Shown here: positions 1 through 64,000 of the stretch, piece by piece
Layout: every line of letters starts with the position of its first letter
How positions within the stretch are numbered: position 1 is the first letter of the stretch
Assembly (NCBI RefSeq): GCF_003008425.1
Contig: NZ_PXOQ01000007.1
Coordinates: 62,001-126,000, forward strand
Origin: Aurantibacter aestuarii
GTDB taxonomy: Bacteria > Bacteroidota > Bacteroidia > Flavobacteriales > Flavobacteriaceae
DNA: 64,000 nt
Reading direction: 5' to 3'
The notes under the pieces: model-generated
Told to the model about the DNA's origin: nothing
Databases searched by the model: none
The model's input: the letters and a program-made list of their open reading frames with translations, nothing else
Translations under genes and position numbers: made by a program

Positions 1-36
1 AGATTTGTCAATTACTTTATAACATTGAACTATTAT

Positions 37-66
37 AAATGCTTCTCTTTGTGGGAAGCATTTTTT
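37..66 (+). terminator. Rho-independent terminator of an upstream gene
   Basis: A 9-bp perfect stem (37-45 with 55-63) around a 9-base loop is followed by a T-rich tract on the + strand. It closes a transcript entering from left of the window. Confidence 0.8.
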
Positions 67-87
67 ATTTTTGCTTAAAAGAACTGC

Positions 88-876
88 ATGATGACTATAA
101 AAACTGTAAAAGAAAATTTAGCACCTTTAAGAAAACAATTAGTAAACCATAGTCTTTATGGAACTATAGAAACTACTTACGATTTATCTTTATTTCTAGA
201 ACAGCATGTGTTTGCTGTTTGGGACTTTATGTCGCTTTTAAAAGCACTTCAACAAAAATTAACCTGCACAACAACACCATGGATGCCCGTTGGGAACCCA
301 GAAATGCGTTATCTTATAAACGAAATAGTATTAGCTGAAGAAACAGATATTAATCTTAAAGGTGAACGTAAAAGTCATTTTGAAATGTATTTAGATGCCA
401 TGCAGGAATGTGAGACGGCAACTACTAAAATTGATACCTTTTTACAGCTTGTAAAAGACTACAAGAACATAAACGTTGCTATAAACAACAGTCCTTTAAA
501 CCCTGCGCTAAAAAACTTTTTAAATTTCACCTTTAAAATTGTAGAAGAAGGCGAAGCACATGAGGTAGCTGCTGCATTTACTTTTGGTAGAGAAGAACTT
601 ATTCCAAATATGTTTACTGAAATTCTGGAAAAACTACAACATAATTTCCCAGACACCAATTTAGACCAGTTAATCTATTATTTTAAACGTCATATAGAGT
701 TAGATGAAGACGAACATGGACCTATGGCAATGAAAATGATTGAAGATCTTTGTGGTGAAGATCAAAAGAAATGGCATGAAGTCACTCAGGTTTCCCAAGA
801 TGCCTTACAAGTAAGACTAGGTTTATGGAATGCTATTGAAGCCAGCATAATTGCCCAACGAACACCTGTTTTATAA
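88..876 (+). CDS. DUF3050 family protein (haem-oxygenase-like fold)
   Basis: A 262-residue soluble protein that I recognise as DUF3050, a family of unknown function thought to adopt the all-helical haem-oxygenase-like fold. It is rich in helices, with no signal peptide or membrane segment. Conserved-looking stretches are FLEQHVFAVWDFMSLLKAL near residue 35, FTFGREELIPNMF near 165 and HIELDEDEHGPMAMKMI near 210; the His/Asp/Glu pattern of the last could bind a metal or cofactor, which is inference. ATG codons at 88 and 91 are both possible starts. It is the first gene of a three-gene operon: its stop directly abuts the ATG of the SGNH lipoprotein gene, so the two are probably translationally coupled. 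Confidence 0.85.
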   Translation: MMTIKTVKENLAPLRKQLVNHSLYGTIETTYDLSLFLEQHVFAVWDFMSLLKALQQKLTCTTTPWMPVGNPEMRYLINEIVLAEETDINLKGERKSHFEMYLDAMQECETATTKIDTFLQLVKDYKNINVAINNSPLNPALKNFLNFTFKIVEEGEAHEVAAAFTFGREELIPNMFTEILEKLQHNFPDTNLDQLIYYFKRHIELDEDEHGPMAMKMIEDLCGEDQKKWHEVTQVSQDALQVRLGLWNAIEASIIAQRTPVL

Positions 877-1569
877 ATGTATTCTAACTCTCTTTTTCTT
901 GTAATTTTCGCTTTAATACTAAGCTGTAATTCTACCAAACAGAAAGCTGATAAAATCCACAGTGAAAACTTTAAATATTTAGCATTAGGTGATAGTTACA
1001 CCATAGGAGAAAGTGTTTGCAACAGTTGTAATTTTCCAAATCAATTGTCTACAGAGCTAGAAAATAAAGGCATTAAAAATAGTAATGTAAACATTATAGC
1101 TCGAATCGGTTGGACTACTACCCAATTAATAAATGCCATTTCGAACAGCAAGTTAGACCCTAATTATGATATAGTAACTTTACTTATTGGTGTAAATAAT
1201 GAATATCAAAACCTGGATTTTAATATTTATAAAAAAGAGTTTCCTGTATTACTTAATAAAGCTATTGAGCTGGCTAACAACAATTCTAATAAAGTTATTG
1301 TATTATCTATTCCAGACTATGCATATACTCCATTTGGGCAATCAATAAATAACAATTCTAATATCTCTAAAGCAATAGATAATTATAATACTTATGCAGC
1401 ATCCGTTTGTAAATTAAAAGGTGTTAGTTTTTTAAACATTACGGATATAACACGTTTAGGACTTGAAAATCCAAAATTAGTAGCTAAAGACGGTTTACAT
1501 CCTTCTAAAGAAGCCTATACTAAATTTGTAAAACGTTTACTTCCGTTAACTCTTAGTAAAATAAATTAA
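877..1569 (+). CDS. SGNH/GDSL hydrolase lipoprotein
   Basis: A 230-residue lipoprotein of the SGNH hydrolase superfamily, likely an esterase, lipase or deacylase in the cell envelope. The N-terminus is a type II signal with lipobox LILSC (Cys16). The catalytic serine is in ALGDSYT (Ser40), a block III-like GVNN lies near residue 105, and the Asp/His pair is in DGLHPS near residue 207. Two extra cysteines in CNSCNF just after the catalytic Ser are unusual for the family and could form a disulfide. Its ATG follows the stop of the DUF3050 gene with no gap, and the metallophosphoesterase gene begins 3 nt after its stop. The substrate cannot be told. Confidence 0.85.
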   Translation: MYSNSLFLVIFALILSCNSTKQKADKIHSENFKYLALGDSYTIGESVCNSCNFPNQLSTELENKGIKNSNVNIIARIGWTTTQLINAISNSKLDPNYDIVTLLIGVNNEYQNLDFNIYKKEFPVLLNKAIELANNNSNKVIVLSIPDYAYTPFGQSINNNSNISKAIDNYNTYAASVCKLKGVSFLNITDITRLGLENPKLVAKDGLHPSKEAYTKFVKRLLPLTLSKIN

Positions 1570-1572
1570 ACT

Positions 1573-2472
1573 ATGTTTTCCTCTAAAAAAAGATTGGATC
1601 ATGCTTTTAAAACTGCAAAAGTATTAGATTTTGATAACGATAGTAAATTTATATTTTTTAGCGACTGCCATAGAGGTGACAATAGTTTTGCAGATGATTT
1701 TGCCAATAACAGAAACATTTATTTTCACGCATTAAAACATTATTACAAGGAAGATTTTACTTATATCGAATTAGGTGATGGTGATGAACTTTGGGAGAAT
1801 CTAACATTTGATTCCATTTTGAATGCACACAAAAATGTGTATTTATTAATGAAGCAATTTTTTGATGAAAACCGTTTGCATTTAATCTGGGGTAATCATG
1901 ACATGGTTTACAGAGACCCGGAATATGTAAAGAAACATTTGCACACCTATTTTAATGCAAGAACGGGTAAAGACGAACCGTTGTTTATGGGTTTAAAATA
2001 CGAAGAAGCTATTTTATTAAACCATTGCGATACCAACCAGCAATTATTTTTAACCCATGGACATCAAGCCGACTGGTGGAATTTTTTATTCTGGAAATGG
2101 AGTCGTTTTTTAGTGAGGATATTATGGAAACCCTTAAATGTTATGGGAATAGCCGACCCAACCAGTCCTGCTAAAAATTATAAAGAATTAATTAAGGTAG
2201 AAAAACGCACTAAAAAATGGATTACCGATAACAATAATCTTATTACCATTGTAGGTCATACACATAGACCCCGATTTCCTGAGCCTGGAGACATTGCTTT
2301 TTTTAATGATGGAAGCTGTGTGCATCCCAGAAGTATTACGGGTATTGAAATTGAAAAAGGTGAAATTTCTTTAATAAAATGGCAGATAGATACTAACGAT
2401 ACTGGTGTATTGCAAATTAATCGTTCCGTTTTAGAAGGACCAATACCTTTAATAGATTATAAAACCGCATAA
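1573..2472 (+). CDS. Calcineurin-like metallophosphoesterase
   Basis: A 299-residue cytoplasmic metallophosphoesterase. The two-metal motifs are all present in order: FFSDCHRGD (D-x-H variant, near residue 29), GDGDELW (GD-x-x-E/D, near 70), GNHDMVY (near 112), LTHGHQADWW (near 160) and GHTHRPRFPEPG (near 227). The layout resembles the UDP-2,3-diacylglucosamine hydrolase branch (LpxH-like) as well as general phosphodiesterases, so the substrate is open. It is the last gene of the operon that starts at 88 and ends at a strong terminator shared with the convergent reductase gene. Confidence 0.85.
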   Translation: MFSSKKRLDHAFKTAKVLDFDNDSKFIFFSDCHRGDNSFADDFANNRNIYFHALKHYYKEDFTYIELGDGDELWENLTFDSILNAHKNVYLLMKQFFDENRLHLIWGNHDMVYRDPEYVKKHLHTYFNARTGKDEPLFMGLKYEEAILLNHCDTNQQLFLTHGHQADWWNFLFWKWSRFLVRILWKPLNVMGIADPTSPAKNYKELIKVEKRTKKWITDNNNLITIVGHTHRPRFPEPGDIAFFNDGSCVHPRSITGIEIEKGEISLIKWQIDTNDTGVLQINRSVLEGPIPLIDYKTA

Positions 2473-2503
2473 AAAACGCCTGTCATTTTAGGACAAGCGT
2501 TTT
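2473..2503. terminator. Bidirectional terminator between convergent genes
   Basis: An 11-pair stem with one C-A mismatch (2473-2484 with 2492-2503), A-rich on the left and T-rich on the right, so it can end transcripts from both sides. It separates the metallophosphoesterase and reductase genes. Confidence 0.8.
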
Positions 2504-2527
2504 ATAAATACTTTTTTTAAAACTTTA

Positions 2528-3595
2528 TTACTCAATTTTTTTAACCACTGCTTTAGGCGCCTCTTTCCTGGTGCCATCAAATCCATCTACACCAGAAACT
2601 GTAGTGTATTTCATGACATAACGCTTTCCTGGATTAATAATTTGGTAAGCCGATTGACACATTAATGTAGCTTCATGAAAACCGCATAAAATAAGTTTTA
2701 ACTTTCCTGGATAGGTGTTTACGTCTCCAATAGCAAAAACACCAGGGATATTAGTCTGATAATCTAAACTGTTATCTACTTTAATAGCATTTTTTTCTAT
2801 TTCTAGACCCCAGTTAGCAATAGGACCTAATTTAGGAGACAGACCAAATAATGGAATAAAGTGATCGCATTCCAACTCATACTCCTTATCTAAATGAATA
2901 TCATCAGACTCTTTAACCACGACACCTGTAACTTTATCGGCACCTAAAAGACCAACAACTTCAGCTGGTGTAATTAAATTTATTTTTCCTGCATTTTTTA
3001 ATTCCTGAACTTTTTCTACAGAATCTAAATGTCCTCTAAACTCATTACGTCTATGCACTAAAGTAACACTTTTAGCCACATCACTTAAAAAGATACTCCA
3101 GTCTAGAGCTGAATCTCCTCCTCCAGCAATAATCACTTTTTTATTGCGATACACTTCTGGGTCTTTAATGATATACTCTACCCCAACATCTTCATACTCA
3201 TTGATATTATGAATTTGAGGCTTACGAGGTTCAAAACTTCCTAATCCACCTGCAATAGCAACCACAGGTGCATGATGTTTGGTCCCTTTATTTGTAGTTA
3301 CAATGAAAGTCCCATCCTCTTGCTTATCTATAGTTTCTGCGCGTTCTCCTAAGGTAAATCCAGGTTCAAACTGCTTACATTGCTCCATTAACTTGTGCGT
3401 TAAGTCGCCTGCAAGAATTTCCGGATAAGCCGGAATATCATATATTGGTTTTTTAGGGTAAATTTCTGAACATTGTCCGCCTGGTTGTGGCAATGCGTCT
3501 ATTAAATGACATTTTAATTTTAATAATCCTGCTTCAAAAACAGTAAATAATCCTGTTGGTCCTGCTCCAATTATTAATATATCGGTTTTTATCAT
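2528..3595 (-). CDS. Type-2 ferredoxin/flavodoxin-NADP(+) reductase (YumC-like)
   Basis: A thioredoxin-reductase-like flavoprotein of about 355 residues. The FAD-binding GAGPTG is at residues 10-15, followed by LPQPGGQCSEIYPKK. A second dinucleotide motif AGGGDSALDW (near 160) binds NADPH, and AIGDVNTYPGKLKLILCGFHEA near 295 closes the FAD domain. The CxxC redox pair of true thioredoxin reductases is missing, which fits the type-2 ferredoxin-NADP reductase family that moves electrons between NADPH and ferredoxin. I chose the ATG at 3595; a longer reading from 3613 would begin inside or before the TAGTTTTG promoter box at 3618-3611. It lies downstream of the nfu gene on the same strand but has its own promoter. 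Confidence 0.88.
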   Translation of the reverse strand: MIKTDILIIGAGPTGLFTVFEAGLLKLKCHLIDALPQPGGQCSEIYPKKPIYDIPAYPEILAGDLTHKLMEQCKQFEPGFTLGERAETIDKQEDGTFIVTTNKGTKHHAPVVAIAGGLGSFEPRKPQIHNINEYEDVGVEYIIKDPEVYRNKKVIIAGGGDSALDWSIFLSDVAKSVTLVHRRNEFRGHLDSVEKVQELKNAGKINLITPAEVVGLLGADKVTGVVVKESDDIHLDKEYELECDHFIPLFGLSPKLGPIANWGLEIEKNAIKVDNSLDYQTNIPGVFAIGDVNTYPGKLKLILCGFHEATLMCQSAYQIINPGKRYVMKYTTVSGVDGFDGTRKEAPKAVVKKIE

Positions 3596-3610
3596 AAATT
3601 TTGTTGTAGG

Positions 3611-3618
3611 CAAAACTA
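3611..3618 (-). promoter_or_regulatory. Promoter -7 box of the reductase gene
   Basis: On the minus strand this reads TAGTTTTG, a full match to the Bacteroidota -7 consensus TAnnTTTG. It sits 16 nt before the ATG at 3595 and so argues against the start at 3613. Confidence 0.5.
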
Positions 3619-3653
3619 TGGTGTATGCCTGTATTTATATTAAAAAAAAAATT

Positions 3654-3745
3654 CCTGCGTTAGCGGTAGTAGTGGTTAGCTTTTGGCGAGCGTACGCTTT
3701 GAGCCAAAACTAATAACGGATAACGCGACCTGAAAGGTAACGCCC
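3654..3745 (-). repeat. Structured intergenic element, copy A
   Basis: A roughly 92-bp element that starts 5 nt after the nfu stop codon. On the minus strand it begins GGGCGTTACC and continues to AGGTCGCGTTATCCG. Then comes a hairpin (TTTTGGC at 3703-3709 with GCCAAAA at 3681-3687) that encloses a perfect 10-bp palindrome at 3689-3698, and it ends in CCGCTAACGC. GCGTTA and TAACGC (3721-3726 and 3657-3662) can close an outer stem. A diverged copy is at 43173-43279. Confidence 0.65.
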
Positions 3746-3750
3746 AAATA

Positions 3751-3987
3751 CTAAGCGACGTTAATGACTTCTTTTATATGTGGTGCGTGCTTTTTTATGG
3801 TCATTTCCACACCAGACTTAAGCGTCATTTGGTTAACACTACAGCCTACACATGCGCCTTGCAACTGTACTTTTACAGTAGTATCCTCGATAGATATGAG
3901 TAAAATATCGCCTCCATCGCTTTGTAAAAATGGGCGAATTTCCTCGAGCGCATTTTCAACATTTGTTTTTGTTTCTTCTGCTGTCAT
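3751..3987 (-). CDS. nfu: NifU-like scaffold domain protein (Nfu)
   Basis: A 78-residue protein consisting only of the NifU C-terminal domain, which carries or transfers Fe-S clusters in the cytoplasm. It shows IRPFLQSDGGDILL and the cluster-binding GACVGCSVNQMTLKSGVE, with the CxxC at about residues 46-49. It lacks the A-type N-terminal domain of longer NfuA proteins, as is normal for small Nfu proteins. It lies 3 nt downstream of the Mrp gene, so the two Fe-S cluster proteins are co-transcribed. Its 3' end runs into the structured element at 3654-3745. Confidence 0.92.
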   Translation of the reverse strand: MTAEETKTNVENALEEIRPFLQSDGGDILLISIEDTTVKVQLQGACVGCSVNQMTLKSGVEMTIKKHAPHIKEVINVA

Positions 3988-3990
3988 GTT

Positions 3991-5124
3991 TTATTTTTTT
4001 ACGGCTGAACAACCCGCCATAGTTGTAATTTTTATAGCTTCAGTTTCTGGCAAGTTTTCATTTCGGTTAACCACTTCCTGTACAACGTTTTGAGTTAGCT
4101 TTTCAAAAGCCGCTTCCAGAGGTGTCCCTGTTTGCATAGCTGCCGGACGACCGTAGTCTCCTGCTTCGCGGATGCTTTGTACTAATGGAATTTCGCCTAA
4201 AAGTGGCACTTGTAAATCTTGAGCCAGGTTTTTAGCACCTTGCTTTCCAAAAATATAATATTTATTATCTGGCAGTTCTTCTGGTGTGAAGTAAGCCATA
4301 TTCTCTATAATTCCTAATACCGGAACATTTATGCTTTCTTGTTGGAACATAGCAACTCCTTTTTTGGCATCTGCCAGAGCCACATTTTGCGGCGTACTTA
4401 CCACAACTGCACCTGTAATTGGTAAAGACTGCATAATACTTAAATGAATATCTCCTGTTCCTGGTGGTAAATCGATTAATAAGAAATCTAATTCTCCCCA
4501 AGCGGCATCAAAAATCATTTGGTTTAATGCTTTTGCTGCCATAGGTCCACGCCAAACAACTGCCTGGTCCGGTTTGGTAAAAAAGCCAATAGATAAAATC
4601 TTAACCCCATAATTTTCTACGGGTTTCATTTTAGATTTTCCATCTACTGTAACGGATATTGGTCGCTCCAGCTCTACATCGAACATTATTGGCATAGATG
4701 GCCCATAAATATCGGCATCTAAAACACCAACTTTAAAGCCCATTTTAGATAAGCTCACAGCTAAATTGGCGGTTACGGTAGATTTACCTACGCCTCCTTT
4801 TCCAGAAGCAACTGCAACAATATTTTGAATTCCAGGAATCGCTTTACCTTTGATCTCGTTTGTTTGTTGTACAGGTGCTTCTACCTTTATATTTACTTTA
4901 ACTTGCGCATTAGGCTCTACCTCTGACTTGATAACGTTTGTTATTTCAGTTTCGGTTTTTTTTCGGGCTTGCATTGCTGGATTGGTAATGGTAATATCTA
5001 CAATAACTTCATCTGCAAATGTAACAACGTTTTTAACCGCGCCGCTCTCTACCATGTTTTGCCCTTCGCCTGGAACTGTTATAGTTGCCAATGCCTTTAA
5101 TATAGCTTCTTTTGTGATTTTCAT
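3991..5124 (-). CDS. apbC: Mrp/NBP35-type Fe-S cluster carrier P-loop ATPase
   Basis: A 377-residue protein with an N-terminal DUF59/MIP18 domain (residues 1-85) joined to a ParA-like ATPase. The deviant Walker A GKGGVGKST is at 108-116, a DADIYGPSMP motif follows near 137, and the Walker B-like LLIDLPPGTGD is near 210. These proteins deliver Fe-S clusters to apo-enzymes. The CxxC that many ApbC/NBP35 proteins have after the ENMxYF motif is replaced here by TPEELPDN, so cluster binding must use other residues or the Nfu partner encoded 3 nt downstream. A cysteine near the C-terminus (GCSAVKK) could take part. A TATATTTG promoter box lies about 45 nt upstream. Confidence 0.92.
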   Translation of the reverse strand: MKITKEAILKALATITVPGEGQNMVESGAVKNVVTFADEVIVDITITNPAMQARKKTETEITNVIKSEVEPNAQVKVNIKVEAPVQQTNEIKGKAIPGIQNIVAVASGKGGVGKSTVTANLAVSLSKMGFKVGVLDADIYGPSMPIMFDVELERPISVTVDGKSKMKPVENYGVKILSIGFFTKPDQAVVWRGPMAAKALNQMIFDAAWGELDFLLIDLPPGTGDIHLSIMQSLPITGAVVVSTPQNVALADAKKGVAMFQQESINVPVLGIIENMAYFTPEELPDNKYYIFGKQGAKNLAQDLQVPLLGEIPLVQSIREAGDYGRPAAMQTGTPLEAAFEKLTQNVVQEVVNRNENLPETEAIKITTMAGCSAVKK

Positions 5125-5167
5125 TTAAAAATGACTTTGCAATTTTAATTTAGATTTATTCTAAGCA

Positions 5168-5175
5168 CAAATATA
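5168..5175 (-). promoter_or_regulatory. Promoter -7 box of the mrp-nfu operon
   Basis: Minus-strand TATATTTG, a perfect TAnnTTTG match, 43 nt upstream of the Mrp ATG. Confidence 0.5.
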
Positions 5176-5238
5176 AGGTTTAAAGCTTGAATTGGAAAGT
5201 AGTTGTAATTAAGAAATTTATGGGTTTCTTGATGAAGA

Positions 5239-5568
5239 TTAAAAGTCCTTCATAGGATCCCAAAAAACAGATTCAAAATTTTGAATTTGGTCGTTTTTGA
5301 CTATTACCCCTTCACTTTCTAAAAGCTGCTGCATTAAATGAGTACCTTGAAAATGATGTTTACCAGTAAGTAGCCCGTTTCTGTTTACCACACGATGTGC
5401 AGGTACGTTTTTATCGTGAGCGTTATTCATAGCATAACCTACCAATCTCGCACTTCGCTTAGCTCCTAACACATTAGCTATGGCACCATAACTAGTCACT
5501 TTACCATAAGGAATTTGCCTAACGACTTCGTAAACCTTATCGTAAAAATGTAGCGTTTCTGGTTTCAT
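5239..5568 (-). CDS. Alkyltransferase-like protein (ATL, MGMT family)
   Basis: A 109-residue protein made of the C-terminal DNA-binding domain of O6-alkylguanine-DNA alkyltransferase. The helix-turn-helix part IPYGKVTSYGAIA is at 19-31 and the active-site segment reads PAHRVVN at 56-62. In MGMT/Ogt this segment is PCHRV and its Cys accepts the alkyl group; here residue 57 is Ala. Replacement of the Cys is the hallmark of ATL proteins, which bind O6-alkylguanine and hand it to nucleotide excision repair without removing the alkyl group. The start follows the stop of the LysE-type gene by one base, so it is the third gene of the trmB operon. Confidence 0.9.
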   Translation of the reverse strand: MKPETLHFYDKVYEVVRQIPYGKVTSYGAIANVLGAKRSARLVGYAMNNAHDKNVPAHRVVNRNGLLTGKHHFQGTHLMQQLLESEGVIVKNDQIQNFESVFWDPMKDF

Positions 5569-5569
5569 A

Positions 5570-6205
5570 TTAGTAAAAATCTCTAATAATACCTACTAGA
5601 GTAATTAAAGCAATTATCCCAGTGACAATACCTATAATGCGGCTCATGTTTTTTTGAGATTTTAAGCGCTGACTCTTAATTTTTTCAAAGAAAAATACAT
5701 ACACATAAAGCATTACAAAAGTCCCCATGACAGAACCTGTAACATAAGTTAACATTCCTACATTATCAAACACTAAAAACCCTACGGAAGCTAAAGAAAT
5801 ACTCATGTAGGCTTGGTAAGGTATAGGAAACATATTTAAGGAAGACAGTAACATGCCGAAGAAAAAACGACTGTTTTTACTTCGTGGTTCGCGCTCCTTT
5901 TTAGGTTTTGAAGAGGTTTTTTTTGCTAAAACTAGAAAGTAAATAGTAATTAGAACGAAAATAACAAAAGCAACCCGCTCTAATATGTTGACGATTTCTG
6001 GGTGCTTGACAAGGTATCTGGCAAACAACACAGCAATATAGGTTTGTACGCCTACAATTGTGCAAACCCCTAAAGAAAACATAAGTCCTCTAACGTGTCC
6101 TTCTTTTAAGCTTATTTTTGCAGCCGTCATATTTAACAGACCTGGCGGAATAACGCCAAGCATAGCGATTAATAAACTTAAAAAAAAAGTAATTGTAATA
6201 TCCAA
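5570..6205 (-). CDS. LysE family translocator
   Basis: A 211-residue inner-membrane protein with about six hydrophobic segments. The first, FFLSLLIAMLGVIPPGLLNM, carries the PPG-N/P pattern typical of LysE/RhtB amino acid exporters, and the next begins GHVRGLMFSLGVCTIVG. A basic loop, KKTSSKPKKEREPRSKN near residue 105, divides the protein in two. The exported substrate is not known. It sits 2 nt downstream of trmB and one base upstream of the ATL gene, so all three are probably co-transcribed from the promoter at 6902-6909. Confidence 0.8.
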   Translation of the reverse strand: MDITITFFLSLLIAMLGVIPPGLLNMTAAKISLKEGHVRGLMFSLGVCTIVGVQTYIAVLFARYLVKHPEIVNILERVAFVIFVLITIYFLVLAKKTSSKPKKEREPRSKNSRFFFGMLLSSLNMFPIPYQAYMSISLASVGFLVFDNVGMLTYVTGSVMGTFVMLYVYVFFFEKIKSQRLKSQKNMSRIIGIVTGIIALITLVGIIRDFY

Positions 6206-6207
6206 TA

Positions 6208-6882
6208 CTATTTAATTTTAAACTTGATATAGGTAATGGGCTTATTAATTTCTAAATATTGATTTTCGTAAAAGGTTTGTATACTAGTTACATCTTCCGG
6301 AGAACCATCCTGCTTATATACATTATTATTTGCATGAATGATCTCATGTCCTTCACCATGCAATAAACCTAATGTATAACCATGCATAAACTCACTATCG
6401 GTTTTTAGGTTAACCGTACCTTCTGGTTGTAATATCTTTTTATAGCGTTTTAAAAATTCGCTATTTGTCATACGATGTTTTGTACGTTTATATTTAATCT
6501 GTGGATCTGGAAAAGTAATCCAGATTTCACTAATTTCATTTTCAGCAAACACTAAATCAACCAGCTCTATTTGTGTACGAATGAAAGCCACATTGGTTAG
6601 GTTTTCCTCCAAAGCGGTTTTAGCACCACGCCAAAAACGAGCACCTTTAATATCTATTCCTATAAAGTTTTTATTAGGATATTTTTGGGCTAAAGCGACC
6701 GAATATTCACCTTTACCACAACCTAACTCCAGAACTATAGGGTTATTGTTTTTAAAAAATTTTTCGTTCCAAGCTCCTTTCATTTCATAAACAGCATCTA
6801 CCAATGCTTCGCGCTTTGGTTCAAATACGTTTTTAAAGGTCTTATTTTCGTTAAATCGTTTTAATTTATTTTTACTTCCCAC
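6208..6882 (-). CDS. trmB: tRNA (guanine46-N7)-methyltransferase
   Basis: A 224-residue Rossmann-fold methyltransferase that makes m7G46 in the tRNA variable loop. The SAM-binding motif LELGCGKGEY is at 51-60, FIGIDIKGARFWRGAK follows near 74, and the TrmB signature IWITFPDPQIKYKRTKHR lies near 120. The N-terminal basic stretch MGSKNKLKRFNENKTF is typical of the Bacteroidota proteins. It is the first gene of the operon, with a TACTTTTG promoter box 20 nt upstream, divergent from the glycosyltransferase gene. Confidence 0.95.
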   Translation of the reverse strand: MGSKNKLKRFNENKTFKNVFEPKREALVDAVYEMKGAWNEKFFKNNNPIVLELGCGKGEYSVALAQKYPNKNFIGIDIKGARFWRGAKTALEENLTNVAFIRTQIELVDLVFAENEISEIWITFPDPQIKYKRTKHRMTNSEFLKRYKKILQPEGTVNLKTDSEFMHGYTLGLLHGEGHEIIHANNNVYKQDGSPEDVTSIQTFYENQYLEINKPITYIKFKIK

Positions 6883-6901
6883 TATCGTTCTATTTACGCG
6901 T

Positions 6902-6909
6902 CAAAAGTA
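6902..6909 (-). promoter_or_regulatory. Promoter -7 box of the trmB operon
   Basis: Minus-strand TACTTTTG fits TAnnTTTG and lies 20 nt before the trmB ATG, in the 120-bp divergent region. Confidence 0.5.
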
Positions 6910-6988
6910 AAAATTTTTATTAACACTAAATTAAACATCACATTAAGTTTTACTAAAGTTAATAAAATATATTTATAGCGAATAGCTT

Positions 6989-6996
6989 TATATTTG
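6989..6996 (+). promoter_or_regulatory. Promoter -7 box of the glycosyltransferase gene
   Basis: TATATTTG is a perfect TAnnTTTG match only 6 nt before the ATG at 7003. If it is used, the transcript would be leaderless or nearly so, and a TTG start at 6994 would be excluded because it lies inside the box. Confidence 0.45.
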
Positions 6997-7002
6997 TTAA
7001 GG

Positions 7003-8061
7003 ATGAAAAAAAGAATTCTAGTAGCACCTCTTAATTGGGGAATTGGTCACGCTTGTCGTTGTATACCTATTATTAAAGCCTTAATAGAAAACAATTTTGA
7101 TGTGGTATTGGCAAGTGACCATGAAGCGTTAATGCTCCTGCAAAAAGAATTTCCATTTTTAGACTCTGTCGCTTTACCAGGTTACAATGTTAGCTACTCG
7201 ACTCAAAAAAAAAGCTTTAAAAGTCATTTAATAAAGCAGCTTCCTAAAATTTATCGGGCAATACAAGCAGAGCATAAGGCAACACAACAAATAATTACAG
7301 AGTTTAAGATTGATGGTATCCTATCGGATAATCGTCTAGGTGTTTACAGCAAGCATATTCCATCTATTTTTATAACACACCAACTAAATGTTCTAAGTGG
7401 TAATACCACATTTCTATCGTCTAAACTCCATGAGTTATTTATAAAAAAATTTAATGAATGCTGGGTTCCTGATTTTGAAACCACTCCTAATTTAAGCGGG
7501 AAACTTAGTCATCATTCAACTAAAAAACAACCTATACCTATTAAATTTATAGGTGCTTTAAGCAGATTTTTTATTGAAACTCGTGAGATTAAAACCGATA
7601 TTTTAGTAGTTCTATCTGGTCCCGAGCCACAACGAAGTCTATTAGCCGATAAACTTATTGAAGAGTTAAAAAAGAGTCCGAAAAAAATAGTATTGGTTAA
7701 AGGTATTATTGAACAAGAACAGACCAAAATTATTGATGCAAATCTGACGATTTATAATTTTTTAAATTCTGAAGATTTACAAAAGTTTTTAAATGAATCT
7801 GAGCTTATTATTTGCCGTTCGGGATATACCAGTATTATGGATTTGGCTAAACTTAAAAAAAAGGTGTTTTTTATACCTACGCCAGGACAATTTGAACAGG
7901 AATATTTAGCTGAACATCTTCAGAACTCTGGAATTGCACCCTATTGTCCTCAAAAGAATTTTAGTTTGGTAAAATTAAATGAGCTTAAAAATTTTAGCGG
8001 TTTTACAGATTTAGATTTTACTGAAAAATTAGACTCTAATTTATTCTACAGGTTTAGATAA
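7003..8061 (+). CDS. MurG-like glycosyltransferase (GT28-type fold)
   Basis: A 352-residue GT-B fold glycosyltransferase. The N-terminal domain opens with KKRILVAPLNWGIGHACRC, where GIGHACR is the glycine-rich acceptor-side loop also seen in MurG and UDP-glucuronosyltransferases. The C-terminal domain has LVVLSGPEPQR near 207 and the nucleotide-sugar site CRSGYTSIMDL followed by PTPGQFEQEYLAEHL near 270-305. Donor and acceptor are unknown; homologues often act on lipids or polysaccharides. I prefer the ATG at 7003 over the TTG at 6994, which lies in the -7 box. Its last 21 bp overlap the 3' end of the convergent kinase gene. Confidence 0.82.
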   Translation: MKKRILVAPLNWGIGHACRCIPIIKALIENNFDVVLASDHEALMLLQKEFPFLDSVALPGYNVSYSTQKKSFKSHLIKQLPKIYRAIQAEHKATQQIITEFKIDGILSDNRLGVYSKHIPSIFITHQLNVLSGNTTFLSSKLHELFIKKFNECWVPDFETTPNLSGKLSHHSTKKQPIPIKFIGALSRFFIETREIKTDILVVLSGPEPQRSLLADKLIEELKKSPKKIVLVKGIIEQEQTKIIDANLTIYNFLNSEDLQKFLNESELIICRSGYTSIMDLAKLKKKVFFIPTPGQFEQEYLAEHLQNSGIAPYCPQKNFSLVKLNELKNFSGFTDLDFTEKLDSNLFYRFR

Positions 8062-9081
8062 GGTGAAAGAAAACTCACTACCTACATTATGTTCACTTTC
8101 TACATAAATACGCTCATTGTGAGCTTCAATAATATGTTTTACGATAGACAATCCGAGTCCAGAACCACCTTCTTTACGGGAACCACTTTTATCGACTCTA
8201 TAGAACCTCTCAAAAACACGTTTTAAATTTGTTTTTTCAATACCTTCACCATTATCGGTTACACGAACAATAAATTTATTTTTTAAAAGCTTTTCTATGG
8301 TAACTTCGGTCGTTCCTTTTTCTCTTCCATACTTAATCGAATTCACAATAAGATTGGTAAGCGCTTGCTGGATACGCTCTTTATCGGCAAAAACATAAAT
8401 AGGTTCTTGATATACTTTATCAAAAGTTAAGGTGATTTTTCGCTTTGCTGCTTTCATTTCAAGTAAATCGAAAACATTTTGCACCAAATCTATTATATTA
8501 AACACTTCTTTATTTAATACAAGATTTCCTACTTCTAGTTTGGTAAGCATATCTAAATCGTTAACAATATAGATTAATCGTTCTACACCTTTACTGGCAC
8601 GTTCTAGATATTTCTTTGTAATTTTCTTATCGCTCATTGCACCATCCAAAAGGGTTTCTACATAACCCTGAACCGTAAAAAGAGGTGTTTTTAATTCGTG
8701 AGACACATTACCCATAAATTCTTTGCGGTAGCTCTCTCTAATTTTTAAGGATTCAATTTCAAACTTTTTATCTCTGGCATACTTATCTATTTCCTGAGTA
8801 AGCGTTGCCATATCTGTAGTTACTTTTTTGTCTGTAAATTCTGCAGACTCCAACAGAGTTAAGTCTTCGTAAATCTTATTTACTCTTTTGTAAATAAAAT
8901 TTTGAACCCGATGCTGTATAACAAAAAAAGAAAGCCAAAAAATGATAACAAAAAAAGCAAGAACATACCAAGACCAGAGATTTTGGATATATAAAAAGAT
9001 GCCCAGAACAAAAGTTGTTAAAAGCGCTATAAACAGCGAAGTATAAAATGCAAATTTGTATGTTTTTTTAAACTGCATCAC
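8041..9081 (-). CDS. PhoR-like sensor histidine kinase
   Basis: A 346-residue membrane kinase. Two transmembrane segments (about 11-31 and 37-56) are joined by only a few residues, so there is almost no periplasmic sensor, as in PhoR. A coiled linker follows, then HisKA with NVSHELKTPL (phospho-acceptor His128) and an ATPase domain with N box NLIVNSIKYG, G1 DNGEGI and G2 GSGLGLSIV. It is the second gene of a two-component operon, one base after the regulator stop codon. The phosphate reading rests on this architecture and on the receptor and PiT genes that follow; other envelope-stress kinases share the layout. A PAS domain, present in many PhoR proteins, is not evident. Confidence 0.85.
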   Translation of the reverse strand: MMQFKKTYKFAFYTSLFIALLTTFVLGIFLYIQNLWSWYVLAFFVIIFWLSFFVIQHRVQNFIYKRVNKIYEDLTLLESAEFTDKKVTTDMATLTQEIDKYARDKKFEIESLKIRESYRKEFMGNVSHELKTPLFTVQGYVETLLDGAMSDKKITKKYLERASKGVERLIYIVNDLDMLTKLEVGNLVLNKEVFNIIDLVQNVFDLLEMKAAKRKITLTFDKVYQEPIYVFADKERIQQALTNLIVNSIKYGREKGTTEVTIEKLLKNKFIVRVTDNGEGIEKTNLKRVFERFYRVDKSGSRKEGGSGLGLSIVKHIIEAHNERIYVESEHNVGSEFSFTLSKPVE

Positions 9082-9082
9082 A

Positions 9083-9769
9083 TTATTCTACAAACTTATA
9101 ACCGACACCTTTCACGGTTTTAAAGCTTTTATCCCCTATCTTCTCTCTTAATTTTCTAATATGCACATCTATAGTTCTGCCACCTACAACGACCTCATTA
9201 CCCCAAACTTTATCCAAGATATCTTCCCGTTTAAATACTTTTCCTGGTTGAGATGTTAATAGAGCAAGTAATTCAAATTCTTTACGAGGTAAAACAATTT
9301 CTTGCTTGTTTAAATATATTTTGTATTCATCTCTGTTAATAACCAAGTTTCCTAGTTTTAAAACTTCAGTATTAGAAACACTGTCAGTACTTAGTCGTCT
9401 TAGAAGTGCTTTAACCTTGCTTACTAACACTTTAGGTTTTATTGGTTTCGTGATATAATCGTCTGCTCCTGCTTCAAAACCTGCAACCTGCGAATAATCT
9501 TCGCTACGAGCGGTTAGAAATGTAATAATAGAGTTAGATAACTCTGGCTGCTTTCTAATAGCTTCACAAGTTTCTACTCCATCCATTTCTGGCATCATTA
9601 CATCTAAGATAATTAAGTGTGGCTTATGCTTTTTTGCTTTTTTTAGACCATCTTTGCCATTATCTGCTTTAATTACCTGATAACCTTCTTGCGACAAATT
9701 ATAACCAACAATCTCTAAAATATCTGGTTCGTCATCTACTAATAAGATTTTTATATCTTTTGTTTCCAT
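9083..9769 (-). CDS. OmpR/PhoB-family response regulator
   Basis: A 228-residue regulator with a receiver domain and a winged-helix DNA-binding domain. The acidic pocket is VDDEPD (Asp12/13), the phospho-acceptor is Asp56 in LIILDVMMPEMDG, and the conserved Lys is in YITKPIKP. The C-terminal part has ELLALLTSQPGKVFKRE and VWGNEVVVGGRTIDVHIRKLR, ending GVGYKF. Transcribed first in the operon, it has a TATATTTG box 19 nt upstream. It most resembles PhoB/PhoP regulators. The neighbouring TonB receptor, T9SS protein and PiT permease suggest a role in phosphate response, which is inference. Confidence 0.88.
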   Translation of the reverse strand: METKDIKILLVDDEPDILEIVGYNLSQEGYQVIKADNGKDGLKKAKKHKPHLIILDVMMPEMDGVETCEAIRKQPELSNSIITFLTARSEDYSQVAGFEAGADDYITKPIKPKVLVSKVKALLRRLSTDSVSNTEVLKLGNLVINRDEYKIYLNKQEIVLPRKEFELLALLTSQPGKVFKREDILDKVWGNEVVVGGRTIDVHIRKLREKIGDKSFKTVKGVGYKFVE

Positions 9770-9787
9770 ATGTACATTTATACATTA

Positions 9788-9795
9788 CAAATATA
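9788..9795 (-). promoter_or_regulatory. Promoter -7 box of the response regulator operon
   Basis: Minus-strand TATATTTG, a perfect TAnnTTTG match, 19 nt upstream of the regulator ATG. Confidence 0.5.
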
Positions 9796-9883
9796 AAGTT
9801 AAATGTTTTATGTTAATAGAATGCGACTTCTAATAACAATTTCATAACATGGATTATTCGGTTGCACTCACTTTATCACTAAA

Positions 9884-9907
9884 AATAAACACTTAAAAGT
9901 GTTTATT
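9884..9907. promoter_or_regulatory. 24-bp near-perfect palindrome, possible operator
   Basis: Two perfect 11-bp arms (9884-9894 and 9897-9907) are separated by two bases. No T-run follows, so it is not a standard terminator. It lies in the 244-bp divergent region between the response regulator and the T9SS gene. The left arm contains AATAAACACTTA, which recurs at 11805-11816 before the TonB receptor gene. Confidence 0.4.
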
Positions 9908-9982
9908 CCTCAACCAATGTTATCTTATTGTAAAGATGCGTTATAGTATTCTTAAAAACTTTTAAGGAACGGATTAATCTTA

Positions 9983-9990
9983 TAGATTTG
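9983..9990 (+). promoter_or_regulatory. Promoter -7 box of the T9SS gene
   Basis: TAGATTTG matches TAnnTTTG, 24 nt upstream of the ATG at 10014. Confidence 0.5.
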
Positions 9991-10013
9991 CATAAAATCA
10001 AAATATTACAATT

Positions 10014-11699
10014 ATGAAAAAAATTTACTTATTATTATTAATGTTAACATCTTTCGTGTCTTTCGGGCAAGTTGTTAATGGAAGTTTTGAGACTTGGTCT
10101 CAAACCACTAATCCAGATAATTGGACTTTTGAGGCAGGCACTACGTTAACACAAGATATGACTACAGTTAATGATGGAACCTCTTCAATGCGAGTAGATG
10201 TAACAACTGCAACACAAGGTAACACGGACTTTAGACAAAGTGTACCTGTTGTAGCTGGGACAGTTTATGATGTTTCAGTAGATGTTTACCATACAGACAG
10301 TTTTGCTGCAGCTAGGCTTTTTGCTGGTAACTATCAAGGATACTCCGACCAAAATATTGTTGGCTCATGGCAAACAATAAATTATGTATATACTGCCACA
10401 ACAACTGGAGGAGTAGATTTTGGATTAAGGTTTTACGATCAAACCGGATTTTCAGGTTCTTCAGTTATGTATATTGACAATTTTAGAGTTACTGCTCAAG
10501 CGACTCCAAGTTTAGCAATAACGTCTCCAACAGATGGAGCTATTGTATATTCTCAGGATGTAAATGTAGCTTTTAGTGTACAAAATTTTAATGTAGATTC
10601 TCCAAGTAATGGTGATGGTTATATCACTTACAGCTTAGATGGCGCTGCTAATATTAGTAAATTTGACACCACTGATATTGTGTTTACGGGATTATCTTTC
10701 GGAACACATACAGTAGATATGGAATTAGTGGATAATGCTGGTGCATCCCTATCTCCTGCAGTAACATCTACAGTATCATTTACTATTTCTCAGGTTCAAT
10801 TATTACCATTTACAGATAGTTTTAATTATACAGATGGAGAATTACTAGCTAATCAACCAGCTTGGACTAACTATTTCTCAGGTGATGATGTAATTATTTC
10901 AACTGATAACTTATCATATTCTACTTTAAACGGATTTGGAAATGCTGCTTCTTTTGATGGTTCAGGATCAGATCCATTAGTTGATTTTACACCAACAAGT
11001 GCAGGTAAAATTTATTCTTCATTTATGTTAAGAGTAGATACTTTTGACGCAACACCTTCTGATGGTTATTTTGCAATTCTAAGAAATGATTCAGGATCAT
11101 ATATAGGTAGAGTTTATATTTCACCATTGACTGCAACTACTTATTCACTAGGTGTAAGTAGTGGTAATTTAGACCCAAGTCAAATTGCTCCTGCTGTATT
11201 AAATGTAGGAGACACTGTATTTGTTGTATTTAACTATGACTTAGATGCAGACACAGTAGAATTATGGGTAAATCCTACATTAGGAGGAACTGAGCCAGCA
11301 TCAGATATTAACACTATGTCTGGATCAACTGGCAATACTATTTCTCAATTTTTACTTAGACAAGATAACCCAGGAACTACTCCTGCGTTAATTTTTGATG
11401 AGTTAAGGTTAGGTACTACTTGGGCAGATGTAACTCCAAGCACATTATCTACAGATAACTTTATATCTAATGCAGACTTTAGCGTTTATCCAAATCCAGT
11501 TAGTAACGGAACTGTAACTATTAAATCGGCAAGCAACAACCCAATGTCTGTTAATGTATTTGATGTTTTAGGGAAAAAAGTTTTAGAGACTAAGGTTTCT
11601 AATAACACGCTTAATGTTTCGACTTTAAAAGCTGGTGTTTATATTTTAAATATCACTCAGAATAACAATTCTATCACAAAGAAATTGGTAATTAAATAA
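10014..11699 (+). CDS. T9SS type A sorting domain protein, extracellular
   Basis: A 561-residue protein exported by Sec and then by the type IX secretion system. The signal peptide ends SFVSFGQ (about residue 19). A galactose-binding-like module (20-160, containing VNGSFETW and YIDNFRVT) follows, then an Ig/fibronectin-like module with LAITSPTDGAIVYSQDVNVAF, then a lectin-like region from about 260 to 470. The C-terminus carries the Por-type tail FSVYPNPVSNGTVTIK ending in KLVIK. No catalytic domain is visible, so it may be an adhesin or binding protein. It has its own promoter and a strong terminator, so it is transcribed alone, next to the two-component genes that may control it. Confidence 0.85.
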   Translation: MKKIYLLLLMLTSFVSFGQVVNGSFETWSQTTNPDNWTFEAGTTLTQDMTTVNDGTSSMRVDVTTATQGNTDFRQSVPVVAGTVYDVSVDVYHTDSFAAARLFAGNYQGYSDQNIVGSWQTINYVYTATTTGGVDFGLRFYDQTGFSGSSVMYIDNFRVTAQATPSLAITSPTDGAIVYSQDVNVAFSVQNFNVDSPSNGDGYITYSLDGAANISKFDTTDIVFTGLSFGTHTVDMELVDNAGASLSPAVTSTVSFTISQVQLLPFTDSFNYTDGELLANQPAWTNYFSGDDVIISTDNLSYSTLNGFGNAASFDGSGSDPLVDFTPTSAGKIYSSFMLRVDTFDATPSDGYFAILRNDSGSYIGRVYISPLTATTYSLGVSSGNLDPSQIAPAVLNVGDTVFVVFNYDLDADTVELWVNPTLGGTEPASDINTMSGSTGNTISQFLLRQDNPGTTPALIFDELRLGTTWADVTPSTLSTDNFISNADFSVYPNPVSNGTVTIKSASNNPMSVNVFDVLGKKVLETKVSNNTLNVSTLKAGVYILNITQNNNSITKKLVIK

Positions 11700-11720
11700 T
11701 TACCAATTTCATACATAATT

Positions 11721-11751
11721 AAGAGCAGCTTTTTTAGCTGCTCTTTTTTTT
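11721..11751 (+). terminator. Rho-independent terminator of the T9SS gene
   Basis: A perfect 10-bp stem (11721-11730 with 11736-11745) with a 5-base loop and a following run of T to 11751. Confidence 0.9.
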
Positions 11752-11810
11752 GACCTAATGTTAAGTAATTGTAAACTCAATACTCGATAAGCTAACAATT
11801 AATTAATAAA

Positions 11811-11846
11811 CACTTAGCCTACACTTAACTTAAAAACCACTTAACC
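11811..11846 (+). promoter_or_regulatory. Pho-box-like 11-bp direct repeats before the TonB receptor
   Basis: CACTTA occurs at 11811 and 11822 (11 bp apart), and ACTTAA occurs at 11828 and 11839 (also 11 bp apart). Direct half-sites spaced by 11 bp are the general layout bound by PhoB-family regulators. The array lies 36-70 nt before the receptor ATG. The sequence differs from the enterobacterial Pho box, so the assignment is inference. Confidence 0.35.
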
Positions 11847-11881
11847 ATCGTTAATTTGCACCGAAAAACAAACACAAATTA

Positions 11882-14701
11882 ATGAAACAACTTACACTTT
11901 TCTTTGCTCTATTGCTTACAGCAGTAGTATTTGGACAAGACACAGGTTCTATAGTAGGTAAAATTACAGATAAAGATTTTAACGACGAACCACTTCCGTT
12001 TGCGAACGTTTTAATTAAAGGCACCACAAAAGGAACATCGTCTGACATAGATGGTCTTTTTGCATTAGAAAATTTAGAACCAGGAAGTTATGATATAGAG
12101 TTTAGCTTTGTTGGCTATGAAACACAAGTTATTACCGCTACTGTTGTAGCAAACAAAGTAACAGAAATTAACATCCCAATGGGAACGAGTTCTGCTTCTT
12201 TAGACGAAGTATTAATACAAACCACTGTTTCTAGAGAAAGTGAAACAGCTTTACTTTTAGAGCAGAAAAAAGCAGTAGAGATAAAACAAAGTATTGGAGC
12301 TGACGAATTATCTCGTAAAGGAGTTAGCGATGCTGCTGGTGCTGTTGCTAAAATATCTGGCGTATCTAAACAAGAAGGTTCAAGTAATGTTTATGTAAGA
12401 GGTTTAGGAGATCGTTATTTAAATACCACATTAAACGGTTTGTCTTTACCATCTAACGATGTAAATAAAAAGAATATTGATTTAAATTTATTCTCTTCAG
12501 ACATCATTCAAAACGTATCAATTAGTAAAGCCTATGCATCTCAATTTTATGGAGATTTTGCAGCTGGTAACGTAGATATTTCATCTAAAGAACATACAGG
12601 GAAATCTTACATTGAAGCTTTTTCTGGTTCTGGTTTTAACACCAATGCTATTGATAAAAACTTTGTAAGAAGTGAAGGTACTGGGTATTTTGGTTACTAC
12701 GGAAGGTATGATCATAATCCATTTGCTGTTATTTTATCTCATGGCGTAGACCCTGTTAGCGTAAATACACCTATTAATTTAAACTACGGTGTTTCTGGAG
12801 GCACGAGTTATACGTTTAAAAATGACTCTAAATTAAGTTTCTTTGGGACAGCTTCTTTTGAAAACAGTTATGAGTACAGAAAAGGTAAGGCTGTAGATTT
12901 TTCAACTATCATAAAGAAACGTTTTGACGAGTCTGAAGAATTTGAATATTCTACAACCACTACCGCAATGGGTAATTTAACCTATAAAATAAATAGCGAT
13001 AACAAACTACAATTCAATTCTATCTTCATTAATAATTCTTCAGACGAAGTAGGTTATTTTGGTATTGATGGAAATGGTTTTAATAGAGATTCTCAATCTA
13101 ATGTTAATGACGATATAGGATTTTATCAACAAAACACACAATTTGACCAAACTAAAATTTATGTAAATCAAATTTTAGGTAATCATAAATCTGGTAAATT
13201 AGAAATAGACTGGGGATTTGGTTATAATAAAGTATTCTCTAGACAACCAGACAGAAAGCGTTTTTCAATTGAAAATTACCAGTTGGCTTTAGACTCGGAC
13301 CCAACAACATTTCCTGCGTTTTATAGTAATGTTCCTTTTGACAACCAACGTTACTTCCAAAATATTGAAGACGACGAGTATAACGGACGCATAAATTTAG
13401 CTATCGAAGCTTCAGAGAAAGTTAAATTTAATATTGGTTATAATGGAAGAACCAAAAAAAGAAACTTTGACAACATTAGATATGGTTTTGACATCTTAGA
13501 TAATAATTATGACATTGAAGATGTGTCTAATCTAAATGCTGTCTTTAATCTAAGCAATGTAGATTTAACAAACAACCCAGCTAATAATCCTTTATATCAA
13601 ATAAAAGTATTAAATAACTACCCTACTCTTTCTACGACAAACCGTCCAGGATTACCAGAAAACACATATTCTGGAGTATTAGATATATATGCAGGATACC
13701 TTGATGCGCAAATTAAACCTAGTGATAAATGGTTATTTGTACCTGGTGCGAGAGTTGAGTCTTTCTCACAAATGGTAAACTACAACGTAACTACATTAGG
13801 TACTGGTGCTTTAGGTGCTGTTGAGTCTAAAGAAACCTTTTTCTTACCAAGTTTAAATATTAAATATAGTTTAACCGACGATATGAACCTTCGTTTTTCT
13901 GGAAGTAAAACAGTATCTACTCCAGAGTTTAAAGAGGTTGCTCCTTTTGTATATGAAGATGTTACCACTAGTATTGGTGGTAACCCAGATGTGATAGGCT
14001 TTTCTAAAATATTAAACTTAGATCTTAAATATGAATGGTTTTTTAGTAGAAGTGAATTATTCTCGGTTTCTGTGTTTAACAAAGTTATTAATGACCCAAT
14101 CAACCTTGTTGTAGCAAATGATGCTACAGGAACACAGCGATTTGCTAGAACAGGAGATAAAGCTACCATTTATGGGATTGAGCTTGAAGCAAGAAAAAAT
14201 ATCTTATCTAACGAGAACGATGATTCTATTTTAACTGCTGGAGCAAATATTACCTACATGAAAACAGAGCAAGATTTATATGCTCAAATTCCTGGTAGTA
14301 TTTCATCTTTTAATTTTGATAGAGATACAGACGAGTTACAAGGAGCATCTCCACTTCTTATTAATGCAGATTTAAGTTTTACTCCTCAATTTGAAAACTA
14401 CAAACCTACAGCAGGACTAGTATTTTCATACTTCTCAGACCGTATTGATGCATTAGGATCGGGTACTTTAGGGAATATTGTTGAACAAAGTGTATCAACC
14501 TTAGACTTTGTATTAAAAAATAAAATAAAAAGCAATTTCGAAATTAACTTTAGTGCTAAAAACCTATTAAACCCTAAAATTAGATACGTTAGAGAAAACA
14601 CACCTTTAGGTGATGTATTAGTAACCTCTGCCAACGGAGAAAGTGTAACAGATTACCAAAGAGGTATTAACCTTAGCTTACAATTAAAATATAAATTTTA
14701 A
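11882..14701 (+). CDS. TonB-dependent outer-membrane receptor with CarboxypepD_reg domain
   Basis: A 939-residue receptor. After the signal peptide (ending AVVFGQ) comes a carboxypeptidase-like regulatory domain (about 22-105, GSIVGKITDKDFNDEPLPFA), then a plug domain with VYVRGLGDRYLNTTLNGL and VDISSKEHTG, and a long beta-barrel ending in LQLKYKF with the terminal aromatic residue expected of outer-membrane barrels. No SusD partner is present; instead the beta-helix lipoprotein gene follows after 35 bp. The substrate is not readable from sequence. Its position between a PhoB-like regulator and a PiT permease, and the 11-bp repeats upstream, suggest phosphate or phosphorylated compounds. Confidence 0.88.
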   Translation: MKQLTLFFALLLTAVVFGQDTGSIVGKITDKDFNDEPLPFANVLIKGTTKGTSSDIDGLFALENLEPGSYDIEFSFVGYETQVITATVVANKVTEINIPMGTSSASLDEVLIQTTVSRESETALLLEQKKAVEIKQSIGADELSRKGVSDAAGAVAKISGVSKQEGSSNVYVRGLGDRYLNTTLNGLSLPSNDVNKKNIDLNLFSSDIIQNVSISKAYASQFYGDFAAGNVDISSKEHTGKSYIEAFSGSGFNTNAIDKNFVRSEGTGYFGYYGRYDHNPFAVILSHGVDPVSVNTPINLNYGVSGGTSYTFKNDSKLSFFGTASFENSYEYRKGKAVDFSTIIKKRFDESEEFEYSTTTTAMGNLTYKINSDNKLQFNSIFINNSSDEVGYFGIDGNGFNRDSQSNVNDDIGFYQQNTQFDQTKIYVNQILGNHKSGKLEIDWGFGYNKVFSRQPDRKRFSIENYQLALDSDPTTFPAFYSNVPFDNQRYFQNIEDDEYNGRINLAIEASEKVKFNIGYNGRTKKRNFDNIRYGFDILDNNYDIEDVSNLNAVFNLSNVDLTNNPANNPLYQIKVLNNYPTLSTTNRPGLPENTYSGVLDIYAGYLDAQIKPSDKWLFVPGARVESFSQMVNYNVTTLGTGALGAVESKETFFLPSLNIKYSLTDDMNLRFSGSKTVSTPEFKEVAPFVYEDVTTSIGGNPDVIGFSKILNLDLKYEWFFSRSELFSVSVFNKVINDPINLVVANDATGTQRFARTGDKATIYGIELEARKNILSNENDDSILTAGANITYMKTEQDLYAQIPGSISSFNFDRDTDELQGASPLLINADLSFTPQFENYKPTAGLVFSYFSDRIDALGSGTLGNIVEQSVSTLDFVLKNKIKSNFEINFSAKNLLNPKIRYVRENTPLGDVLVTSANGESVTDYQRGINLSLQLKYKF

Positions 14702-14736
14702 CAACTAAATATTACATAAATTAAACTAAAACGAAA

Positions 14737-15909
14737 ATGAAAAAACAACTTATCTTAGGACTTGCATTGGCAGTTTCAATGTTCTCTTGTACTACAGACG
14801 ATACATCTGATATTGTAATTAATGATAACAGTGTAACAAATAACAACAATGGTAACGGAAACGGAAACGGTAATCAAAACGTTACGCTTCAAGGAAATTA
14901 CTTTACAGATTTAACTTTAGATCCATCAATTAACTATACACTTGGAGGACCATTAGTTATGACCTCTGGAACAACTTTAACTATTCCAGAATGTATGACT
15001 ATTAGAGCTAACGCTAATGGGGCACAAGTTTACATCGCTATTGCTCAAGGTGCAAAAATTATAGCAAACGGATCGGCTACTTGTCCAATTGTATTAACTT
15101 CTAATGCAGCAGTTCCTGCAGCTGGAGATTGGGGTGGATTAATTATTTTAGGTAAAGCACCTATTAACTCTGCAAGTGGAACTGCTACAGCAACTTCTGA
15201 AATTGGTAACTTACCTTACGGTGGACCAGATGCTGGTGACAATTCAGGATCTTTATCTTATGTAAGAGTAGAGTATTCTGGTGGTGCTGCTTCTAGTGCT
15301 TCAGAAAATAATGGATTTTCTTTTTACGGTGTAGGAAATGGAACTAACGTAGATCATATTCAAGCTTACGAAGGTAAAGATGATGGTATTGAATTTTTTG
15401 GAGGAACTGTAAACGCTAGTTTCGTATCTTCAATCAATTCTCAAGACGATTCTGTAGATTGGACTGAAGGATTTACAGGAACTTTAACAGATGTATATAT
15501 CAAAAACAGAGCATCAGATGATAAAGCTATCGAAGGTGATGGTTTAAACAATGATGTTGGAAACTTAGGTGGTTTCTTATCTAACCCAACTATTGTTAAC
15601 TTAACAATTGTAGGTGAAGGTTCTACTAACTCTCCTGAAGCAGTACGTTTAAGAGTAGGAACTAAAGGATCTTTTACAAACGTAAGTATTACTGGTTACG
15701 GTGAAGGATTTGATTTAGACGACTCACAAACAGGAGTTAATGTAGTAAACGATGAATTACAAGTTACTGATGTTACTTTTACAGATGTATTAGTAAAAGT
15801 GAAAAATGATACTGGATCTGTATTTACTGACGCTGATTTTTATACAGGTGAAGGAAACGGAACTGGAACAGACTATGCAACTTGGGGAGCAGGTTGGACC
15901 GCACAGTAA
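14737..15909 (+). CDS. Surface lipoprotein with parallel beta-helix-like repeats
   Basis: A 390-residue lipoprotein. The signal AVSMFSC gives the lipidated Cys at about residue 18, and an Asn/Gly-rich linker (NNNNGNGNGNGN) separates it from the folded part. The remainder is rich in short beta turns, Asn, Gly and Asp, for example GDWGGLIILGKAPINS, SLSYVRVEYSGG and EGKDDGIEFFGG. It resembles right-handed beta-helix proteins found beside TonB-dependent receptors in Bacteroidota. It is probably co-transcribed with the receptor gene 35 bp upstream and may act as its surface-exposed binding partner, which is inference. Acidic Asp-rich stretches could bind calcium. A terminator shared with the next gene follows. 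Confidence 0.75.
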   Translation: MKKQLILGLALAVSMFSCTTDDTSDIVINDNSVTNNNNGNGNGNGNQNVTLQGNYFTDLTLDPSINYTLGGPLVMTSGTTLTIPECMTIRANANGAQVYIAIAQGAKIIANGSATCPIVLTSNAAVPAAGDWGGLIILGKAPINSASGTATATSEIGNLPYGGPDAGDNSGSLSYVRVEYSGGAASSASENNGFSFYGVGNGTNVDHIQAYEGKDDGIEFFGGTVNASFVSSINSQDDSVDWTEGFTGTLTDVYIKNRASDDKAIEGDGLNNDVGNLGGFLSNPTIVNLTIVGEGSTNSPEAVRLRVGTKGSFTNVSITGYGEGFDLDDSQTGVNVVNDELQVTDVTFTDVLVKVKNDTGSVFTDADFYTGEGNGTGTDYATWGAGWTAQ

Positions 15910-15927
15910 TAATATAATTGCATAAAA

Positions 15928-15958
15928 AAAAAGCCACGCAATTTGCGTGGCTTTTTTT
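15928..15958. terminator. Bidirectional terminator
   Basis: GCCACGCA pairs with TGCGTGGC and is flanked by A-run and T-run, so it serves both the lipoprotein gene and the convergent small gene. Confidence 0.9.
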
Positions 15959-15977
15959 TATGTTTAACCTAAATATA

Positions 15978-16340
15978 TTATGGTAATTCTCTATCTGCAA
16001 TACTGTTTTTTGTAATCCAAGTATTAACATTAGCTACAGTATTGTTACTGTAATCTACCTCATTTAAAGTGTCTTTAGACCAGTAAAACCATTTCCCAGT
16101 TTTTTCACCATTGTTATACTGTGCAGAAACTTTTTTGTTTCCTTCATTGTCATAGCTAATCCAGTCGCCTTGTAATTTTCCTTCTTTAGTATAAAAACCT
16201 GTTTGCACTATATTACCATTTTCATTGTAATAAGTAGCTTCAATAAGATTGGTATCCTCATTAAATTTTAATGTTCTTTCATTTTGTGCGAATACACTTG
16301 TTCCAACCAATAAAAGAACTAATACGATTAAATTTTTCAT
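15978..16340 (-). CDS. Small secreted MORN/YwqK-like repeat protein
   Basis: A 120-residue exported protein. The signal peptide MKNLIVLVLLLVGTSVFAQ is followed by MORN-like units: GNIVQTGFYTKEGKLQGDW, NKKVSAQYNNGEKTGKWFYW. Such proteins are often labelled YwqK-family antitoxin, but no toxin partner is next to it and a signal peptide makes that role unlikely. Function is unknown; MORN units commonly mediate protein or membrane contact. It has a TATATTTG promoter box at 16372-16379 and shares the divergent region with the PiT permease gene. Confidence 0.75.
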   Translation of the reverse strand: MKNLIVLVLLLVGTSVFAQNERTLKFNEDTNLIEATYYNENGNIVQTGFYTKEGKLQGDWISYDNEGNKKVSAQYNNGEKTGKWFYWSKDTLNEVDYSNNTVANVNTWITKNSIADRELP

Positions 16341-16371
16341 AACAAATAGGTTTTAATTAATAATTACTTTA

Positions 16372-16379
16372 CAAATATA
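16372..16379 (-). promoter_or_regulatory. Promoter -7 box of the MORN-like gene
   Basis: Minus-strand TATATTTG, a perfect TAnnTTTG match, 32 nt before the ATG at 16340. Confidence 0.5.
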
Positions 16380-16410
16380 TATCATTTTTTACAATTTTGA
16401 AACTATTTGG

Positions 16411-16429
16411 TAACATTAAGTTAACATTA
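16411..16429 (+). promoter_or_regulatory. Pho-box-like direct repeat upstream of the PiT permease
   Basis: TAACATTA occurs at 16411 and again at 16422, exactly 11 bp apart, in the 275-bp divergent region before the phosphate permease gene. The spacing fits PhoB-family binding. It is about 190 nt from the permease ATG and 70 nt from the MORN-like start, so either gene could be the target. Confidence 0.35.
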
Positions 16430-16615
16430 GAACTATATATATTTGATTTACAGAGATTTATATATTTATTTTTAACATTTAAAAGTGAATTTATAGTTAT
16501 AATCCTACCTAAAAAGTATTTAGAAGTATAAAAACTTCATGTTAAAAAAATATCATAACCTTTTCTTAACATTGCAACAAATTTAAAACGTGAAATTTGT
16601 TCCTGAAATTTTTCA

Positions 16616-18892
16616 ATGTTTATGGATAACATATATTTAATAATGATCATTGCTTTAGCGGTATTAGCTATAGCAGATTTAATTGTTGGAGTAAGTAATG
16701 ACGCAGTAAATTTTTTAAATTCTGCCATAGGTTCAAAAGCGGTATCCTTTAAAACCATAATGATTGTTGCCAGTTTTGGTGTTGCTTTAGGAGCTATATT
16801 TTCAAGCGGCTTAATGGAAGTAGCCCGTAAGGGGATTTTTCATCCAGAAGAGTTTATGTTTAATGAGATCATGATTATTTTTATGGCGGTTATGATTACA
16901 GATATACTTCTATTAGACTTTTTTAATTCTGTAGGTATGCCAACCTCTACAACCGTATCTATAGTATTTGAACTTTTAGGAGCTGCAGTAGCCATAGCTG
17001 CAGTAAAAATATATAATGATGAAGGTGGTTTTTCTGACCTTATTACTTATATCAATACAGAAACCGCGACTGAAATTATATTAGGAATTCTACTCTCGGT
17101 CGTTATTGCCTTTACTATCGGTGCTATAATTCAATGGGTAACAAGAGTCCTGTTGTCCTTTAACTTTGAAAACAAACCACTGGCATACGAAGCTATTTTT
17201 GGAGGATTGGCCTTAACTGCCTTAACTTATTTTATTTTTATAAAAGGGATTAAAGGAACTCCATATTCTAGTCAAACCTTTAGTTTTACAAATGGTCTAG
17301 AGCTGAGTAAGTATTTAGCGGAAAATACATTAACTATCATAGCAGTTAGCTTTGTAGTATCAACTATTTTATCTGTTTTGTTCGTTAAGCTTTTTAAATG
17401 GAACACGTATAAAATCATCATTTTAGTTGGTACATTTGCCTTAGCTTTGGCTTTTGCAGGTAATGACCTTGTAAACTTTATCGGAGTTCCTATTACGGCT
17501 TTAAAATCTTATGAATTTTGGCAAGCATCTGGATTAAGTCCTGATGCACTTAACATGAGTTTTCTTTCTGGAAAAGTTGATACACCAGAATTACTTCTTT
17601 TAATTGCAGGAATTATAATGGTGGCAACTCTTTGGTTTTCTAGTAAAGCTAAAGATGTCGTAAAAACTTCTTTAGATTTATCGAGCCAGTCAGAAACTAA
17701 GGAACGTTTCCAGCCAAATTTTCTATCACGCCATTTTGTTAGATTAGCCATTTTTAGTTCTAATGCTGCAAATAAAATCTTACCCGAGACTTTGAACAAT
17801 AGGATTGAAAAACAATTTACCAAAGTTGCTTTAACTAATAAAAAATCTAAGGATGAACCCGCTTTCGACTTAGTTAGAGCTGCGGTTAATTTAATGGTTG
17901 CTGCAGTATTAATTTCTCTAGCTACATCAATGAAACTTCCTTTATCTACTACTTATGTGACATTTATGGTTGCTATGGGTACCTCTTTAGCCGATAGAGC
18001 TTGGGGAAGCGAAAGCGCGGTTTATAGAGTTGCAGGTGTTTTAAATGTAATAGCTGGTTGGTTTTTTACCGCTATTATTGCTTTTGTGGCTGCGGGTATA
18101 GTAGCCTGGTTATTAAACCTAAACCTTAATGTAATGTTGCCTATTTTACTGGTTATAACAGCAATTATTATTGTTAGAAATTACATCTCTCACAGTAAAA
18201 AACAAAAGAGTTTAAATGAGGTTGCCAAAAAAGAAAAAATTGAAAACCAATCGGTTCAAGGAGTTATTTTAGAAAGTTCGGACCATATTGTAAATGTGCT
18301 TCATAGATCTAGTAATATCTATAATAATATGGTTGAAGGTCTTGCTAAACAAGATTTATCTATTTTAAAGAAAAATAAAAAACAAGTTAATAAGCTTACC
18401 AATGAAGTAGAAGATCTAAGAGATAATATCTTTTTCTTTATCAAAAATCTTGACGACTCTAGTGTAGGTGCAAGTAATTTCTACATCAATATCTTGGGAC
18501 ATTTACAAGATATGACTCAGTCTTTAGAATATATCACCAAAATTAGTCACAAACACATTAATAACAACCACAAAAAACTTAAGTTTTCTCAAATTAAAGA
18601 ACTTCAAGAAATTAATAAAAATCTTAATCAATTATTTGAGGACACAAAAATTGTTTTTGCTGAAAAGAAATTTGCTGATATAGACCAATTACTAGTTAGC
18701 ACGAAAAGCAATCAAACTATTGTAAAAGAAAAAATTAATAAACAGATTGAAAGAACAAGAAACGAAGAATCTAGTCCAAAGAATACGACTTTATATTTCA
18801 GTTTATTAGTAAAAACAAAGGAATTACTTAAATCTAATTTGTATTTATTAGAAGAGTATAATGACTCCTTCGATGAGAAAATTAAACTATAA
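16616..18892 (+). CDS. PiT-family inorganic phosphate permease with PhoU-like C-terminus
   Basis: A 758-residue protein. Residues 1 to about 520 are a PiT (PF01384-type) permease with ten or more hydrophobic segments and the family's inverted repeats GVSNDAVNFLNSAIGSKA (near 25) and FAGNDLVNFIGVP (near 285), plus two copies of the SVGMPTSTT / MKLPLSTTYV motif. Residues about 540-758 are a soluble helical domain (SSDHIVNVLHRSSNIYNNMVEG, DLRDNIFFFIKNLDD) of the PhoU/DUF47 type that regulates phosphate uptake. Elsewhere these are usually two genes, so the fusion couples transport to its control. ATG codons at 16616 and 16622 are both possible. Pho-box-like repeats lie upstream. Confidence 0.88.
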   Translation: MFMDNIYLIMIIALAVLAIADLIVGVSNDAVNFLNSAIGSKAVSFKTIMIVASFGVALGAIFSSGLMEVARKGIFHPEEFMFNEIMIIFMAVMITDILLLDFFNSVGMPTSTTVSIVFELLGAAVAIAAVKIYNDEGGFSDLITYINTETATEIILGILLSVVIAFTIGAIIQWVTRVLLSFNFENKPLAYEAIFGGLALTALTYFIFIKGIKGTPYSSQTFSFTNGLELSKYLAENTLTIIAVSFVVSTILSVLFVKLFKWNTYKIIILVGTFALALAFAGNDLVNFIGVPITALKSYEFWQASGLSPDALNMSFLSGKVDTPELLLLIAGIIMVATLWFSSKAKDVVKTSLDLSSQSETKERFQPNFLSRHFVRLAIFSSNAANKILPETLNNRIEKQFTKVALTNKKSKDEPAFDLVRAAVNLMVAAVLISLATSMKLPLSTTYVTFMVAMGTSLADRAWGSESAVYRVAGVLNVIAGWFFTAIIAFVAAGIVAWLLNLNLNVMLPILLVITAIIIVRNYISHSKKQKSLNEVAKKEKIENQSVQGVILESSDHIVNVLHRSSNIYNNMVEGLAKQDLSILKKNKKQVNKLTNEVEDLRDNIFFFIKNLDDSSVGASNFYINILGHLQDMTQSLEYITKISHKHINNNHKKLKFSQIKELQEINKNLNQLFEDTKIVFAEKKFADIDQLLVSTKSNQTIVKEKINKQIERTRNEESSPKNTTLYFSLLVKTKELLKSNLYLLEEYNDSFDEKIKL

Positions 18893-18893
18893 A

Positions 18894-18919
18894 AAAAGGC
18901 GACCAATAGGTCGCCTTTT
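18894..18919. terminator. Bidirectional terminator
   Basis: An 11-bp perfect stem (18894-18904 with 18909-18919) around AATA lies between the convergent PiT and small lipoprotein genes. Confidence 0.9.
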
Positions 18920-18934
18920 ACTTTTTAATAATGA

Positions 18935-19180
18935 TTAATTATCATTATCTACTTTTATTTTAACGTCTCCGTCTGCGTCTTCTTTAATTTTAACCTCTTT
19001 ATCTTCGGTTTCCATTTTTATTTTAACATCGCCGTCATCAACTTTAGTTTTAACTTCAGCACCAGCGTCTTGCATTTCTTCAATTAACTCTTCTTTTTCA
19101 GTTTTTTCTTCTTCTCTACATGATGTAAAAGAAACCGTAACTAGAGCCAAAGCTACTAGACTTAAAAATACTTTTTTCAT
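18935..19180 (-). CDS. Small acidic lipoprotein with charged VKIK repeats
   Basis: An 81-residue lipoprotein. The signal MKKVFLSLVALALVTVSF ends at the lipobox-like FTSC with Cys21. The mature part is almost entirely Glu, Asp and Lys, with repeating DGDVKIKME, DKEVKIKED and DGDVKIKVD units that alternate hydrophobic and charged residues, as in a beta strand repeat. No family recognised. It may be a periplasmic or surface-anchored charged peptide. It is convergent with the PiT gene across a terminator. Confidence 0.7.
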   Translation of the reverse strand: MKKVFLSLVALALVTVSFTSCREEEKTEKEELIEEMQDAGAEVKTKVDDGDVKIKMETEDKEVKIKEDADGDVKIKVDNDN

Positions 19181-19349
19181 AATATTATAATTTGATTAGT
19201 TGCTTAAAATTAAAGATTTAAATCGTTTAACAAACTAAATAGCAAAATATTAACATAATATTTGTGATCTAACCTCTTTAAAAGTGATGTAGTAATTTTT
19301 AAGAGTAAACCTTATTTACTACATTTACAAGACGCTAAAATTCAATATC

Positions 19350-21113
19350 ATGGACCTTAAAGATTTAGAGTCAAACCCTATATTAGATCGATTACCAAAA
19401 CATTTAAGGCAATTTATAAAGCCACAAAATTACAAAGATTATTCTGCTATTAATCAGGCTGTATGGCGTTATGCTATGCGAAAAAATGTAAGTTACTTAA
19501 GTAAGGTTGCACACAAATCGTATTTAGATGGTTTAAAACAAACTGGTATTCTTATAGACGATATCCCTAACATGTATGGAATGAACCGTATCCTTCAAGA
19601 TATTGGCTGGGCTGCAGTAGCTGTAGATGGTTTTATTCCTCCAAATGCATTTATGGAATTTCAGGCTTATAATGTATTGGTTATAGCAAGTGATATTAGA
19701 CAGCTAGAACATATTGAATATACTCCAGCACCAGATATTATTCATGAAGGTGCAGGACATGCTCCTATTATTGCAAATCCTGAATATGCAGAATACTTAA
19801 GACGATTTGGTGAAATTGGCTGCAAGGCAATATCTTCGGCTAAAGACTATGAACTTTATGAAGCTGTAAGACATCTTTCCATTATTAAAGAAGCTGAAGG
19901 TACTCCGGAAAATGAGATTCTTTTAGCTGAAAAAAAAGTAGAAGATTTACAGAAAAACATGGGAGAACCAAGTGAAATGGCATTAATACGTAATTTACAC
20001 TGGTGGACCGTAGAATATGGATTAATTGGAACTGTTGAGAACCCTAAAATTTATGGTGCCGGATTATTAAGCTCTATTGGAGAAAGTAAATGGTGTATGA
20101 CTGATAAGGTTAAGAAACTACCCTATTCTTTAGATGCCGCATTCCAAGATTTTGACATTACCAAACCACAACCTCAGCTGTTTGTTACTCCAGACTTTGC
20201 TTTTTTAAGTAATGTACTGGAAGATTTTGCAAATACTATGGCTCTTAGAAAAGGGAGCTTAACTGCTGTAAACAAGCTAATAGAATCTAAAGCTTTGGGA
20301 ACTATAGAATTATCTACAGGCTTACAGATTTCTGGAGTATTTACAGAGGTTATAGCACATGAAGATAAAGTTGCATATATACAAACCAAAGGACAAACCG
20401 CATTATCTTACCGAGATAAGGAATTGGTTGGTCATGGTGTACTAAATCATCCTGAAGGCTTTGGGTCTCCTGTTGGCAAACTTAAAGGTATAAACATTGC
20501 TATTGAAGATATGAGCCCAAGAGACTTAAGAGCTTACGATATTTATGAAAATGAAGTGGTTACTCTAGAGTTTGAAGGCGGCGTTACTGTTAAAGGCGAA
20601 ATTATTACTGGCACAAGAAACCTACAAGGAAAAATACTGCTTATTAGTTTTAAAAATTGTACAGTAACACATAACGATACCATATTATTTAAACCAGAAT
20701 GGGGACAATATGATATGGCGGTTGGAAAAGCGGTTATTTCTGGATTCTCTGGACCTGCAGATTTAAATAGTTTTGATTTAATAACCCATGAAGTTAGTAG
20801 CACAACTATAAAGACTAAAAAAACACCTCAATTATTAGAGTTAGAGTTACTTTACCAGCAAGTAAGAGATTATAGACTAGGAACTAATAGAACCATTTCT
20901 AGAAATAAAATTTTAGAACGCTTACAAGAAGCGTTTCCAAAAGACTGGTTATTAACTGTAGAGCTTTATGAAGTAGCTATTGCCACAAACCATAGAGAAC
21001 TAGCTACAAAATGCTTAAATTACCTACATGACATTAAATTAAACCGTCCTGAAATTGGGCATTTAATAGATGATGGGATACAAATTGCAGACCAGCAACT
21101 AAAAACAGCTTAA
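19350..21113 (+). CDS. Aromatic amino acid hydroxylase (phenylalanine 4-monooxygenase family), long form
   Basis: A 587-residue protein whose first ~285 residues are a biopterin-dependent aromatic amino acid hydroxylase. The iron ligands are His132 and His137 in PDIIHEGAGHAP and Glu222 in WWTVEYGL; the pterin/substrate region VDGFIPPNAFMEFQA precedes them. This enzyme normally turns phenylalanine into tyrosine. Most bacterial forms are about 260-300 residues; here a further ~300 residues follow (ISGVFTEVIAHEDKVAYIQTKG, then GHGVLNHPEGFGSPVG), with no family I recognise. I know longer forms from Bacteroidota, so this is not a recent fusion, but the role of the tail is unknown. No pterin-recycling gene (phhB) is adjacent. 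It stands alone and ends at a strong terminator. Confidence 0.88.
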   Translation: MDLKDLESNPILDRLPKHLRQFIKPQNYKDYSAINQAVWRYAMRKNVSYLSKVAHKSYLDGLKQTGILIDDIPNMYGMNRILQDIGWAAVAVDGFIPPNAFMEFQAYNVLVIASDIRQLEHIEYTPAPDIIHEGAGHAPIIANPEYAEYLRRFGEIGCKAISSAKDYELYEAVRHLSIIKEAEGTPENEILLAEKKVEDLQKNMGEPSEMALIRNLHWWTVEYGLIGTVENPKIYGAGLLSSIGESKWCMTDKVKKLPYSLDAAFQDFDITKPQPQLFVTPDFAFLSNVLEDFANTMALRKGSLTAVNKLIESKALGTIELSTGLQISGVFTEVIAHEDKVAYIQTKGQTALSYRDKELVGHGVLNHPEGFGSPVGKLKGINIAIEDMSPRDLRAYDIYENEVVTLEFEGGVTVKGEIITGTRNLQGKILLISFKNCTVTHNDTILFKPEWGQYDMAVGKAVISGFSGPADLNSFDLITHEVSSTTIKTKKTPQLLELELLYQQVRDYRLGTNRTISRNKILERLQEAFPKDWLLTVELYEVAIATNHRELATKCLNYLHDIKLNRPEIGHLIDDGIQIADQQLKTA

Positions 21114-21116
21114 TAA

Positions 21117-21143
21117 AAAATCCACCTAAAAAAGGTGGATTTT
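21117..21143. terminator. Bidirectional terminator
   Basis: A 10-bp perfect stem (21117-21126 with 21134-21143) flanked by A and T runs, between the convergent hydroxylase and enoyl-CoA hydratase genes. Confidence 0.9.
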
Positions 21144-21144
21144 T

Positions 21145-21900
21145 TTATTCTGCAAAACTTGCTAATTTATGTTTAGTAAACTCACTTAGTACAAGCTTAC
21201 CACTAATTTCTGCACGTTCTATTAATAAATTATCCCAATTAGAATAGGGTTTCCAAAGTACTTTTTTCATTTCAAGTAAAGCTTCTGGATTATAAGATGC
21301 TAATTTATTAGCCAGATTTATAACAGCTTCGTCTAATTCCTCAATAGTTTCAAAAACATTAGCATACAGCTGATTATTTTTTGCATACTGCGCATCATAA
21401 AACTGTTCTGCATTTATGGTCATTTCAGACATTGCTGTTTGTCCCATTTTCTTAGTTACAGCGGGTTCTATTACAAACGGCCCTATACCAATACTTAACT
21501 CACTTAATTTAATTGCTGCATGTTTTGTAGCCAATGTATAATCGCAAGCAGCAGCTAGACCTACACCACCACCTACAGTTTTTCCTTGAATACGTCCTAT
21601 AACCAACTTTCCACAGGTTCGCATAGCATTAATTACATTTGCAAAACCAGAGAAAAAAGCTTTTCCAGTTTGCATGTCGTTAATTGTTATAAGTTCATTA
21701 AAACTGGCACCCGCACAGAAAGTGCGATCTCCTGCACTTTTTAAAACGATAACTTTAACCTCATCATTTGCTCCTGCATCCAATATAGTTTGGGCAAGTT
21801 CTTTTAAAAGATGACTTGGCAAGGCATTATGTTTTGGATTACTAAATGTAATAGTTCCTATAAAATTTTCGATAGATAAATTAATGTATGCTCCTTCCAT
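21145..21900 (-). CDS. Enoyl-CoA hydratase/isomerase family protein
   Basis: A 251-residue crotonase-fold enzyme. The first oxyanion-hole region is DRTFCAGASFNEL near residue 60 and the second is GKTVGGGVGLAAACDY near 105, followed by KLSELSIGIGPFVIEPAV. The overall pattern is close to methylglutaconyl-CoA hydratase of leucine breakdown (LiuC-like), but general enoyl-CoA hydratases cannot be excluded. It would act on CoA thioesters in the cytoplasm. It is convergent with the aromatic amino acid hydroxylase gene, and no other leucine or fatty-acid genes are adjacent. Confidence 0.8.
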   Translation of the reverse strand: MEGAYINLSIENFIGTITFSNPKHNALPSHLLKELAQTILDAGANDEVKVIVLKSAGDRTFCAGASFNELITINDMQTGKAFFSGFANVINAMRTCGKLVIGRIQGKTVGGGVGLAAACDYTLATKHAAIKLSELSIGIGPFVIEPAVTKKMGQTAMSEMTINAEQFYDAQYAKNNQLYANVFETIEELDEAVINLANKLASYNPEALLEMKKVLWKPYSNWDNLLIERAEISGKLVLSEFTKHKLASFAE

Positions 21901-21982
21901 AGATTGATAAAATAGTCTTAAATTTATCTGTAAATATAAGGTTTTTAACTACTTTATAGTAGCTTTATACAAATTGTAAATT

Positions 21983-22288
21983 ATGGGTTTATTAAGTTTT
22001 ATTTTTGGAGCAAAGAAAAGAGAAGTGCAACGTTTTTTAGATAATGATGCTATAATTCTAGATGTACGCACAGATAGAGAATATCAAAATAATCATATTA
22101 AAGGCTCGAAGCATATTCCTATAGACCAGTTGCAACATCATGTAGAAGAGTTAAAAGCTGCAAACAAACCTTACATTGTATGTTGCGAAAGTGGTGTAAG
22201 GAGTGCAAAAGCTGCAAAATTTCTCAATTTACACAATATAAAAGCTACCAATGGTGGCGGATGGGCTAAACTACAACGCAACTTATAA
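21983..22288 (+). CDS. Single-domain rhodanese-like protein
   Basis: A 101-residue sulfurtransferase domain. LDVRTDREYQNNHIKGSKHIP (split as LDVRTDREY then GSKHIP) is the typical entry strand, and the active loop is CESGVRSAK with catalytic Cys68 and an adjacent Cys67. Such domains move sulfane sulfur to acceptors such as cyanide, thiols or other proteins. The N-terminus is short and hydrophobic (MGLLSFIFGAKK), possibly a weak membrane anchor. It ends with a 6-bp overlap with the convergent DUF4230 gene. Confidence 0.85.
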   Translation: MGLLSFIFGAKKREVQRFLDNDAIILDVRTDREYQNNHIKGSKHIPIDQLQHHVEELKAANKPYIVCCESGVRSAKAAKFLNLHNIKATNGGGWAKLQRNL

Positions 22289-22906
22289 TTTTATAGGTTC
22301 TAATTGCTCTAGAGTTTCTCTGGAATCTATTGGTGTTTGGTTATAAATTAGCGTCCAGCCCAAAGAATTGGTAAGAATATAAAATTTAGAAAGCTCACTA
22401 ATTAACCGATTTTGAGCGTTTTTTCTTAAATCGGAATTATTGATTTTTTCGGTAATGGCTTTTTTTGCTTCGACTTTAATTTTATTATAATCTGCCGCTT
22501 TAAACGGATTTAAATAATCGGCTTGTACGTCGTAATACTCAAAATCTGGATTAATTTTAACTTCCTCTTGTGGTATATAAGTTAAAGTGACCGTTTTATT
22601 AACCTCATCTATATCGTAAGTAATTTTACTTAAATCGTAAGCCACAGTAACATCTGCGTTAACAACTACTAACGCTTTTTTTTCGGTATCAATTAAATTA
22701 CCAAAAACTCTCTTAGAATTTTTATAGTTGTACACCTGACTAAAATGTCCTTCAGTCACCACTAATTTTCCTACGTTTTTTAATTGCTCTTGTATTAATG
22801 CAGAGTTTTCTGCTATAATAGTTTCTTCATTATTAGAGTTTGTGCATGCTTTATATGCAAATACAACTACTAAAGTGACTAAAATTCCTAAAACTATGTT
22901 TTTCAT
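22283..22906 (-). CDS. DUF4230 domain protein, membrane-anchored
   Basis: A 207-residue protein with one N-terminal membrane segment (MKNIVLGILVTLVVVFAYKACT) and an extracytoplasmic DUF4230 domain. It contains GKLVVTEGHFSQVYNYKN, KALVVVNADVTVAYDL and VKINPDFEYYDVQADYLNPF, which match my memory of that family. Function unknown. A Cys at the end of the hydrophobic stretch (KAC) does not make a clear lipobox. Its last 6 bp overlap the rhodanese gene tail to tail. Confidence 0.75.
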   Translation of the reverse strand: MKNIVLGILVTLVVVFAYKACTNSNNEETIIAENSALIQEQLKNVGKLVVTEGHFSQVYNYKNSKRVFGNLIDTEKKALVVVNADVTVAYDLSKITYDIDEVNKTVTLTYIPQEEVKINPDFEYYDVQADYLNPFKAADYNKIKVEAKKAITEKINNSDLRKNAQNRLISELSKFYILTNSLGWTLIYNQTPIDSRETLEQLEPIKL

Positions 22907-22942
22907 AATTTAAAATTACGAAAACGGAATTTTAAAGACTGT

Positions 22943-23599
22943 TTAAATTATGTTATTATTTTTAGCTTTTTCCACCGCTTCAAGCTTATTATGTACTTGA
23001 AGCTTTTTATAAATATTTTCAATATGTTTTCTTACTGTAGAAGGTGATATGAAGAGATTTTCGGATATTACAGTATAACTTAGACCTTTTGCCAATTGCT
23101 CTAGTACGTCAATCTCACGAGTTGTTAAATTGATATCTTCTTTTTTTTCGTTTGAAGAAAAATCTACTGGATTTCTTAATAGTTTAAGTGTTTTTAATGC
23201 AATTGAAGGATTCATGGCAGCTCCACCATTTAAAGTTTCAATAATACCGTTGTACAAATCTGAAGGGTTTACTTCCTTTAACAAATAACCATCTGCACCA
23301 GCTTTAATAGCGTTAAAAATGTTTTCATCATTATCGAAAACCGTTAACATAATTATTTTAAGCTGTGGATATTTTATCTTTACCTGCCTTGTTGCTTCAA
23401 TACCATTCATTTTAGGCATATCTATATCCATTAGCAAAACATCTACATGTTTATCTGCATCCAATTTTTTTAAAAGATTTTCGCCATTATTAGCTGTATA
23501 TTTAACTAAAAGGTCATCAAAAAAAGACAATTTCTCCTCTATGGCTTTTATTAAAAATGAATTGTCGTCTATAATTACTAATCGGATCTGGCTGGTCAT
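22943..23599 (-). CDS. NarL/FixJ-family response regulator
   Basis: A 218-residue regulator with a receiver domain and a LuxR-type helix-turn-helix. Acidic residues Asp11/12 (IIDDNS), phospho-acceptor Asp58 in LLMDIDMPKMNG and Lys in YLLKEVNP are present. The DNA-binding end reads LTTREIDVLEQLAKGLSYT and ISPSTVRKHIENIYKKL. It is the last gene of a minus-strand run that begins with two HisKA_3 kinases; NarX/NarL-type pairs use exactly this combination, so it is the likely phospho-acceptor of both kinases. It lies 9 bp after the DUF6498 gene. Confidence 0.88.
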   Translation of the reverse strand: MTSQIRLVIIDDNSFLIKAIEEKLSFFDDLLVKYTANNGENLLKKLDADKHVDVLLMDIDMPKMNGIEATRQVKIKYPQLKIIMLTVFDNDENIFNAIKAGADGYLLKEVNPSDLYNGIIETLNGGAAMNPSIALKTLKLLRNPVDFSSNEKKEDINLTTREIDVLEQLAKGLSYTVISENLFISPSTVRKHIENIYKKLQVHNKLEAVEKAKNNNII

Positions 23600-23608
23600 A
23601 ATATATAC

Positions 23609-24361
23609 TTATTCGTTGGTTAATATAACTAAAAAGTCTTCGATGTCTTTACGTTGTGTGTCTCCATTTTTCTTTGCGTTTTCGAGATACAAATAATCTA
23701 CTGCCTTTTGAAAATACACTTGGTTCACCTTCAACTTAAAAATGGCTAAATCGGCAATTAGCCTAACTACAATTAAAATTAAAGCAACAGCCAAACCTGC
23801 ATTACCAAAAATGATAAAAAAACCAGGTATTATAGCTACAAACTGCTGTATGACTATACGTAAATAAGGCTGAAACATATACTGCTCAATTTTAGCATTT
23901 ACATATGTTTTGGGTTCATAAAAATTTGTCCAATACTTTATAATATAGGTGACTATTAGTAAGCCTACTGCCATTTGAACCCCTTGAAACGAAGCTATAA
24001 TCTTATAATTTTCTAGTCCAAAACCATCACTAATTCTGGAGTCTCCCATAGATAAAAACACAAAGAAAAAAGTGGTTTGTATAAAAACAAAAAAACCATA
24101 ATGCACTGTAAAAAAACATGTTATAGCCAGACAGTAAAATTTTTCCTTTTTAGTTTTACCATCTTGAAACCCGATAGTTAATAGTCTAAGAACTTGAAAC
24201 AGTCCAATTATCATGGTTTCTATGGCGTAAATAATAACGACCTCTAAAGGATCTAATTTACCAAGTGATAATAGCACTATAAAAAACAGAGCTTGTAGCC
24301 ATATAGCCCTGCTTTCTATAGTAAATAAACCTTTAAAAAAATTATAGTTCTTTAATTTCAA
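23609..24361 (-). CDS. DUF6498-like integral membrane protein
   Basis: A 250-residue inner-membrane protein with about six hydrophobic segments, including LQALFFIVLLSLG, VVIIYAIETMIIGLFQVLRL, FFTVHYGFFVFIQTTFFF and a late IIPGFFIIFGNAGLAVALIL. The ETMIIGLFQVLRL and TVHYGFF stretches match what I recall of DUF6498, whose function is unknown. Its 5' end overlaps the 3' end of the OmpA/PD40 gene by 20 bp, and the response regulator follows after 9 bp, so it belongs to the signalling run and may sense or transmit an envelope signal. Confidence 0.7.
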   Translation of the reverse strand: MKLKNYNFFKGLFTIESRAIWLQALFFIVLLSLGKLDPLEVVIIYAIETMIIGLFQVLRLLTIGFQDGKTKKEKFYCLAITCFFTVHYGFFVFIQTTFFFVFLSMGDSRISDGFGLENYKIIASFQGVQMAVGLLIVTYIIKYWTNFYEPKTYVNAKIEQYMFQPYLRIVIQQFVAIIPGFFIIFGNAGLAVALILIVVRLIADLAIFKLKVNQVYFQKAVDYLYLENAKKNGDTQRKDIEDFLVILTNE

Positions 24362-26417
24362 ACTCTACACGACGGTTAAGTTGTTTTCCTTCTTCTGTAT
24401 CGTTAGTTGCTATAAATTTTGTTTCGCCATAGCCTTTTGCTGTAAGTTGACTTGCTGGAATTCCTTTTTCTAATAAATAAGTCATAACCGCATTTGCTCT
24501 GTTTTTTGATAATAATAAATTACTAGCATCACTTCCCACTGCATCAGTATGACCTGCAATTTCTATAACTAAATTTTTATTGTTATTTAAAATGGTATAA
24601 AGCTTTTCTAATTCGGCATTAGACTCAGCTAGTAATTCGTATTTACCAGACTCAAAAAAGATGTTATTAAGTCGAATGGTTTGTCCTTTTTCAATTGGAT
24701 TTAAATACAAATCAACCTCAATTTCTTTATACTCATTTAAGTTAGTTAGATCTACATTTTGAGTTACTGCGTAGTAGCCATCTTTTTCTGCCATAAAGCT
24801 ATAATTTTCGCCGTATGGTAATACTATAGAATACGCACCTGTATTTGGGTCTGAAATAGCTGTCCCTAACTCTTTATTAGTTTTTAAATTATTATAGGCT
24901 ATTGGTGCAGAAAGTATTTTATTTGTTTTTGCATCAAATACTTTTCCTTTAACTAAAATTACAGGATCTTGTTTTACTTTATTTTCTATTTCGTAAATAT
25001 CTTTATCTCTTGCCACGTAGGCTTTATCTCCTTTTGCGGTAAGAAAAATACTTAAATCTCCATTACTCGAGTTTATTACGCCTCCTAAATTTTTTGGTTC
25101 TGTCCAGTTAGTCCAAGAATCGTCCAGACGCTTAGAAACGAATAAGTCGAAGCCACCATAACCCGGATGTCCTTTACTTGCAAAATATAAGGTTTTACCG
25201 TCTGATGCTAAAAAAGGATAAGCTTCACTACTACTAGTATTTAAAACGGGACCTAAATTTTTTGGTTTAGACCATGAATTTACACCAGTACTAAAACTAA
25301 CATAAATATCTTTGTCTCCATGTGTATCTTTTCGCTCTATAGTCATTAACAATTCTTTTTTAGAATTAGTTAAAAAATATTCGCTAAACGTATTATCATT
25401 ATAAAAATCTTCGATCTCTACAGCTTTTGGTATTTCCCAACCCTCTTTGGTTTTATTAGCGATAGACACACCACCTCCAGCCGATTTTAAACCGTCTGCT
25501 GCATATTTATTTCCTAATAATAAGGTATTATTATCTGGAGATACAGATACCACAAAATTATAGTCTAAATTATTTAATGGTCGTCCTATATTTTTATAAG
25601 GTGTCCAACTGCCATCTCTATTTTTTGTTGAATACCAAATATCGTCTTTTCTAGAGTCTATATTTTTGTCGCTATCTTTTACCACTATATACATGGTTTT
25701 ACCGTCTGCCGACACAATAGGAAGTACTTCTTCTACATCTGGACTAGACAATGCATCAACTTTTGTAATTTTTAAGTTAGGGTCAAACTCCTCTACAACT
25801 TGTATGGGTTTCTTGTCAAACGTAGTCACTTTTAAATTATGAACTGCTATTTTCATGTCTTTATCTAAAATAAAGCCTACAAGAGAACCATAATGGCCTA
25901 TGTTAGCTTCTGTATGAAGTTTTTCTCCATTAATGTAGACTGTTGAAACAGCACCACGTTTTTCAATCTTTATTTTATTTTTCTTTTTGTAACCATTAAC
26001 AAACTTTTCCTTACTCCATGGTTTATAATAGTCAAATTCTCCACTGTAATAATATAGCTGTGCTTGTCCATCTGGTGTTAATCGAGCTACTCTATAATAC
26101 TTTTTATTTCGGTAACACGACCATACTAAACCATAAGAACTATAATCTTTTCCTGCTTTTATTACTTCTATTTCCGTTTCTATATCAAAGTCTACTTCAT
26201 CAGCATTATCAAATATGTCTTTTAAAACCCATTTGGTTTGATCCTCACTGGTATTTTCTATTACCAATTCGTCTTTTTTTAATGTTGCTTCAAAATTGGT
26301 GTTTGTAGATTCCCAACCATTCGTGTTATTTTCAAAATTTTCGTTATAAATTACGGTTTGAGCTGAAGAAATACTACAAATTACAAACAGATTTAATAAG
26401 AATATTATTTTTTTCAT
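24342..26417 (-). CDS. OmpA-family protein with PD40 repeats
   Basis: A 691-residue periplasmic or outer-membrane protein. Order: signal peptide ending ISSAQ; an N-terminal lectin/DUF1080-like region (NENFENNTNGWES, residues 22-210); PD40/WD40-like beta-propeller repeats (VLPIVSADGKTMYIVVK, YPFLASDGKTLYFASKGHPG, residues about 230-470); a carboxypeptidase-like regulatory domain near 485-570; and a C-terminal OmpA peptidoglycan-binding domain (EIAGHTDAVGSDASN, GYGETKFIATN). This is a common Bacteroidota envelope architecture, often in gliding or T9SS accessory loci. It has its own TATTTTTG promoter box and overlaps the DUF6498 gene by 20 bp. Confidence 0.85.
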   Translation of the reverse strand: MKKIIFLLNLFVICSISSAQTVIYNENFENNTNGWESTNTNFEATLKKDELVIENTSEDQTKWVLKDIFDNADEVDFDIETEIEVIKAGKDYSSYGLVWSCYRNKKYYRVARLTPDGQAQLYYYSGEFDYYKPWSKEKFVNGYKKKNKIKIEKRGAVSTVYINGEKLHTEANIGHYGSLVGFILDKDMKIAVHNLKVTTFDKKPIQVVEEFDPNLKITKVDALSSPDVEEVLPIVSADGKTMYIVVKDSDKNIDSRKDDIWYSTKNRDGSWTPYKNIGRPLNNLDYNFVVSVSPDNNTLLLGNKYAADGLKSAGGGVSIANKTKEGWEIPKAVEIEDFYNDNTFSEYFLTNSKKELLMTIERKDTHGDKDIYVSFSTGVNSWSKPKNLGPVLNTSSSEAYPFLASDGKTLYFASKGHPGYGGFDLFVSKRLDDSWTNWTEPKNLGGVINSSNGDLSIFLTAKGDKAYVARDKDIYEIENKVKQDPVILVKGKVFDAKTNKILSAPIAYNNLKTNKELGTAISDPNTGAYSIVLPYGENYSFMAEKDGYYAVTQNVDLTNLNEYKEIEVDLYLNPIEKGQTIRLNNIFFESGKYELLAESNAELEKLYTILNNNKNLVIEIAGHTDAVGSDASNLLLSKNRANAVMTYLLEKGIPASQLTAKGYGETKFIATNDTEEGKQLNRRVEFEIKEL

Positions 26418-26439
26418 TTTTCTTTATTTACGTTTATAG

Positions 26440-26447
26440 CAAAAATA
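26440..26447 (-). promoter_or_regulatory. Promoter -7 box of the OmpA/PD40 gene
   Basis: Minus-strand TATTTTTG matches TAnnTTTG, 23 nt before the ATG at 26417, in the 47-bp gap after the second kinase gene. Confidence 0.4.
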
Positions 26448-26464
26448 AACTGACCTTAATCTTT

Positions 26465-28411
26465 TTACAATAGGTCATTTGCCGTATAATTATAATTTAA
26501 TTTTATTTGAGTTCCCGGTTGCTGGTTTAAAATTTTTAAAGTACCATTTAATTCTTCGGCTCGTTTCTGCATACTTTGAATACCATTTCCAAATTCGGTT
26601 TCATGCAAATTAAATCCTTTACCATTATCTTTAATAACTATTTGAATAGCTTTTTCTCCAGAGTTAACATTGACCGTAATTTTTGAAGCTTCAGCATGTT
26701 TTATAGCATTATTTACAGCTTCCTGAATAATTCTGTACATATTCATGCCTGCTTTAGAGTTAAACGCAATAGTTTGTTCTTTTTTTAAGTTAGAATTAAA
26801 ACTAAAGTCCACGTCTTGCTCTGCACTTTTGGCGCTTATTATAAAATTAGAAATTCTTGAATTTAAATCTTCTATTGTCACTTTATCCTTATTCATTGCC
26901 CAAATTGTATCTCGCAACTCATAAATAGTATCCTTTGTAAAAAGGCTTATATTATTTAATTTTTGGGTTATTTTATTATTTGCAGCTGAGAGACCATATT
27001 TTAAATTATCTATGGACGAAATAATAAAAGTTAATTGAGAACCAATATTATCGTGTAGGTCTCTACTAATTTCAAGTCTTTGTTCTTGTAACTTATTTTG
27101 AGTTTCTATTTTAGATAGTGCCAATTGCAGTTCTTGTTCTTTACGTAATTGCTTGTTTTTATTAACTTGGGTACTATAAATTAAATACGCTATAAATACC
27201 ACTAATAAAGCAACAGAAACTGAAATAATAATATAATTTTGCTGTTTAGTTAACTGTGTTTGTTGTAATAATATTTCTTTTTCCTTTTTTTCAGAATCAT
27301 ATTTCACTTCTAATTCTTGTAAGGCTTCTGCACTTTCCTTTTTAAATTTCTCTATAGTTTTATTATAAAATTCAGTGTTATAAAAAGCCCCTTTTTCTAT
27401 ATTTCCCGTTAAATAATAAGCTTCCGCTAAAGGTTTATACACTTCTACTTCTACCTCATTAAATTCTGTATTTTCTTTTAAGGTTTTTAGACATAACTCA
27501 CCATATAAAATAGCCTTTTGAGGATTGTTTAATTTTACGTAAATTTCGGTCAAGCTGCTGTATAATGCTATTTTTTCTTTAGGATTAAATGGGATTGTTT
27601 CTGGTCTATTTAAAGATTGTAAATAAAGATCTAACGCTTTTTTATAATTATTTTGAGCATATTGGATAGAAGCTAATCCTTGTACAGCCACATAATACTC
27701 GTTACCTGGGTTTAACTGATTTGAAATTTCTACAGATTTCTTAAAGTTGTGCTCTGCCTTTTCTAATCTGCCAAGTTCCTTATAGCAAATTCCCAAATTA
27801 TTGTAACTGTGTGTTTGTGCAAAAAGATTATTTGATTTTTTGCGAAAATCTAATGCTTTGGAGTGAAACTTTATTGCTTTTTCATACCAATGCATTTCTT
27901 GGTATATTAGACCAATATTATTAAAGTTAGCAGACATATCTCCTCTTTCTGCTTCTGGTAACTTGTCATTAACTTTTATAGACTCAAAATAATAATGTAA
28001 TGCCTTTTTAAAATCTCCAGCATTCCAATTGTACATACCTAAATTGTTAAGGGTATGTTTTTCTTGCAACACAAACTTGTGTTTTTGACTATAGGTTAAA
28101 GATTTATTAAAATAAAACTTGGCAGAATCTGAAATACCATTTACGTCATAATAAATACCCTTAATGCCAAGTAAGGTATTATAACCATATTTTTGATTTT
28201 TAGAAATTGCAATAGACTCGCTAGTGTCTATAAGTTGTTTTGCTTTATTTTTATCGCTAAAAAGATATTTCCAAACTAGTTGATTATATACGGCAACCTT
28301 AAGTGAATCGTTAGTTGTTGATTTAGCAATGTGATAAAGGCTGTCTATTTTGGATTGTTGTCCAAAACTAAATGCGCAAAAGCAAAGTGTAACTAATAGA
28401 ACTTTTTTCAT
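26465..28411 (-). CDS. TPR sensor histidine kinase (HisKA_3, NarX-like), paralogue 2
   Basis: A 648-residue kinase (ATG at 28411; a GTG at 28417 would add two residues). A signal peptide (CFCAFSFGQ) leads to a periplasmic array of TPR units (FNNIGLIYQEMHWYEKAIKF, YNNLGICYKELGRLEKAEHN), then one membrane segment (YIIISVSVALLVVFIAYLIY), a coiled linker, HisKA_3 with RDLHDNIGSQL (His about 453) and an ATPase domain with NNAIKHAEAS and DNGKGF. It lies 14 bp after its paralogue. From the phospho-His on, the two share about 72 % identity over 120 residues, while the TPR parts diverge. The likely partner is the NarL-type regulator at the end of the run. Confidence 0.88.
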   Translation of the reverse strand: MKKVLLVTLCFCAFSFGQQSKIDSLYHIAKSTTNDSLKVAVYNQLVWKYLFSDKNKAKQLIDTSESIAISKNQKYGYNTLLGIKGIYYDVNGISDSAKFYFNKSLTYSQKHKFVLQEKHTLNNLGMYNWNAGDFKKALHYYFESIKVNDKLPEAERGDMSANFNNIGLIYQEMHWYEKAIKFHSKALDFRKKSNNLFAQTHSYNNLGICYKELGRLEKAEHNFKKSVEISNQLNPGNEYYVAVQGLASIQYAQNNYKKALDLYLQSLNRPETIPFNPKEKIALYSSLTEIYVKLNNPQKAILYGELCLKTLKENTEFNEVEVEVYKPLAEAYYLTGNIEKGAFYNTEFYNKTIEKFKKESAEALQELEVKYDSEKKEKEILLQQTQLTKQQNYIIISVSVALLVVFIAYLIYSTQVNKNKQLRKEQELQLALSKIETQNKLQEQRLEISRDLHDNIGSQLTFIISSIDNLKYGLSAANNKITQKLNNISLFTKDTIYELRDTIWAMNKDKVTIEDLNSRISNFIISAKSAEQDVDFSFNSNLKKEQTIAFNSKAGMNMYRIIQEAVNNAIKHAEASKITVNVNSGEKAIQIVIKDNGKGFNLHETEFGNGIQSMQKRAEELNGTLKILNQQPGTQIKLNYNYTANDLL

Positions 28412-28425
28412 AGACACTAAAATAA

Positions 28426-30243
28426 TTAAATAAACGTATTATTATTTTCGTGTTTTAAAATTAATTCTACGTGGGTTCCATTTTCCAAAGGTTTTATATC
28501 GAAAGAAGCTTTCAATTCTTCAGCACGCTTTTTCATAGAGTTTAATCCGTTGCCATTTTCTATTTGGTCTGGATTAAATCCTTTACCATTATCTTTAATA
28601 CTTATAGTCGATACGTTTTCTTGAGCCTCAACACGTACTTCAATATTAGAAGCTTCTGCATGTTTAATGGCATTATTTACGGCTTCTTGGATAATTCGGT
28701 ACACATTCATCCCTGTTTTCGAAGAAAAAGCCGCTTTATGTTCAGCTGAAAAGTTAGACTTAAAATTAAATTGTATATGCTCTGCAGCCAAATTGGCATT
28801 GGTAATAAAGTTTGAAATTCTAGAATTTAAATCTTCTACAGTAATTTCGTCCTTATTCATGGCCCAAATTGTGTCCCGAAGCTCATAAATAGTATCTTTT
28901 GTAAAATTACTTATATAACTTAATTTATGAGTTATTTTTGAAGACGCCTCTGTAAACCCATATTTTAAATTATCTATAGATGAAATTATAAATGTTAATT
29001 GCGCCCCAATGGTATCGTGTAAATCTCTACTAATTTCCAGTCTTTGCTCTTGCAGTTTATTTTGAGTTTCAATTTTTGATAAAGCTAATTCTAATTCTTT
29101 TTCTTTTTGTAATTGTTTGTTTTTGTTACGTTGAGTGGAATAAATAAGATAACCGATAAAGATGGCCAGTAACACCAAAGAACTCGCAATGATAATATAA
29201 TTTTTTTGCTCGGCTAATTTAGCGCGTTGCTTAAGTATTTCTTTTTCTTTTTTTTCTGTTTCAAATTGAACTTGTAATTCTTCTATTTTACTATTTACTA
29301 AGACATTATCTGTACTATCTTTTAAATTTTGAAATTTTTCTTTAAACTCTAATGCTTCTTTATAATTATTTATTGCTTTATAACATATAGCTATTTGATT
29401 ATAACAATATTGTTCTAAATGTTTATAATTATTTGATTTTGCAAGAAATGCACATTTTTTATAATTATTTAGCGCTTCTTCGTAGTTTTTTTCTACTTGA
29501 TAGATTTCAGCTAAGTGAACATAATTAACTGTTGTTCCATAAATGTCTGATATTTTATTTCGTACAATAAAAGCACTATCAATATAAGTTTTAGCAACCT
29601 TATAATTTTGTTTTTCTGCAAAAGTATTGGCTATATTAGCATAACTATAACCTAAGCCAAAAGAATCTTTTAGTTGTTTTTTTATTTTAAGAGATTTGTA
29701 TTGATAATAAAGCGCACTATCCAATTTTTTATTCATGCTTAATAGTACTCCATAATTATCATAAATAGGATTTAATCCTTCTAAATCATTTGGAAATTCT
29801 AAGAGTTTTATGCCTTTTCGCATGTAATAAAACCCTTTTTCTAAGTTTTTAGTTTTCAAATTATAACCTAAATTACCGTAAGCAATACCTGCTTTGGCAT
29901 ACTCTTTTTTGTTTTCAAAAATTCGAATGGCATTTAAAGTTAATTCTAAACTTTCATCTGGTTTGTTTTGATAAGCTTTCAAAACGCCGTATTTAATCAT
30001 TATCTTTCCTAAAGCCAAACTGTCGTTTATCTTTTTTGATAGTATAATGCCTTGTCTAAATAGTTTTTCAGATTTTTTTATTTCTGCAACAAAATTTTCG
30101 TAAGGTATATTAATAATGGTATTTAAACCCTGCTTTGAACTTTGATTATTAATTTCAAAAATAATGCTATCTAGGTAAGTAGCTTTGTTTTGTGCAGTTA
30201 GATTTAAGCTTAAAAAAGTTAATATTAGAACTAATCTGTGCAT
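28426..30243 (-). CDS. TPR sensor histidine kinase (HisKA_3, NarX-like), paralogue 1
   Basis: A 605-residue kinase with the same plan as its neighbour: signal peptide (FLSLNLTAQ), periplasmic TPR array (AYGNLGYNLKTKNLEKGFYY, EALNNYKKCAFLAKSNNYKH), one membrane segment (IIIASSLVLLAIFIGYLIYS), linker, HisKA_3 with RDLHDTIGAQL (His409) and ATPase motifs NNAIKHAEAS and DNGKGFNPD. It is transcribed first in the run. Shared linker and kinase sequence (ALSKIETQNKLQEQRLEISR in both) shows a tandem duplication, after which the sensing parts drifted apart. Both may phosphorylate the same regulator in response to different signals. Confidence 0.88.
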   Translation of the reverse strand: MHRLVLILTFLSLNLTAQNKATYLDSIIFEINNQSSKQGLNTIINIPYENFVAEIKKSEKLFRQGIILSKKINDSLALGKIMIKYGVLKAYQNKPDESLELTLNAIRIFENKKEYAKAGIAYGNLGYNLKTKNLEKGFYYMRKGIKLLEFPNDLEGLNPIYDNYGVLLSMNKKLDSALYYQYKSLKIKKQLKDSFGLGYSYANIANTFAEKQNYKVAKTYIDSAFIVRNKISDIYGTTVNYVHLAEIYQVEKNYEEALNNYKKCAFLAKSNNYKHLEQYCYNQIAICYKAINNYKEALEFKEKFQNLKDSTDNVLVNSKIEELQVQFETEKKEKEILKQRAKLAEQKNYIIIASSLVLLAIFIGYLIYSTQRNKNKQLQKEKELELALSKIETQNKLQEQRLEISRDLHDTIGAQLTFIISSIDNLKYGFTEASSKITHKLSYISNFTKDTIYELRDTIWAMNKDEITVEDLNSRISNFITNANLAAEHIQFNFKSNFSAEHKAAFSSKTGMNVYRIIQEAVNNAIKHAEASNIEVRVEAQENVSTISIKDNGKGFNPDQIENGNGLNSMKKRAEELKASFDIKPLENGTHVELILKHENNNTFI

Positions 30244-30654
30244 ATTTATGATGAATTAATTTCTCTGTTATAAAGTTATTTTCTTATTTGATTAAATGTA
30301 TTTATCAATAAAGGTTACAATTATATTAAATATATTATAACATATAGACATAAGTATTTTAATACACATAGAAAAAAAATGTATTTTAATAAGTTTTTAA
30401 TTCTTATTTTACGATACAATTTAAAACTTTTTTTATGGATTTTTTATTAATTATTTTAGATGTTGTAATTACAAATTTAGAAGTTGCATTTTCAAATATT
30501 GACGTTGCTCTTCAATTAGGACCAAGGTAGTTATGTTTTTTTAGTCAATTACTTTTACTTTTTAAAGGTGTTTTTACATATTCTAAAAACATCTTTAAAG
30601 TTTTATTTCAATAATTTCTATATTTATTTAAAGTTGTAGTCTTTGTTAGATAAT
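30244..30654. other. AT-rich intergenic stretch without a supported gene
   Basis: About 410 bp between the kinase gene and the decayed small gene. It holds a 31-codon + strand frame at 30434-30529 with no detectable promoter box, and otherwise only A/T-rich sequence. I see no RNA gene or terminator that I can defend. Confidence 0.4.
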
Positions 30655-30805
30655 TTAAACTGCCGATAATTTTGCTTTTATTTCAGTTTTTGTCTCTTGA
30701 TTAAATTTTTGTTTGGTAGCAGAAATAATTTCTTCTGTAGATTGAGATAATGTTTTATTAGAAAAAAACAATAAAAAAAAAGACTATTAACTTTATAACT
30801 TTCAT
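30655..30805 (-). pseudogene. Small secreted protein ORF broken by a homopolymer frameshift
   Basis: The minus strand starts MKVIKLIVFFFIVFF and then meets a stop at 30758. Removing one T from either of two T runs (nine bases at 30773-30781 or seven at 30762-30768) continues the frame as SNKTLSQSTEEIISATKQ and on to LSAV and a stop at 30655. The joined product would be about 49 residues: a signal peptide ending LSQ and a charged mature part. Frames before and after differ by exactly one base. It may be a pseudogene, a phase-variable gene or an assembly error in a T run. No family recognised. Confidence 0.45.
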
Positions 30806-30835
30806 AAAATAGATATTACATCAATTATTTAACAA

Positions 30836-31267
30836 TTACGGTAATTTACAGTAGTTTAAAATATGATCTAAAATATTAATACTTTCTTTTAATTGGTTTA
30901 AACGGTTTTTAGGTAAATCTTTTTCTACCTCAAGCAAATCATTTTTTATTATTGAAACTTTTGTATTTAAACTTTTGTTGAATTGACTTATTAATTTAAG
31001 TTTATCGTTTATTATATGCTGCTCTTTTTCTAAATTATTTTTTTGCGTACAAAAATTTTCTATTTTTAATTGATATTGCGTTTTAGTTTTAGCTTGATAA
31101 AAATGGTAAATTAAAATAGCTATAACTATTAAAAAAGCAAATATTGTTACTATATCTTTTTGGTTGTTTACATAATTAAAATCATCTTGATTTATACTCG
31201 AGTTAATGAATCTTATGGAAACATAATACGTAAATAAAATACCGAGATACAAGATGATTTTTTTCAT
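30836..31267 (-). CDS. Hypothetical membrane protein with coiled coil
   Basis: A 143-residue protein. Two hydrophobic segments (IILYLGILFTYYVSIRF near residue 3 and IVTIFAFLIVIAILIYHF near 40) are followed by a cytoplasmic helical tail (LKIENFCTQKNNLEKEQHII, KDLPKNRLNQLKESIN) likely to form a coiled coil. No family recognised. It lies 18 bp after the small lipoprotein gene on the same strand and is probably the last gene of the exported-protein run 30836-35223. Confidence 0.55.
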   Translation of the reverse strand: MKKIILYLGILFTYYVSIRFINSSINQDDFNYVNNQKDIVTIFAFLIVIAILIYHFYQAKTKTQYQLKIENFCTQKNNLEKEQHIINDKLKLISQFNKSLNTKVSIIKNDLLEVEKDLPKNRLNQLKESINILDHILNYCKLP

Positions 31268-31285
31268 TTGAGCTGATTAACTTTT

Positions 31286-31681
31286 TTAATTATTTTCTTC
31301 TGAAGATTTCACTGGTATTGTTTTTAAAACTTCAAATGTATTATTACACAATTGAAAATTTATAGGTTCATTATTAAATACTTCAAGCGATAATAAATAA
31401 CCTATAGATAAAAATGCCATGTCATTACTAGCATCTTTTTCGGCGCCTTCTTGTACTACCATTTTTACGACGTAAATACTATCTTTTTCAATTTTAAAAG
31501 ACGTAATATGATCTTTAGTAAACTCATTGTCGTCCAAATATTTAGCTATTTGTTGTGCTTTATCTTTTAACACATCATCTTCATAATAGACTTCTACAAG
31601 ACCGCTTTCTACTTTTTTACCATAAGATTCGCAATTATAACATAATAAGATAAATGCGGTGTATAAAAATAATTTTTTCAT
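31286..31681 (-). CDS. Hypothetical small lipoprotein
   Basis: A 131-residue protein read from the ATG at 31681; the longer reading uses a GTG at 31708 and would hide the signal peptide. The N-terminus MKKLFLYTAFILLCYNCESYG looks like a lipoprotein signal with Cys17 as the lipidated residue. The mature part (VESGLVEVYYEDDVLKDKAQ, YVVKMVVQEGAEKDASNDMA) has no family I recognise. It belongs to the run of exported proteins of unknown function between 30.8 and 35.2 kb. Confidence 0.6.
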   Translation of the reverse strand: MKKLFLYTAFILLCYNCESYGKKVESGLVEVYYEDDVLKDKAQQIAKYLDDNEFTKDHITSFKIEKDSIYVVKMVVQEGAEKDASNDMAFLSIGYLLSLEVFNNEPINFQLCNNTFEVLKTIPVKSSEENN

Positions 31682-31733
31682 AAATAATTCATTTTGAAAC
31701 CAGCACACACCTTTGTGTGTACTGGTATAAAGA

Positions 31734-32780
31734 TTAATAGTTGGTTAAAAATTGATTATTATGATATTTAACAAACTTAGATGTGGCTTGATACATACCT
31801 TCTGCAAATTTTTTAGAATCTACATTAATCCATTTCGTTTGTTTACTATAGGCTGGGCCTACAATAACTATAGGCGTAATAGACGTTGCTGTAGCCATAC
31901 CTTGTTTCGCATTAACCACCACTTTTTCCTTTTTTATTACACCATTAATTTCTAGGTCTTTTTTTATAAGTCCCGTATAAGCTGTTTTTGCACCTAACCC
32001 TTGCTTACCTTGTGTATAAGTTATCGTGCTCGAAACCGTTTCGGCAGATTGTGCCCCTTTAAAACCTATAACTTTATTTTCTTTTGGAGCGGAAATGGTA
32101 TAAGAATTTATAAGTCTGTAATTGGTAAATAGTTTTACTTGTGCACCATTTCCGCGCAACCAGTTATCTCCATTTTCAGAAAACATCACATATAAATTAA
32201 CATCTACAACCACTGCATTATCAAGATCTTTAGATAGTTTTTGAGGGACAAATTGCCCACCCATGAAACCTTTTTTCTTTTTCCCAGATTTAGTTTCTTT
32301 TTTGTAAAAAAAACTATAGTTTTTAGGTACGCAGGTTAATACACCTGGAGATCCAGATTCTATAATATATGGTCCAGATGCTTTTGCCCAACCGCTATAA
32401 GTTTCTGTTTTTCCTGCTTGATCTGGATTTATCAAGATTAGTCCTTTACTTTGTAAGTCTTGTACAAACTCATTATATAACTGGTCTACCTTAGTTTGAA
32501 TATGCTCTTTTTGTAAACCTTCTAAACCTATAGCTGCTCGAGCAGTTGCTTCTCCCTTTGCTGTGTTTCTAAATCCACCAGATGCTTTATAATCTATGGC
32601 TTCTTTATAGACTTCAAAATTTACATTAAAACTAGCTATATAAACTTTTTTAGGATTATTTTTTAATTTATTTAAACCATATTTCATTGCTTTTGGTTTA
32701 AATTCTGATACATTTTGAGCTTGTAAAGAAACACCAATAAACATTATTGTTATTAATGCAATTATTGTATTTAATTTCAT
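31734..32780 (-). CDS. Exported protein of unknown function
   Basis: A 348-residue protein from the ATG at 32780, where MKLNTIIALITIMFIGVSLQ followed by AQ forms a clean signal peptide; an upstream start at 32822 would bury it. The mature protein has KVYIASFNVNFEVYKEAIDY, GEATARAAIGLEGLQ and a basic KKETKSGKKKKGFMGG segment near residue 180. The strand-rich second half (LYVMFSENGDNWLRGNG) may be a periplasmic domain. I do not recognise the family. It sits between the beta-propeller protein gene and two small exported protein genes. Confidence 0.65.
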   Translation of the reverse strand: MKLNTIIALITIMFIGVSLQAQNVSEFKPKAMKYGLNKLKNNPKKVYIASFNVNFEVYKEAIDYKASGGFRNTAKGEATARAAIGLEGLQKEHIQTKVDQLYNEFVQDLQSKGLILINPDQAGKTETYSGWAKASGPYIIESGSPGVLTCVPKNYSFFYKKETKSGKKKKGFMGGQFVPQKLSKDLDNAVVVDVNLYVMFSENGDNWLRGNGAQVKLFTNYRLINSYTISAPKENKVIGFKGAQSAETVSSTITYTQGKQGLGAKTAYTGLIKKDLEINGVIKKEKVVVNAKQGMATATSITPIVIVGPAYSKQTKWINVDSKKFAEGMYQATSKFVKYHNNQFLTNY

Positions 32781-32896
32781 AATAGCTATATAAATTTTAA
32801 GGCTGATTTTGATGATAGACACCTAAATTATATTTAAATTTCAAGCTGATTTAATTCTTCTTACAGCTCTTTAGACTGTAAGAAGAATTTGTTTTT

Positions 32897-34738
32897 TTAC
32901 TTTAAATTATAGGCATAAATAGTATTGTTATTGGCTTTATAGTATAACATACCGCCAAAACCATCTACTTGATATTCTGGTTTTTTATCTTTTAATACAA
33001 TTTCCTTTTCTAAGTTTCCAGTATCTTTATTTAATTTTACTAGACCAACACCATCATCTAATTTTGTAAGTATAAATTGTGCATCTCGGGTTGCTGAAGT
33101 CGCTTTAAAGCGTTTAAGCATTTCCCCAATAGACGCACCAGAAGCTTCAGACATTCCAGCTCCAAAATCGGCATAAGCTTGTCCTCTACTTGTATATCGA
33201 CCTAGTCTATTGGTATTCTGACTTGCTGCGTAATTTCCAGCCATAGCTGCTCCAGCTGTTGCAACAGCAGAAACTCCTGCTATAATAGCTCCAAATGCAC
33301 TTTTTCCAGGCGCACGCTTATATTCATGCCAGTTTTCTACTGCTTGCCAATCTAACATCATCATATTCTGGTCTGATGTTAATAAAATACCATTTTCTCT
33401 TACTTCAATACTGTTTGGACTTTCTTTACCATCAAACTCTACCTCAACTAATTCATTAGAATCACCAGTGTTTTCATCTATAGAAAAAACCACCTCATCT
33501 GCACTAATTAGGTAACGCTTATTTTTAGCATCATAATCTGAACTTACATAATCGGCTCTTCTATATTTTAACGGTTTAGACCAAACCTGATCTCCTGTAT
33601 TTAAATTTACAATATTGGCGTCTTCTGAAGTAATGTAAAGTAAACCCTGAGGTGTTTCGGCCATAGTTAAAATATTCTCTCCCGTTTTAAGTGGTTTTTT
33701 AAATAAAGTTTTACCATCAAAAGACACTTTATTAATTCCGCCTTCATAGATTCCAAAAAGAATTCCGTCTTCCATTATGTAAAAATGTTGCACATAACCT
33801 TTTGTTTTTGGCGCTCTATCCCATAAGTCGTCTCCAGTATTTGCATCTAAAAAAGAGATGGTAGATTCTGCTTTTGCTGCAAAAATACTTTGTTTCCCTT
33901 CTGCATACACATTACTTACCATAGCAATACCTTGTGGCAAAATTTGAAAATTAGCCACTTGACCTTTTACTTTAACCTCATCTTTCCAAAGCTCTTTTCC
34001 TGCTTTTGAAATTTTCATAATTTTAGTGGTAGTCCCATTAGCATTTCCAGAAAAACTATAAATATCACTCTCATTAGCATTTGTAGTTAACCAGCCTACA
34101 TTTTTAATATCGTTTTCCCAGACTACATTTCCAGAATCCATATTAACTTTCATTAACCCTTTATTAGTTGGGATAATAACACCATCGCTTAATAACAAAG
34201 GTACTCCAGCGGCAACTTCCTTTCCTTTAAACGTATAGAAATTGGTCTGCTTACCCGTATTTAAATCGTAAATAGCTACCGCATTTGCATACTTTTCTTT
34301 AGCTTTTCGTTGTCCACTAACCACTAATTTATTTGCGGGCATTAAAACTTCACAAATTCCAACAGTTTTCCAACCATTGTTTTCTGTAGTAAATAACACT
34401 TGTCCAGACATATAGTCTATTACTGCTTTTTTAGTAGAAATAGCTGCAAAACCTGTTTGCCCTACCATAACGTAAGGTGCGTTTGGTACAAAAGTTAATT
34501 CTTCTGGTTTGACACGTCCATACTCTGTAAAGTTAAATATAGGAGCTTGTTCTTCTGGTTTGATCCCAACTAAACCATCGTTTGTTGCTACCACAAGTGT
34601 TCCACCTTGTGTTAAGTTCATTTCGTTTATACTTGCTCCTAATTGATATTTAAAATCTGGTGCTTCTGCACGTTGAGCAAAGGTCATTTGAACACTAGCT
34701 ACTATAGCCAGAGTTAAAAAAAATTGTTGAATTCTCAT
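32897..34738 (-). CDS. PQQ-like beta-propeller exported protein
   Basis: A 613-residue protein. The signal peptide MRIQQFFLTLAIVASVQMTF leads to repeated propeller blades: AIYDLNTGKQTNFYTFKGKE, LMKVNMDSGNVVWENDIK, FLDANTGDDLWDRAPKTKG, IVNLNTGDQVWSKPLK. The D/N-x-x-TG-x-x-x-W pattern is that of PQQ/BamB-like blades, used as protein-binding scaffolds. Near residue 470 an Ala/Gly-rich stretch (AFGAIIAGVSAVATAGAAMA) interrupts the blades and could be a membrane-inserting loop. Its role is unknown. It follows the small YbjN-like gene by 11 bp on the same strand, so they are probably co-transcribed. Confidence 0.75.
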   Translation of the reverse strand: MRIQQFFLTLAIVASVQMTFAQRAEAPDFKYQLGASINEMNLTQGGTLVVATNDGLVGIKPEEQAPIFNFTEYGRVKPEELTFVPNAPYVMVGQTGFAAISTKKAVIDYMSGQVLFTTENNGWKTVGICEVLMPANKLVVSGQRKAKEKYANAVAIYDLNTGKQTNFYTFKGKEVAAGVPLLLSDGVIIPTNKGLMKVNMDSGNVVWENDIKNVGWLTTNANESDIYSFSGNANGTTTKIMKISKAGKELWKDEVKVKGQVANFQILPQGIAMVSNVYAEGKQSIFAAKAESTISFLDANTGDDLWDRAPKTKGYVQHFYIMEDGILFGIYEGGINKVSFDGKTLFKKPLKTGENILTMAETPQGLLYITSEDANIVNLNTGDQVWSKPLKYRRADYVSSDYDAKNKRYLISADEVVFSIDENTGDSNELVEVEFDGKESPNSIEVRENGILLTSDQNMMMLDWQAVENWHEYKRAPGKSAFGAIIAGVSAVATAGAAMAGNYAASQNTNRLGRYTSRGQAYADFGAGMSEASGASIGEMLKRFKATSATRDAQFILTKLDDGVGLVKLNKDTGNLEKEIVLKDKKPEYQVDGFGGMLYYKANNNTIYAYNLK

Positions 34739-34749
34739 AGGTCTAGAAA

Positions 34750-35223
34750 TTAAAAGATATTCTTCTTCTCGTCCTTAGTAAGTGCTAAATCAATACCTAC
34801 TTGAAATAGTTTAAAGGCATTTATTATGGTTTTGTTTGAGTAACCACCATCTATCCAGTAATAGTAGAAAAACGATACTGTATTACCTTCTTTATTATAA
34901 TAACACTTAAGCATAATAACATCTTTATTCACTTTATTAAAAAGCTCTAAAATTTCTTTGTCCGAAACACCTTTTTGTAAATTATAAACCGAATTAAAAC
35001 TGATAAAACGATTTTTAGAATCTACATCTATATACACGGTTTTGTTATCTTTTACTTTAACATAGGTTTCCTTAGTTTCTAAAACATCTATATAAGCATT
35101 TTCAAATAAGGATTTTAATTTAGACGTTGTAATGTCTTCTCCATTTAATAAATCGTTTTGAGCAAACGAAAAAGAAGTTACTAATAGTAGTAGTGCGATT
35201 GATAAGTTTTTAATTGTTTTCAT
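34750..35223 (-). CDS. Exported YbjN-like small protein
   Basis: A 157-residue protein with signal peptide MKTIKNLSIALLLLVTSFSF and cut after AQ. The mature region (LKSLFENAYIDVLETKETYV, GVSDKEILELFNKVNKDVI, CYYNKEGNTVSFFYYYWIDG) has the strand-helix pattern of the YbjN / type III chaperone-like fold, a tentative match. It is the first gene of the run of exported proteins that continues to 30836, 11 bp before the beta-propeller gene. Confidence 0.6.
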   Translation of the reverse strand: MKTIKNLSIALLLLVTSFSFAQNDLLNGEDITTSKLKSLFENAYIDVLETKETYVKVKDNKTVYIDVDSKNRFISFNSVYNLQKGVSDKEILELFNKVNKDVIMLKCYYNKEGNTVSFFYYYWIDGGYSNKTIINAFKLFQVGIDLALTKDEKKNIF

Positions 35224-35340
35224 AAGATTGTATTTTAATTATTATGTTACAAATCTCAAGAAAATGTATACGCTAAAACATAGGGCAATTGACGTATATT
35301 ACAAAAACCCTAGTAACAGCAACTGTTTTTAAGCTATTAT

Positions 35341-36291
35341 TTAAAAAATTAAATGTGGAATTTGTTTTTTTAGGTCTAAAAACTGCTGCTCTTGAAGTCT
35401 TAAAAATTCTTTGTGTGCTTTGGAAGCCGGATTGAATGGTTTATGGTTATGTGCAACCACCAAAGACTCCACTTTTTTAAGTAATTGACGTGTTTCTTGC
35501 GTCATCCATGTTTCTGTAAACCGCTTCCAAATGTAATTAACCGCAGTAGGATTTGGGTGAATCAAATCTTCCGTATAAAAACGATAATCTCGTAACTCGT
35601 CCATAACAATTTCAAAAGAGGGAAAATATGAGACATTAATGTTTTTAGAGATAAGTTGATGCACGGCCGATATTAAATACGCCTTACTAAGTGTATTTTC
35701 AACAAAACCATCTTTAATATGCCTAACTGGTGAAACAGTAAGTATAACATGTACCTCTGGATTTAAAGATGTAATAAGTTGTATTGATTTTTGAAGAGAA
35801 TTTAAAATAGATTCAACAGAAAGCAGCTCTTTTTTAAACTCCTTTTGAGGTACTTTATGACAATTTGCAACCGTTTTATTGCTTTCCTTATGTGTATAAA
35901 CCCAAGCGGTCCCTAACGTGATTATAATGTGACTAGCCTCTTTAATAGTTTCTTTGGTCGTTTTTAATGCAGAATTTAAACGATCTAACAACTCATTTTC
36001 TTCTATGCCGTTTAATTTAGAATGCGCATCAAAACATTGAAACTGCTCATTTAAATAGAATATGTCGGAATTTGTATAGGTATAATCTAAAACAGATTTT
36101 TCAATAAGTTGCTCAATAGCTTTAGTATGAAATAAAATACCAAACGGATTACTTTCTGTCTTAAATTGAAACTGGGAGAATTTATTACCAATATGTTCCG
36201 AAAAACAAGACCCAAACAACATTATTTTACTGTCATAATCTATAGAATGATTCGTAACAGCTTGTAATGGTATTTGGGTTTGAAGTTTCAT
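35341..36291 (-). CDS. GSCFA domain protein (SGNH-like hydrolase)
   Basis: A 316-residue protein. The family signature is in KIMLFGSCFSEHIGNKFSQF near residue 23 (the Ser/Cys block that gives GSCFA its name), followed by NPFGILFHTKAIEQL, IITLGTAWVYTHKE near 127 and LTVSPVRHIKDGFVENTLSK near 180. Asp/His for a catalytic triad may be in YTEDLIHPNPTAVNYIW near 250. Function is unknown but the fold is thought to be SGNH-hydrolase-like. Its ATG directly abuts the alaS stop, so it is translationally linked to alaS. Confidence 0.85.
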   Translation of the reverse strand: MKLQTQIPLQAVTNHSIDYDSKIMLFGSCFSEHIGNKFSQFQFKTESNPFGILFHTKAIEQLIEKSVLDYTYTNSDIFYLNEQFQCFDAHSKLNGIEENELLDRLNSALKTTKETIKEASHIIITLGTAWVYTHKESNKTVANCHKVPQKEFKKELLSVESILNSLQKSIQLITSLNPEVHVILTVSPVRHIKDGFVENTLSKAYLISAVHQLISKNINVSYFPSFEIVMDELRDYRFYTEDLIHPNPTAVNYIWKRFTETWMTQETRQLLKKVESLVVAHNHKPFNPASKAHKEFLRLQEQQFLDLKKQIPHLIF

Positions 36292-38907
36292 TTACTTGAT
36301 ATAATTTTTAGCTTCTTCTAAAGCTTGAGCTATGCCTGAAGGATTTTTTCCACCTGCAGTTGCAAAAAATGACTGACCTCCACCTCCACCTTGGATGTGT
36401 TTTCCTAATTCTCTAACAACTTGTCCTGCATTTAAGCCTTTTTCTGCTACAAGTTCTTTAGAAATATAACAGGATAATATAGCTTTACCGTCGTTTTCTG
36501 CTCCAAACAATAGAAACAAATTAGAATATTGGCTACCTAATTCAAAACATAAATCTTTAATACCACCAGCATCTAAGTCTATCTGTTTAGCTAAGAAGGC
36601 AACACCATTTTCTTCAGTTATTTCAGCTTTTAAATCGCCTTTAAGATTCTTCGCTTTATCTTTTAGTAATTTTTCAATTTCTTTTTTAAGTGCAGTGTTT
36701 TCGTCTTGTAAGGTTAAAACTGCTTTTGCTGGTTCTTTTGTATTATTTAATAAGTGTTTTATAGCCACATACTCATTGTCAACGGTCTCAAAATAATCTT
36801 TTACAGCATCGTTAGTGATTGCCTCTATACGTCTAATACCAGATGCAACTGCACTTTCACTGGTAATTTTAAAATGCCAGATATCGCTAGTATTTTTAAC
36901 ATGCGTTCCTCCACAAAGTTCTATAGATTGTCCAAAACGTATGGTACGAACTGTATCTCCATATTTTTCACCAAACAAAGCCATAGCTCCATCATTTATG
37001 GCTTCATCCATAGGTACATTTCTTTGTTCTTGTAATGCCAGTTTCCCTGCAATTCGCGCATTTACAAACGCTTCAACTTCTTCCAACTGCTCTGCAGTAA
37101 CTTTTGAGAAGTGTGAAAAGTCAAAACGTAAATATTTAGAGTGTACACTACTTCCCTTTTGCTCTACATGCGTTCCTAAAATTTCACGTAAACCTTGATG
37201 TAATAAGTGTGTTGCGGTATGATTACATTCTGTTCTAAAACGTTGTTTAACATCTACTACCGCTTTAAAACTATCATTTAAGTTATTTGGTAAGTTTTTA
37301 GAGATATGTATCACTACACTATTTTCCTTTTTAGTGTCTAAAATATAAATAACGTCTCCGTTAGGAGCTTCTAAATACCCTTTATCTCCAACTTGTCCTC
37401 CACCTTCGGGATAAAATGGCGTTAAATTAAATACTAACTGGAATTGTTCTCCTTCTTTTTTAGAAGTGACTTTTCTATATTTTACTAATCTTACCTGAGC
37501 TTCAAGACGATCGTAACCAATAAATTCCTGCTCATTATCTTCCAACAAAATGGTCCAGTCATCCGATTGTAATGCAGAAGATTCACGACCTCTTTGTTTT
37601 TGCTTTTCTAATTCTGCATTAAACTCTTCGGTATTATACGTGTAGCCTTTTTCTCTTAAAATTAAATCTGTTAAGTCTTCTGGAAAACCATAGGTGTCTT
37701 TTAATTCGAATACTTTTGACCCCAAAACCTCTTTACCTTTTGTGGTTTCAACAATAGAATCTAACAAAGAAAGTCCTTGTTCTAAGGTTCGTAAAAAAGA
37801 AGCTTCTTCTTCACGTATCACGTTTTCAATTAATTGTTTTTGCGAAATTAGTTCTGGAAAAGCTTCACCCATTTTTTGAGCTAATACTTCAACTAAGCGA
37901 TAAATAAAAGGCTCTTTAGTGTTTAAGAACGTAAATCCGTAACGCACTGCACGTCTTAAAATTCTACGTATTACATAACCTGCACCAGTATTGCTAGGTA
38001 ATTGTCCGTCTGCAATAGAGAACGCAACCGCACGCACGTGGTCGCTAATCACACGAATAGCAATGTTCGTTTTTTCGTTTTTGCCATAGTTGGTGTTGGT
38101 GATTGTTTCAATTTCACGAATTATAGGCGTAAACACATCGGTGTCGTAATTTGATTTTTTATCCTGCAACACCATACATAAACGCTCAAAGCCCATACCG
38201 GTATCGATATGTTTATTAGGTAACGGTTCTAAGCTGCCATTTGCTTTACGGTTGTACTGCATAAATACCAAGTTCCAAATTTCTACCACTTGTGGATGAT
38301 CTTGGTTAACTAAAGATTTTCCGTCTACCTTCGCTTTTTCTTCTGGTGTTCTAATATCTACATGAATTTCACTACATGGTCCACATGGACCTTGGTCTCC
38401 CATTTCCCAGAAATTGTCTTTTTTATTACCTTTTAAAATACGGTCTTCACTGATGTGTTTTTTCCAAATATCGAATGCTTCAGTATCTAAGCTTAAATTA
38501 TCGGCATCATCACTGCCTTCAAAAACAGTAACATATAAAATATCTTTATCAATTTTATAAACATCTACTAAAAGCTCCCAAGCCCAAGCAATAGCTTCTT
38601 CCTTAAAATAATCGCCAAAACTCCAGTTCCCTAGCATTTCAAATAAAGTGTGGTGATAAGTATCATACCCAACTTCTTCCAAATCGTTATGTTTACCAGA
38701 TACACGCAAACATTTTTGAGTATCTGTTAAACGGGTGTTTTTTGGTTCTGCATTTCCTAAAAAATATTCTTTAAAAGGAGCCATTCCAGAATTAACGAAC
38801 ATTAAAGTTGGATCGTTTTTTAGCACCATAGGCGCAGATGGAACAATGCTGTGTTTTTTAGATTCAAAAAATTGTAAAAATTTAGAGCGAATATCTTGAG
38901 CGTTCAT
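36292..38907 (-). CDS. alaS: Alanine-tRNA ligase
   Basis: An 871-residue class II aminoacyl-tRNA synthetase that charges tRNA-Ala. It begins [19 protein letters not shown] and has motif-like [32 protein letters not shown] and [12 protein letters not shown]. The editing domain carries [11 protein letters not shown] with the zinc-binding HxxxH, and ELCGGTH supplies further ligands. The C-terminal oligomerisation domain ends with [17 protein letters not shown]. Length and domain order are normal. The GSCFA gene directly follows. Confidence 0.98.
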
Positions 38908-38956
38908 AACTATATTTTGCTCAACTTGTTATCACACAAGCTGAAATTATTAAGTG

Positions 38957-38964
38957 TAATTTTG
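38957..38964 (+). promoter_or_regulatory. Possible promoter -7 box of the M23 operon
   Basis: TAATTTTG matches TAnnTTTG in the 157-bp divergent region between alaS and the M23 gene, about 100 nt before the M23 ATG. A minus-strand TATTTTTG at 39043-39050 could serve alaS with a long leader. Confidence 0.3.
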
Positions 38965-39064
38965 TACCTGACTAAAATTTTATTTAAAAATAAATGACTA
39001 AATTGTGCGTTAACTATAGAGTCATTAAAATAAAACATGTCACAAAAATAGTATAATTTAAGTA

Positions 39065-40036
39065 ATGAGTAAGGTAAAATATTATTATGATTCTGATACG
39101 CTGTCGTATAAGAAAATATCCAAGAAGCCTGGACGTTTTTTTGGCCGATTTGTGTTGTTTATTATTGCTTCTGCTTTATTCTCGATTCTCTTTTTATTTA
39201 TTGCCGGACGTTTTATAGATTCTCCTGAAGAAAAAGCGCTTCGAAGAGAATTGGCTAACATGCAGCTACAATACGATTTACTAAACAGTAAAATGGCTGA
39301 AGCTGAAGCGGTTTTAGCTAATGTAGAAGAACGTGACAATAATATTTACCGCGTATATTTTGAAGCTAATCCTATCCCAGAAGAGCAACGTTTAGCTGGT
39401 TTTGGTGGTATTAATCGCTATAAAAAATTGGAAGGTTACGACAATTCTGAAATGATTACAGAAACAGCGAAACGATTAGATATATTAACTAAACGTATTG
39501 TGGTACAGTCTAAATCTTTAGATGAAATTAAAAAATTAGCAGAAGATAAAGAAAAATTGCTAGCTGCAATACCTGCTATACAGCCCGTTAGTAATGAAGA
39601 TTTAACGCGTATGGCTTCTGGTTATGGATACCGAAGCGATCCGTTTACCAAAATAAGAAAGTTCCACTACGGTATGGATTTTACAGCACCACGAGGTACA
39701 CCTGTGTATGCATCTGGAGATGGTGTGGTAGAACGTGCCGATAACCAATCTTCTGGATATGGGAACCACATTCGTATAGAACATGGTTATGGTTATGTGT
39801 CCTTATATGCCCATTTATACAAATACAATGTGCGACGTAACCAAAGGGTAAAACGTGGCGATTTAATTGGCTTTGTTGGTAGTACTGGACGTAGCGAAGC
39901 ACCACACTTACATTACGAAGTGTTTAAAGATGGAGAACGCATTAACCCAATTAATTTCTACTACGGAAGTTTATCTGCGGAAGAATATGCAGCTTTACTT
40001 GAAAAAGCAACTCAAGAAAACGAATCTTTAGATTAA
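39065..40036 (+). CDS. M23 family metallopeptidase, membrane-anchored
   Basis: A 323-residue peptidoglycan endopeptidase of the lysostaphin/LytM type. One membrane segment (FVLFIIASALFSILFLFIAG, about 29-48) is followed by a coiled-coil region and the M23 domain. Zinc ligands are His201 and Asp205 in HYGMDFTAPRGTP and His283 in HLHYEVFKDG; GYGNHIRIEHGYGYVSLYAH (231-250) is the typical middle part. All active-site residues are present, so it is probably catalytic rather than a regulatory NlpD/EnvC-like protein. Its stop overlaps the MerR start in TAATG. Confidence 0.92.
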   Translation: MSKVKYYYDSDTLSYKKISKKPGRFFGRFVLFIIASALFSILFLFIAGRFIDSPEEKALRRELANMQLQYDLLNSKMAEAEAVLANVEERDNNIYRVYFEANPIPEEQRLAGFGGINRYKKLEGYDNSEMITETAKRLDILTKRIVVQSKSLDEIKKLAEDKEKLLAAIPAIQPVSNEDLTRMASGYGYRSDPFTKIRKFHYGMDFTAPRGTPVYASGDGVVERADNQSSGYGNHIRIEHGYGYVSLYAHLYKYNVRRNQRVKRGDLIGFVGSTGRSEAPHLHYEVFKDGERINPINFYYGSLSAEEYAALLEKATQENESLD

Positions 40037-40365
40037 TGGATTTACAACTACCCGAGAAACGATATTACAGTATTGGCGAGGTTGCCAAAGCTTTTGATGT
40101 TAACACATCACTTATTCGCTTTTGGGAAAAAGAGTTTGAGGTTATTCAGCCTAAAAAAAACGCAAAAGGTAACCGAAAGTTTACACCAGAAGACATAAAA
40201 AATCTTAAATTCATCTATCATTTAGTTAAGGAACGTGGTTTTACGCTGGAAGGCGCAAAAATTCATCTTAAAGAAGAAAAACAACAAGCTTTAACTACCT
40301 TTGACATTGTAGATAAATTAGAACATATTAAAAACGAATTATTAAAAATTAAAAATCATCTTTAA
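40036..40365 (+). CDS. MerR family transcriptional regulator
   Basis: A 109-residue protein with the MerR winged-helix domain: YYSIGEVAKAFDVNTSLIRF then WEKEFEVIQPKKNAKGNRKF and a helical tail (KERGFTLEGAKIHLKEEKQ) that would form the dimer coiled coil. There is no C-terminal ligand-binding domain or metal-binding Cys pattern, so the inducer is unknown. The start codon overlaps the M23 stop by one base. The LemA gene follows after 12 bp, so it may control the operon it sits in. Confidence 0.88.
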   Translation: MDLQLPEKRYYSIGEVAKAFDVNTSLIRFWEKEFEVIQPKKNAKGNRKFTPEDIKNLKFIYHLVKERGFTLEGAKIHLKEEKQQALTTFDIVDKLEHIKNELLKIKNHL

Positions 40366-40377
40366 AAACCAATCAAA

Positions 40378-40962
40378 ATGAAAAAATATTTAATACCAAT
40401 TATTGTTGTTGTCCTTTTAGGTCTTTGGGTTATGAGTTCTTACAATGGTATTGTAACCAAGGAAGAAAGCGTTAACGAATCTTGGGCTAAAGTAGAAAGT
40501 GCTTACCAGAGACGTTCTGACTTAATAGGTAATTTAGTAAACACCGTAAAAGGTGCTGCAGATTTCGAAAAGAGTACTCTTGAAGCTGTTATTAACGCAC
40601 GTTCTAAAGCAACAAGTGTTACTATTGACCCTTCTAACATTACCCCAGAACAATTAGCACAGTTTAACCAAGCACAAAGTGGTTTAAGTGGTGCTTTATC
40701 CCGTTTATTACTTACTGTAGAGCGTTATCCTGAATTAAAAGCTAATCAAAACTTTTTAGAATTACAAAGTCAATTAGAAGGTACAGAAAACCGCATTAAT
40801 GTAGCTAGAGATCGATTTAACGAGTCGGCAAAAACATTCAATACTTCTGTGAGAAAATTCCCAGGAAGTTTAGTAGCTTCAATTTTTGGATTTGATGCTA
40901 AAGCGTATTACGAAGCTGAAGAAGGTAGCGATAAAGCTCCAGAAGTAAAATTTGACTTTTAA
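40378..40962 (+). CDS. LemA family protein
   Basis: A 194-residue protein with a single N-terminal membrane segment (LIPIIVVVLLGLWVMSSYNG) and a helical-bundle LemA domain: VNESWAKVESAYQRRSDLIG, LVNTVKGAADFEKSTLEAV, ARDRFNESAKTFNTSVRKFP. LemA proteins are widespread and their role is not settled. They are often encoded next to TPM-domain proteins, as here, where two TPM genes follow directly. I infer an envelope complex made from these three products. Confidence 0.92.
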   Translation: MKKYLIPIIVVVLLGLWVMSSYNGIVTKEESVNESWAKVESAYQRRSDLIGNLVNTVKGAADFEKSTLEAVINARSKATSVTIDPSNITPEQLAQFNQAQSGLSGALSRLLLTVERYPELKANQNFLELQSQLEGTENRINVARDRFNESAKTFNTSVRKFPGSLVASIFGFDAKAYYEAEEGSDKAPEVKFDF

Positions 40963-40963
40963 T

Positions 40964-41404
40964 ATGAAAGCATCGGTAGAAAAATTTTTAAGTCCTGCTG
41001 AAGAACAATTATTGGTAAGTGCTATTCGTGCTGCCGAAACAGAAACTTCAGGAGAAATTAGAGTCCATATAGAACCAACAAGTTCTGGCGATATCAACAA
41101 ACGCATATTGTTAGTTTTTGATGAATTAAATATGCATGAAACCGCACTAAGAAATGGTGTTTTAATTTATGTTGCTGTAGACGATAGAGAGTTTGCTATT
41201 TATGGTGATGAAGGTATTAACAAGGTTGTTGAAGAAGATTTCTGGGACAACACTAAAGATATTATTCAATCACAATTTAAGAAAGGTAAATTTGCTGAAG
41301 GTTTACGACAAGGAATTTTAGCGGCAGGAAAAGCTTTAAAAGAATTTTTCCCTTGCGAACCAGATGATATTGACGAATTACCAAACACCATTTCTAAAGG
41401 ATAA
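40964..41404 (+). CDS. TPM domain protein, cytoplasmic form
   Basis: A 146-residue protein made of a TPM_phosphatase domain (LSPAEEQLLVSAIRAAETET, GEIRVHIEPTS, VLIYVAVDDREFAIYGDEG, FKKGKFAEGLRQGILAAG). There is no signal peptide or membrane segment, unlike the next gene's product. I chose the ATG at 40964, two bases after the LemA stop; an upstream TTG at 40952 would overlap LemA. TPM domains bind calcium in plant homologues and may be phosphatases, unproven in bacteria. It acts with LemA and the second TPM protein by context. Confidence 0.85.
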   Translation: MKASVEKFLSPAEEQLLVSAIRAAETETSGEIRVHIEPTSSGDINKRILLVFDELNMHETALRNGVLIYVAVDDREFAIYGDEGINKVVEEDFWDNTKDIIQSQFKKGKFAEGLRQGILAAGKALKEFFPCEPDDIDELPNTISKG

Positions 41405-41417
41405 CATTTAAACCAAC

Positions 41418-42245
41418 ATGCTAAAAAACATCTTTTTAAAAAGTATTTCCTATAAGCAATTAGGCCTATTTACTATTTTGTTTTTTAGCTTGTTTTGTTT
41501 TCATACAGGTTTTGCACAATACACAATACCAGAAAAACCAAGTCTTGAAACTAGTGTTTACGACTATGCCAATTTATTATCGGCTTCAGAAAAAAACCAA
41601 TTAGAACAACAGCTTATACGTTATTCAGATTCTACCTCAACACAAATTGTTGTTGCCATTATTAATTCTACAAACGGTGAAAACATAAATTATTTAGGCG
41701 CTAATTGGGGCGAAAAATGGGGTATTGGACAAGAAAAAGAAGATAATGGTATCCTTATTTTACTAGCAAGAGGAGATAAACGTATTGCTATTAACACAGG
41801 ACAAGGTATTGAACCTTACTTAACAGATGCCTTATCTAAACGTATTATAGAAAATGACATCATTCCTTTTTTTAAGAAAAATGACTATTACGGCGGATTA
41901 AACAAAGGTGTACAATCCATCTATGAAGTTCTAACTGGAGCTTACAAAAACACTAAAACGAAAAGTAAAGAATCTCCTGCAGGATTTATTTTCTTCTTAA
42001 TTATCCTGTTTATCATGCTTGTTATTGTCTTTAGTAAAAAAAATAAAGGTGGAGACAACCATGACGGTAAACATTTTAGAAATGGTGGCGGTGGTAGTTT
42101 ACTAGACGCTATTATTTTAAGTAATATGGGACGTGGTGGTTTTGGAGGTAGCTCTGGTGGTGGTAGTTTTGGTGGCGGCGGAGGTTTCTCTGGCGGCTTT
42201 GGAGGTGGTAGTTTTGGAGGTGGTGGTGCTTCTGGAGGTTGGTAG
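41418..42245 (+). CDS. TPM domain protein, YgcG-type with Gly-rich tail
   Basis: A 275-residue membrane protein. A signal/anchor (GLFTILFFSLFCFHTGFAQ) is followed by an extracytoplasmic TPM domain (VYDYANLLSASEKNQLEQQL, GIGQEKEDNGILILLARGDK, RIAINTGQGIEPYLTDALSK), a second membrane segment (GFIFFLIILFIMLVIVFS) and a Gly/Ser-rich tail (GGSSGGGSFGGGGGFSGGFG). This is the usual YgcG-like layout. It ends the operon M23-MerR-LemA-TPM-TPM; the gaps are 13 bp or less. Confidence 0.9.
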   Translation: MLKNIFLKSISYKQLGLFTILFFSLFCFHTGFAQYTIPEKPSLETSVYDYANLLSASEKNQLEQQLIRYSDSTSTQIVVAIINSTNGENINYLGANWGEKWGIGQEKEDNGILILLARGDKRIAINTGQGIEPYLTDALSKRIIENDIIPFFKKNDYYGGLNKGVQSIYEVLTGAYKNTKTKSKESPAGFIFFLIILFIMLVIVFSKKNKGGDNHDGKHFRNGGGGSLLDAIILSNMGRGGFGGSSGGGSFGGGGGFSGGFGGGSFGGGGASGGW

Positions 42246-42398
42246 ATTTTTTAGTCTTCAGTTGGCAGTCTAATTTTACCTTTAATTAATTTAAAATTGA
42301 AGCACTCGGAATTGACTGTTTAAGTTCAGATTAAAGATCTGCATTCCTTGATAATTAAGTGCTAGCGTTTACATTTCCTGAATATTAATAGAAATATT

Positions 42399-43055
42399 AT
42401 GAAATTTCTTTATTTTCTTTTAACCTTACTTGCTTTTTTGTTTTCCTGTAAAAACGATAATAAAAAAGTAAAATCAAATAATTCAATCATATTTACTACA
42501 AAAAATGACACAAAATATGATTCTGATAAAACTAAATATAATAATATTGATACTTTAATTTGGTATAGTACTTATTATAGTTCTGGAAATATTAAAACAA
42601 AAACACAAATATATTTTGATAAATCTAAAGGTTTTGAAGACTACGTTAATCAAAAAATATCATTTTCTAAAAATGGAGACACACTGTTCAATGAAAGCTT
42701 TTTTTATAGAACAAACCTGCCAGATACAGTCCCTTTAGGAAAATCCATGTATAAAATAACTCTTTTTGATAAAGAAGAAATTAACAGAGATGAAGTAGCA
42801 ATGTGTGTTAAAAACAATTATGGAAAACAAGTATTTATCGATTCATTCTTTAATTCAAATCCTAAATCAAATACACTCAAACTTGGGCTAATAAATATTA
42901 CTGAAGGTTATAAAAATGTTGATGGTTTTATTTTACAAAGTTTTTATAAAAAAAATTATATATCAGACTCTATTATTAGTGTAAATAAGATTATAAGAAA
43001 AATGTTTTTTCAAGAACCTATCTATGTTTTAGATGATAGAAAAAATTTAAAATAA
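42399..43055 (+). CDS. Hypothetical lipoprotein
   Basis: A 218-residue lipoprotein with signal MKFLYFLLTLLAFLFSCKND and Cys17 in the lipobox LFSC. The mature part is Lys/Asn/Ser-rich with LIWYSTYYSSGNIKTKTQIY, reminiscent of MORN/YwqK-type strands, then ITLFDKEEINRDEVAMCVKN and LGLINITEGYKNVDGFI. No family assigned. It stands alone after a 153-bp spacer and is convergent with pth, from which it is separated by the structured element copy B. Confidence 0.65.
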   Translation: MKFLYFLLTLLAFLFSCKNDNKKVKSNNSIIFTTKNDTKYDSDKTKYNNIDTLIWYSTYYSSGNIKTKTQIYFDKSKGFEDYVNQKISFSKNGDTLFNESFFYRTNLPDTVPLGKSMYKITLFDKEEINRDEVAMCVKNNYGKQVFIDSFFNSNPKSNTLKLGLINITEGYKNVDGFILQSFYKKNYISDSIISVNKIIRKMFFQEPIYVLDDRKNLK

Positions 43056-43172
43056 TTCCCCTCATTAACAATAAAAGAATTTGAATTATTTTTAGAATTA
43101 TAGAAGTTATTTTTACAAAACATATTTAAATTATACTACACACTCAATTCATTTATAATAATAACATATTTT

Positions 43173-43279
43173 ACATTAGCGATTGAATCATTGTTGGAGC
43201 TCTTGCAAAAACTTTTAAAAGTGGCTTTCGCAAAGCAACTACACAAAGCGCGACCCGAATGTGTGAGGGAAATGCCCTA
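43173..43279 (-). repeat. Structured intergenic element, copy B
   Basis: A diverged copy of the element at 3654-3745, again directly downstream of a minus-strand gene (pth, 4 nt after the stop). On the minus strand it begins AGGGCATTTCC, continues ATTCGGGTCGCGC, then has a hairpin region with a perfect 12-bp palindrome at 43211-43222 flanked by TTGC/GCAA-like arms, and ends GATTCAATCGCTAATG. Order and end motifs match copy A; the middle hairpin differs in sequence. Confidence 0.6.
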
Positions 43280-43283
43280 AGTC

Positions 43284-43901
43284 TTATTTCCCATTAAACG
43301 CATTCATCGTATTATTTATTCCTGCCAAACCAAAAGATTTGATAACTTCAACCGCAACTTCTAAGCGCTCTATCAACTGGCTTTCTTCGTCTTTAGACCA
43401 TTCGCCTAACACATAATCTACTTGACGACCTTTGCTAAAGGCATCACTAATTCCAAATCTAAATCGGTTATAATTTGTAGTTTGCAGTTTGTCTTGCGTG
43501 TCTTTTAGCCCATTATGTCCGCCTGCACTTCCTTTTGTTTTTACTCTAAGACTACCAAATGGCAAGTTTAAATCGTCTGTAATGACTAGTAAATTTTCTA
43601 ACGGAATATTTTCTTTGTCTAACCAATATTTTATAGCCTTACCACTTAAATTCATATAAGTACTTGGCTTTAATAAAATAAATGTGCGCCCTTTTAATTT
43701 ATAGGTTGCTATGTCTCCTAATTTTTCGGTTTCAAAAGCTAAACTTTCATTTTTAGCTAACTGATCTAAAATTTTAAAACCTATGTTATGTCTGGTATTT
43801 TCATAATCATTTCCAATATTACCTAAGCCAACAATTAAAAATTTCTTCATATCTATTTCTTCGTTCTTTTTATTGAAAAGTGACCCTAACCATTTTAGCA
43901 T
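43284..43901 (-). CDS. pth: Peptidyl-tRNA hydrolase
   Basis: A 205-residue enzyme that frees peptides from peptidyl-tRNA. The core starts at Met18: MKKFLIVGLGNIGNDYENTR (18-37) followed by the catalytic His in HNIGF. KPSTYMNLSGKAI and DDLNLPFGSLRVKTKGSAGG are the standard motifs. The 17-residue N-terminal extension (MLKWLGSLFNKKNEEID) precedes the usual start; the ATG at 43850 is an alternative, but I recall similar extensions in Flavobacteriaceae. A terminator separates it from rplY upstream. Confidence 0.95.
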   Translation of the reverse strand: MLKWLGSLFNKKNEEIDMKKFLIVGLGNIGNDYENTRHNIGFKILDQLAKNESLAFETEKLGDIATYKLKGRTFILLKPSTYMNLSGKAIKYWLDKENIPLENLLVITDDLNLPFGSLRVKTKGSAGGHNGLKDTQDKLQTTNYNRFRFGISDAFSKGRQVDYVLGEWSKDEESQLIERLEVAVEVIKSFGLAGINNTMNAFNGK

Positions 43902-43927
43902 ACTTAAACGTATTTGGTCAAAAATAA

Positions 43928-43957
43928 AAAAGCATCCTGAATTAACAGAATGCTTTT
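43928..43957 (-). terminator. Terminator of the prs-rplY transcript
   Basis: A 12-pair stem with one C-A mismatch (43928-43939 with 43946-43957) followed on the minus strand by T-rich sequence. It lies between the rplY stop and the pth start. Confidence 0.75.
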
Positions 43958-43977
43958 AAAATTTATTAAGAAAGAAA

Positions 43978-44607
43978 TTATTCTTTTACTGCAGCAACAT
44001 CATCTGTTTCTGTAGCTGGAACATCTCCTGCTTCTTCTTCATCCTCATCATCAACAATAGAAGTACGAGAACGTCTTACTTGACACACTACAGTGTTATC
44101 TGGGTGCATAAACTTGTATCCGTCTGTTTCTAAAGTTGTAATGTAAAACTTGTTTCCAATTTTTAAAGGCGTAATATCTACTGTAATAAAATCTGGTAAG
44201 TTTCCTGGTATAGCTTTAACACGTAAACTACGTTTGTTCTTACGTAATACACCACCATTCTTAACACCACGAGAGTTTCCTACAAATTCCACTGGAATAT
44301 CCATAGTAACCTCTTTATCTGGGAATGTTTGGTAAAAATCTACGTGTAAGATTCTGTCTGTTACTGGGTGAAATTGAATATCTTGTAAAATGGCATCAAA
44401 TTTAGTACCGTCTGCCAACTCAATCACAACTGTGTGCGCGTTTGGAGTATATACTAAGCTTGAAAAAGATAATTCTGGTGCAGAGAAATGCACTGATTCT
44501 TTTCCTCCGTATAACACGCAAGGAACCTGACCAGCATTACGTAAGGCTTGAGTTGCTTTCTTACCTACGCTTTCTCTTTGAGATCCGTTAATTGTAATTG
44601 ATTTCAT
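43978..44607 (-). CDS. rplY: 50S ribosomal protein L25/general stress protein Ctc
   Basis: A 209-residue CTC-type L25 that binds 5S rRNA. The N-terminal L25 domain has [20 protein letters not shown] and [11 protein letters not shown], then [20 protein letters not shown]; the C-terminal TL5-like domain has [20 protein letters not shown]. The last ~25 residues are acidic ([10 protein letters not shown]), as in other Bacteroidota L25 proteins. It lies 25 bp after prs, and this prs-rplY-pth order is widely conserved. Confidence 0.96.
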
Positions 44608-44632
44608 TGTTTATTTATTATTGATTATTAAT

Positions 44633-45574
44633 TTACATTAAAAATTTATTGCTAATCGATTTGTTGTAGTGAACGTTTTGCATCACTTCAGCAAATAAAT
44701 CGGCGCAAGTTAACACTTTTATTTTAGAGCTCTGTTGTTTTAGAGGAATAGAATCGGTTACGATTAATTCTTCCAACTTAGACGCCTCTAATTTTTTATA
44801 AGCATCTCCAGATAAAATCGGATGTGTACAAATGGCTCTTACACTAAGTGCGCCACGTTCCATCATTAAATCGGCTGCTTTGGTAAGCGTTCCTGCAGTA
44901 TCTACCATATCATCCACTAACACCACATTTTTACCAGTTACATCACCAATTAATTCCATATGCGAAATAACATTAGCTTTAGCTCTTTGCTTATAACAAA
45001 TTACTACATCACTTTCTAATGCTTTAGAATAAGCATAAGCTCTTTTAGAACCTCCCATATCTGGTGAAGCAATAGTTAAGTTGTCTAAATTTAAATCTTT
45101 TAAATATGGTAAAAATATAGTTGAAGCAAATAAATGGTCTACAGGTTTTTCGAAAAACCCTTGAATTTGATCTGCATGCAAATCCATTGTAATAATTCTT
45201 GTTGCTCCAGCTGTTTCCAGCATTTTAGCCACTAATTTAGCAGCAATTGGCACTCTTGGCTTGTCCTTTCTATCCTGTCTAGCCCAACCAAAATAAGGCA
45301 TAACTGCCGTAATATGTCTTGCAGATGCTCGTTTTGCTGCATCTATCATTAACAGCATTTCCATTAAATTTTCACTACTTGGGTTTGTTGACCCTACAAT
45401 AAAAATTCGTGCTCCTCTAATAGATTCTTCGTAAGAAGGCTGAAACTCACCATCACTATAAGTAGAGGTAATTACGTTACCTAACTTACTTCCATAGGCT
45501 TTAGCAATTTTTTCTGCTAATGCTCTACTTTCCTTACAGGTAAAAATTTTGGCTTCTAGAATAGGAGTTGACAT
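44633..45574 (-). CDS. prs: Ribose-phosphate pyrophosphokinase
   Basis: A 313-residue PRPP synthase that makes phosphoribosyl pyrophosphate for nucleotide, His and Trp synthesis. It shows YSDGEFQPSYEESIRGARIF, YFGWARQDRKDKPRVPI (flexible ATP loop), ITMDLHADQIQGFF and the PRPP loop VVLVDDMVDTAGTLTKAADL. Length and motifs are normal. It is transcribed before rplY from a TAAATTTG promoter box at 45627-45634. Confidence 0.97.
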   Translation of the reverse strand: MSTPILEAKIFTCKESRALAEKIAKAYGSKLGNVITSTYSDGEFQPSYEESIRGARIFIVGSTNPSSENLMEMLLMIDAAKRASARHITAVMPYFGWARQDRKDKPRVPIAAKLVAKMLETAGATRIITMDLHADQIQGFFEKPVDHLFASTIFLPYLKDLNLDNLTIASPDMGGSKRAYAYSKALESDVVICYKQRAKANVISHMELIGDVTGKNVVLVDDMVDTAGTLTKAADLMMERGALSVRAICTHPILSGDAYKKLEASKLEELIVTDSIPLKQQSSKIKVLTCADLFAEVMQNVHYNKSISNKFLM

Positions 45575-45626
45575 ATAAATACTTGTTTTACAGCTACTAA
45601 CCGTTTATTGTTTTTATAATAAGGCG

Positions 45627-45634
45627 CAAATTTA
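45627..45634 (-). promoter_or_regulatory. Promoter -7 box of prs
   Basis: Minus-strand TAAATTTG matches TAnnTTTG, 53 nt before the prs ATG. Confidence 0.5.
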
Positions 45635-45699
45635 TAACTTTTTTTAAAGTTAGCATCTTTTTAATTGGCTTAATTTTGATGAAATTCATAAAATTCGAT

Positions 45700-45707
45700 T
45701 ATTTTTG
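45700..45707 (+). promoter_or_regulatory. Promoter -7 box of tRNA-Leu
   Basis: TATTTTTG matches TAnnTTTG, 13 nt before the tRNA 5' end; a TTG at 45676 could be the -33 element. Confidence 0.55.
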
Positions 45708-45719
45708 TCTTCTGTCTAT

Positions 45720-45799
45720 GCTCAAGTGGCGGAATTGGTAGACGCGTCGGATTCAAAATCCGATTCTTCGGAGTGCGGGTTCGATTCCCGCCTTGAGTA
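45720..45799 (+). tRNA. tRNA-Leu (anticodon CAA)
   Basis: The acceptor stem is GCTCAAG with CTTGAGT (one G-T pair), the D arm has TTGGTAGACGC, and the anticodon stem TCGGA/TCCGA holds loop TTCAAAA with anticodon CAA (reads UUG). A long variable arm typical of tRNA-Leu is present, and the T arm reads GCGGGTTCGATTCCCGC. CCA is not encoded. Its last bases are repeated at 62712-62730. Confidence 0.97.
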
Positions 45800-45802
45800 C
45801 AA
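45784..45802 (+). repeat. Direct repeat, left copy (candidate att site in tRNA-Leu 3' end)
   Basis: Nineteen bases, ATTCCCGCCTTGAGTACAA, identical to 62712-62730. They cover the T-arm/acceptor 3' strand of tRNA-Leu plus three flanking bases. Tyrosine-recombinase elements typically integrate at this part of a tRNA gene and leave such a duplicate. Confidence 0.7.
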
Positions 45803-45806
45803 TTAA

Positions 45807-45847
45807 AATTCGCAACTAATTTAAGTACAAATAGTTGCGAATTTTTT
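45807..45847 (+). terminator. Terminator of tRNA-Leu
   Basis: A perfect 12-bp stem (45807-45818 with 45832-45843) with a 13-base loop and a following T-run. Confidence 0.85.
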
Positions 45848-45885
45848 ATTTCAATAAATGTACGGTTTATGTATTACTACAAAGC

Positions 45886-46150
45886 TTAAGCCGTTAAGGG
45901 TAATTCATTTAAGTCTTTATATTCTGTAAAAGTAGAACAAGGTAGTTTATGTGATTTACTTTTTTAAAACTATATAAATGCATTACATTCTTCTTCTGTC
46001 CATAACTTATTCATAAAAGCTTGTATTACAAAATCAATTGTGGTCAAATAATCAATACCATGTAGTTTACAATAATTTCCTATATCTTTAAGGTTGCTGC
46101 TTGCAATTACATCTTTTTAAATACGAACATCACTTTAGACCAAGACATAA
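45886..46150 (-). pseudogene. Decayed small ORF of a conserved hypothetical family
   Basis: On the minus strand one frame reads DVIASSNLKDIGNYCKLHGI and on through WTEEECNAFI to a stop at 45970. After a shift it resumes as SKSHKLPCSTFTEYKDLNEL to a stop at 45886. Upstream, MSWSKVMFVFKK ends in a different frame just before DVIASS. The pieces join into one small protein only with at least two frame changes. I have the impression of a small protein encoded near mobile or toxin-antitoxin loci but cannot name it. It directly follows the tRNA-Leu end of the island. Confidence 0.45.
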
Positions 46151-46213
46151 TCGAAATAAATTTAACTGGTTGTTTTGATTGTAATATAAGTAACGTTATT
46201 TTATATATTTATA

Positions 46214-46246
46214 CCAAAAAAAGCTACTCCTTTTCAGAAGTAGCTT
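46214..46246 (-). terminator. Terminator of the surface-protein operon
   Basis: An 8-bp stem AAGCTACT/AGTAGCTT (46221-46228 with 46239-46246), followed on the minus strand by a run of seven T to 46214. It lies 82 nt downstream of the T9SS gene stop. Confidence 0.8.
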
Positions 46247-46328
46247 ATACTCAAAACTATTTAATTACTATTAACTTAATTACTAACTAAATTTTTATTT
46301 ACATCTAGCTTTGAGGTTTTTAAAATTA

Positions 46329-47132
46329 TCAATCTTTAATTATTTTAATTCTTTTTATTTTCTCCTGCGAACTAATCGAAACAAAGTAAACACCTGAACT
46401 TAGATCTGATAGATCTAATTTTTCTAAACTATTAGTAAATTGTTTAATTACTTGACCACTTATATTTGTAATACTTACTGAATCAATGTTTTTAAAACCT
46501 TTGATGTTTAGTTCATTTTTTACAGGGTTTGGATAGATACTTACTCTGTCTAATTCGCTATTAATAATACCTAAAGTTGAAAAATTATAACTATTTTCGG
46601 TTGTAGATTGTGTACCGTATCTATCTGTTGTAGTAGATCCATCCGTCATATTTATATAATCAGGAAGAAATCCGAGCCTAGATCCGTCTCCTGGAGGTAA
46701 TAATCTCAAGAAACCAGATGTTGGAGGTGTGGCTCCTATTATATCAAACAATACTAATTGAATTGGAGTTCCTGAAGTAAAGTTAAAGAAAATGTTTGTT
46801 GTTGGAACCTGTCTATTAATATAAAACGTGGGGTCACCAGCGTCGGAGTTTAAACCATAATTGTCAGCCAGAAATTCTGAAGAAGGTATTCCAGAAGTTC
46901 CGTTTTCAAAATTACCGATGCTATAACCAGCAGGTACAGAAACCATAGCAGCCATATCACTTGATAACTGATTAGTAACATCTGCATCTGGAGTTGCTAC
47001 AAATGCAAATTGATAATTTCCAGTACTTCCATTAACTCCTATGTATTGTATAGAAAACTCATATTGTTCTGTTTGAGCGTAAGTTATTATACTAATAAAT
47101 AATAACACAATAAAGCTATAAATTTGTTTCAT
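46329..47132 (-). CDS. T9SS type A sorting domain protein
   Basis: A 267-residue secreted protein. The signal peptide ends IITYAQ (residue 20). The mature domain (QYEFSIQYIGVNGSTGNYQF, GYSIGNFENGTSGIPSSEFL, TPIQLVLFDIIGATPPTSGF) is strand-rich and I cannot name it. It may resemble cohesin-type folds, which would be notable beside the dockerin-like repeats of its neighbour, but this is weak. The tail is a clear type IX signal: VSIYPNPVKNELNIKGFKN ending IKRIKIIKD. It is the last gene of a three-gene operon, 25 bp after the giant gene. Confidence 0.85.
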   Translation of the reverse strand: MKQIYSFIVLLFISIITYAQTEQYEFSIQYIGVNGSTGNYQFAFVATPDADVTNQLSSDMAAMVSVPAGYSIGNFENGTSGIPSSEFLADNYGLNSDAGDPTFYINRQVPTTNIFFNFTSGTPIQLVLFDIIGATPPTSGFLRLLPPGDGSRLGFLPDYINMTDGSTTTDRYGTQSTTENSYNFSTLGIINSELDRVSIYPNPVKNELNIKGFKNIDSVSITNISGQVIKQFTNSLEKLDLSDLSSGVYFVSISSQEKIKRIKIIKD

Positions 47133-47157
47133 TTTATTTTAATTTTATATAATTTAT

Positions 47158-50100
47158 TTAAGGTAATTGCTGACTTATAGGGTAGAATATACTTCCAGTA
47201 CTATTTCCAGGAAAACTAATTATTATTGATTTTAATATATTAGAATCATTTCCTGGACCTCCAAAACGTACTTGACTATTCATATCTAAATCAAAATTAT
47301 CATATGCATTATATGGAAAGAAAATCGATCCCGTAGTGTTTGATGGGTAATTTACTACCGTTGTTTTTAAAATATTAGTATCATTTCCTGGACCAGCAAA
47401 TCTAACAACATTGTCTCCATTTAAATCTCCAGCCCATAAGCCAAACACACCACTACCTAAATCGTTTTGAGCATTGGTTCCATAAGTTAATGTAGATGCA
47501 TTTGTAAAATCTACAAACGTCGCTGTACTTGATAACGCTACAGTGTTTTGAGTCATTACTCCAAGGTGGTTTCTATGGTTTACAACTACATAATAATTAT
47601 CGCTATACGTACGAAGTTCTAATGATGAAACTCCATCTAAATCTACCACATCACCATCACGTTGTAATAATGCAGAACGACCTGTAATGACATTGGTGTT
47701 ATCTGTAGCATCACGTAATTCTACCCAAACCCAGTCTACAATATTGTCTGCTATTGCTCCAGTACCTGATGTTCCTCCTGTATTAAATACGGTAGCTTCA
47801 CAAATTAAAGCATCTGCATACGGACTTGTTGTTGGTAAATAATTACCTACACGTAAATCGTCGCGCATTAAGGTTTCTTCGCCAGCGTTTGGATTTATTG
47901 TTGCACCTTGTAAATAAACTACTGGAGCTATTGCTACACAACCTTTACCACCATCTGTTATGATCCAGCCATAAGTATCTATAAGTAATTGACGTGCTTC
48001 TTCTCCTAAACAATAGGTACTGTTACCAGCATGAAAAGTGATACCTGTAGGTATATCATCTATACCGTCTCCAGCTACACCACTAGCATCGGTTGCCCAA
48101 CCTATTAGGGTTGCATCGTAATTTTCGGTAGATAAGGTTGCGTTTCTAAACATATCTCCCATGTTAGTAGCATTAGTTAGATCCCAATTTTCTAAACTGT
48201 TGTTGAAAGCCGAGCTACGGAACATACCTTCAAAATTGTTAACATTTGAAGTATCCCAGTCATTAATGTCTTGATTAAAACTAGAGAACGCAAACATGTA
48301 TAATAAACTTTCAGCATCGGTAATTTGCCAATTGTTTATCAATCCATTAAAATTACTACCCGCAAACATAAAAGTTAGGTTTGTAGCTTTACTTACATCC
48401 CAATGGTTTAAATCTGTTGCAATTGTACTACTTACGTCGTTAAAGAAACGTTCTATATTAGTTACGTTAGATAAATCTGGCGCATCGGTAGCTGTAACCA
48501 TTAAATTGTTACAATCTCTAAATGCACTAAGCATGGTAGTCCATTGGATGTTACCCCATTGTGAAATTTCTAATAACTTATCTCTATCGCTAGAACCATC
48601 TAAAATAATTCTTGGGAAATCTCCGCCAATTTTAACGGTGTAGTTTCCTGCTGTTGCGTAAGTATGACTTGCATTTGTTGATGCATCACTATCAGAATGA
48701 CCTGAAATAGTACCATCGCCCCAATCAACAGCATAATCGTAACCAGAACCTGCTGTTGGTATGGTTATACTTTCATTATCTGTAGTAGTTTCCCAAGAAG
48801 AAATGAATCCGTTATCTATATCATAACAACTGTAATCTCTTCCGCCATCTGTAATCGTCCAACCATAGGTATTTATTAAAGTTTGACGTGCATTTTCTGC
48901 TTCTGCAGAACAGTATTTACTATTCCCTGCATGAAATAAAATGTTGTTTGGAATATCATCTATACCATCACCTGCTATACCACTAGCATCTGTAGCCCAA
49001 CCTATTAGTGTTGCTTCATAAGCACTCGTTTCAACAGTAGTATAAAGAAACATTCTGTCCATATTAGTAACTTTTGATATATCCCAATCTCCTAAGCTAT
49101 AACTGTTTGTACCATCGGCTCTAAACATCTGGTACATATTTATACCACTAGTGACATGTTCTCCAATATTCCATAAGCTTAAGTCTTGATCAAAAGGAGT
49201 TTCACTGAACATTGACGAAAAATTACTAACATTTCCAACATCCCATGTAGAAACATTTCCATTAAAATTTGAACCGCCAAAAGTACTTCTAAAATTGGTA
49301 ATAGTTGAAACGTCCCAAGAGGTTAAATCTGGATTTCCAATTGCTCTACAAAACCAAAAGGCATTATCCATACTTGTAACATTGGTTAAATTTGGGGCAT
49401 CTGTAGCAGAATAATTCATGTTATTGCAACCTCTAAAAGAAAACGCTAATGAACTCCACTGGATATTTCCCCATTGATTCAAATTTTTAAGTTTACCCGC
49501 ATCTGCACTAGAATTTATAAATATTCTAGGAAAATTTCCTCCAATTTTTACTGTATAAGTTCCAGCTGTAGCATATGTATGTGCGGCATTGGTAGTTGCG
49601 TCACCATCATTATGCGTTGAAACATTTCCATCACCCCAATCTACAACATAATCGTAACCAGTACCGGTTGTTGGTATTGTTATAGTCTCGTTATCACTTG
49701 TCGTTTGCCATGTGGTTATAAAACCGTTATCGATGTCATAGCAACTGTAATCTCTTCCGCTATCGGTAATTGTCCAACCATACGTATTTATTAATAATTG
49801 ACGTGCATTTTCTGCTTCCGCAGAACAATATTTACTATTTCCTCCATGGAAAGTAATGTTTGCTGGAATATCGTCTACTCCATCGCCTGCTACTCCACTA
49901 GTATCGGTTGCCCAGCCTATTAAAGTGGCGTCATAATTTGCTATTGAAACACCAATATTTTCAAGTAAATATTGCATATTAGCAATGCTTGTTAAATCCC
50001 AATTTGCTAAAGATTGTTCAAAACTGTTGGCATCGTATAGCATTGATTCCATAGATAATGCATTAGAAGTATCCCACTGCCCAATTGATTGATTAAATAC

Positions 50101-53100
50101 ATACGCGCCATCAAACATTCCGTCGAAATGCGTTCCAGAAGTTGTTGTCCAACCAGATATATCTTGGTTAAAAAATTGATTTCCTAAAAACATTTCTGTA
50201 AATAAACTTACATTAGAAACATTCCAACTTGTTATATTTCCATTGAAAATTGTATTTGCAAACGCTTCGGTCATATTTGTAATATTTGAAACATCCCAAT
50301 TACTTAAGTCTCCTACTAAACTTGTACAGAAGCTAAAAATTTTGGTAAAATCTGTAACATTCGTTAAATCAGGAGCATCTGTAGCGTTTATAACTAGGTT
50401 ACTACAACCATCAAACGCATAAGCAAATGACGTCCATTCCACATTACCCCATTGCACTACTGTTTGTATTTTTTGCCTATCTGTATATCCATTTATATAA
50501 ATTCTAGGAAAATCACCACTAATTTTAATAGTTTTAGTTCCTGCTGTAGTATAGGTATGCGTGGCATCTGTACTAGCATCGGCATCTGAATGGCCAGTTA
50601 TTGTACCATCACCCCAATCTACTAAATAATTATAGCCAGTTCCTGTGGTAGGAATTGTAATACTTTCATTATCTGTAGTGGTTTCCCAAGTGGTTATAAA
50701 ACCGTTATCGAAATTATAACAACTGTAGGTTACACCAGCGTCTGTAATAGTCCAAGTATACGTATCTATTAAAGTTTGTCTTTGTGCTTCACTTGCACAA
50801 TAATTACTATTTCCACCATTAAAGGTTATGTTGTTAGGTATATCATCTATGCCATCATTTGCAACACCACTAGCGTCTGTAGCCCAACCAATTAGGGTAG
50901 CATCATAATTAGTAAGACTTAAACCAGCATTGCTAAACATAACTGACATATTTGTTGCAGCACTGATATCCCACGCACTTAAATCTTGATCAAAACCCGT
51001 TGCACTTTGAAACATATTTGCAAAATCTGTAACCTTTGAAGTATCCCAAGAACCTATATTTAGATTAAACACAGAATTACCAGCAAACATAGCTTTAAAG
51101 CTTAATGCATTTCCTGTATTCCAGTTGGTGATATCACCATTAAAGTTAGAACTTCTGAATGCAGAGAAAAAATTAGTAACATTAGATACATTCCATTGGT
51201 CTACTTGAATGTTAACTGTTGCACCATAAAATATTTGTTCTAATGAGGTTACAGTACTTACATCCCAGTTATTTAAATCTCCTGTAACTTGTGCATTTCT
51301 AAATGCTCTTAAAAAATTAGTCACATTTGTTAGATTTGGAGTATCTGTTGCTACAATTTCAAACACATCTGGTCCTGCATTACAACCATAAAAAGCATCT
51401 TGAAATGAAGTCCACTCAATATTTCCCCATTGGTTGATTTGTTTTATTTTTTCACGATCACCCGTCTGGTTAAAATAAATTCTAGGAAACTCACCTATAA
51501 TTTTTACAGTTTGTGCTCCTGCAGTTGCATAGGTATGTGTTGCATTAGTAGTAACATCTGCATCTGAATGAGTTGTAACAGAGCCATCACCCCAATCTAC
51601 CACATAATTATAACCAGTACCTGTGGTAGGTATGGTTAAACTTTCGTTAGCTGTTGTTGTTTCCCAAGTGGTTACAAAAGCGTTTGTAAAATCGCAACCT
51701 AATCCACCATCTGTAATGGTCCAACCATAGGTATTGATTAGCGTATCTCTAGCTTCTTGTGCAATACAATAGGTACTATTACCACCGTGAAAAGTAATAT
51801 TACTAGGAATATCATCTATACCATCGCCTGCTACTCCACTGTCGTCTGTAGCCCAACCAATTAATGTTGCATCGTAATTTTCGGTACTTAAAGTGACATT
51901 TAAAAACATATTATTCATGTTGGTTGCACTAGTAATATCCCAAGTACCAAGGTTTTGATCGAAATTTACTGTGTTTTTAAACATTATTTCAAAATCGTTT
52001 ACTTTACTCACATCCCAAGTAGAAATATCTATGTTAAATGCATCATCCTGCTCAAACATCCATTTAAATGACACTGTTCCTGTCACAAACTCTCCAATAT
52101 TCCAATTGGTGATATCTCCGTTAAAACGAGATAAATAAAACATTTCTCTAAAACGATTTACTTTACCTACGTTCCAACCATTTAAATTTCCATTAAAACT
52201 TCTCGTATAGTAAAACGTTCCGTCCATTCTGGTAATGTTAGAAACATCCCAATGCGAGAAATCTTCATCATTTAAATCTACACAAGCTCTAAACATGTAA
52301 GCCAAATCGGTTACGTTAGATAAATCTGGTGCATCAGTAGCTGGTACACGTAAGCGTTTACAATCGTTAAAAGCATTTACCATACTCGACCATTGTATAC
52401 TTCCCCATTGGTTGATTTGCTTGATTTTATCGGAATCAGCATTATTATTAAAGAAAATTCTAGGGAAATCTCCCGCAATTTTTATAGTATAAAAACCGGC
52501 TGTTGTATAGGTATGTGACGCATCGGTAGAAGCATCTGCATCGCTATGTGTAGAAGAGATACCGTCGCCCCAATCTACTACATAATTGTATCCTGTTCCT
52601 GTAGTTGGTATAGTTATGGCTTCGTTATCTGTAGTGGTTTCCCAAGTGGTTATGAAATAATCGTCTTCACAAAACGCATTTCCGTCGTTATTAGTTATAG
52701 TAATATTTTGAGAACAGGTTGCTGTATCTCCATTACCTGTTGTAGCAGTCCAATTTACGGTATATGTACCTTCTGCTACATCTTCGGCGAAAAACGCAGT
52801 ATTATTATAATCGTTTATAAGTGTATAGTTTGGTAAAACACCATCTTGAAAATTAGAGTTACAATCGCTATTGGTTAATGCAAAACCAGTCATACTTGCA
52901 TTTAATGTAGTTGCCTTATCGGTTATCGTAGTAATTGCTGTATTGTCTGCGCAGTTGACTACTCCATTTTCGTTAAAGTTATAGTACAATAACAAGTCTG
53001 GCTCATTTCCTGATAAAGGCATTGTGCTGGTTGCTTGAATTTCCTCTAAACTTCTAACGGTATTCCAGATTCTTACATCGTCTATATTACCATTAAAATA

Positions 53101-56100
53101 ACGAGACGTTCCCCAAGAACCTATGGTAATAGGCAAGTTACCTTTTAAAGGATTTGCCACAGTATAATTTATAGTATTAATTAATGTGCCATCTACATAG
53201 AGTTTCGTTTCTTTATTTGCAACATCGTAAGTCATTGCTATGTAATACCATTGACCAGTAACAAAATTGGTGTTGTTGGTTACTCCATTAGGTGAGTTTC
53301 CGTTGATTCCGATGGCTAAATCACCACCGCTATTCACTTGATAATGTAAGTATCCAGCAGACCAACCTTCGTAATTTAATAAAGCTTCAAGAGCACCGAA
53401 ACTATCAAATTTCACTTGCATTTCTAAAGTAAATTCTGATATATCTGATGGAAAACCAGACGCTAATCGTAAACGATCGTTCACCCCATCAAAATGTAAA
53501 GAAGTAGAAGTATCGCCACCTAAATTTACTGTTGGTGCAGTTAGGTTTACTGGTGTAGCACAGTCAAAATTGTCTAACTCTTGAGTTACATCGCCACCAC
53601 AAGCTATAGAAATTGGCACAAAACCATTTACGGTAACAGTTGCAGTACAAGTAGCTGTATTTCCTTCGGCATCGCTAACGGTTAAGATTACCGTATTATC
53701 GCCAATATTTGCAGTTGTAAAAGTGTCATTATCTAATGTTAAACTATCTACTCCACAATCGTCGGTTGAACCATTATTAATATCAGATGCAGTAATAGTA
53801 GCTGTACCTGTTGCATCTAAATCGATGCTTATGTTTTGGCATTGCGCCACAGGATTTACCGTATCAGTTCCTAAAACGACTTGGTAATCTCCTAAATCTA
53901 TAGGACAATCATCATTACCCCAACGTACCCAAAGTGGATAGGTCCCTATGGCTAGATCTGTAAAAGTGTAAGATCCTGAATTATCACCAACTTGGGTATA
54001 ATTTACACCATCATTAATACTAAACTCAATACCAGTACGTGCTGGGTTATCTGGAAAAGTAAATGTAATAGCTCCTAGAGAAGCACAACCCGCATCGGTA
54101 ACGGTTACTGTGACATCTGGGTTTTCATAAACGGTTAAGGTAGCCTCGTTTGAGGTACTGCTTGTTGGGCAAGTATTACTTACTTGACAACGGTATTTAT
54201 TAGTGTTTAAGGCAAAGTTTGCATTAGTAATGGTTAAAGTATTTGTAGTTGCGCCAGAATAGGTAGCATTATTAGCAATGTTTACCCAAGCACCTGCACC
54301 ACCAATTTGCTCTTGCCATTGGAAACCTGTAGCATCTGTAGCGGTAACGCTAAAAGTAGTGTTAGAACCTTCGCATATAATTCTGTTTCCTGGTTGTGCT
54401 GTGATACTCGGTCCAGAAGTTATGTTTAAAGTTGCTGAACTTGAATTTGCCTCATTTGCACAATCATCACTAACCACGCATCTAAATTCAGCATTAGTTG
54501 CGCCTGTAACATTTACAGTTAAAGTAGCTGTGTTTACACCACTATACGTAGTATTATTAGATAGATTGGTATAGGTACCACTATTGTTGATTTGCCATTG
54601 GTAGTTGGTTGCTCCTGTAGCTGTAACAGAGAATGTATGGTTACCAGTATTACAGCTCGTTACGTTGCTAGGTTGGCTTGTAATCACTACAGATTCTGTT
54701 CTTGAAATACCAACTAAACCACAACCTGGTGAGCTTTCAAAATAATCCATTAAATAATTAGCGCCATTTTCATCTTGAGTAGATAAGGCATAATTATTTA
54801 CACCAGCACCTATACCATAATGCATTACTTTATTAGCGTCTATTACGTGCCCAAGTTGGTGTGCATGACCAAGTTCATGAAGTATCACACTTTTCATATC
54901 GTGCTGTATAGCACTAGGGTTACCTGTGCCTTTATACCAATTGGTACCAGAATCCCAAGTAATGTCTAACTCATTAACTGCTGCATAAGCTGTACCACAA
55001 GTTCCAAATGCTCGTGTAGTAACTTGTCCTAAAACACCTGCTCCTAAAGGATCGGTTGCATTGTCGTAACGCACGATATTTATACCATCGCTTGAACTTG
55101 TATTTGCAGTTGTTGTTCCTCCCCAAACAAAATTTAATCCTGAAGCACAATTCCATAAATCATAAGATTCTTCAAAACGTGCTTTCGCAGAAGCATCGTT
55201 ATTAAAAGTATTTTCATACAAAAATGTATAACCTCCTGCTCCATTATCTTGCTGAAGAAAAGATTTTAATTGATTTCCTCCTGCATTAAAATTAATATGA
55301 GAATAATTTACTGTTAAATTTGCAGCACTCTGCCCTATTTCGTTAGTTGCATTTACTACACGAATACGTCCATTTCCTGCTAAACTTGGTACTCGAGTAA
55401 CAATTTGTGTATTTGTCCAAGTTATAATCTCGTTTGCTACAGTTGACGTATAACTGCCTCCACCTGTATTTGCATTAAAAAACTGTACACTTCCTTTAGT
55501 AGTACCAAAGTTGGTACCATTAATAGTTAATGTTTCGTAGGTTCCCGCATTTACTGCTGCTGGAGTAAATGTAATATTTGTAGGCGTAGCCATTACAAAA
55601 TTATTAGTACTTGCAGCCAATTTCTGGTTAGCATTTACCGTTGTTTTTGTTTGGTTAGTTACACGTTCAACTGCTTTATATAAATCGGTTATACTATTGA
55701 ATTTACTAAATGGTGCGTAAGCTGTTTTATCGAAGATATCGTATTTATAAACTCCTTGTACTACACCATAAATTTGGTAACGTCCTGTATTAATATTCTT
55801 TTTTAAGAAGAATAACCCTACATCTCCAACGCGTAAATCTGGTTGGTCCGACATGGTATGGGTTTCCTCTCCTACTGTACCTCCTTGAGTTTCTATGGTG
55901 ACTGTACTAGTATTAAACCCTTTGAACAATTCACTTACTGCCAATTTATGACTCGTGTGAATGTTGGTTCGTTTACTATTCCAAAAGCTTTGGGAAGAAA
56001 GTACTTCTGCCTCTACAATAAGATTTGCATTGCTAACCTTTTCTTGTAAACTTAAAGGACTTAATAAATACTCGCATTGTGCTTGTATTTTTCCCAAAAC

Positions 56101-56142
56101 AAGTAAAGCAAAGCAAAAAAGTAAAGTAATTTTTGTTTTCAT
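47158..56142 (-). CDS. Giant surface protein: metalloprotease plus five PKD/BspA repeats
   Basis: About 2994 residues from the ATG at 56142, where a signal peptide (LLFCFALLVLGKIQAQ) begins; starts at 56169 or 56190 are possible but hide it. Order: an N-terminal domain (CEYLLSPLSLQEK); an IPT/TIG domain (TFTPAAVNAGTYETLTINGT); a zinc metalloprotease with HELGHAHQLGH near residue 422 and Met-turn KVMHYG; two Ig-like domains; an HYR-like region; a LamG-like lectin (LHFDGVNDRLRL); then five modules of about 310-330 residues, each a PKD-like part (YVVDWGDG) plus BspA/DUF285 repeats (NWDVSNITNM, FNGDITSWN), each ending WTITD-x-G. The C-terminus has two dockerin-like units (LNGDNVVRFAGPGND, LDMNSQVRFGGPGND). 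No standard T9SS tail is seen. It is the middle gene of an operon. Confidence 0.85.
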   Translation of the reverse strand: MKTKITLLFCFALLVLGKIQAQCEYLLSPLSLQEKVSNANLIVEAEVLSSQSFWNSKRTNIHTSHKLAVSELFKGFNTSTVTIETQGGTVGEETHTMSDQPDLRVGDVGLFFLKKNINTGRYQIYGVVQGVYKYDIFDKTAYAPFSKFNSITDLYKAVERVTNQTKTTVNANQKLAASTNNFVMATPTNITFTPAAVNAGTYETLTINGTNFGTTKGSVQFFNANTGGGSYTSTVANEIITWTNTQIVTRVPSLAGNGRIRVVNATNEIGQSAANLTVNYSHINFNAGGNQLKSFLQQDNGAGGYTFLYENTFNNDASAKARFEESYDLWNCASGLNFVWGGTTTANTSSSDGINIVRYDNATDPLGAGVLGQVTTRAFGTCGTAYAAVNELDITWDSGTNWYKGTGNPSAIQHDMKSVILHELGHAHQLGHVIDANKVMHYGIGAGVNNYALSTQDENGANYLMDYFESSPGCGLVGISRTESVVITSQPSNVTSCNTGNHTFSVTATGATNYQWQINNSGTYTNLSNNTTYSGVNTATLTVNVTGATNAEFRCVVSDDCANEANSSSATLNITSGPSITAQPGNRIICEGSNTTFSVTATDATGFQWQEQIGGAGAWVNIANNATYSGATTNTLTITNANFALNTNKYRCQVSNTCPTSSTSNEATLTVYENPDVTVTVTDAGCASLGAITFTFPDNPARTGIEFSINDGVNYTQVGDNSGSYTFTDLAIGTYPLWVRWGNDDCPIDLGDYQVVLGTDTVNPVAQCQNISIDLDATGTATITASDINNGSTDDCGVDSLTLDNDTFTTANIGDNTVILTVSDAEGNTATCTATVTVNGFVPISIACGGDVTQELDNFDCATPVNLTAPTVNLGGDTSTSLHFDGVNDRLRLASGFPSDISEFTLEMQVKFDSFGALEALLNYEGWSAGYLHYQVNSGGDLAIGINGNSPNGVTNNTNFVTGQWYYIAMTYDVANKETKLYVDGTLINTINYTVANPLKGNLPITIGSWGTSRYFNGNIDDVRIWNTVRSLEEIQATSTMPLSGNEPDLLLYYNFNENGVVNCADNTAITTITDKATTLNASMTGFALTNSDCNSNFQDGVLPNYTLINDYNNTAFFAEDVAEGTYTVNWTATTGNGDTATCSQNITITNNDGNAFCEDDYFITTWETTTDNEAITIPTTGTGYNYVVDWGDGISSTHSDADASTDASHTYTTAGFYTIKIAGDFPRIFFNNNADSDKIKQINQWGSIQWSSMVNAFNDCKRLRVPATDAPDLSNVTDLAYMFRACVDLNDEDFSHWDVSNITRMDGTFYYTRSFNGNLNGWNVGKVNRFREMFYLSRFNGDITNWNIGEFVTGTVSFKWMFEQDDAFNIDISTWDVSKVNDFEIMFKNTVNFDQNLGTWDITSATNMNNMFLNVTLSTENYDATLIGWATDDSGVAGDGIDDIPSNITFHGGNSTYCIAQEARDTLINTYGWTITDGGLGCDFTNAFVTTWETTTANESLTIPTTGTGYNYVVDWGDGSVTTHSDADVTTNATHTYATAGAQTVKIIGEFPRIYFNQTGDREKIKQINQWGNIEWTSFQDAFYGCNAGPDVFEIVATDTPNLTNVTNFLRAFRNAQVTGDLNNWDVSTVTSLEQIFYGATVNIQVDQWNVSNVTNFFSAFRSSNFNGDITNWNTGNALSFKAMFAGNSVFNLNIGSWDTSKVTDFANMFQSATGFDQDLSAWDISAATNMSVMFSNAGLSLTNYDATLIGWATDASGVANDGIDDIPNNITFNGGNSNYCASEAQRQTLIDTYTWTITDAGVTYSCYNFDNGFITTWETTTDNESITIPTTGTGYNYLVDWGDGTITGHSDADASTDATHTYTTAGTKTIKISGDFPRIYINGYTDRQKIQTVVQWGNVEWTSFAYAFDGCSNLVINATDAPDLTNVTDFTKIFSFCTSLVGDLSNWDVSNITNMTEAFANTIFNGNITSWNVSNVSLFTEMFLGNQFFNQDISGWTTTSGTHFDGMFDGAYVFNQSIGQWDTSNALSMESMLYDANSFEQSLANWDLTSIANMQYLLENIGVSIANYDATLIGWATDTSGVAGDGVDDIPANITFHGGNSKYCSAEAENARQLLINTYGWTITDSGRDYSCYDIDNGFITTWQTTSDNETITIPTTGTGYDYVVDWGDGNVSTHNDGDATTNAAHTYATAGTYTVKIGGNFPRIFINSSADAGKLKNLNQWGNIQWSSLAFSFRGCNNMNYSATDAPNLTNVTSMDNAFWFCRAIGNPDLTSWDVSTITNFRSTFGGSNFNGNVSTWDVGNVSNFSSMFSETPFDQDLSLWNIGEHVTSGINMYQMFRADGTNSYSLGDWDISKVTNMDRMFLYTTVETSAYEATLIGWATDASGIAGDGIDDIPNNILFHAGNSKYCSAEAENARQTLINTYGWTITDGGRDYSCYDIDNGFISSWETTTDNESITIPTAGSGYDYAVDWGDGTISGHSDSDASTNASHTYATAGNYTVKIGGDFPRIILDGSSDRDKLLEISQWGNIQWTTMLSAFRDCNNLMVTATDAPDLSNVTNIERFFNDVSSTIATDLNHWDVSKATNLTFMFAGSNFNGLINNWQITDAESLLYMFAFSSFNQDINDWDTSNVNNFEGMFRSSAFNNSLENWDLTNATNMGDMFRNATLSTENYDATLIGWATDASGVAGDGIDDIPTGITFHAGNSTYCLGEEARQLLIDTYGWIITDGGKGCVAIAPVVYLQGATINPNAGEETLMRDDLRVGNYLPTTSPYADALICEATVFNTGGTSGTGAIADNIVDWVWVELRDATDNTNVITGRSALLQRDGDVVDLDGVSSLELRTYSDNYYVVVNHRNHLGVMTQNTVALSSTATFVDFTNASTLTYGTNAQNDLGSGVFGLWAGDLNGDNVVRFAGPGNDTNILKTTVVNYPSNTTGSIFFPYNAYDNFDLDMNSQVRFGGPGNDSNILKSIIISFPGNSTGSIFYPISQQLP
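47945..52670 (-). repeat. Five tandem ~0.95-kb coding repeats in the giant gene
   Basis: Modules begin near 52660, 51680, 50702, 49727 and 48806 (minus strand), each opening with a variant of FITTWETTTDNESITIPTTG and closing near ATLIGWATDASGVAGDGIDD and GWTITDGG. Spacing is 0.92-0.98 kb. Ends of modules are nearly identical, middles diverge. Such long repeats can recombine, so copy number may vary between strains. Confidence 0.85.
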
Positions 56143-56171
56143 ATTTATTTTATTGTTTGTGTTATTCATAA

Positions 56172-58064
56172 TTAATTTGTTGCTATCCAATTTACTGTTA
56201 CGCTATCTACTGGATCTCCCGGAGAATCTGCTCTAAACACATGTATCTCGAAAGATGTGGTGGATTTAAATTTTACGTTAGCTATGTAAAACTCACCATA
56301 GTTACCCGATTCTACAGTTATATGTACTTGAGGTGCCGTGGTGTAAGCTCCTGTAAAATTTATTATTTCTATTGCTGTACCAGTTGGACTATTGGTAATG
56401 TTAACACTACCTTTTTCTAAAATCTCGCTAGTTGGTGTTTGCCATGTTGCGGTACCACTCGCATCACTAGTTAGCACTTTTCCTGTAGCTTGATTGCCGT
56501 CTACCATACGTAGATTGCCATTAATGTGAAGTTTTTCTTGAGGATTAGTTTCTGATACACCTATGTTTCCGCTAGGCATGATGCGAAAAGCTTCAGTTGC
56601 ATTTGGCTCAAATAAAATCGCATTATTTTGATTGGTTCTAATTCTTAACTCGGCATTTCCTGGGTAATAACCTATGGCAGAAGAAAAATTATTTGCAAAT
56701 TTTCTGAATTCTAATCGAGATTCGTTAGAAGTAGATTTTGCATTTAATAATAATTTTGCATCGCCAGAAGAACGTTCTATATGCAGTGCAGTTTCTGGAG
56801 TATTTGTTCCTATACCTATATCACCAACACTATTAATGAGCATTTTTTGATTACCAGCTGTATCGAAACGGATGATATCTTCATCTATGGTTTCTTCAAC
56901 TTGAATCTTAGTATCATTATCTCCATCTGAAAGTAATACATCTGTTGTAGGAGTTTCCCATAATGCTGATCCAGAACCATTCGAAGTTAATATTTGTCCA
57001 GAACTACCATCGGAAACTGGTAAGCTATATGCATTACTAATTTTTACAACACCTCCATTTATTGAGAACTTTTCTTGGTCGTTTTCTTCTATTGTAAAAT
57101 TTCCAGAACCGTCTAAACCTACATCGTAAAAATCTGAACCTGTATTATAAAAACGCGTTTGAGGATTTGCAGCATCACCTATATGCACTTGTGTTATTAT
57201 TTTTCCACCTCCGGCAGACCAATTTGGAAAATAAGATGTAGCATTACTCATTTTTACATATAATCTTCCATTATTAGAAACACCACCTATACTTACATTA
57301 CCAAAGGAATTTATACGCATTCTCTCAGATAATGTCTGATTATTTGTTGTAAAAAATCTTAAATCGCCATCGTTAACCGATCCATCATTATGAGAACGGA
57401 TACTTGCACCAGTATAAATGGTACCTTGGTCGTTATTTCTTAAATCTATTTTTGCATAAGGATAGTTTGGTCCTGGATATTGACCTTGTATAGAAATAAT
57501 TTGAGAACTGTTACTTGTGCCATCTGGCACTAAAGCTAAACCTGTATTTTGTAAAGTAAATTGTGCGTTAGATTGTGTATAACCTCCTACAATATCTAAA
57601 TTTGTAGTTGCCTCTTCTAACACAATACGTTCTGTACCAGAAACGTCAAAACGAATTTTGTCTTCGTCTGTGTTTTCTTCTACTTGTATTTTAGTGTCTT
57701 TATCGGTATCCTCTATTAAAGTTTTTACAGAACTATTACTAGTTTCTAGTTGTACCCAAGTTGTAGAAGCATTATCCCAAAAATAGAATCCAGGAGTATT
57801 TGTACCTACTGTTGTGGTTAAATAAACCAACATACTATTTTGATCTGCTGTTGGATTTGTTGCCGGAAATGCATTTACTCGAGGTATTAAAATACCATCG
57901 GTTACGTTAGGTGTAGTAGCATTACTTGCAACGATATCTAATTGTGCATTTGGTGTGGTAGTGTTTATACCTACTTGCGCATTTAAATTTTGACTTAGGA
58001 AGAAAAACAGCGTAAGCTTAAAAAGTAAATTATTATTAAAAACTTTTAATTGGTATAATTTCAT
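56172..58064 (-). CDS. Tail-fibre-like/TMF family exported protein
   Basis: A 630-residue protein. The signal peptide (LFKLTLFFFLSQNLNAQ) is followed by VGINTTTPNAQLDIV, the opening typical of flavobacterial tail-fibre-like surface proteins. Repeated units NTPETALHIERSSGDAKLLL and ETNPQEKLHINGNLRM alternate with two copies of a DTKIQVEE...DEDxIRFD block. The C-terminal domain (AIEIINFTGAYTTAPQVHIT) replaces the peptidase (S74) domain of phage fibres. No T9SS tail is seen. It is the first large gene of the operon; the giant gene starts about 30 bp after its stop. Confidence 0.75.
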   Translation of the reverse strand: MKLYQLKVFNNNLLFKLTLFFFLSQNLNAQVGINTTTPNAQLDIVASNATTPNVTDGILIPRVNAFPATNPTADQNSMLVYLTTTVGTNTPGFYFWDNASTTWVQLETSNSSVKTLIEDTDKDTKIQVEENTDEDKIRFDVSGTERIVLEEATTNLDIVGGYTQSNAQFTLQNTGLALVPDGTSNSSQIISIQGQYPGPNYPYAKIDLRNNDQGTIYTGASIRSHNDGSVNDGDLRFFTTNNQTLSERMRINSFGNVSIGGVSNNGRLYVKMSNATSYFPNWSAGGGKIITQVHIGDAANPQTRFYNTGSDFYDVGLDGSGNFTIEENDQEKFSINGGVVKISNAYSLPVSDGSSGQILTSNGSGSALWETPTTDVLLSDGDNDTKIQVEETIDEDIIRFDTAGNQKMLINSVGDIGIGTNTPETALHIERSSGDAKLLLNAKSTSNESRLEFRKFANNFSSAIGYYPGNAELRIRTNQNNAILFEPNATEAFRIMPSGNIGVSETNPQEKLHINGNLRMVDGNQATGKVLTSDASGTATWQTPTSEILEKGSVNITNSPTGTAIEIINFTGAYTTAPQVHITVESGNYGEFYIANVKFKSTTSFEIHVFRADSPGDPVDSVTVNWIATN

Positions 58065-58077
58065 AAGTTATAACTAT

Positions 58078-58233
58078 TTATTTTTTTATTACTCGTAGTA
58101 GTTGTTTTAAATTGCTTTCAATCTCATTTAGACTATTTAAATACTCTTTATCATTTTCTTGCTCTTTTGTAACAGATATAGATTTAGAATACTTATTCTT
58201 GATAGAATTAAAAAGAATAGACAATTTTAACAT
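58078..58233 (-). CDS. Small 51-residue protein, possibly a leader ORF
   Basis: MLKLSILFNSIKNKYSKSIS followed by VTKEQENDKEYLNSLNEIES and NLKQLLRVIKK, then TAA. It is basic and helical, with no signal peptide. Its ATG lies 25 nt after a TAAGTTTG promoter box (58258-58265), so it would be the first frame on the surface-protein transcript; its stop is 14 bp before the tail-fibre-like ATG. No family recognised. Codon use is as AT-rich as the neighbours. It may be a small adaptor, a translational leader or chance. Confidence 0.5.
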   Translation of the reverse strand: MLKLSILFNSIKNKYSKSISVTKEQENDKEYLNSLNEIESNLKQLLRVIKK

Positions 58234-58257
58234 TATTTTAGTTTTTATTTAACAATG

Positions 58258-58265
58258 CAAACTTA
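58258..58265 (-). promoter_or_regulatory. Promoter -7 box of the surface-protein operon
   Basis: Minus-strand TAAGTTTG, a TAnnTTTG match, in the 303-bp gap between the 7TM regulator gene and the tail-fibre-like gene. It is the only good box there and probably drives 58233-46329. Confidence 0.5.
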
Positions 58266-58367
58266 AATATGATTTTGAATAATTTTTATAAAATTGACGG
58301 GACAAAAAAGGGTAAGACAGGGAACAAAACAGGGAACAAAACCTATAAACATCAGTTATACAAAGGT

Positions 58368-60017
58368 TTAAAGCTTAGATATAAAATCATCTAAACTATC
58401 TTCTTTCTTTAAATTAAATTTAGATTTTAGCCTCCTACGTGACATTTTAACAGCATCTATAGATGTGTTTCTAAGATTAGAAATTTCACTTCTTGATAAT
58501 CCAGACTTTATTAAAATAGCAATTTCTAATTCTGTTTTTGTTAGATTAGAATAATGTGTTACTAGTTTATTTTTAAAATTTTCATTTAATTTTACTAAAC
58601 TTTGTTTAATGACTAAGTTTTTAGAATCATCTGCACTACCTAACTTAATTTCTTTTAAAAGTTTTTCGAGATTTTCAACTTTTTCTTCTTTACTAATTGA
58701 CTGAAGTGTTTCGGTAAGTTTTGCTTTATCTTTTAAATGATTAATAGATTCATTCATTAATTTCACAATCTCTTTTTGCTTTGCAATAATAGATTCATTT
58801 TTAGACAAGTTGTCGCTCTCTAATTTTAATTTTTCACTTTGTAATAAATTATAACGATGGGCTAAAGCAAACGACAGCAATAAACATTCTAATACAGAAC
58901 CTAGCATATAAGCATTTGCAGTTACTGCATTAATTGGAATAATATTTAATAAAGTAAATACATATAATACAATAGTTATACTGTATAAACTCCATGCCGC
59001 TATAAAGTAAATGGCATATTTATTCCCTTTCAAGTAAGTAATAATTCCAGATGATAATGCTATAAACCCAAAAAGCAAAGCCCCTACAGCAACAGTAATA
59101 TTAGTAGTTTTAATACCAAATATATAATAGGATATAATTTGATAAGCAATAGATATTATTTGATAAAAGATTAAAAACTTAAGCAAATTATAGGCTAGTT
59201 TACTATAAGATTTTGTGTTTAAAAACTTTATACAGAAATTTGCTAAAACGATTACACCTGAACCAATAATTATAACAGGTAACCATTGATGAAGGAAAAA
59301 ATGTTCATCATTTATTATAAATAATTTAGCAAAACCTCTGACTAAAAGTTGAGTTAATAGAGACAAAACAACACCTATACTATACCAGACGTAAAGTGTG
59401 TCCTTCAAGCCAAAAGCAAGAAAAAGATTATAAATGGCAATTATAAGAAGTGCACCTATTAAAAGACTTATGGTTATAATCTCTTTTAACTCAACATTAG
59501 CTTTATTTTTATTATCTATAACGTCAATATCAAACGAAATACCATATTTACTGCTGGCTTTAAAATAAAGTGTTTGAAATTCATTTTTATTAAGTTTAAT
59601 AGGAAAATAAATTGAAGACCCTTTTATTACTTTATCTGATTCTTTTACCATAAACCCAGATTCCAGAACTGAGTTTTCGGTATACAGTATAATAGAGTCT
59701 TGTAAAGACTTTTTTATTCTAAAAAACTTTTCAACTTCTTTATTACTATTATTTCTTACATTTAATTTTAACCAAATAGGAAAGTTTTTAAATCCAAAGT
59801 TTAAAATGTTTTCTTCAGATTTTTTAAACGGTATATTTCTTGCATATCTTATATTGTATTCATGCTCTTCATCCTCATAATAACTAAAATATTTTCCAAT
59901 TTCCTTAGATAAAGATGAACTATCAATATTTAAGGTGTCATTTGAAGCCTTTTGTGAAAAAATAACAATAGGAAATAGCAGGAGAATTTGAAAAATATTT
60001 AATTTACGTGTTAACAT
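58368..60017 (-). CDS. 7TM-DISM membrane receptor with LuxR-type HTH
   Basis: A 549-residue one-component membrane regulator. A signal peptide (LLLFPIVIFSQ) precedes an extracytoplasmic DISMED2-like domain (about 30-165, FPIWLKLNVRNNSNKEVEKF), seven membrane segments (about 175-385, from ISLLIGALLIIAIYNLFLAF), a cytoplasmic coiled coil and a C-terminal helix-turn-helix (LTKTELEIAILIKSGLSRSE, then AVKMSRRRLKSKFNL). There is no kinase or cyclase domain, so signal binding outside would act directly on DNA binding inside. It sits next to a second membrane regulator with a similar HTH and upstream of the surface-protein operon, its probable target. Confidence 0.85.
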   Translation of the reverse strand: MLTRKLNIFQILLLFPIVIFSQKASNDTLNIDSSSLSKEIGKYFSYYEDEEHEYNIRYARNIPFKKSEENILNFGFKNFPIWLKLNVRNNSNKEVEKFFRIKKSLQDSIILYTENSVLESGFMVKESDKVIKGSSIYFPIKLNKNEFQTLYFKASSKYGISFDIDVIDNKNKANVELKEIITISLLIGALLIIAIYNLFLAFGLKDTLYVWYSIGVVLSLLTQLLVRGFAKLFIINDEHFFLHQWLPVIIIGSGVIVLANFCIKFLNTKSYSKLAYNLLKFLIFYQIISIAYQIISYYIFGIKTTNITVAVGALLFGFIALSSGIITYLKGNKYAIYFIAAWSLYSITIVLYVFTLLNIIPINAVTANAYMLGSVLECLLLSFALAHRYNLLQSEKLKLESDNLSKNESIIAKQKEIVKLMNESINHLKDKAKLTETLQSISKEEKVENLEKLLKEIKLGSADDSKNLVIKQSLVKLNENFKNKLVTHYSNLTKTELEIAILIKSGLSRSEISNLRNTSIDAVKMSRRRLKSKFNLKKEDSLDDFISKL

Positions 60018-60095
60018 AAATTAAATATTAAACAATTTATGAAGTCGCTAAAATATTTATTGTTTTTTCTTTGGGACAAAAACGGGACATTATTT

Positions 60096-61757
60096 TTAGC
60101 TATTGGTTTTTAAACTTTTATATGTTTCTAAGACAAAGTCTTTTAAGTTTGCCGTCTTGTTTAAATTTAATTTTTTAGAAATTCTATATCTAGATTTTCT
60201 TACTGATTCTGGTGTCGTATTTCTTAATTGAGCTATTTCTTTATCTTTTAAATCTTGAGCTAAATAAATTAAAATTTCAACATCTGTTACAGTTAAATCA
60301 TTGTACTTATTCCTTAAAAATTTTGAAAAATCTGAATAAATTTTAAAATTGTCGCTTTTAATATTTTGATAAGTTTTGCTTTGTTTATCTTCAGCTTTAA
60401 GGTTAGTTATTAAAGATTTAACATTCTTATTGCTAGATAACTCATCTGTGTTTTTTATAGTTTCTATCAAAGTTTCTTTCTGCGTAATTTGTGAAAGTGT
60501 TTCTGCTAATAACTCACTCACTTTAATAGTTTTATTATTAAGATCCTCCTTTAACTTACTGTTTTCAATTATTTTTTTTTGTGCTATATTTTTAGATTTC
60601 AACTCTTTTTGTCTAAAAATGAAGTAAGATAAAATTAATAAGAAGAAGGAAATAAGTATTGTAAGCCACGTATATAGTCTTGTCTTTGATTTGGAGTCTA
60701 AAATTTCCAAGTTTAAATCGTTTTCTAACCGAATTTTTTCTTGTGCTAACTTATTTTCAAACTCTAATCTTGCAGACAAGTCCGCCATATTTTGATAATT
60801 TTCTTTAGCAACAATATCGTCGTTAAGTCTTTTATATTTTATGTAATATTCATAGGCATTTTTATAATTTTTTTGAGCTTCTGCTAAATGAACTTGAGAC
60901 AGATAACGCATTTTTAACTTTGTGCTATCACCTAAAAGCTTTACAAAGTTTATACTTTCATCTAAAAAGATTTTAGATTGTTTATATTGCCCAAGTTTTC
61001 TATACAGTTTAGAATATGCATATTGAACTTTTTCTAAACCAATCAAATTAGAATCTAAAGCATAATATTGTTTTGCTTTTTTAAGATAGCTCTCAGATTG
61101 TTTAAGATTTTTAAAATATCTATAAACTCTAGCCAACTCATCATAAGCTGAAGCTGCGATAGAATATAATTTATGGTTTAAAGCTTCTTCTACTACATCT
61201 TCATATATTGAAATAGATACTTTGTTAATAGAATCTATTTTGGTCTCATCCTTTAATTTTAATATTCTGTTACTTTCTTGATACATTTTAAAAGATTTTA
61301 ACTTTAAAAGTTCTTCTATATTTTTTTGTGAATTAGCATTTTCCGCAGCCAATTTGAAAAAAAAATCTGCCTTATCAAAAGCATCTTGACTAAACCAAAT
61401 TCCTGATATACTCCTGTAAGTTCTACTTAACCAAAATTCATCACTTATTTCTTGTTGAATCTTGATAGATTCGTTTAATTTCTCGAGTGACTCTTGATAA
61501 TTTATCGATTTTCTATTTAGGTATGCGGAAAAATCTAATAATTCAGGCTTAGATTTTTTTAATCTAGAATTTGGACTAAATTTTAAGCTATCGTTTACTA
61601 AATTTAGAACACTATCTACAGTATTTTTAAAATATAATGGGTTTGTGTGGTATTTTCTTAAAGCCTTAGTATATGCCTCAACATTATTATATCTATCCTG
61701 TGAATAAGAAATTTTAAAGAAAAATAAAAAAATAAAAAATAAGTATCTAAAAATCAT
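60096..61757 (-). CDS. TPR membrane regulator with LuxR-type HTH
   Basis: A 553-residue membrane regulator. A signal peptide (IFLFFFKISYSQ) precedes periplasmic TPR-like helices (about 40-345, YDELARVYRYFKNLKQSESY, QLAEAQ-like HLAEAQKNYKNAYEYYIKYK), then one membrane segment (WLTILISFFLLILSYFIF, about 370-387), a coiled coil and an HTH domain (LTVTDVEILIYLAQDLKDKE, ESVRKSRYRISKKLNLNKT). The HTH resembles that of the 7TM regulator 78 bp downstream, so the pair are probably a functional set. No kinase domain. It is the last intact large gene before the scar region. Confidence 0.85.
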   Translation of the reverse strand: MIFRYLFFIFLFFFKISYSQDRYNNVEAYTKALRKYHTNPLYFKNTVDSVLNLVNDSLKFSPNSRLKKSKPELLDFSAYLNRKSINYQESLEKLNESIKIQQEISDEFWLSRTYRSISGIWFSQDAFDKADFFFKLAAENANSQKNIEELLKLKSFKMYQESNRILKLKDETKIDSINKVSISIYEDVVEEALNHKLYSIAASAYDELARVYRYFKNLKQSESYLKKAKQYYALDSNLIGLEKVQYAYSKLYRKLGQYKQSKIFLDESINFVKLLGDSTKLKMRYLSQVHLAEAQKNYKNAYEYYIKYKRLNDDIVAKENYQNMADLSARLEFENKLAQEKIRLENDLNLEILDSKSKTRLYTWLTILISFFLLILSYFIFRQKELKSKNIAQKKIIENSKLKEDLNNKTIKVSELLAETLSQITQKETLIETIKNTDELSSNKNVKSLITNLKAEDKQSKTYQNIKSDNFKIYSDFSKFLRNKYNDLTVTDVEILIYLAQDLKDKEIAQLRNTTPESVRKSRYRISKKLNLNKTANLKDFVLETYKSLKTNS

Positions 61758-62250
61758 TATTATTCGATTATTTCACGACCTGTATTCTTTAAAAGATTGA
61801 ACACAAAATTCTATTAGTAAATTACTTTAAAAAACAACAATGTTAATATTTCAACATAATTAATACATCTTACAGTTCTTTATAAAAAATAAATCTGAAA
61901 CATTAGCGTAAAATCAAGTTATCCAAATGTAGCAAATTTGAAAGATAAAGAAAGTAATCTGCCTTAATTTTACACTATTTAATTGATCTGTTAGTTGCAA
62001 CGTTGGTTGCAATGTTGGCAGTATTGGTTTTAAAGTGATTTGTTGTGAATTTTCTGGTTTAATTGGTTGTTCTACTGGTTGCAACGTTGGTTGTTCTGGT
62101 TGCTGTGTTGGTTGCAATGTTGGTTGTTCTGGTTGCATCGTTGTTTGCGGTGTAAATTTTTGGTGTTGAAAATTCTTTCTTCAAAGTTAAATCGTATGCA
62201 CTTTTGTATGCATTTGTGTATGTAGTCTGTATTAAAGCTATAAAATTAAG
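61758..62250. other. Gene-poor scar region with QP-type repeats
   Basis: About 490 bp without a convincing gene. The part 61990-62150 is an array of short imperfect units (GTTGGTTGCAAYGTTGGTTG and GTTCTGGTTG) that reads in one minus frame as QPEQPTLQPTQQPEQPTLQP. The same DNA reads as Thr/Ala/Asn-rich repeats in another frame, so it is more likely a low-complexity repeat than a protein gene. Confidence 0.5.
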
Positions 62251-62251
62251 C

Positions 62252-62284
62252 ATAAAAAAACGGTTTGACAACATCAAACCGTTT
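62252..62284 (-). terminator. Terminator behind the tRNA-Met remnant
   Basis: A perfect 11-bp stem (62258-62268 with 62274-62284) followed on the minus strand by T-rich sequence. It lies about 20 nt downstream of the tRNA remnant, where a tRNA terminator would be. Confidence 0.8.
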
Positions 62285-62303
62285 ATATACAATACTTTGC
62301 ACT

Positions 62304-62351
62304 TAGTAGCGAGAACTGGACTCAAACCAGTAACCTTCGGGATATGAGACC
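62304..62351 (-). pseudogene. tRNA-Met 3'-half remnant
   Basis: On the minus strand: GGTCTCATATCCCGAAGGTT, then ACTGGTTTGAGTCCAGT (T stem and loop) and TCTCGCTACTA (acceptor 3' strand). It matches the 3' half of a Bacteroidota tRNA-Met, with CAT at the anticodon place, but the T loop is TTTGAGT instead of TTCGAGT and the 5' half is missing. It is probably the footprint of an integration event rather than a working gene. Confidence 0.7.
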
Positions 62352-62427
62352 ACTTATTAATTCTTTTATTTCTCTTTAAACTTAAAATATCATATTGCTA
62401 GACTTTAATATTATATATAGAATTAAG

Positions 62428-62544
62428 ATGAAGGTAAAGAGAAATAAAATTGACAAAATCTGGTCTGTTTACACTAATAAAACTGAAATTTTCATAATGA
62501 TTACAATATTTGCTACTATATTATTTTTATTTGGTTTATTTTGA
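62428..62544 (+). CDS. Possible 38-residue membrane peptide
   Basis: MKVKRNKIDKIWSVYTNKTE followed by one hydrophobic segment (IFIMITIFATILFLFGLF) and TGA. The stop overlaps a 7-bp hairpin (62543-62549 with 62556-62562). The basic start and single membrane helix resemble small membrane toxins or stress peptides, but no promoter box or relative is evident and chance is likely in such AT-rich DNA. Confidence 0.25.
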   Translation: MKVKRNKIDKIWSVYTNKTEIFIMITIFATILFLFGLF

Positions 62545-62711
62545 ACGATTATAAAATCGTTCTAAAATAATCAATTCATGCAAACATTATCTAGTTTATA
62601 ATTAAAAGAAAAATTCAAACTTAAATTTTAATTTTCGGGATATACTCGGGATTACTCACTAAACAAATAATATATTACCTTGTTTTTTAGCATATTATAG
62701 CTTTTTAATGT

Positions 62712-62730
62712 ATTCCCGCCTTGAGTACAA
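62712..62730 (+). repeat. Direct repeat, right copy (tRNA-Leu 3' end)
   Basis: Exact copy of 45784-45802. It lies outside any tRNA gene: upstream bases do not match the rest of tRNA-Leu. A terminator follows at once, as behind the intact tRNA gene. This marks the right end of the proposed island of about 16.9 kb. Confidence 0.7.
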
Positions 62731-62731
62731 C

Positions 62732-62771
62732 AAAAAACCTCAACTATTTTTGAATAGATTGAGGTTTTTTT
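62732..62771. terminator. Strong bidirectional terminator
   Basis: A 12-bp outer stem (62732-62743 with 62759-62770) plus a 5-bp inner stem (CTATT/AATAG), flanked by A and T runs. It ends the tRNA-Leu stump on the + side and the carbohydrate-binding-like gene on the - side. Confidence 0.88.
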
Positions 62772-62796
62772 ATGCTGGTTAAACGTAATTACATTC

Positions 62797-64000
62797 TTAA
62801 GGTGCTTCAAAACGCATGTCATCTATATAATAAATATCCATAGCAGTTCCGTTTACTTGTCCTGCATTAAAAAACAATACTAATTTATCATTTCCTGCTC
62901 CCATAGCTGATGCAAAATTAAAGCTTAGCTCAACCCAATCTCCCGCTACAGTAATGTCTGCAAAAACTTCTGCTGGTGTTCCTCCTTCTAGTTTTGCTAA
63001 TACCGGAGCAACATTTGCTGCTAAAACTTTCATTCTAAACGTACTGTTTACACTTAAATCGATAGGTGTGTTTAAATTAATAAATAGATTGTCGAAAGGC
63101 ATCGTCCCGTCATCTACATATCTTCCTACGTTTGAACTGCGATTTTGACAGCTTACGTTAGGGTTTTGCACCGTTGGTGCATCGTTTATCGTTGGATCGT
63201 TACCAAGATTATAGTTTTGTTGACAATCAAAATCATTTACAATACTTAAATCTGGAGTGACTCCTGTGCAATCTTCAATTATGGCAGAGCAGTCATCTGA
63301 TTCGAAACGAATATCATCTAAATAATAAATATCGGCATTAGTTCCATCGGTCTCTCCTGCATTAAAAAACAGAACCAACCTATCGTTTCCGCTATTTGCT
63401 GCTAGTGAAAAATCAAACGTATAGTCTACCCATTGATTAAGAACTGTAATATTAGCAAACACTTCTATTGGTGTTCCGCCTTCTAGTTTTGCTAATAAAG
63501 GACCCGATGTTGTTGCATATACTTTTAATTTTAATAAACTATTGTCTGTTAAGTCTATTGGCGCATCAAACACTACTTGGAAATTATCGAAAGGAGCTGT
63601 TCCGTCGTCTTCATATCTTCCCACATGAGCACTTTGATTAATACCTTGAATAAACGGATTATCAATTCTTGGCACATCTGTTTGTGCCGGGTTATCGCCT
63701 AAAAAATAGTTTTGCTGACAATCGAAATCGTTAATTACCGATAAATCTTCAACAACACCTTCACATGGATCTACAGCGACATCAAACTTTAAATCGTCTA
63801 TTAAATACACGTCCTCTCCATTTGTTGTAATTCCGCTATTAAAAATTAAATCAATTTGAATAAAATCTTCATTTTGAACTTCTGTTAAATCAAAATCATA
63901 TTGTGTCCAAATATCATTTCCTGTAACTACAATAGTATAAGACATTATTTGACCTAAAGTATTTGTCAACTGAATTTCTAATGTGCCTGTTGTTCTAGTT
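62797..64000 (-). CDS. Protein with repeated carbohydrate-binding-like modules (5' end outside window)
   Basis: The minus-strand frame is open to the window edge, so this is the C-terminal part (at least 400 residues) of a longer protein. Two complete modules of about 155 residues follow one partial one. Each opens with VNDFDCQQNY, continues GRYxDDGTxPFDN and LAKLEGGTP, and closes LVLFFNAG then IYYxDDxRFE. The strand pattern is that of galactose-binding-like carbohydrate modules found in flavobacterial polysaccharide-degrading or surface proteins. The end (MRFEAP) has no T9SS tail, so export of the whole protein depends on parts not seen here. It lies just outside the proposed island and ends at the terminator 62732-62771. 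Confidence 0.7.
   Translation of the reverse strand, partial: TRTTGTLEIQLTNTLGQIMSYTIVVTGNDIWTQYDFDLTEVQNEDFIQIDLIFNSGITTNGEDVYLIDDLKFDVAVDPCEGVVEDLSVINDFDCQQNYFLGDNPAQTDVPRIDNPFIQGINQSAHVGRYEDDGTAPFDNFQVVFDAPIDLTDNSLLKLKVYATTSGPLLAKLEGGTPIEVFANITVLNQWVDYTFDFSLAANSGNDRLVLFFNAGETDGTNADIYYLDDIRFESDDCSAIIEDCTGVTPDLSIVNDFDCQQNYNLGNDPTINDAPTVQNPNVSCQNRSSNVGRYVDDGTMPFDNLFINLNTPIDLSVNSTFRMKVLAANVAPVLAKLEGGTPAEVFADITVAGDWVELSFNFASAMGAGNDKLVLFFNAGQVNGTAMDIYYIDDMRFEAP

Follow-up and report, generated by a model that had tools for sequence, protein, structure and literature searches.

The element at positions 3657-3745 of the window, the whole stretch of 64,000 nucleotides of Aurantibacter aestuarii DNA that was analysed, was confirmed as a real, structured copy of an extended Flavo-1 family, a repeat of marine flavobacteria. 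It is located between the stop codon of an nfu-like gene and a ferredoxin-reductase-like gene, both on the minus strand. Kinship with other copies, a covarying structure, a patchy copy number, intergenic placement near stop codons and retention of sites were all observed. The Flavo-1 family itself had already been catalogued, but a three-way junction, a second core in the central arm and the exchange of arms at kept sites appear to be new; no account of any of the three was found in the main-text passages of open-licence papers. According to the best explanation, the chances of which we judge to be about even, the element is a structured DNA repeat resembling REP and ERIC sequences, whose sites have long been kept while its arms were exchanged. 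The question of what Flavo-1 does dates from 2010. Should it prove to be a structured DNA repeat whose arms can be exchanged, the label "small RNA" is wrong. Both cores, together with the sites found kept or empty, provide direct test cases.

Structure of the element and its relation to Flavo-1

The gene at 3751-3987 is presumably nfu, judging from the motif GACVGC and from its naming in the initial annotation, and the gene on the other side is one that we take to be ferredoxin-reductase-like. The element and its surroundings comprise the following features.

3657-3745, + strand (the Flavo-1 strand): whole element, a three-way junction of P1, P2 and P3, matched by Rfam, R1 and R2
3657-3662, + strand: 5' side of P1, GCGTTA, paired with 3738-3743, with matched changes among the copies
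3738-3743, + strand: 3' side of P1, TAACGC, the partner of GCGTTA, followed by CC
3663-3726, + strand: P2 arm, the part modelled by Rfam (covariation extends over the whole element)
3663-3668/3721-3726, + strand: base of P2
3672-3673/3716-3717, + strand: middle of P2
3677-3687/3703-3712, + strand: upper part of P2, with a bulged C at 3680
3689-3698, + strand: apex of P2, the perfect palindrome AGCGTACGCT that tops the central arm
3729-3737, + strand: P3 hairpin, CCTGAAAGG, with 83% of cells paired in the alignment
3751-3987, - strand: nfu-like open reading frame, its stop codon at 3751-3753, 5 nt from the element
2528-3613, - strand: ferredoxin-reductase-like open reading frame on the other side of the element
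43173-43279, + strand: second copy in the window, with the same frame and another P2 core (type II, GTTGGAGCTC), matched by R2

An Rfam search of the 64-kb window at gathering level gave a tRNA as the sole match. At relaxed thresholds Flavo-1 (RF01705) matched 3657-3745 over model positions 1-76 of 76 with 35.6 bits (E 8e-6 in its own genome). The gathering score is 42, and the copy is therefore a diverged relative of Flavo-1, not a gathering-level member. At E ≤ 10 the genome contained 37 places matching Flavo-1, and 25 of these reached the gathering score; among the last four, all with E > 0.05, two were recovered by models of the R1 type and two resembled chance. The element shares the P2 arm and the clade with Flavo-1, while the Rfam model, typed "Gene; sRNA", lacks the P1 pairing, P3 and the type II core. 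When 34 copies from the genome were placed side by side, the unit exceeded the Rfam model and consisted of P1, P2 and a short or variable P3.

Two models of the repeat were used. R1 was made from 12 copies including 3657-3745, which scored 87.5 bits as a member of its own model, and it found 45 places in the genome at E ≤ 1. R2 was made from eight type II copies, neither window copy among them, and gave 50.4 bits for the second window copy (43173-43276) and 38.9 bits for the first (3657-3744). The second copy was absent from the R1 matches in the genome at E ≤ 1. Since R2 nevertheless detects both elements, the pairing of 3657-3745 with 43173-43279 in the initial annotation was right.

The conserved ends and the outer GCGTTA/TAACGC stem proposed there were also found. 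P1 covaries, and its matched forms include GCGTTA/TAACGC, GCATT/AATGC, GAGTT/AACTC, CTGTT/AACAG, CGTAA/TTACG and GCAAA/TTTGC. When the 12 copies were aligned by sequence, 97% of cells paired and 14 of the 26 modelled pairs had double changes, in agreement with the suggestion that structure is kept more than sequence. Thirty-six cells were changed on both sides, compared with 10.1 in shuffles, and none of 500 shuffles reached the main scores. Moving the partner by one column reduced pairing to 45-49%, in a control that is favoured by the structure having been drawn from the same copies. The initial annotation had named an absence of covariation and of further copies as the outcome that would speak against it, and the covariation and the 45 R1 places clearly show the opposite.

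Type II copies have the P1, P2 base, P3 and ends of type I with the core GTTGGAGCTC...GCGACTGCC in place of the type I core. The R2 set had 14 cells with double changes, compared with 5.8 in shuffles (0 of 500), in fewer pairs than type I, and two of five covariation measures did not beat shuffles. The Rfam Flavo-1 model gave one weak match (25.2 bits) on the eight type II loci, and none to the second window copy at E ≤ 10. R2 had matches in 23 of 39 genomes, some of which were type I copies. The type II core is thus a sister form that Rfam does not describe.

Variant ends, TTAGCC...GCTCC, occur without P3 and with both cores (L024, L025, L037, L049, L050). The P2 apex of L040, L043 and L208 bears further small palindromes, for example GTTGAGCGNAGTCGAAAC, which look like other repeats landed there. 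Two similar copies with an unusually long P2 apex lie in opposite orientation 2.5 kb apart (L002 and L051; contig C4 of G000, at 698 kb and 696 kb).

Distribution, placement and exchange of arms

Of 60 genomes, 33 had R1 matches. The copy number ranged from 0 to at least 72, the latter in G034, which had 73 candidates, and the length of the repeat from roughly 75 to 190 nt. At least 118 stretches from named genomes contained the pattern AAAAGATATARYGKAAAGCSYGACC. Among the 80 of these matches listed, one was from a Pseudopedobacter MAG and the remainder were from Flavobacteriaceae by name or by genus, where Algibacter, Lacinutrix, Tamlana, Polaribacter, Olleya, Aquimarina and others are presumed to belong to this family. 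The relatives of the element found by R1 and in the named Flavobacteriaceae share the Flavo-1 trait of many copies in Bacteroidetes, and the impression in the initial annotation that related elements occur in many Flavobacteriaceae was borne out. That reading thus held for the ends, the structure, the kinship and the relatives; it missed the assignment to Flavo-1, P3 and the existence of two P2 cores. The copies are dispersed and patchy between genomes. Two of them, L072 and L073, are almost identical and have unrelated flanks. Three G034 copies near contig ends (L114, L118, L120) have a 5' flank in common, probably part of a larger repeat such as the end of an rRNA operon.

Placement, end preferences and promoter and terminator counts were determined with 113 copies, obtained from 118 matches by dropping two duplicate copies, L083:1859-1958, L164:1128-1256 and the reverse shadow L084:1513-1602. 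Genes were taken as open reading frames, not curated calls. A stop codon lay within 25 nt of 52 of 93 copies and a start codon within 25 nt of 13, counted by sides so that one copy may count twice; the 93 are those with long flanks, the G034 copies, with flanks of just 300 nt, having been omitted. Among 91 copies from named genera, a stop was nearby in 32 and a start in 14, and three were inside an open reading frame of at least 80 aa; the ends of long intergenic gaps in this set, from gap counts, comprised about 251 starts and 201 stops. The ends of the element are sharp, position -1 being mostly T and hardly ever G, with A at +3 and +4.

Copies antisense to the preceding gene outnumbered sense copies by 22 to 4 in G000 (n=32), 5 to 0 in the congener G001 (n=14) and 24 to 8 in the named genera (n=91), whereas the remaining relatives showed no such excess (9 to 12, n=47). 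A universal antisense rule was therefore dropped and the bias, strong in G000 and G001, is a tendency only. Intrinsic terminators beside the element were likewise rejected as a general rule, since terminator-like sequences were seen on the 3' side of 16 and the 5' side of 5 of the 113 copies. On inspection by eye the neighbouring genes were housekeeping genes in which no common functional theme was seen.

Orthologs of nfu were present in 37 of 37 genomes. When R1 was applied to 30 nfu loci, a match adjoined nfu in G000 and G001 only, and the other 13 loci with a readable nfu 3' end had no element. The G001 element has the same place and orientation and a similar P2 apex, but P3 is wholly different, a hairpin of about 30 nt in place of CCTGAAAGG. 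The same comparison was extended to further sites. Of 14 G001 copies checked in G000, nine had a copy at the same site, two sites were empty and three were unsettled. Conversely, of 12 other G000 sites queried in G001, six were kept and one was empty; the remaining five were, in our reading, ambiguous, or the single flank that was found had no copy close to it. In 12 of 14 site-matched pairs the G000 copy was closer to a G000 paralog than to its G001 ortholog. The core type differed in four of the 14 pairs (L007/L170, L202/L167, L198/L173 and L073/L240), and P3 was replaced with P2 unchanged in L062/L174 and L063/L169. The flanks of 13 site-matched pairs were near unrelated (66% as against 59% in mismatched pairs). 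This pattern would suggest gene conversion between copies.

Among named species and relatives, 25 locus pairs had a copy at the same site and in the same orientation, two were flipped (both involving L297) and two lacked a copy, a count in which absences are under-seen, the loci having been picked because they hold a copy. Four pairs with an out-of-range gap and three near-identical rows were set aside. With about 6,000 pairs distributed over 2,500 sites, we calculate that chance would account for two or three shared-site pairs. Sites and orientations are thus kept across species and genera while the apex and core of P2, and also P3, are replaced.

A local function is most plausible at one site, the gap between two genes that we take, from sequence features, to be metH and metF. 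The element was found there in five (G000, G002, G003, G012 and G006) of the 23 genomes that gave a strong match to metF, and also in Tenacibaculum, Winogradskyella and two Tamlana loci (L077, L093, L106, L109, L313, L316, L259, L307 and L382). All of these copies are sense, and the G006 copy is type II. G002 and G012 have two R1 matches each, and in both the best-match locus is this site. The retention of site and orientation across genera, seen in the 25 locus pairs, exceeds what a selfish repeat needs, and it may mean a local function, possibly of an RNA.

RNA or DNA

Of the standard pairs, 1.6% were G-U in a set of 205 distinct copies, compared with 6.6% in 21 tRNAs from the same loci, tRNA being just one RNA yardstick. 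Over the 205 copies G-U outnumbered A-C by 82 to 36, a count to be read with the lean to G-U of alignments fitted by covariance models. This excess is also expected of RNA and counts against the DNA reading. It was 56 to 14 in the first 118 copies and 27 to 22 in the 91 copies from named genera, a set chosen with an exact pattern in which part of P2 is fixed. Taken at face value, the excess would make the Rfam strand the one that folds; as proof it is weakened by the named-genera set, where it is missing, so that the claim is kept in a weak form, that the Rfam strand may be the one that folds.

A cis-acting RNA element at 3' ends or within operons, serving in either orientation in stabilisation, processing or attenuation, would account for the placement near stop codons, for the retention of site and orientation between genera (25 pairs alike, 2 flipped) and for the sense orientation of every metH-metF copy. 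An RNA made from the transcribed strand predicts that the excess reverses where the neighbouring genes are on the other strand, but in 75 copies with both neighbours so oriented G-U still exceeded A-C by 34 to 12, no different from the 20 to 11 in 50 copies with both neighbours on the same strand (Fisher p 0.45). The excess is thus independent of neighbour gene direction, which makes it less likely that the transcribed strand acts in 3' UTRs, and G-U is very rare altogether. The F. psychrophilum transcriptome report likewise describes Flavo-1 matches that are sense or antisense to transcribed regions alike, many of them in none, with no consistent transcription and no link with transcripts (PMC9723704). 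We consider a cis-acting RNA unlikely, if still a serious competitor. A family of trans-acting small RNAs, which is what the Rfam type implies, agrees with the entry "RNA: y, cis-reg: n", that is, probably RNA and not cis-regulatory, for Flavo-1 in the table of Weinberg et al. 2010 (PMC2864571), and with the 82 to 36 excess on the Flavo-1 strand; a further source counts Flavo-1 among the most abundant bacterial sRNA families without a function (PMC9029176). Dozens of divergent copies per genome, which in our own reading have no conserved unpaired seed outside the core, argue against it, as do the many F. psychrophilum matches outside transcribed regions noted above. Nor was the Bacteroidetes type of promoter enriched upstream, TAnnTTTG being present in 12 of 113 copies (7.7 in shuffles) and the full motif in 0 of 113. 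Together these points make a trans-acting RNA very improbable.

REP elements bind gyrase. A comparable site in the DNA, fixed in place, which serves a chromosomal protein or topology and either never moved or has ceased to move, fits the kept sites and orientations, the occurrence in both orientations relative to genes and the housekeeping neighbours without a shared theme. The patchy copy number between genera, the empty sites between congeners and the near-identical copies at unrelated sites indicate gain and loss, and render such a fixed site improbable. The single-sequence folding z was -0.94 for 3657-3745 and +1.12 for 43173-43279. Because these values are unremarkable, thermodynamics alone gives the element no support, which comes instead from the covariation and the further copies in the genome; a chance hairpin without significance would suit the z of merely -0.94, but the dispersed copies and the compensatory changes already refute it and its probability is negligible.

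The evidence thus leans towards a structured DNA repeat, and the reading that we favour is that the Flavo-1 element works at the level of DNA and not as a small RNA. It would then belong with small palindromic repeats such as REP and ERIC, and one of its strands would fold once it is single-stranded. A putative enzyme may once have distributed it to places immediately behind genes. Copies would have persisted there for a long time and been overwritten piece by piece by other copies, through copy-in or ectopic gene conversion. What keeps them there might be a local role of the DNA at the ends of genes, such as protein binding or relief of supercoiling, which is a guess. More tentatively, and with appreciable doubt, Flavo-1 could be one half of a modular, site-anchored system of structured DNA, not an sRNA, in which a constant frame of P1 and the P2 base carries swapped cores (the Flavo-1 and GAGCTC types), apexes and P3 at gene ends over long times, and one folded single strand is recognised by a putative recombinase or binding protein of the Flavobacteriaceae.

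Mobility and known repeats

REP sequences are dispersed, palindromic and intergenic and are often found past stop codons. The element resembles REP/RAYT systems in these respects, but it is four times longer, forms a three-way junction and has no linked Y1 gene. ERIC sequences of enterobacteria are imperfect palindromes of about 100 nt with conserved mismatches, intergenic, with a copy number that varies by species. The element is like them in size, imperfect palindromy, intergenic location and variable copy number; sequence and phylum are unrelated. We know of no counterpart among ERIC-type repeats to interchangeable cores and P3 at fixed sites. Integron attC sites were set aside, the order of their ends being opposite to that of the element.

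The initial annotation left the choice between a structured RNA and a small mobile repeat. Covariation established that the element is structured, and no transposase or recombinase tied to it was identified. The presence and absence of copies with sharp ends at matching sites, as in MITEs, was observed at the two G001 sites that are empty in G000. No clear direct repeat indicating a target-site duplication was seen at two empty/filled pairs, where the intergenic DNA is too diverged. Y1_Tnp genes were present in 21 of 60 genomes, by our tally 17 among the 33 that R1 matched and 4 among the 27 that it did not. Five genomes with 20-34 R1 copies each (G001, G004, G006, G018 and G037) have none, and small genomes tend to lack both; a Y1 transposase is therefore insufficient as the driver, and the linked or genome-wide matched Y1 transposase of REP/RAYT systems was not seen. 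The single Y1_Tnp (RAYT-like) gene of G000 (L008, C4:997969-1001157) is flanked on both sides by a different repeat, around GCTGGCGCGAGCATCATGCTCG.
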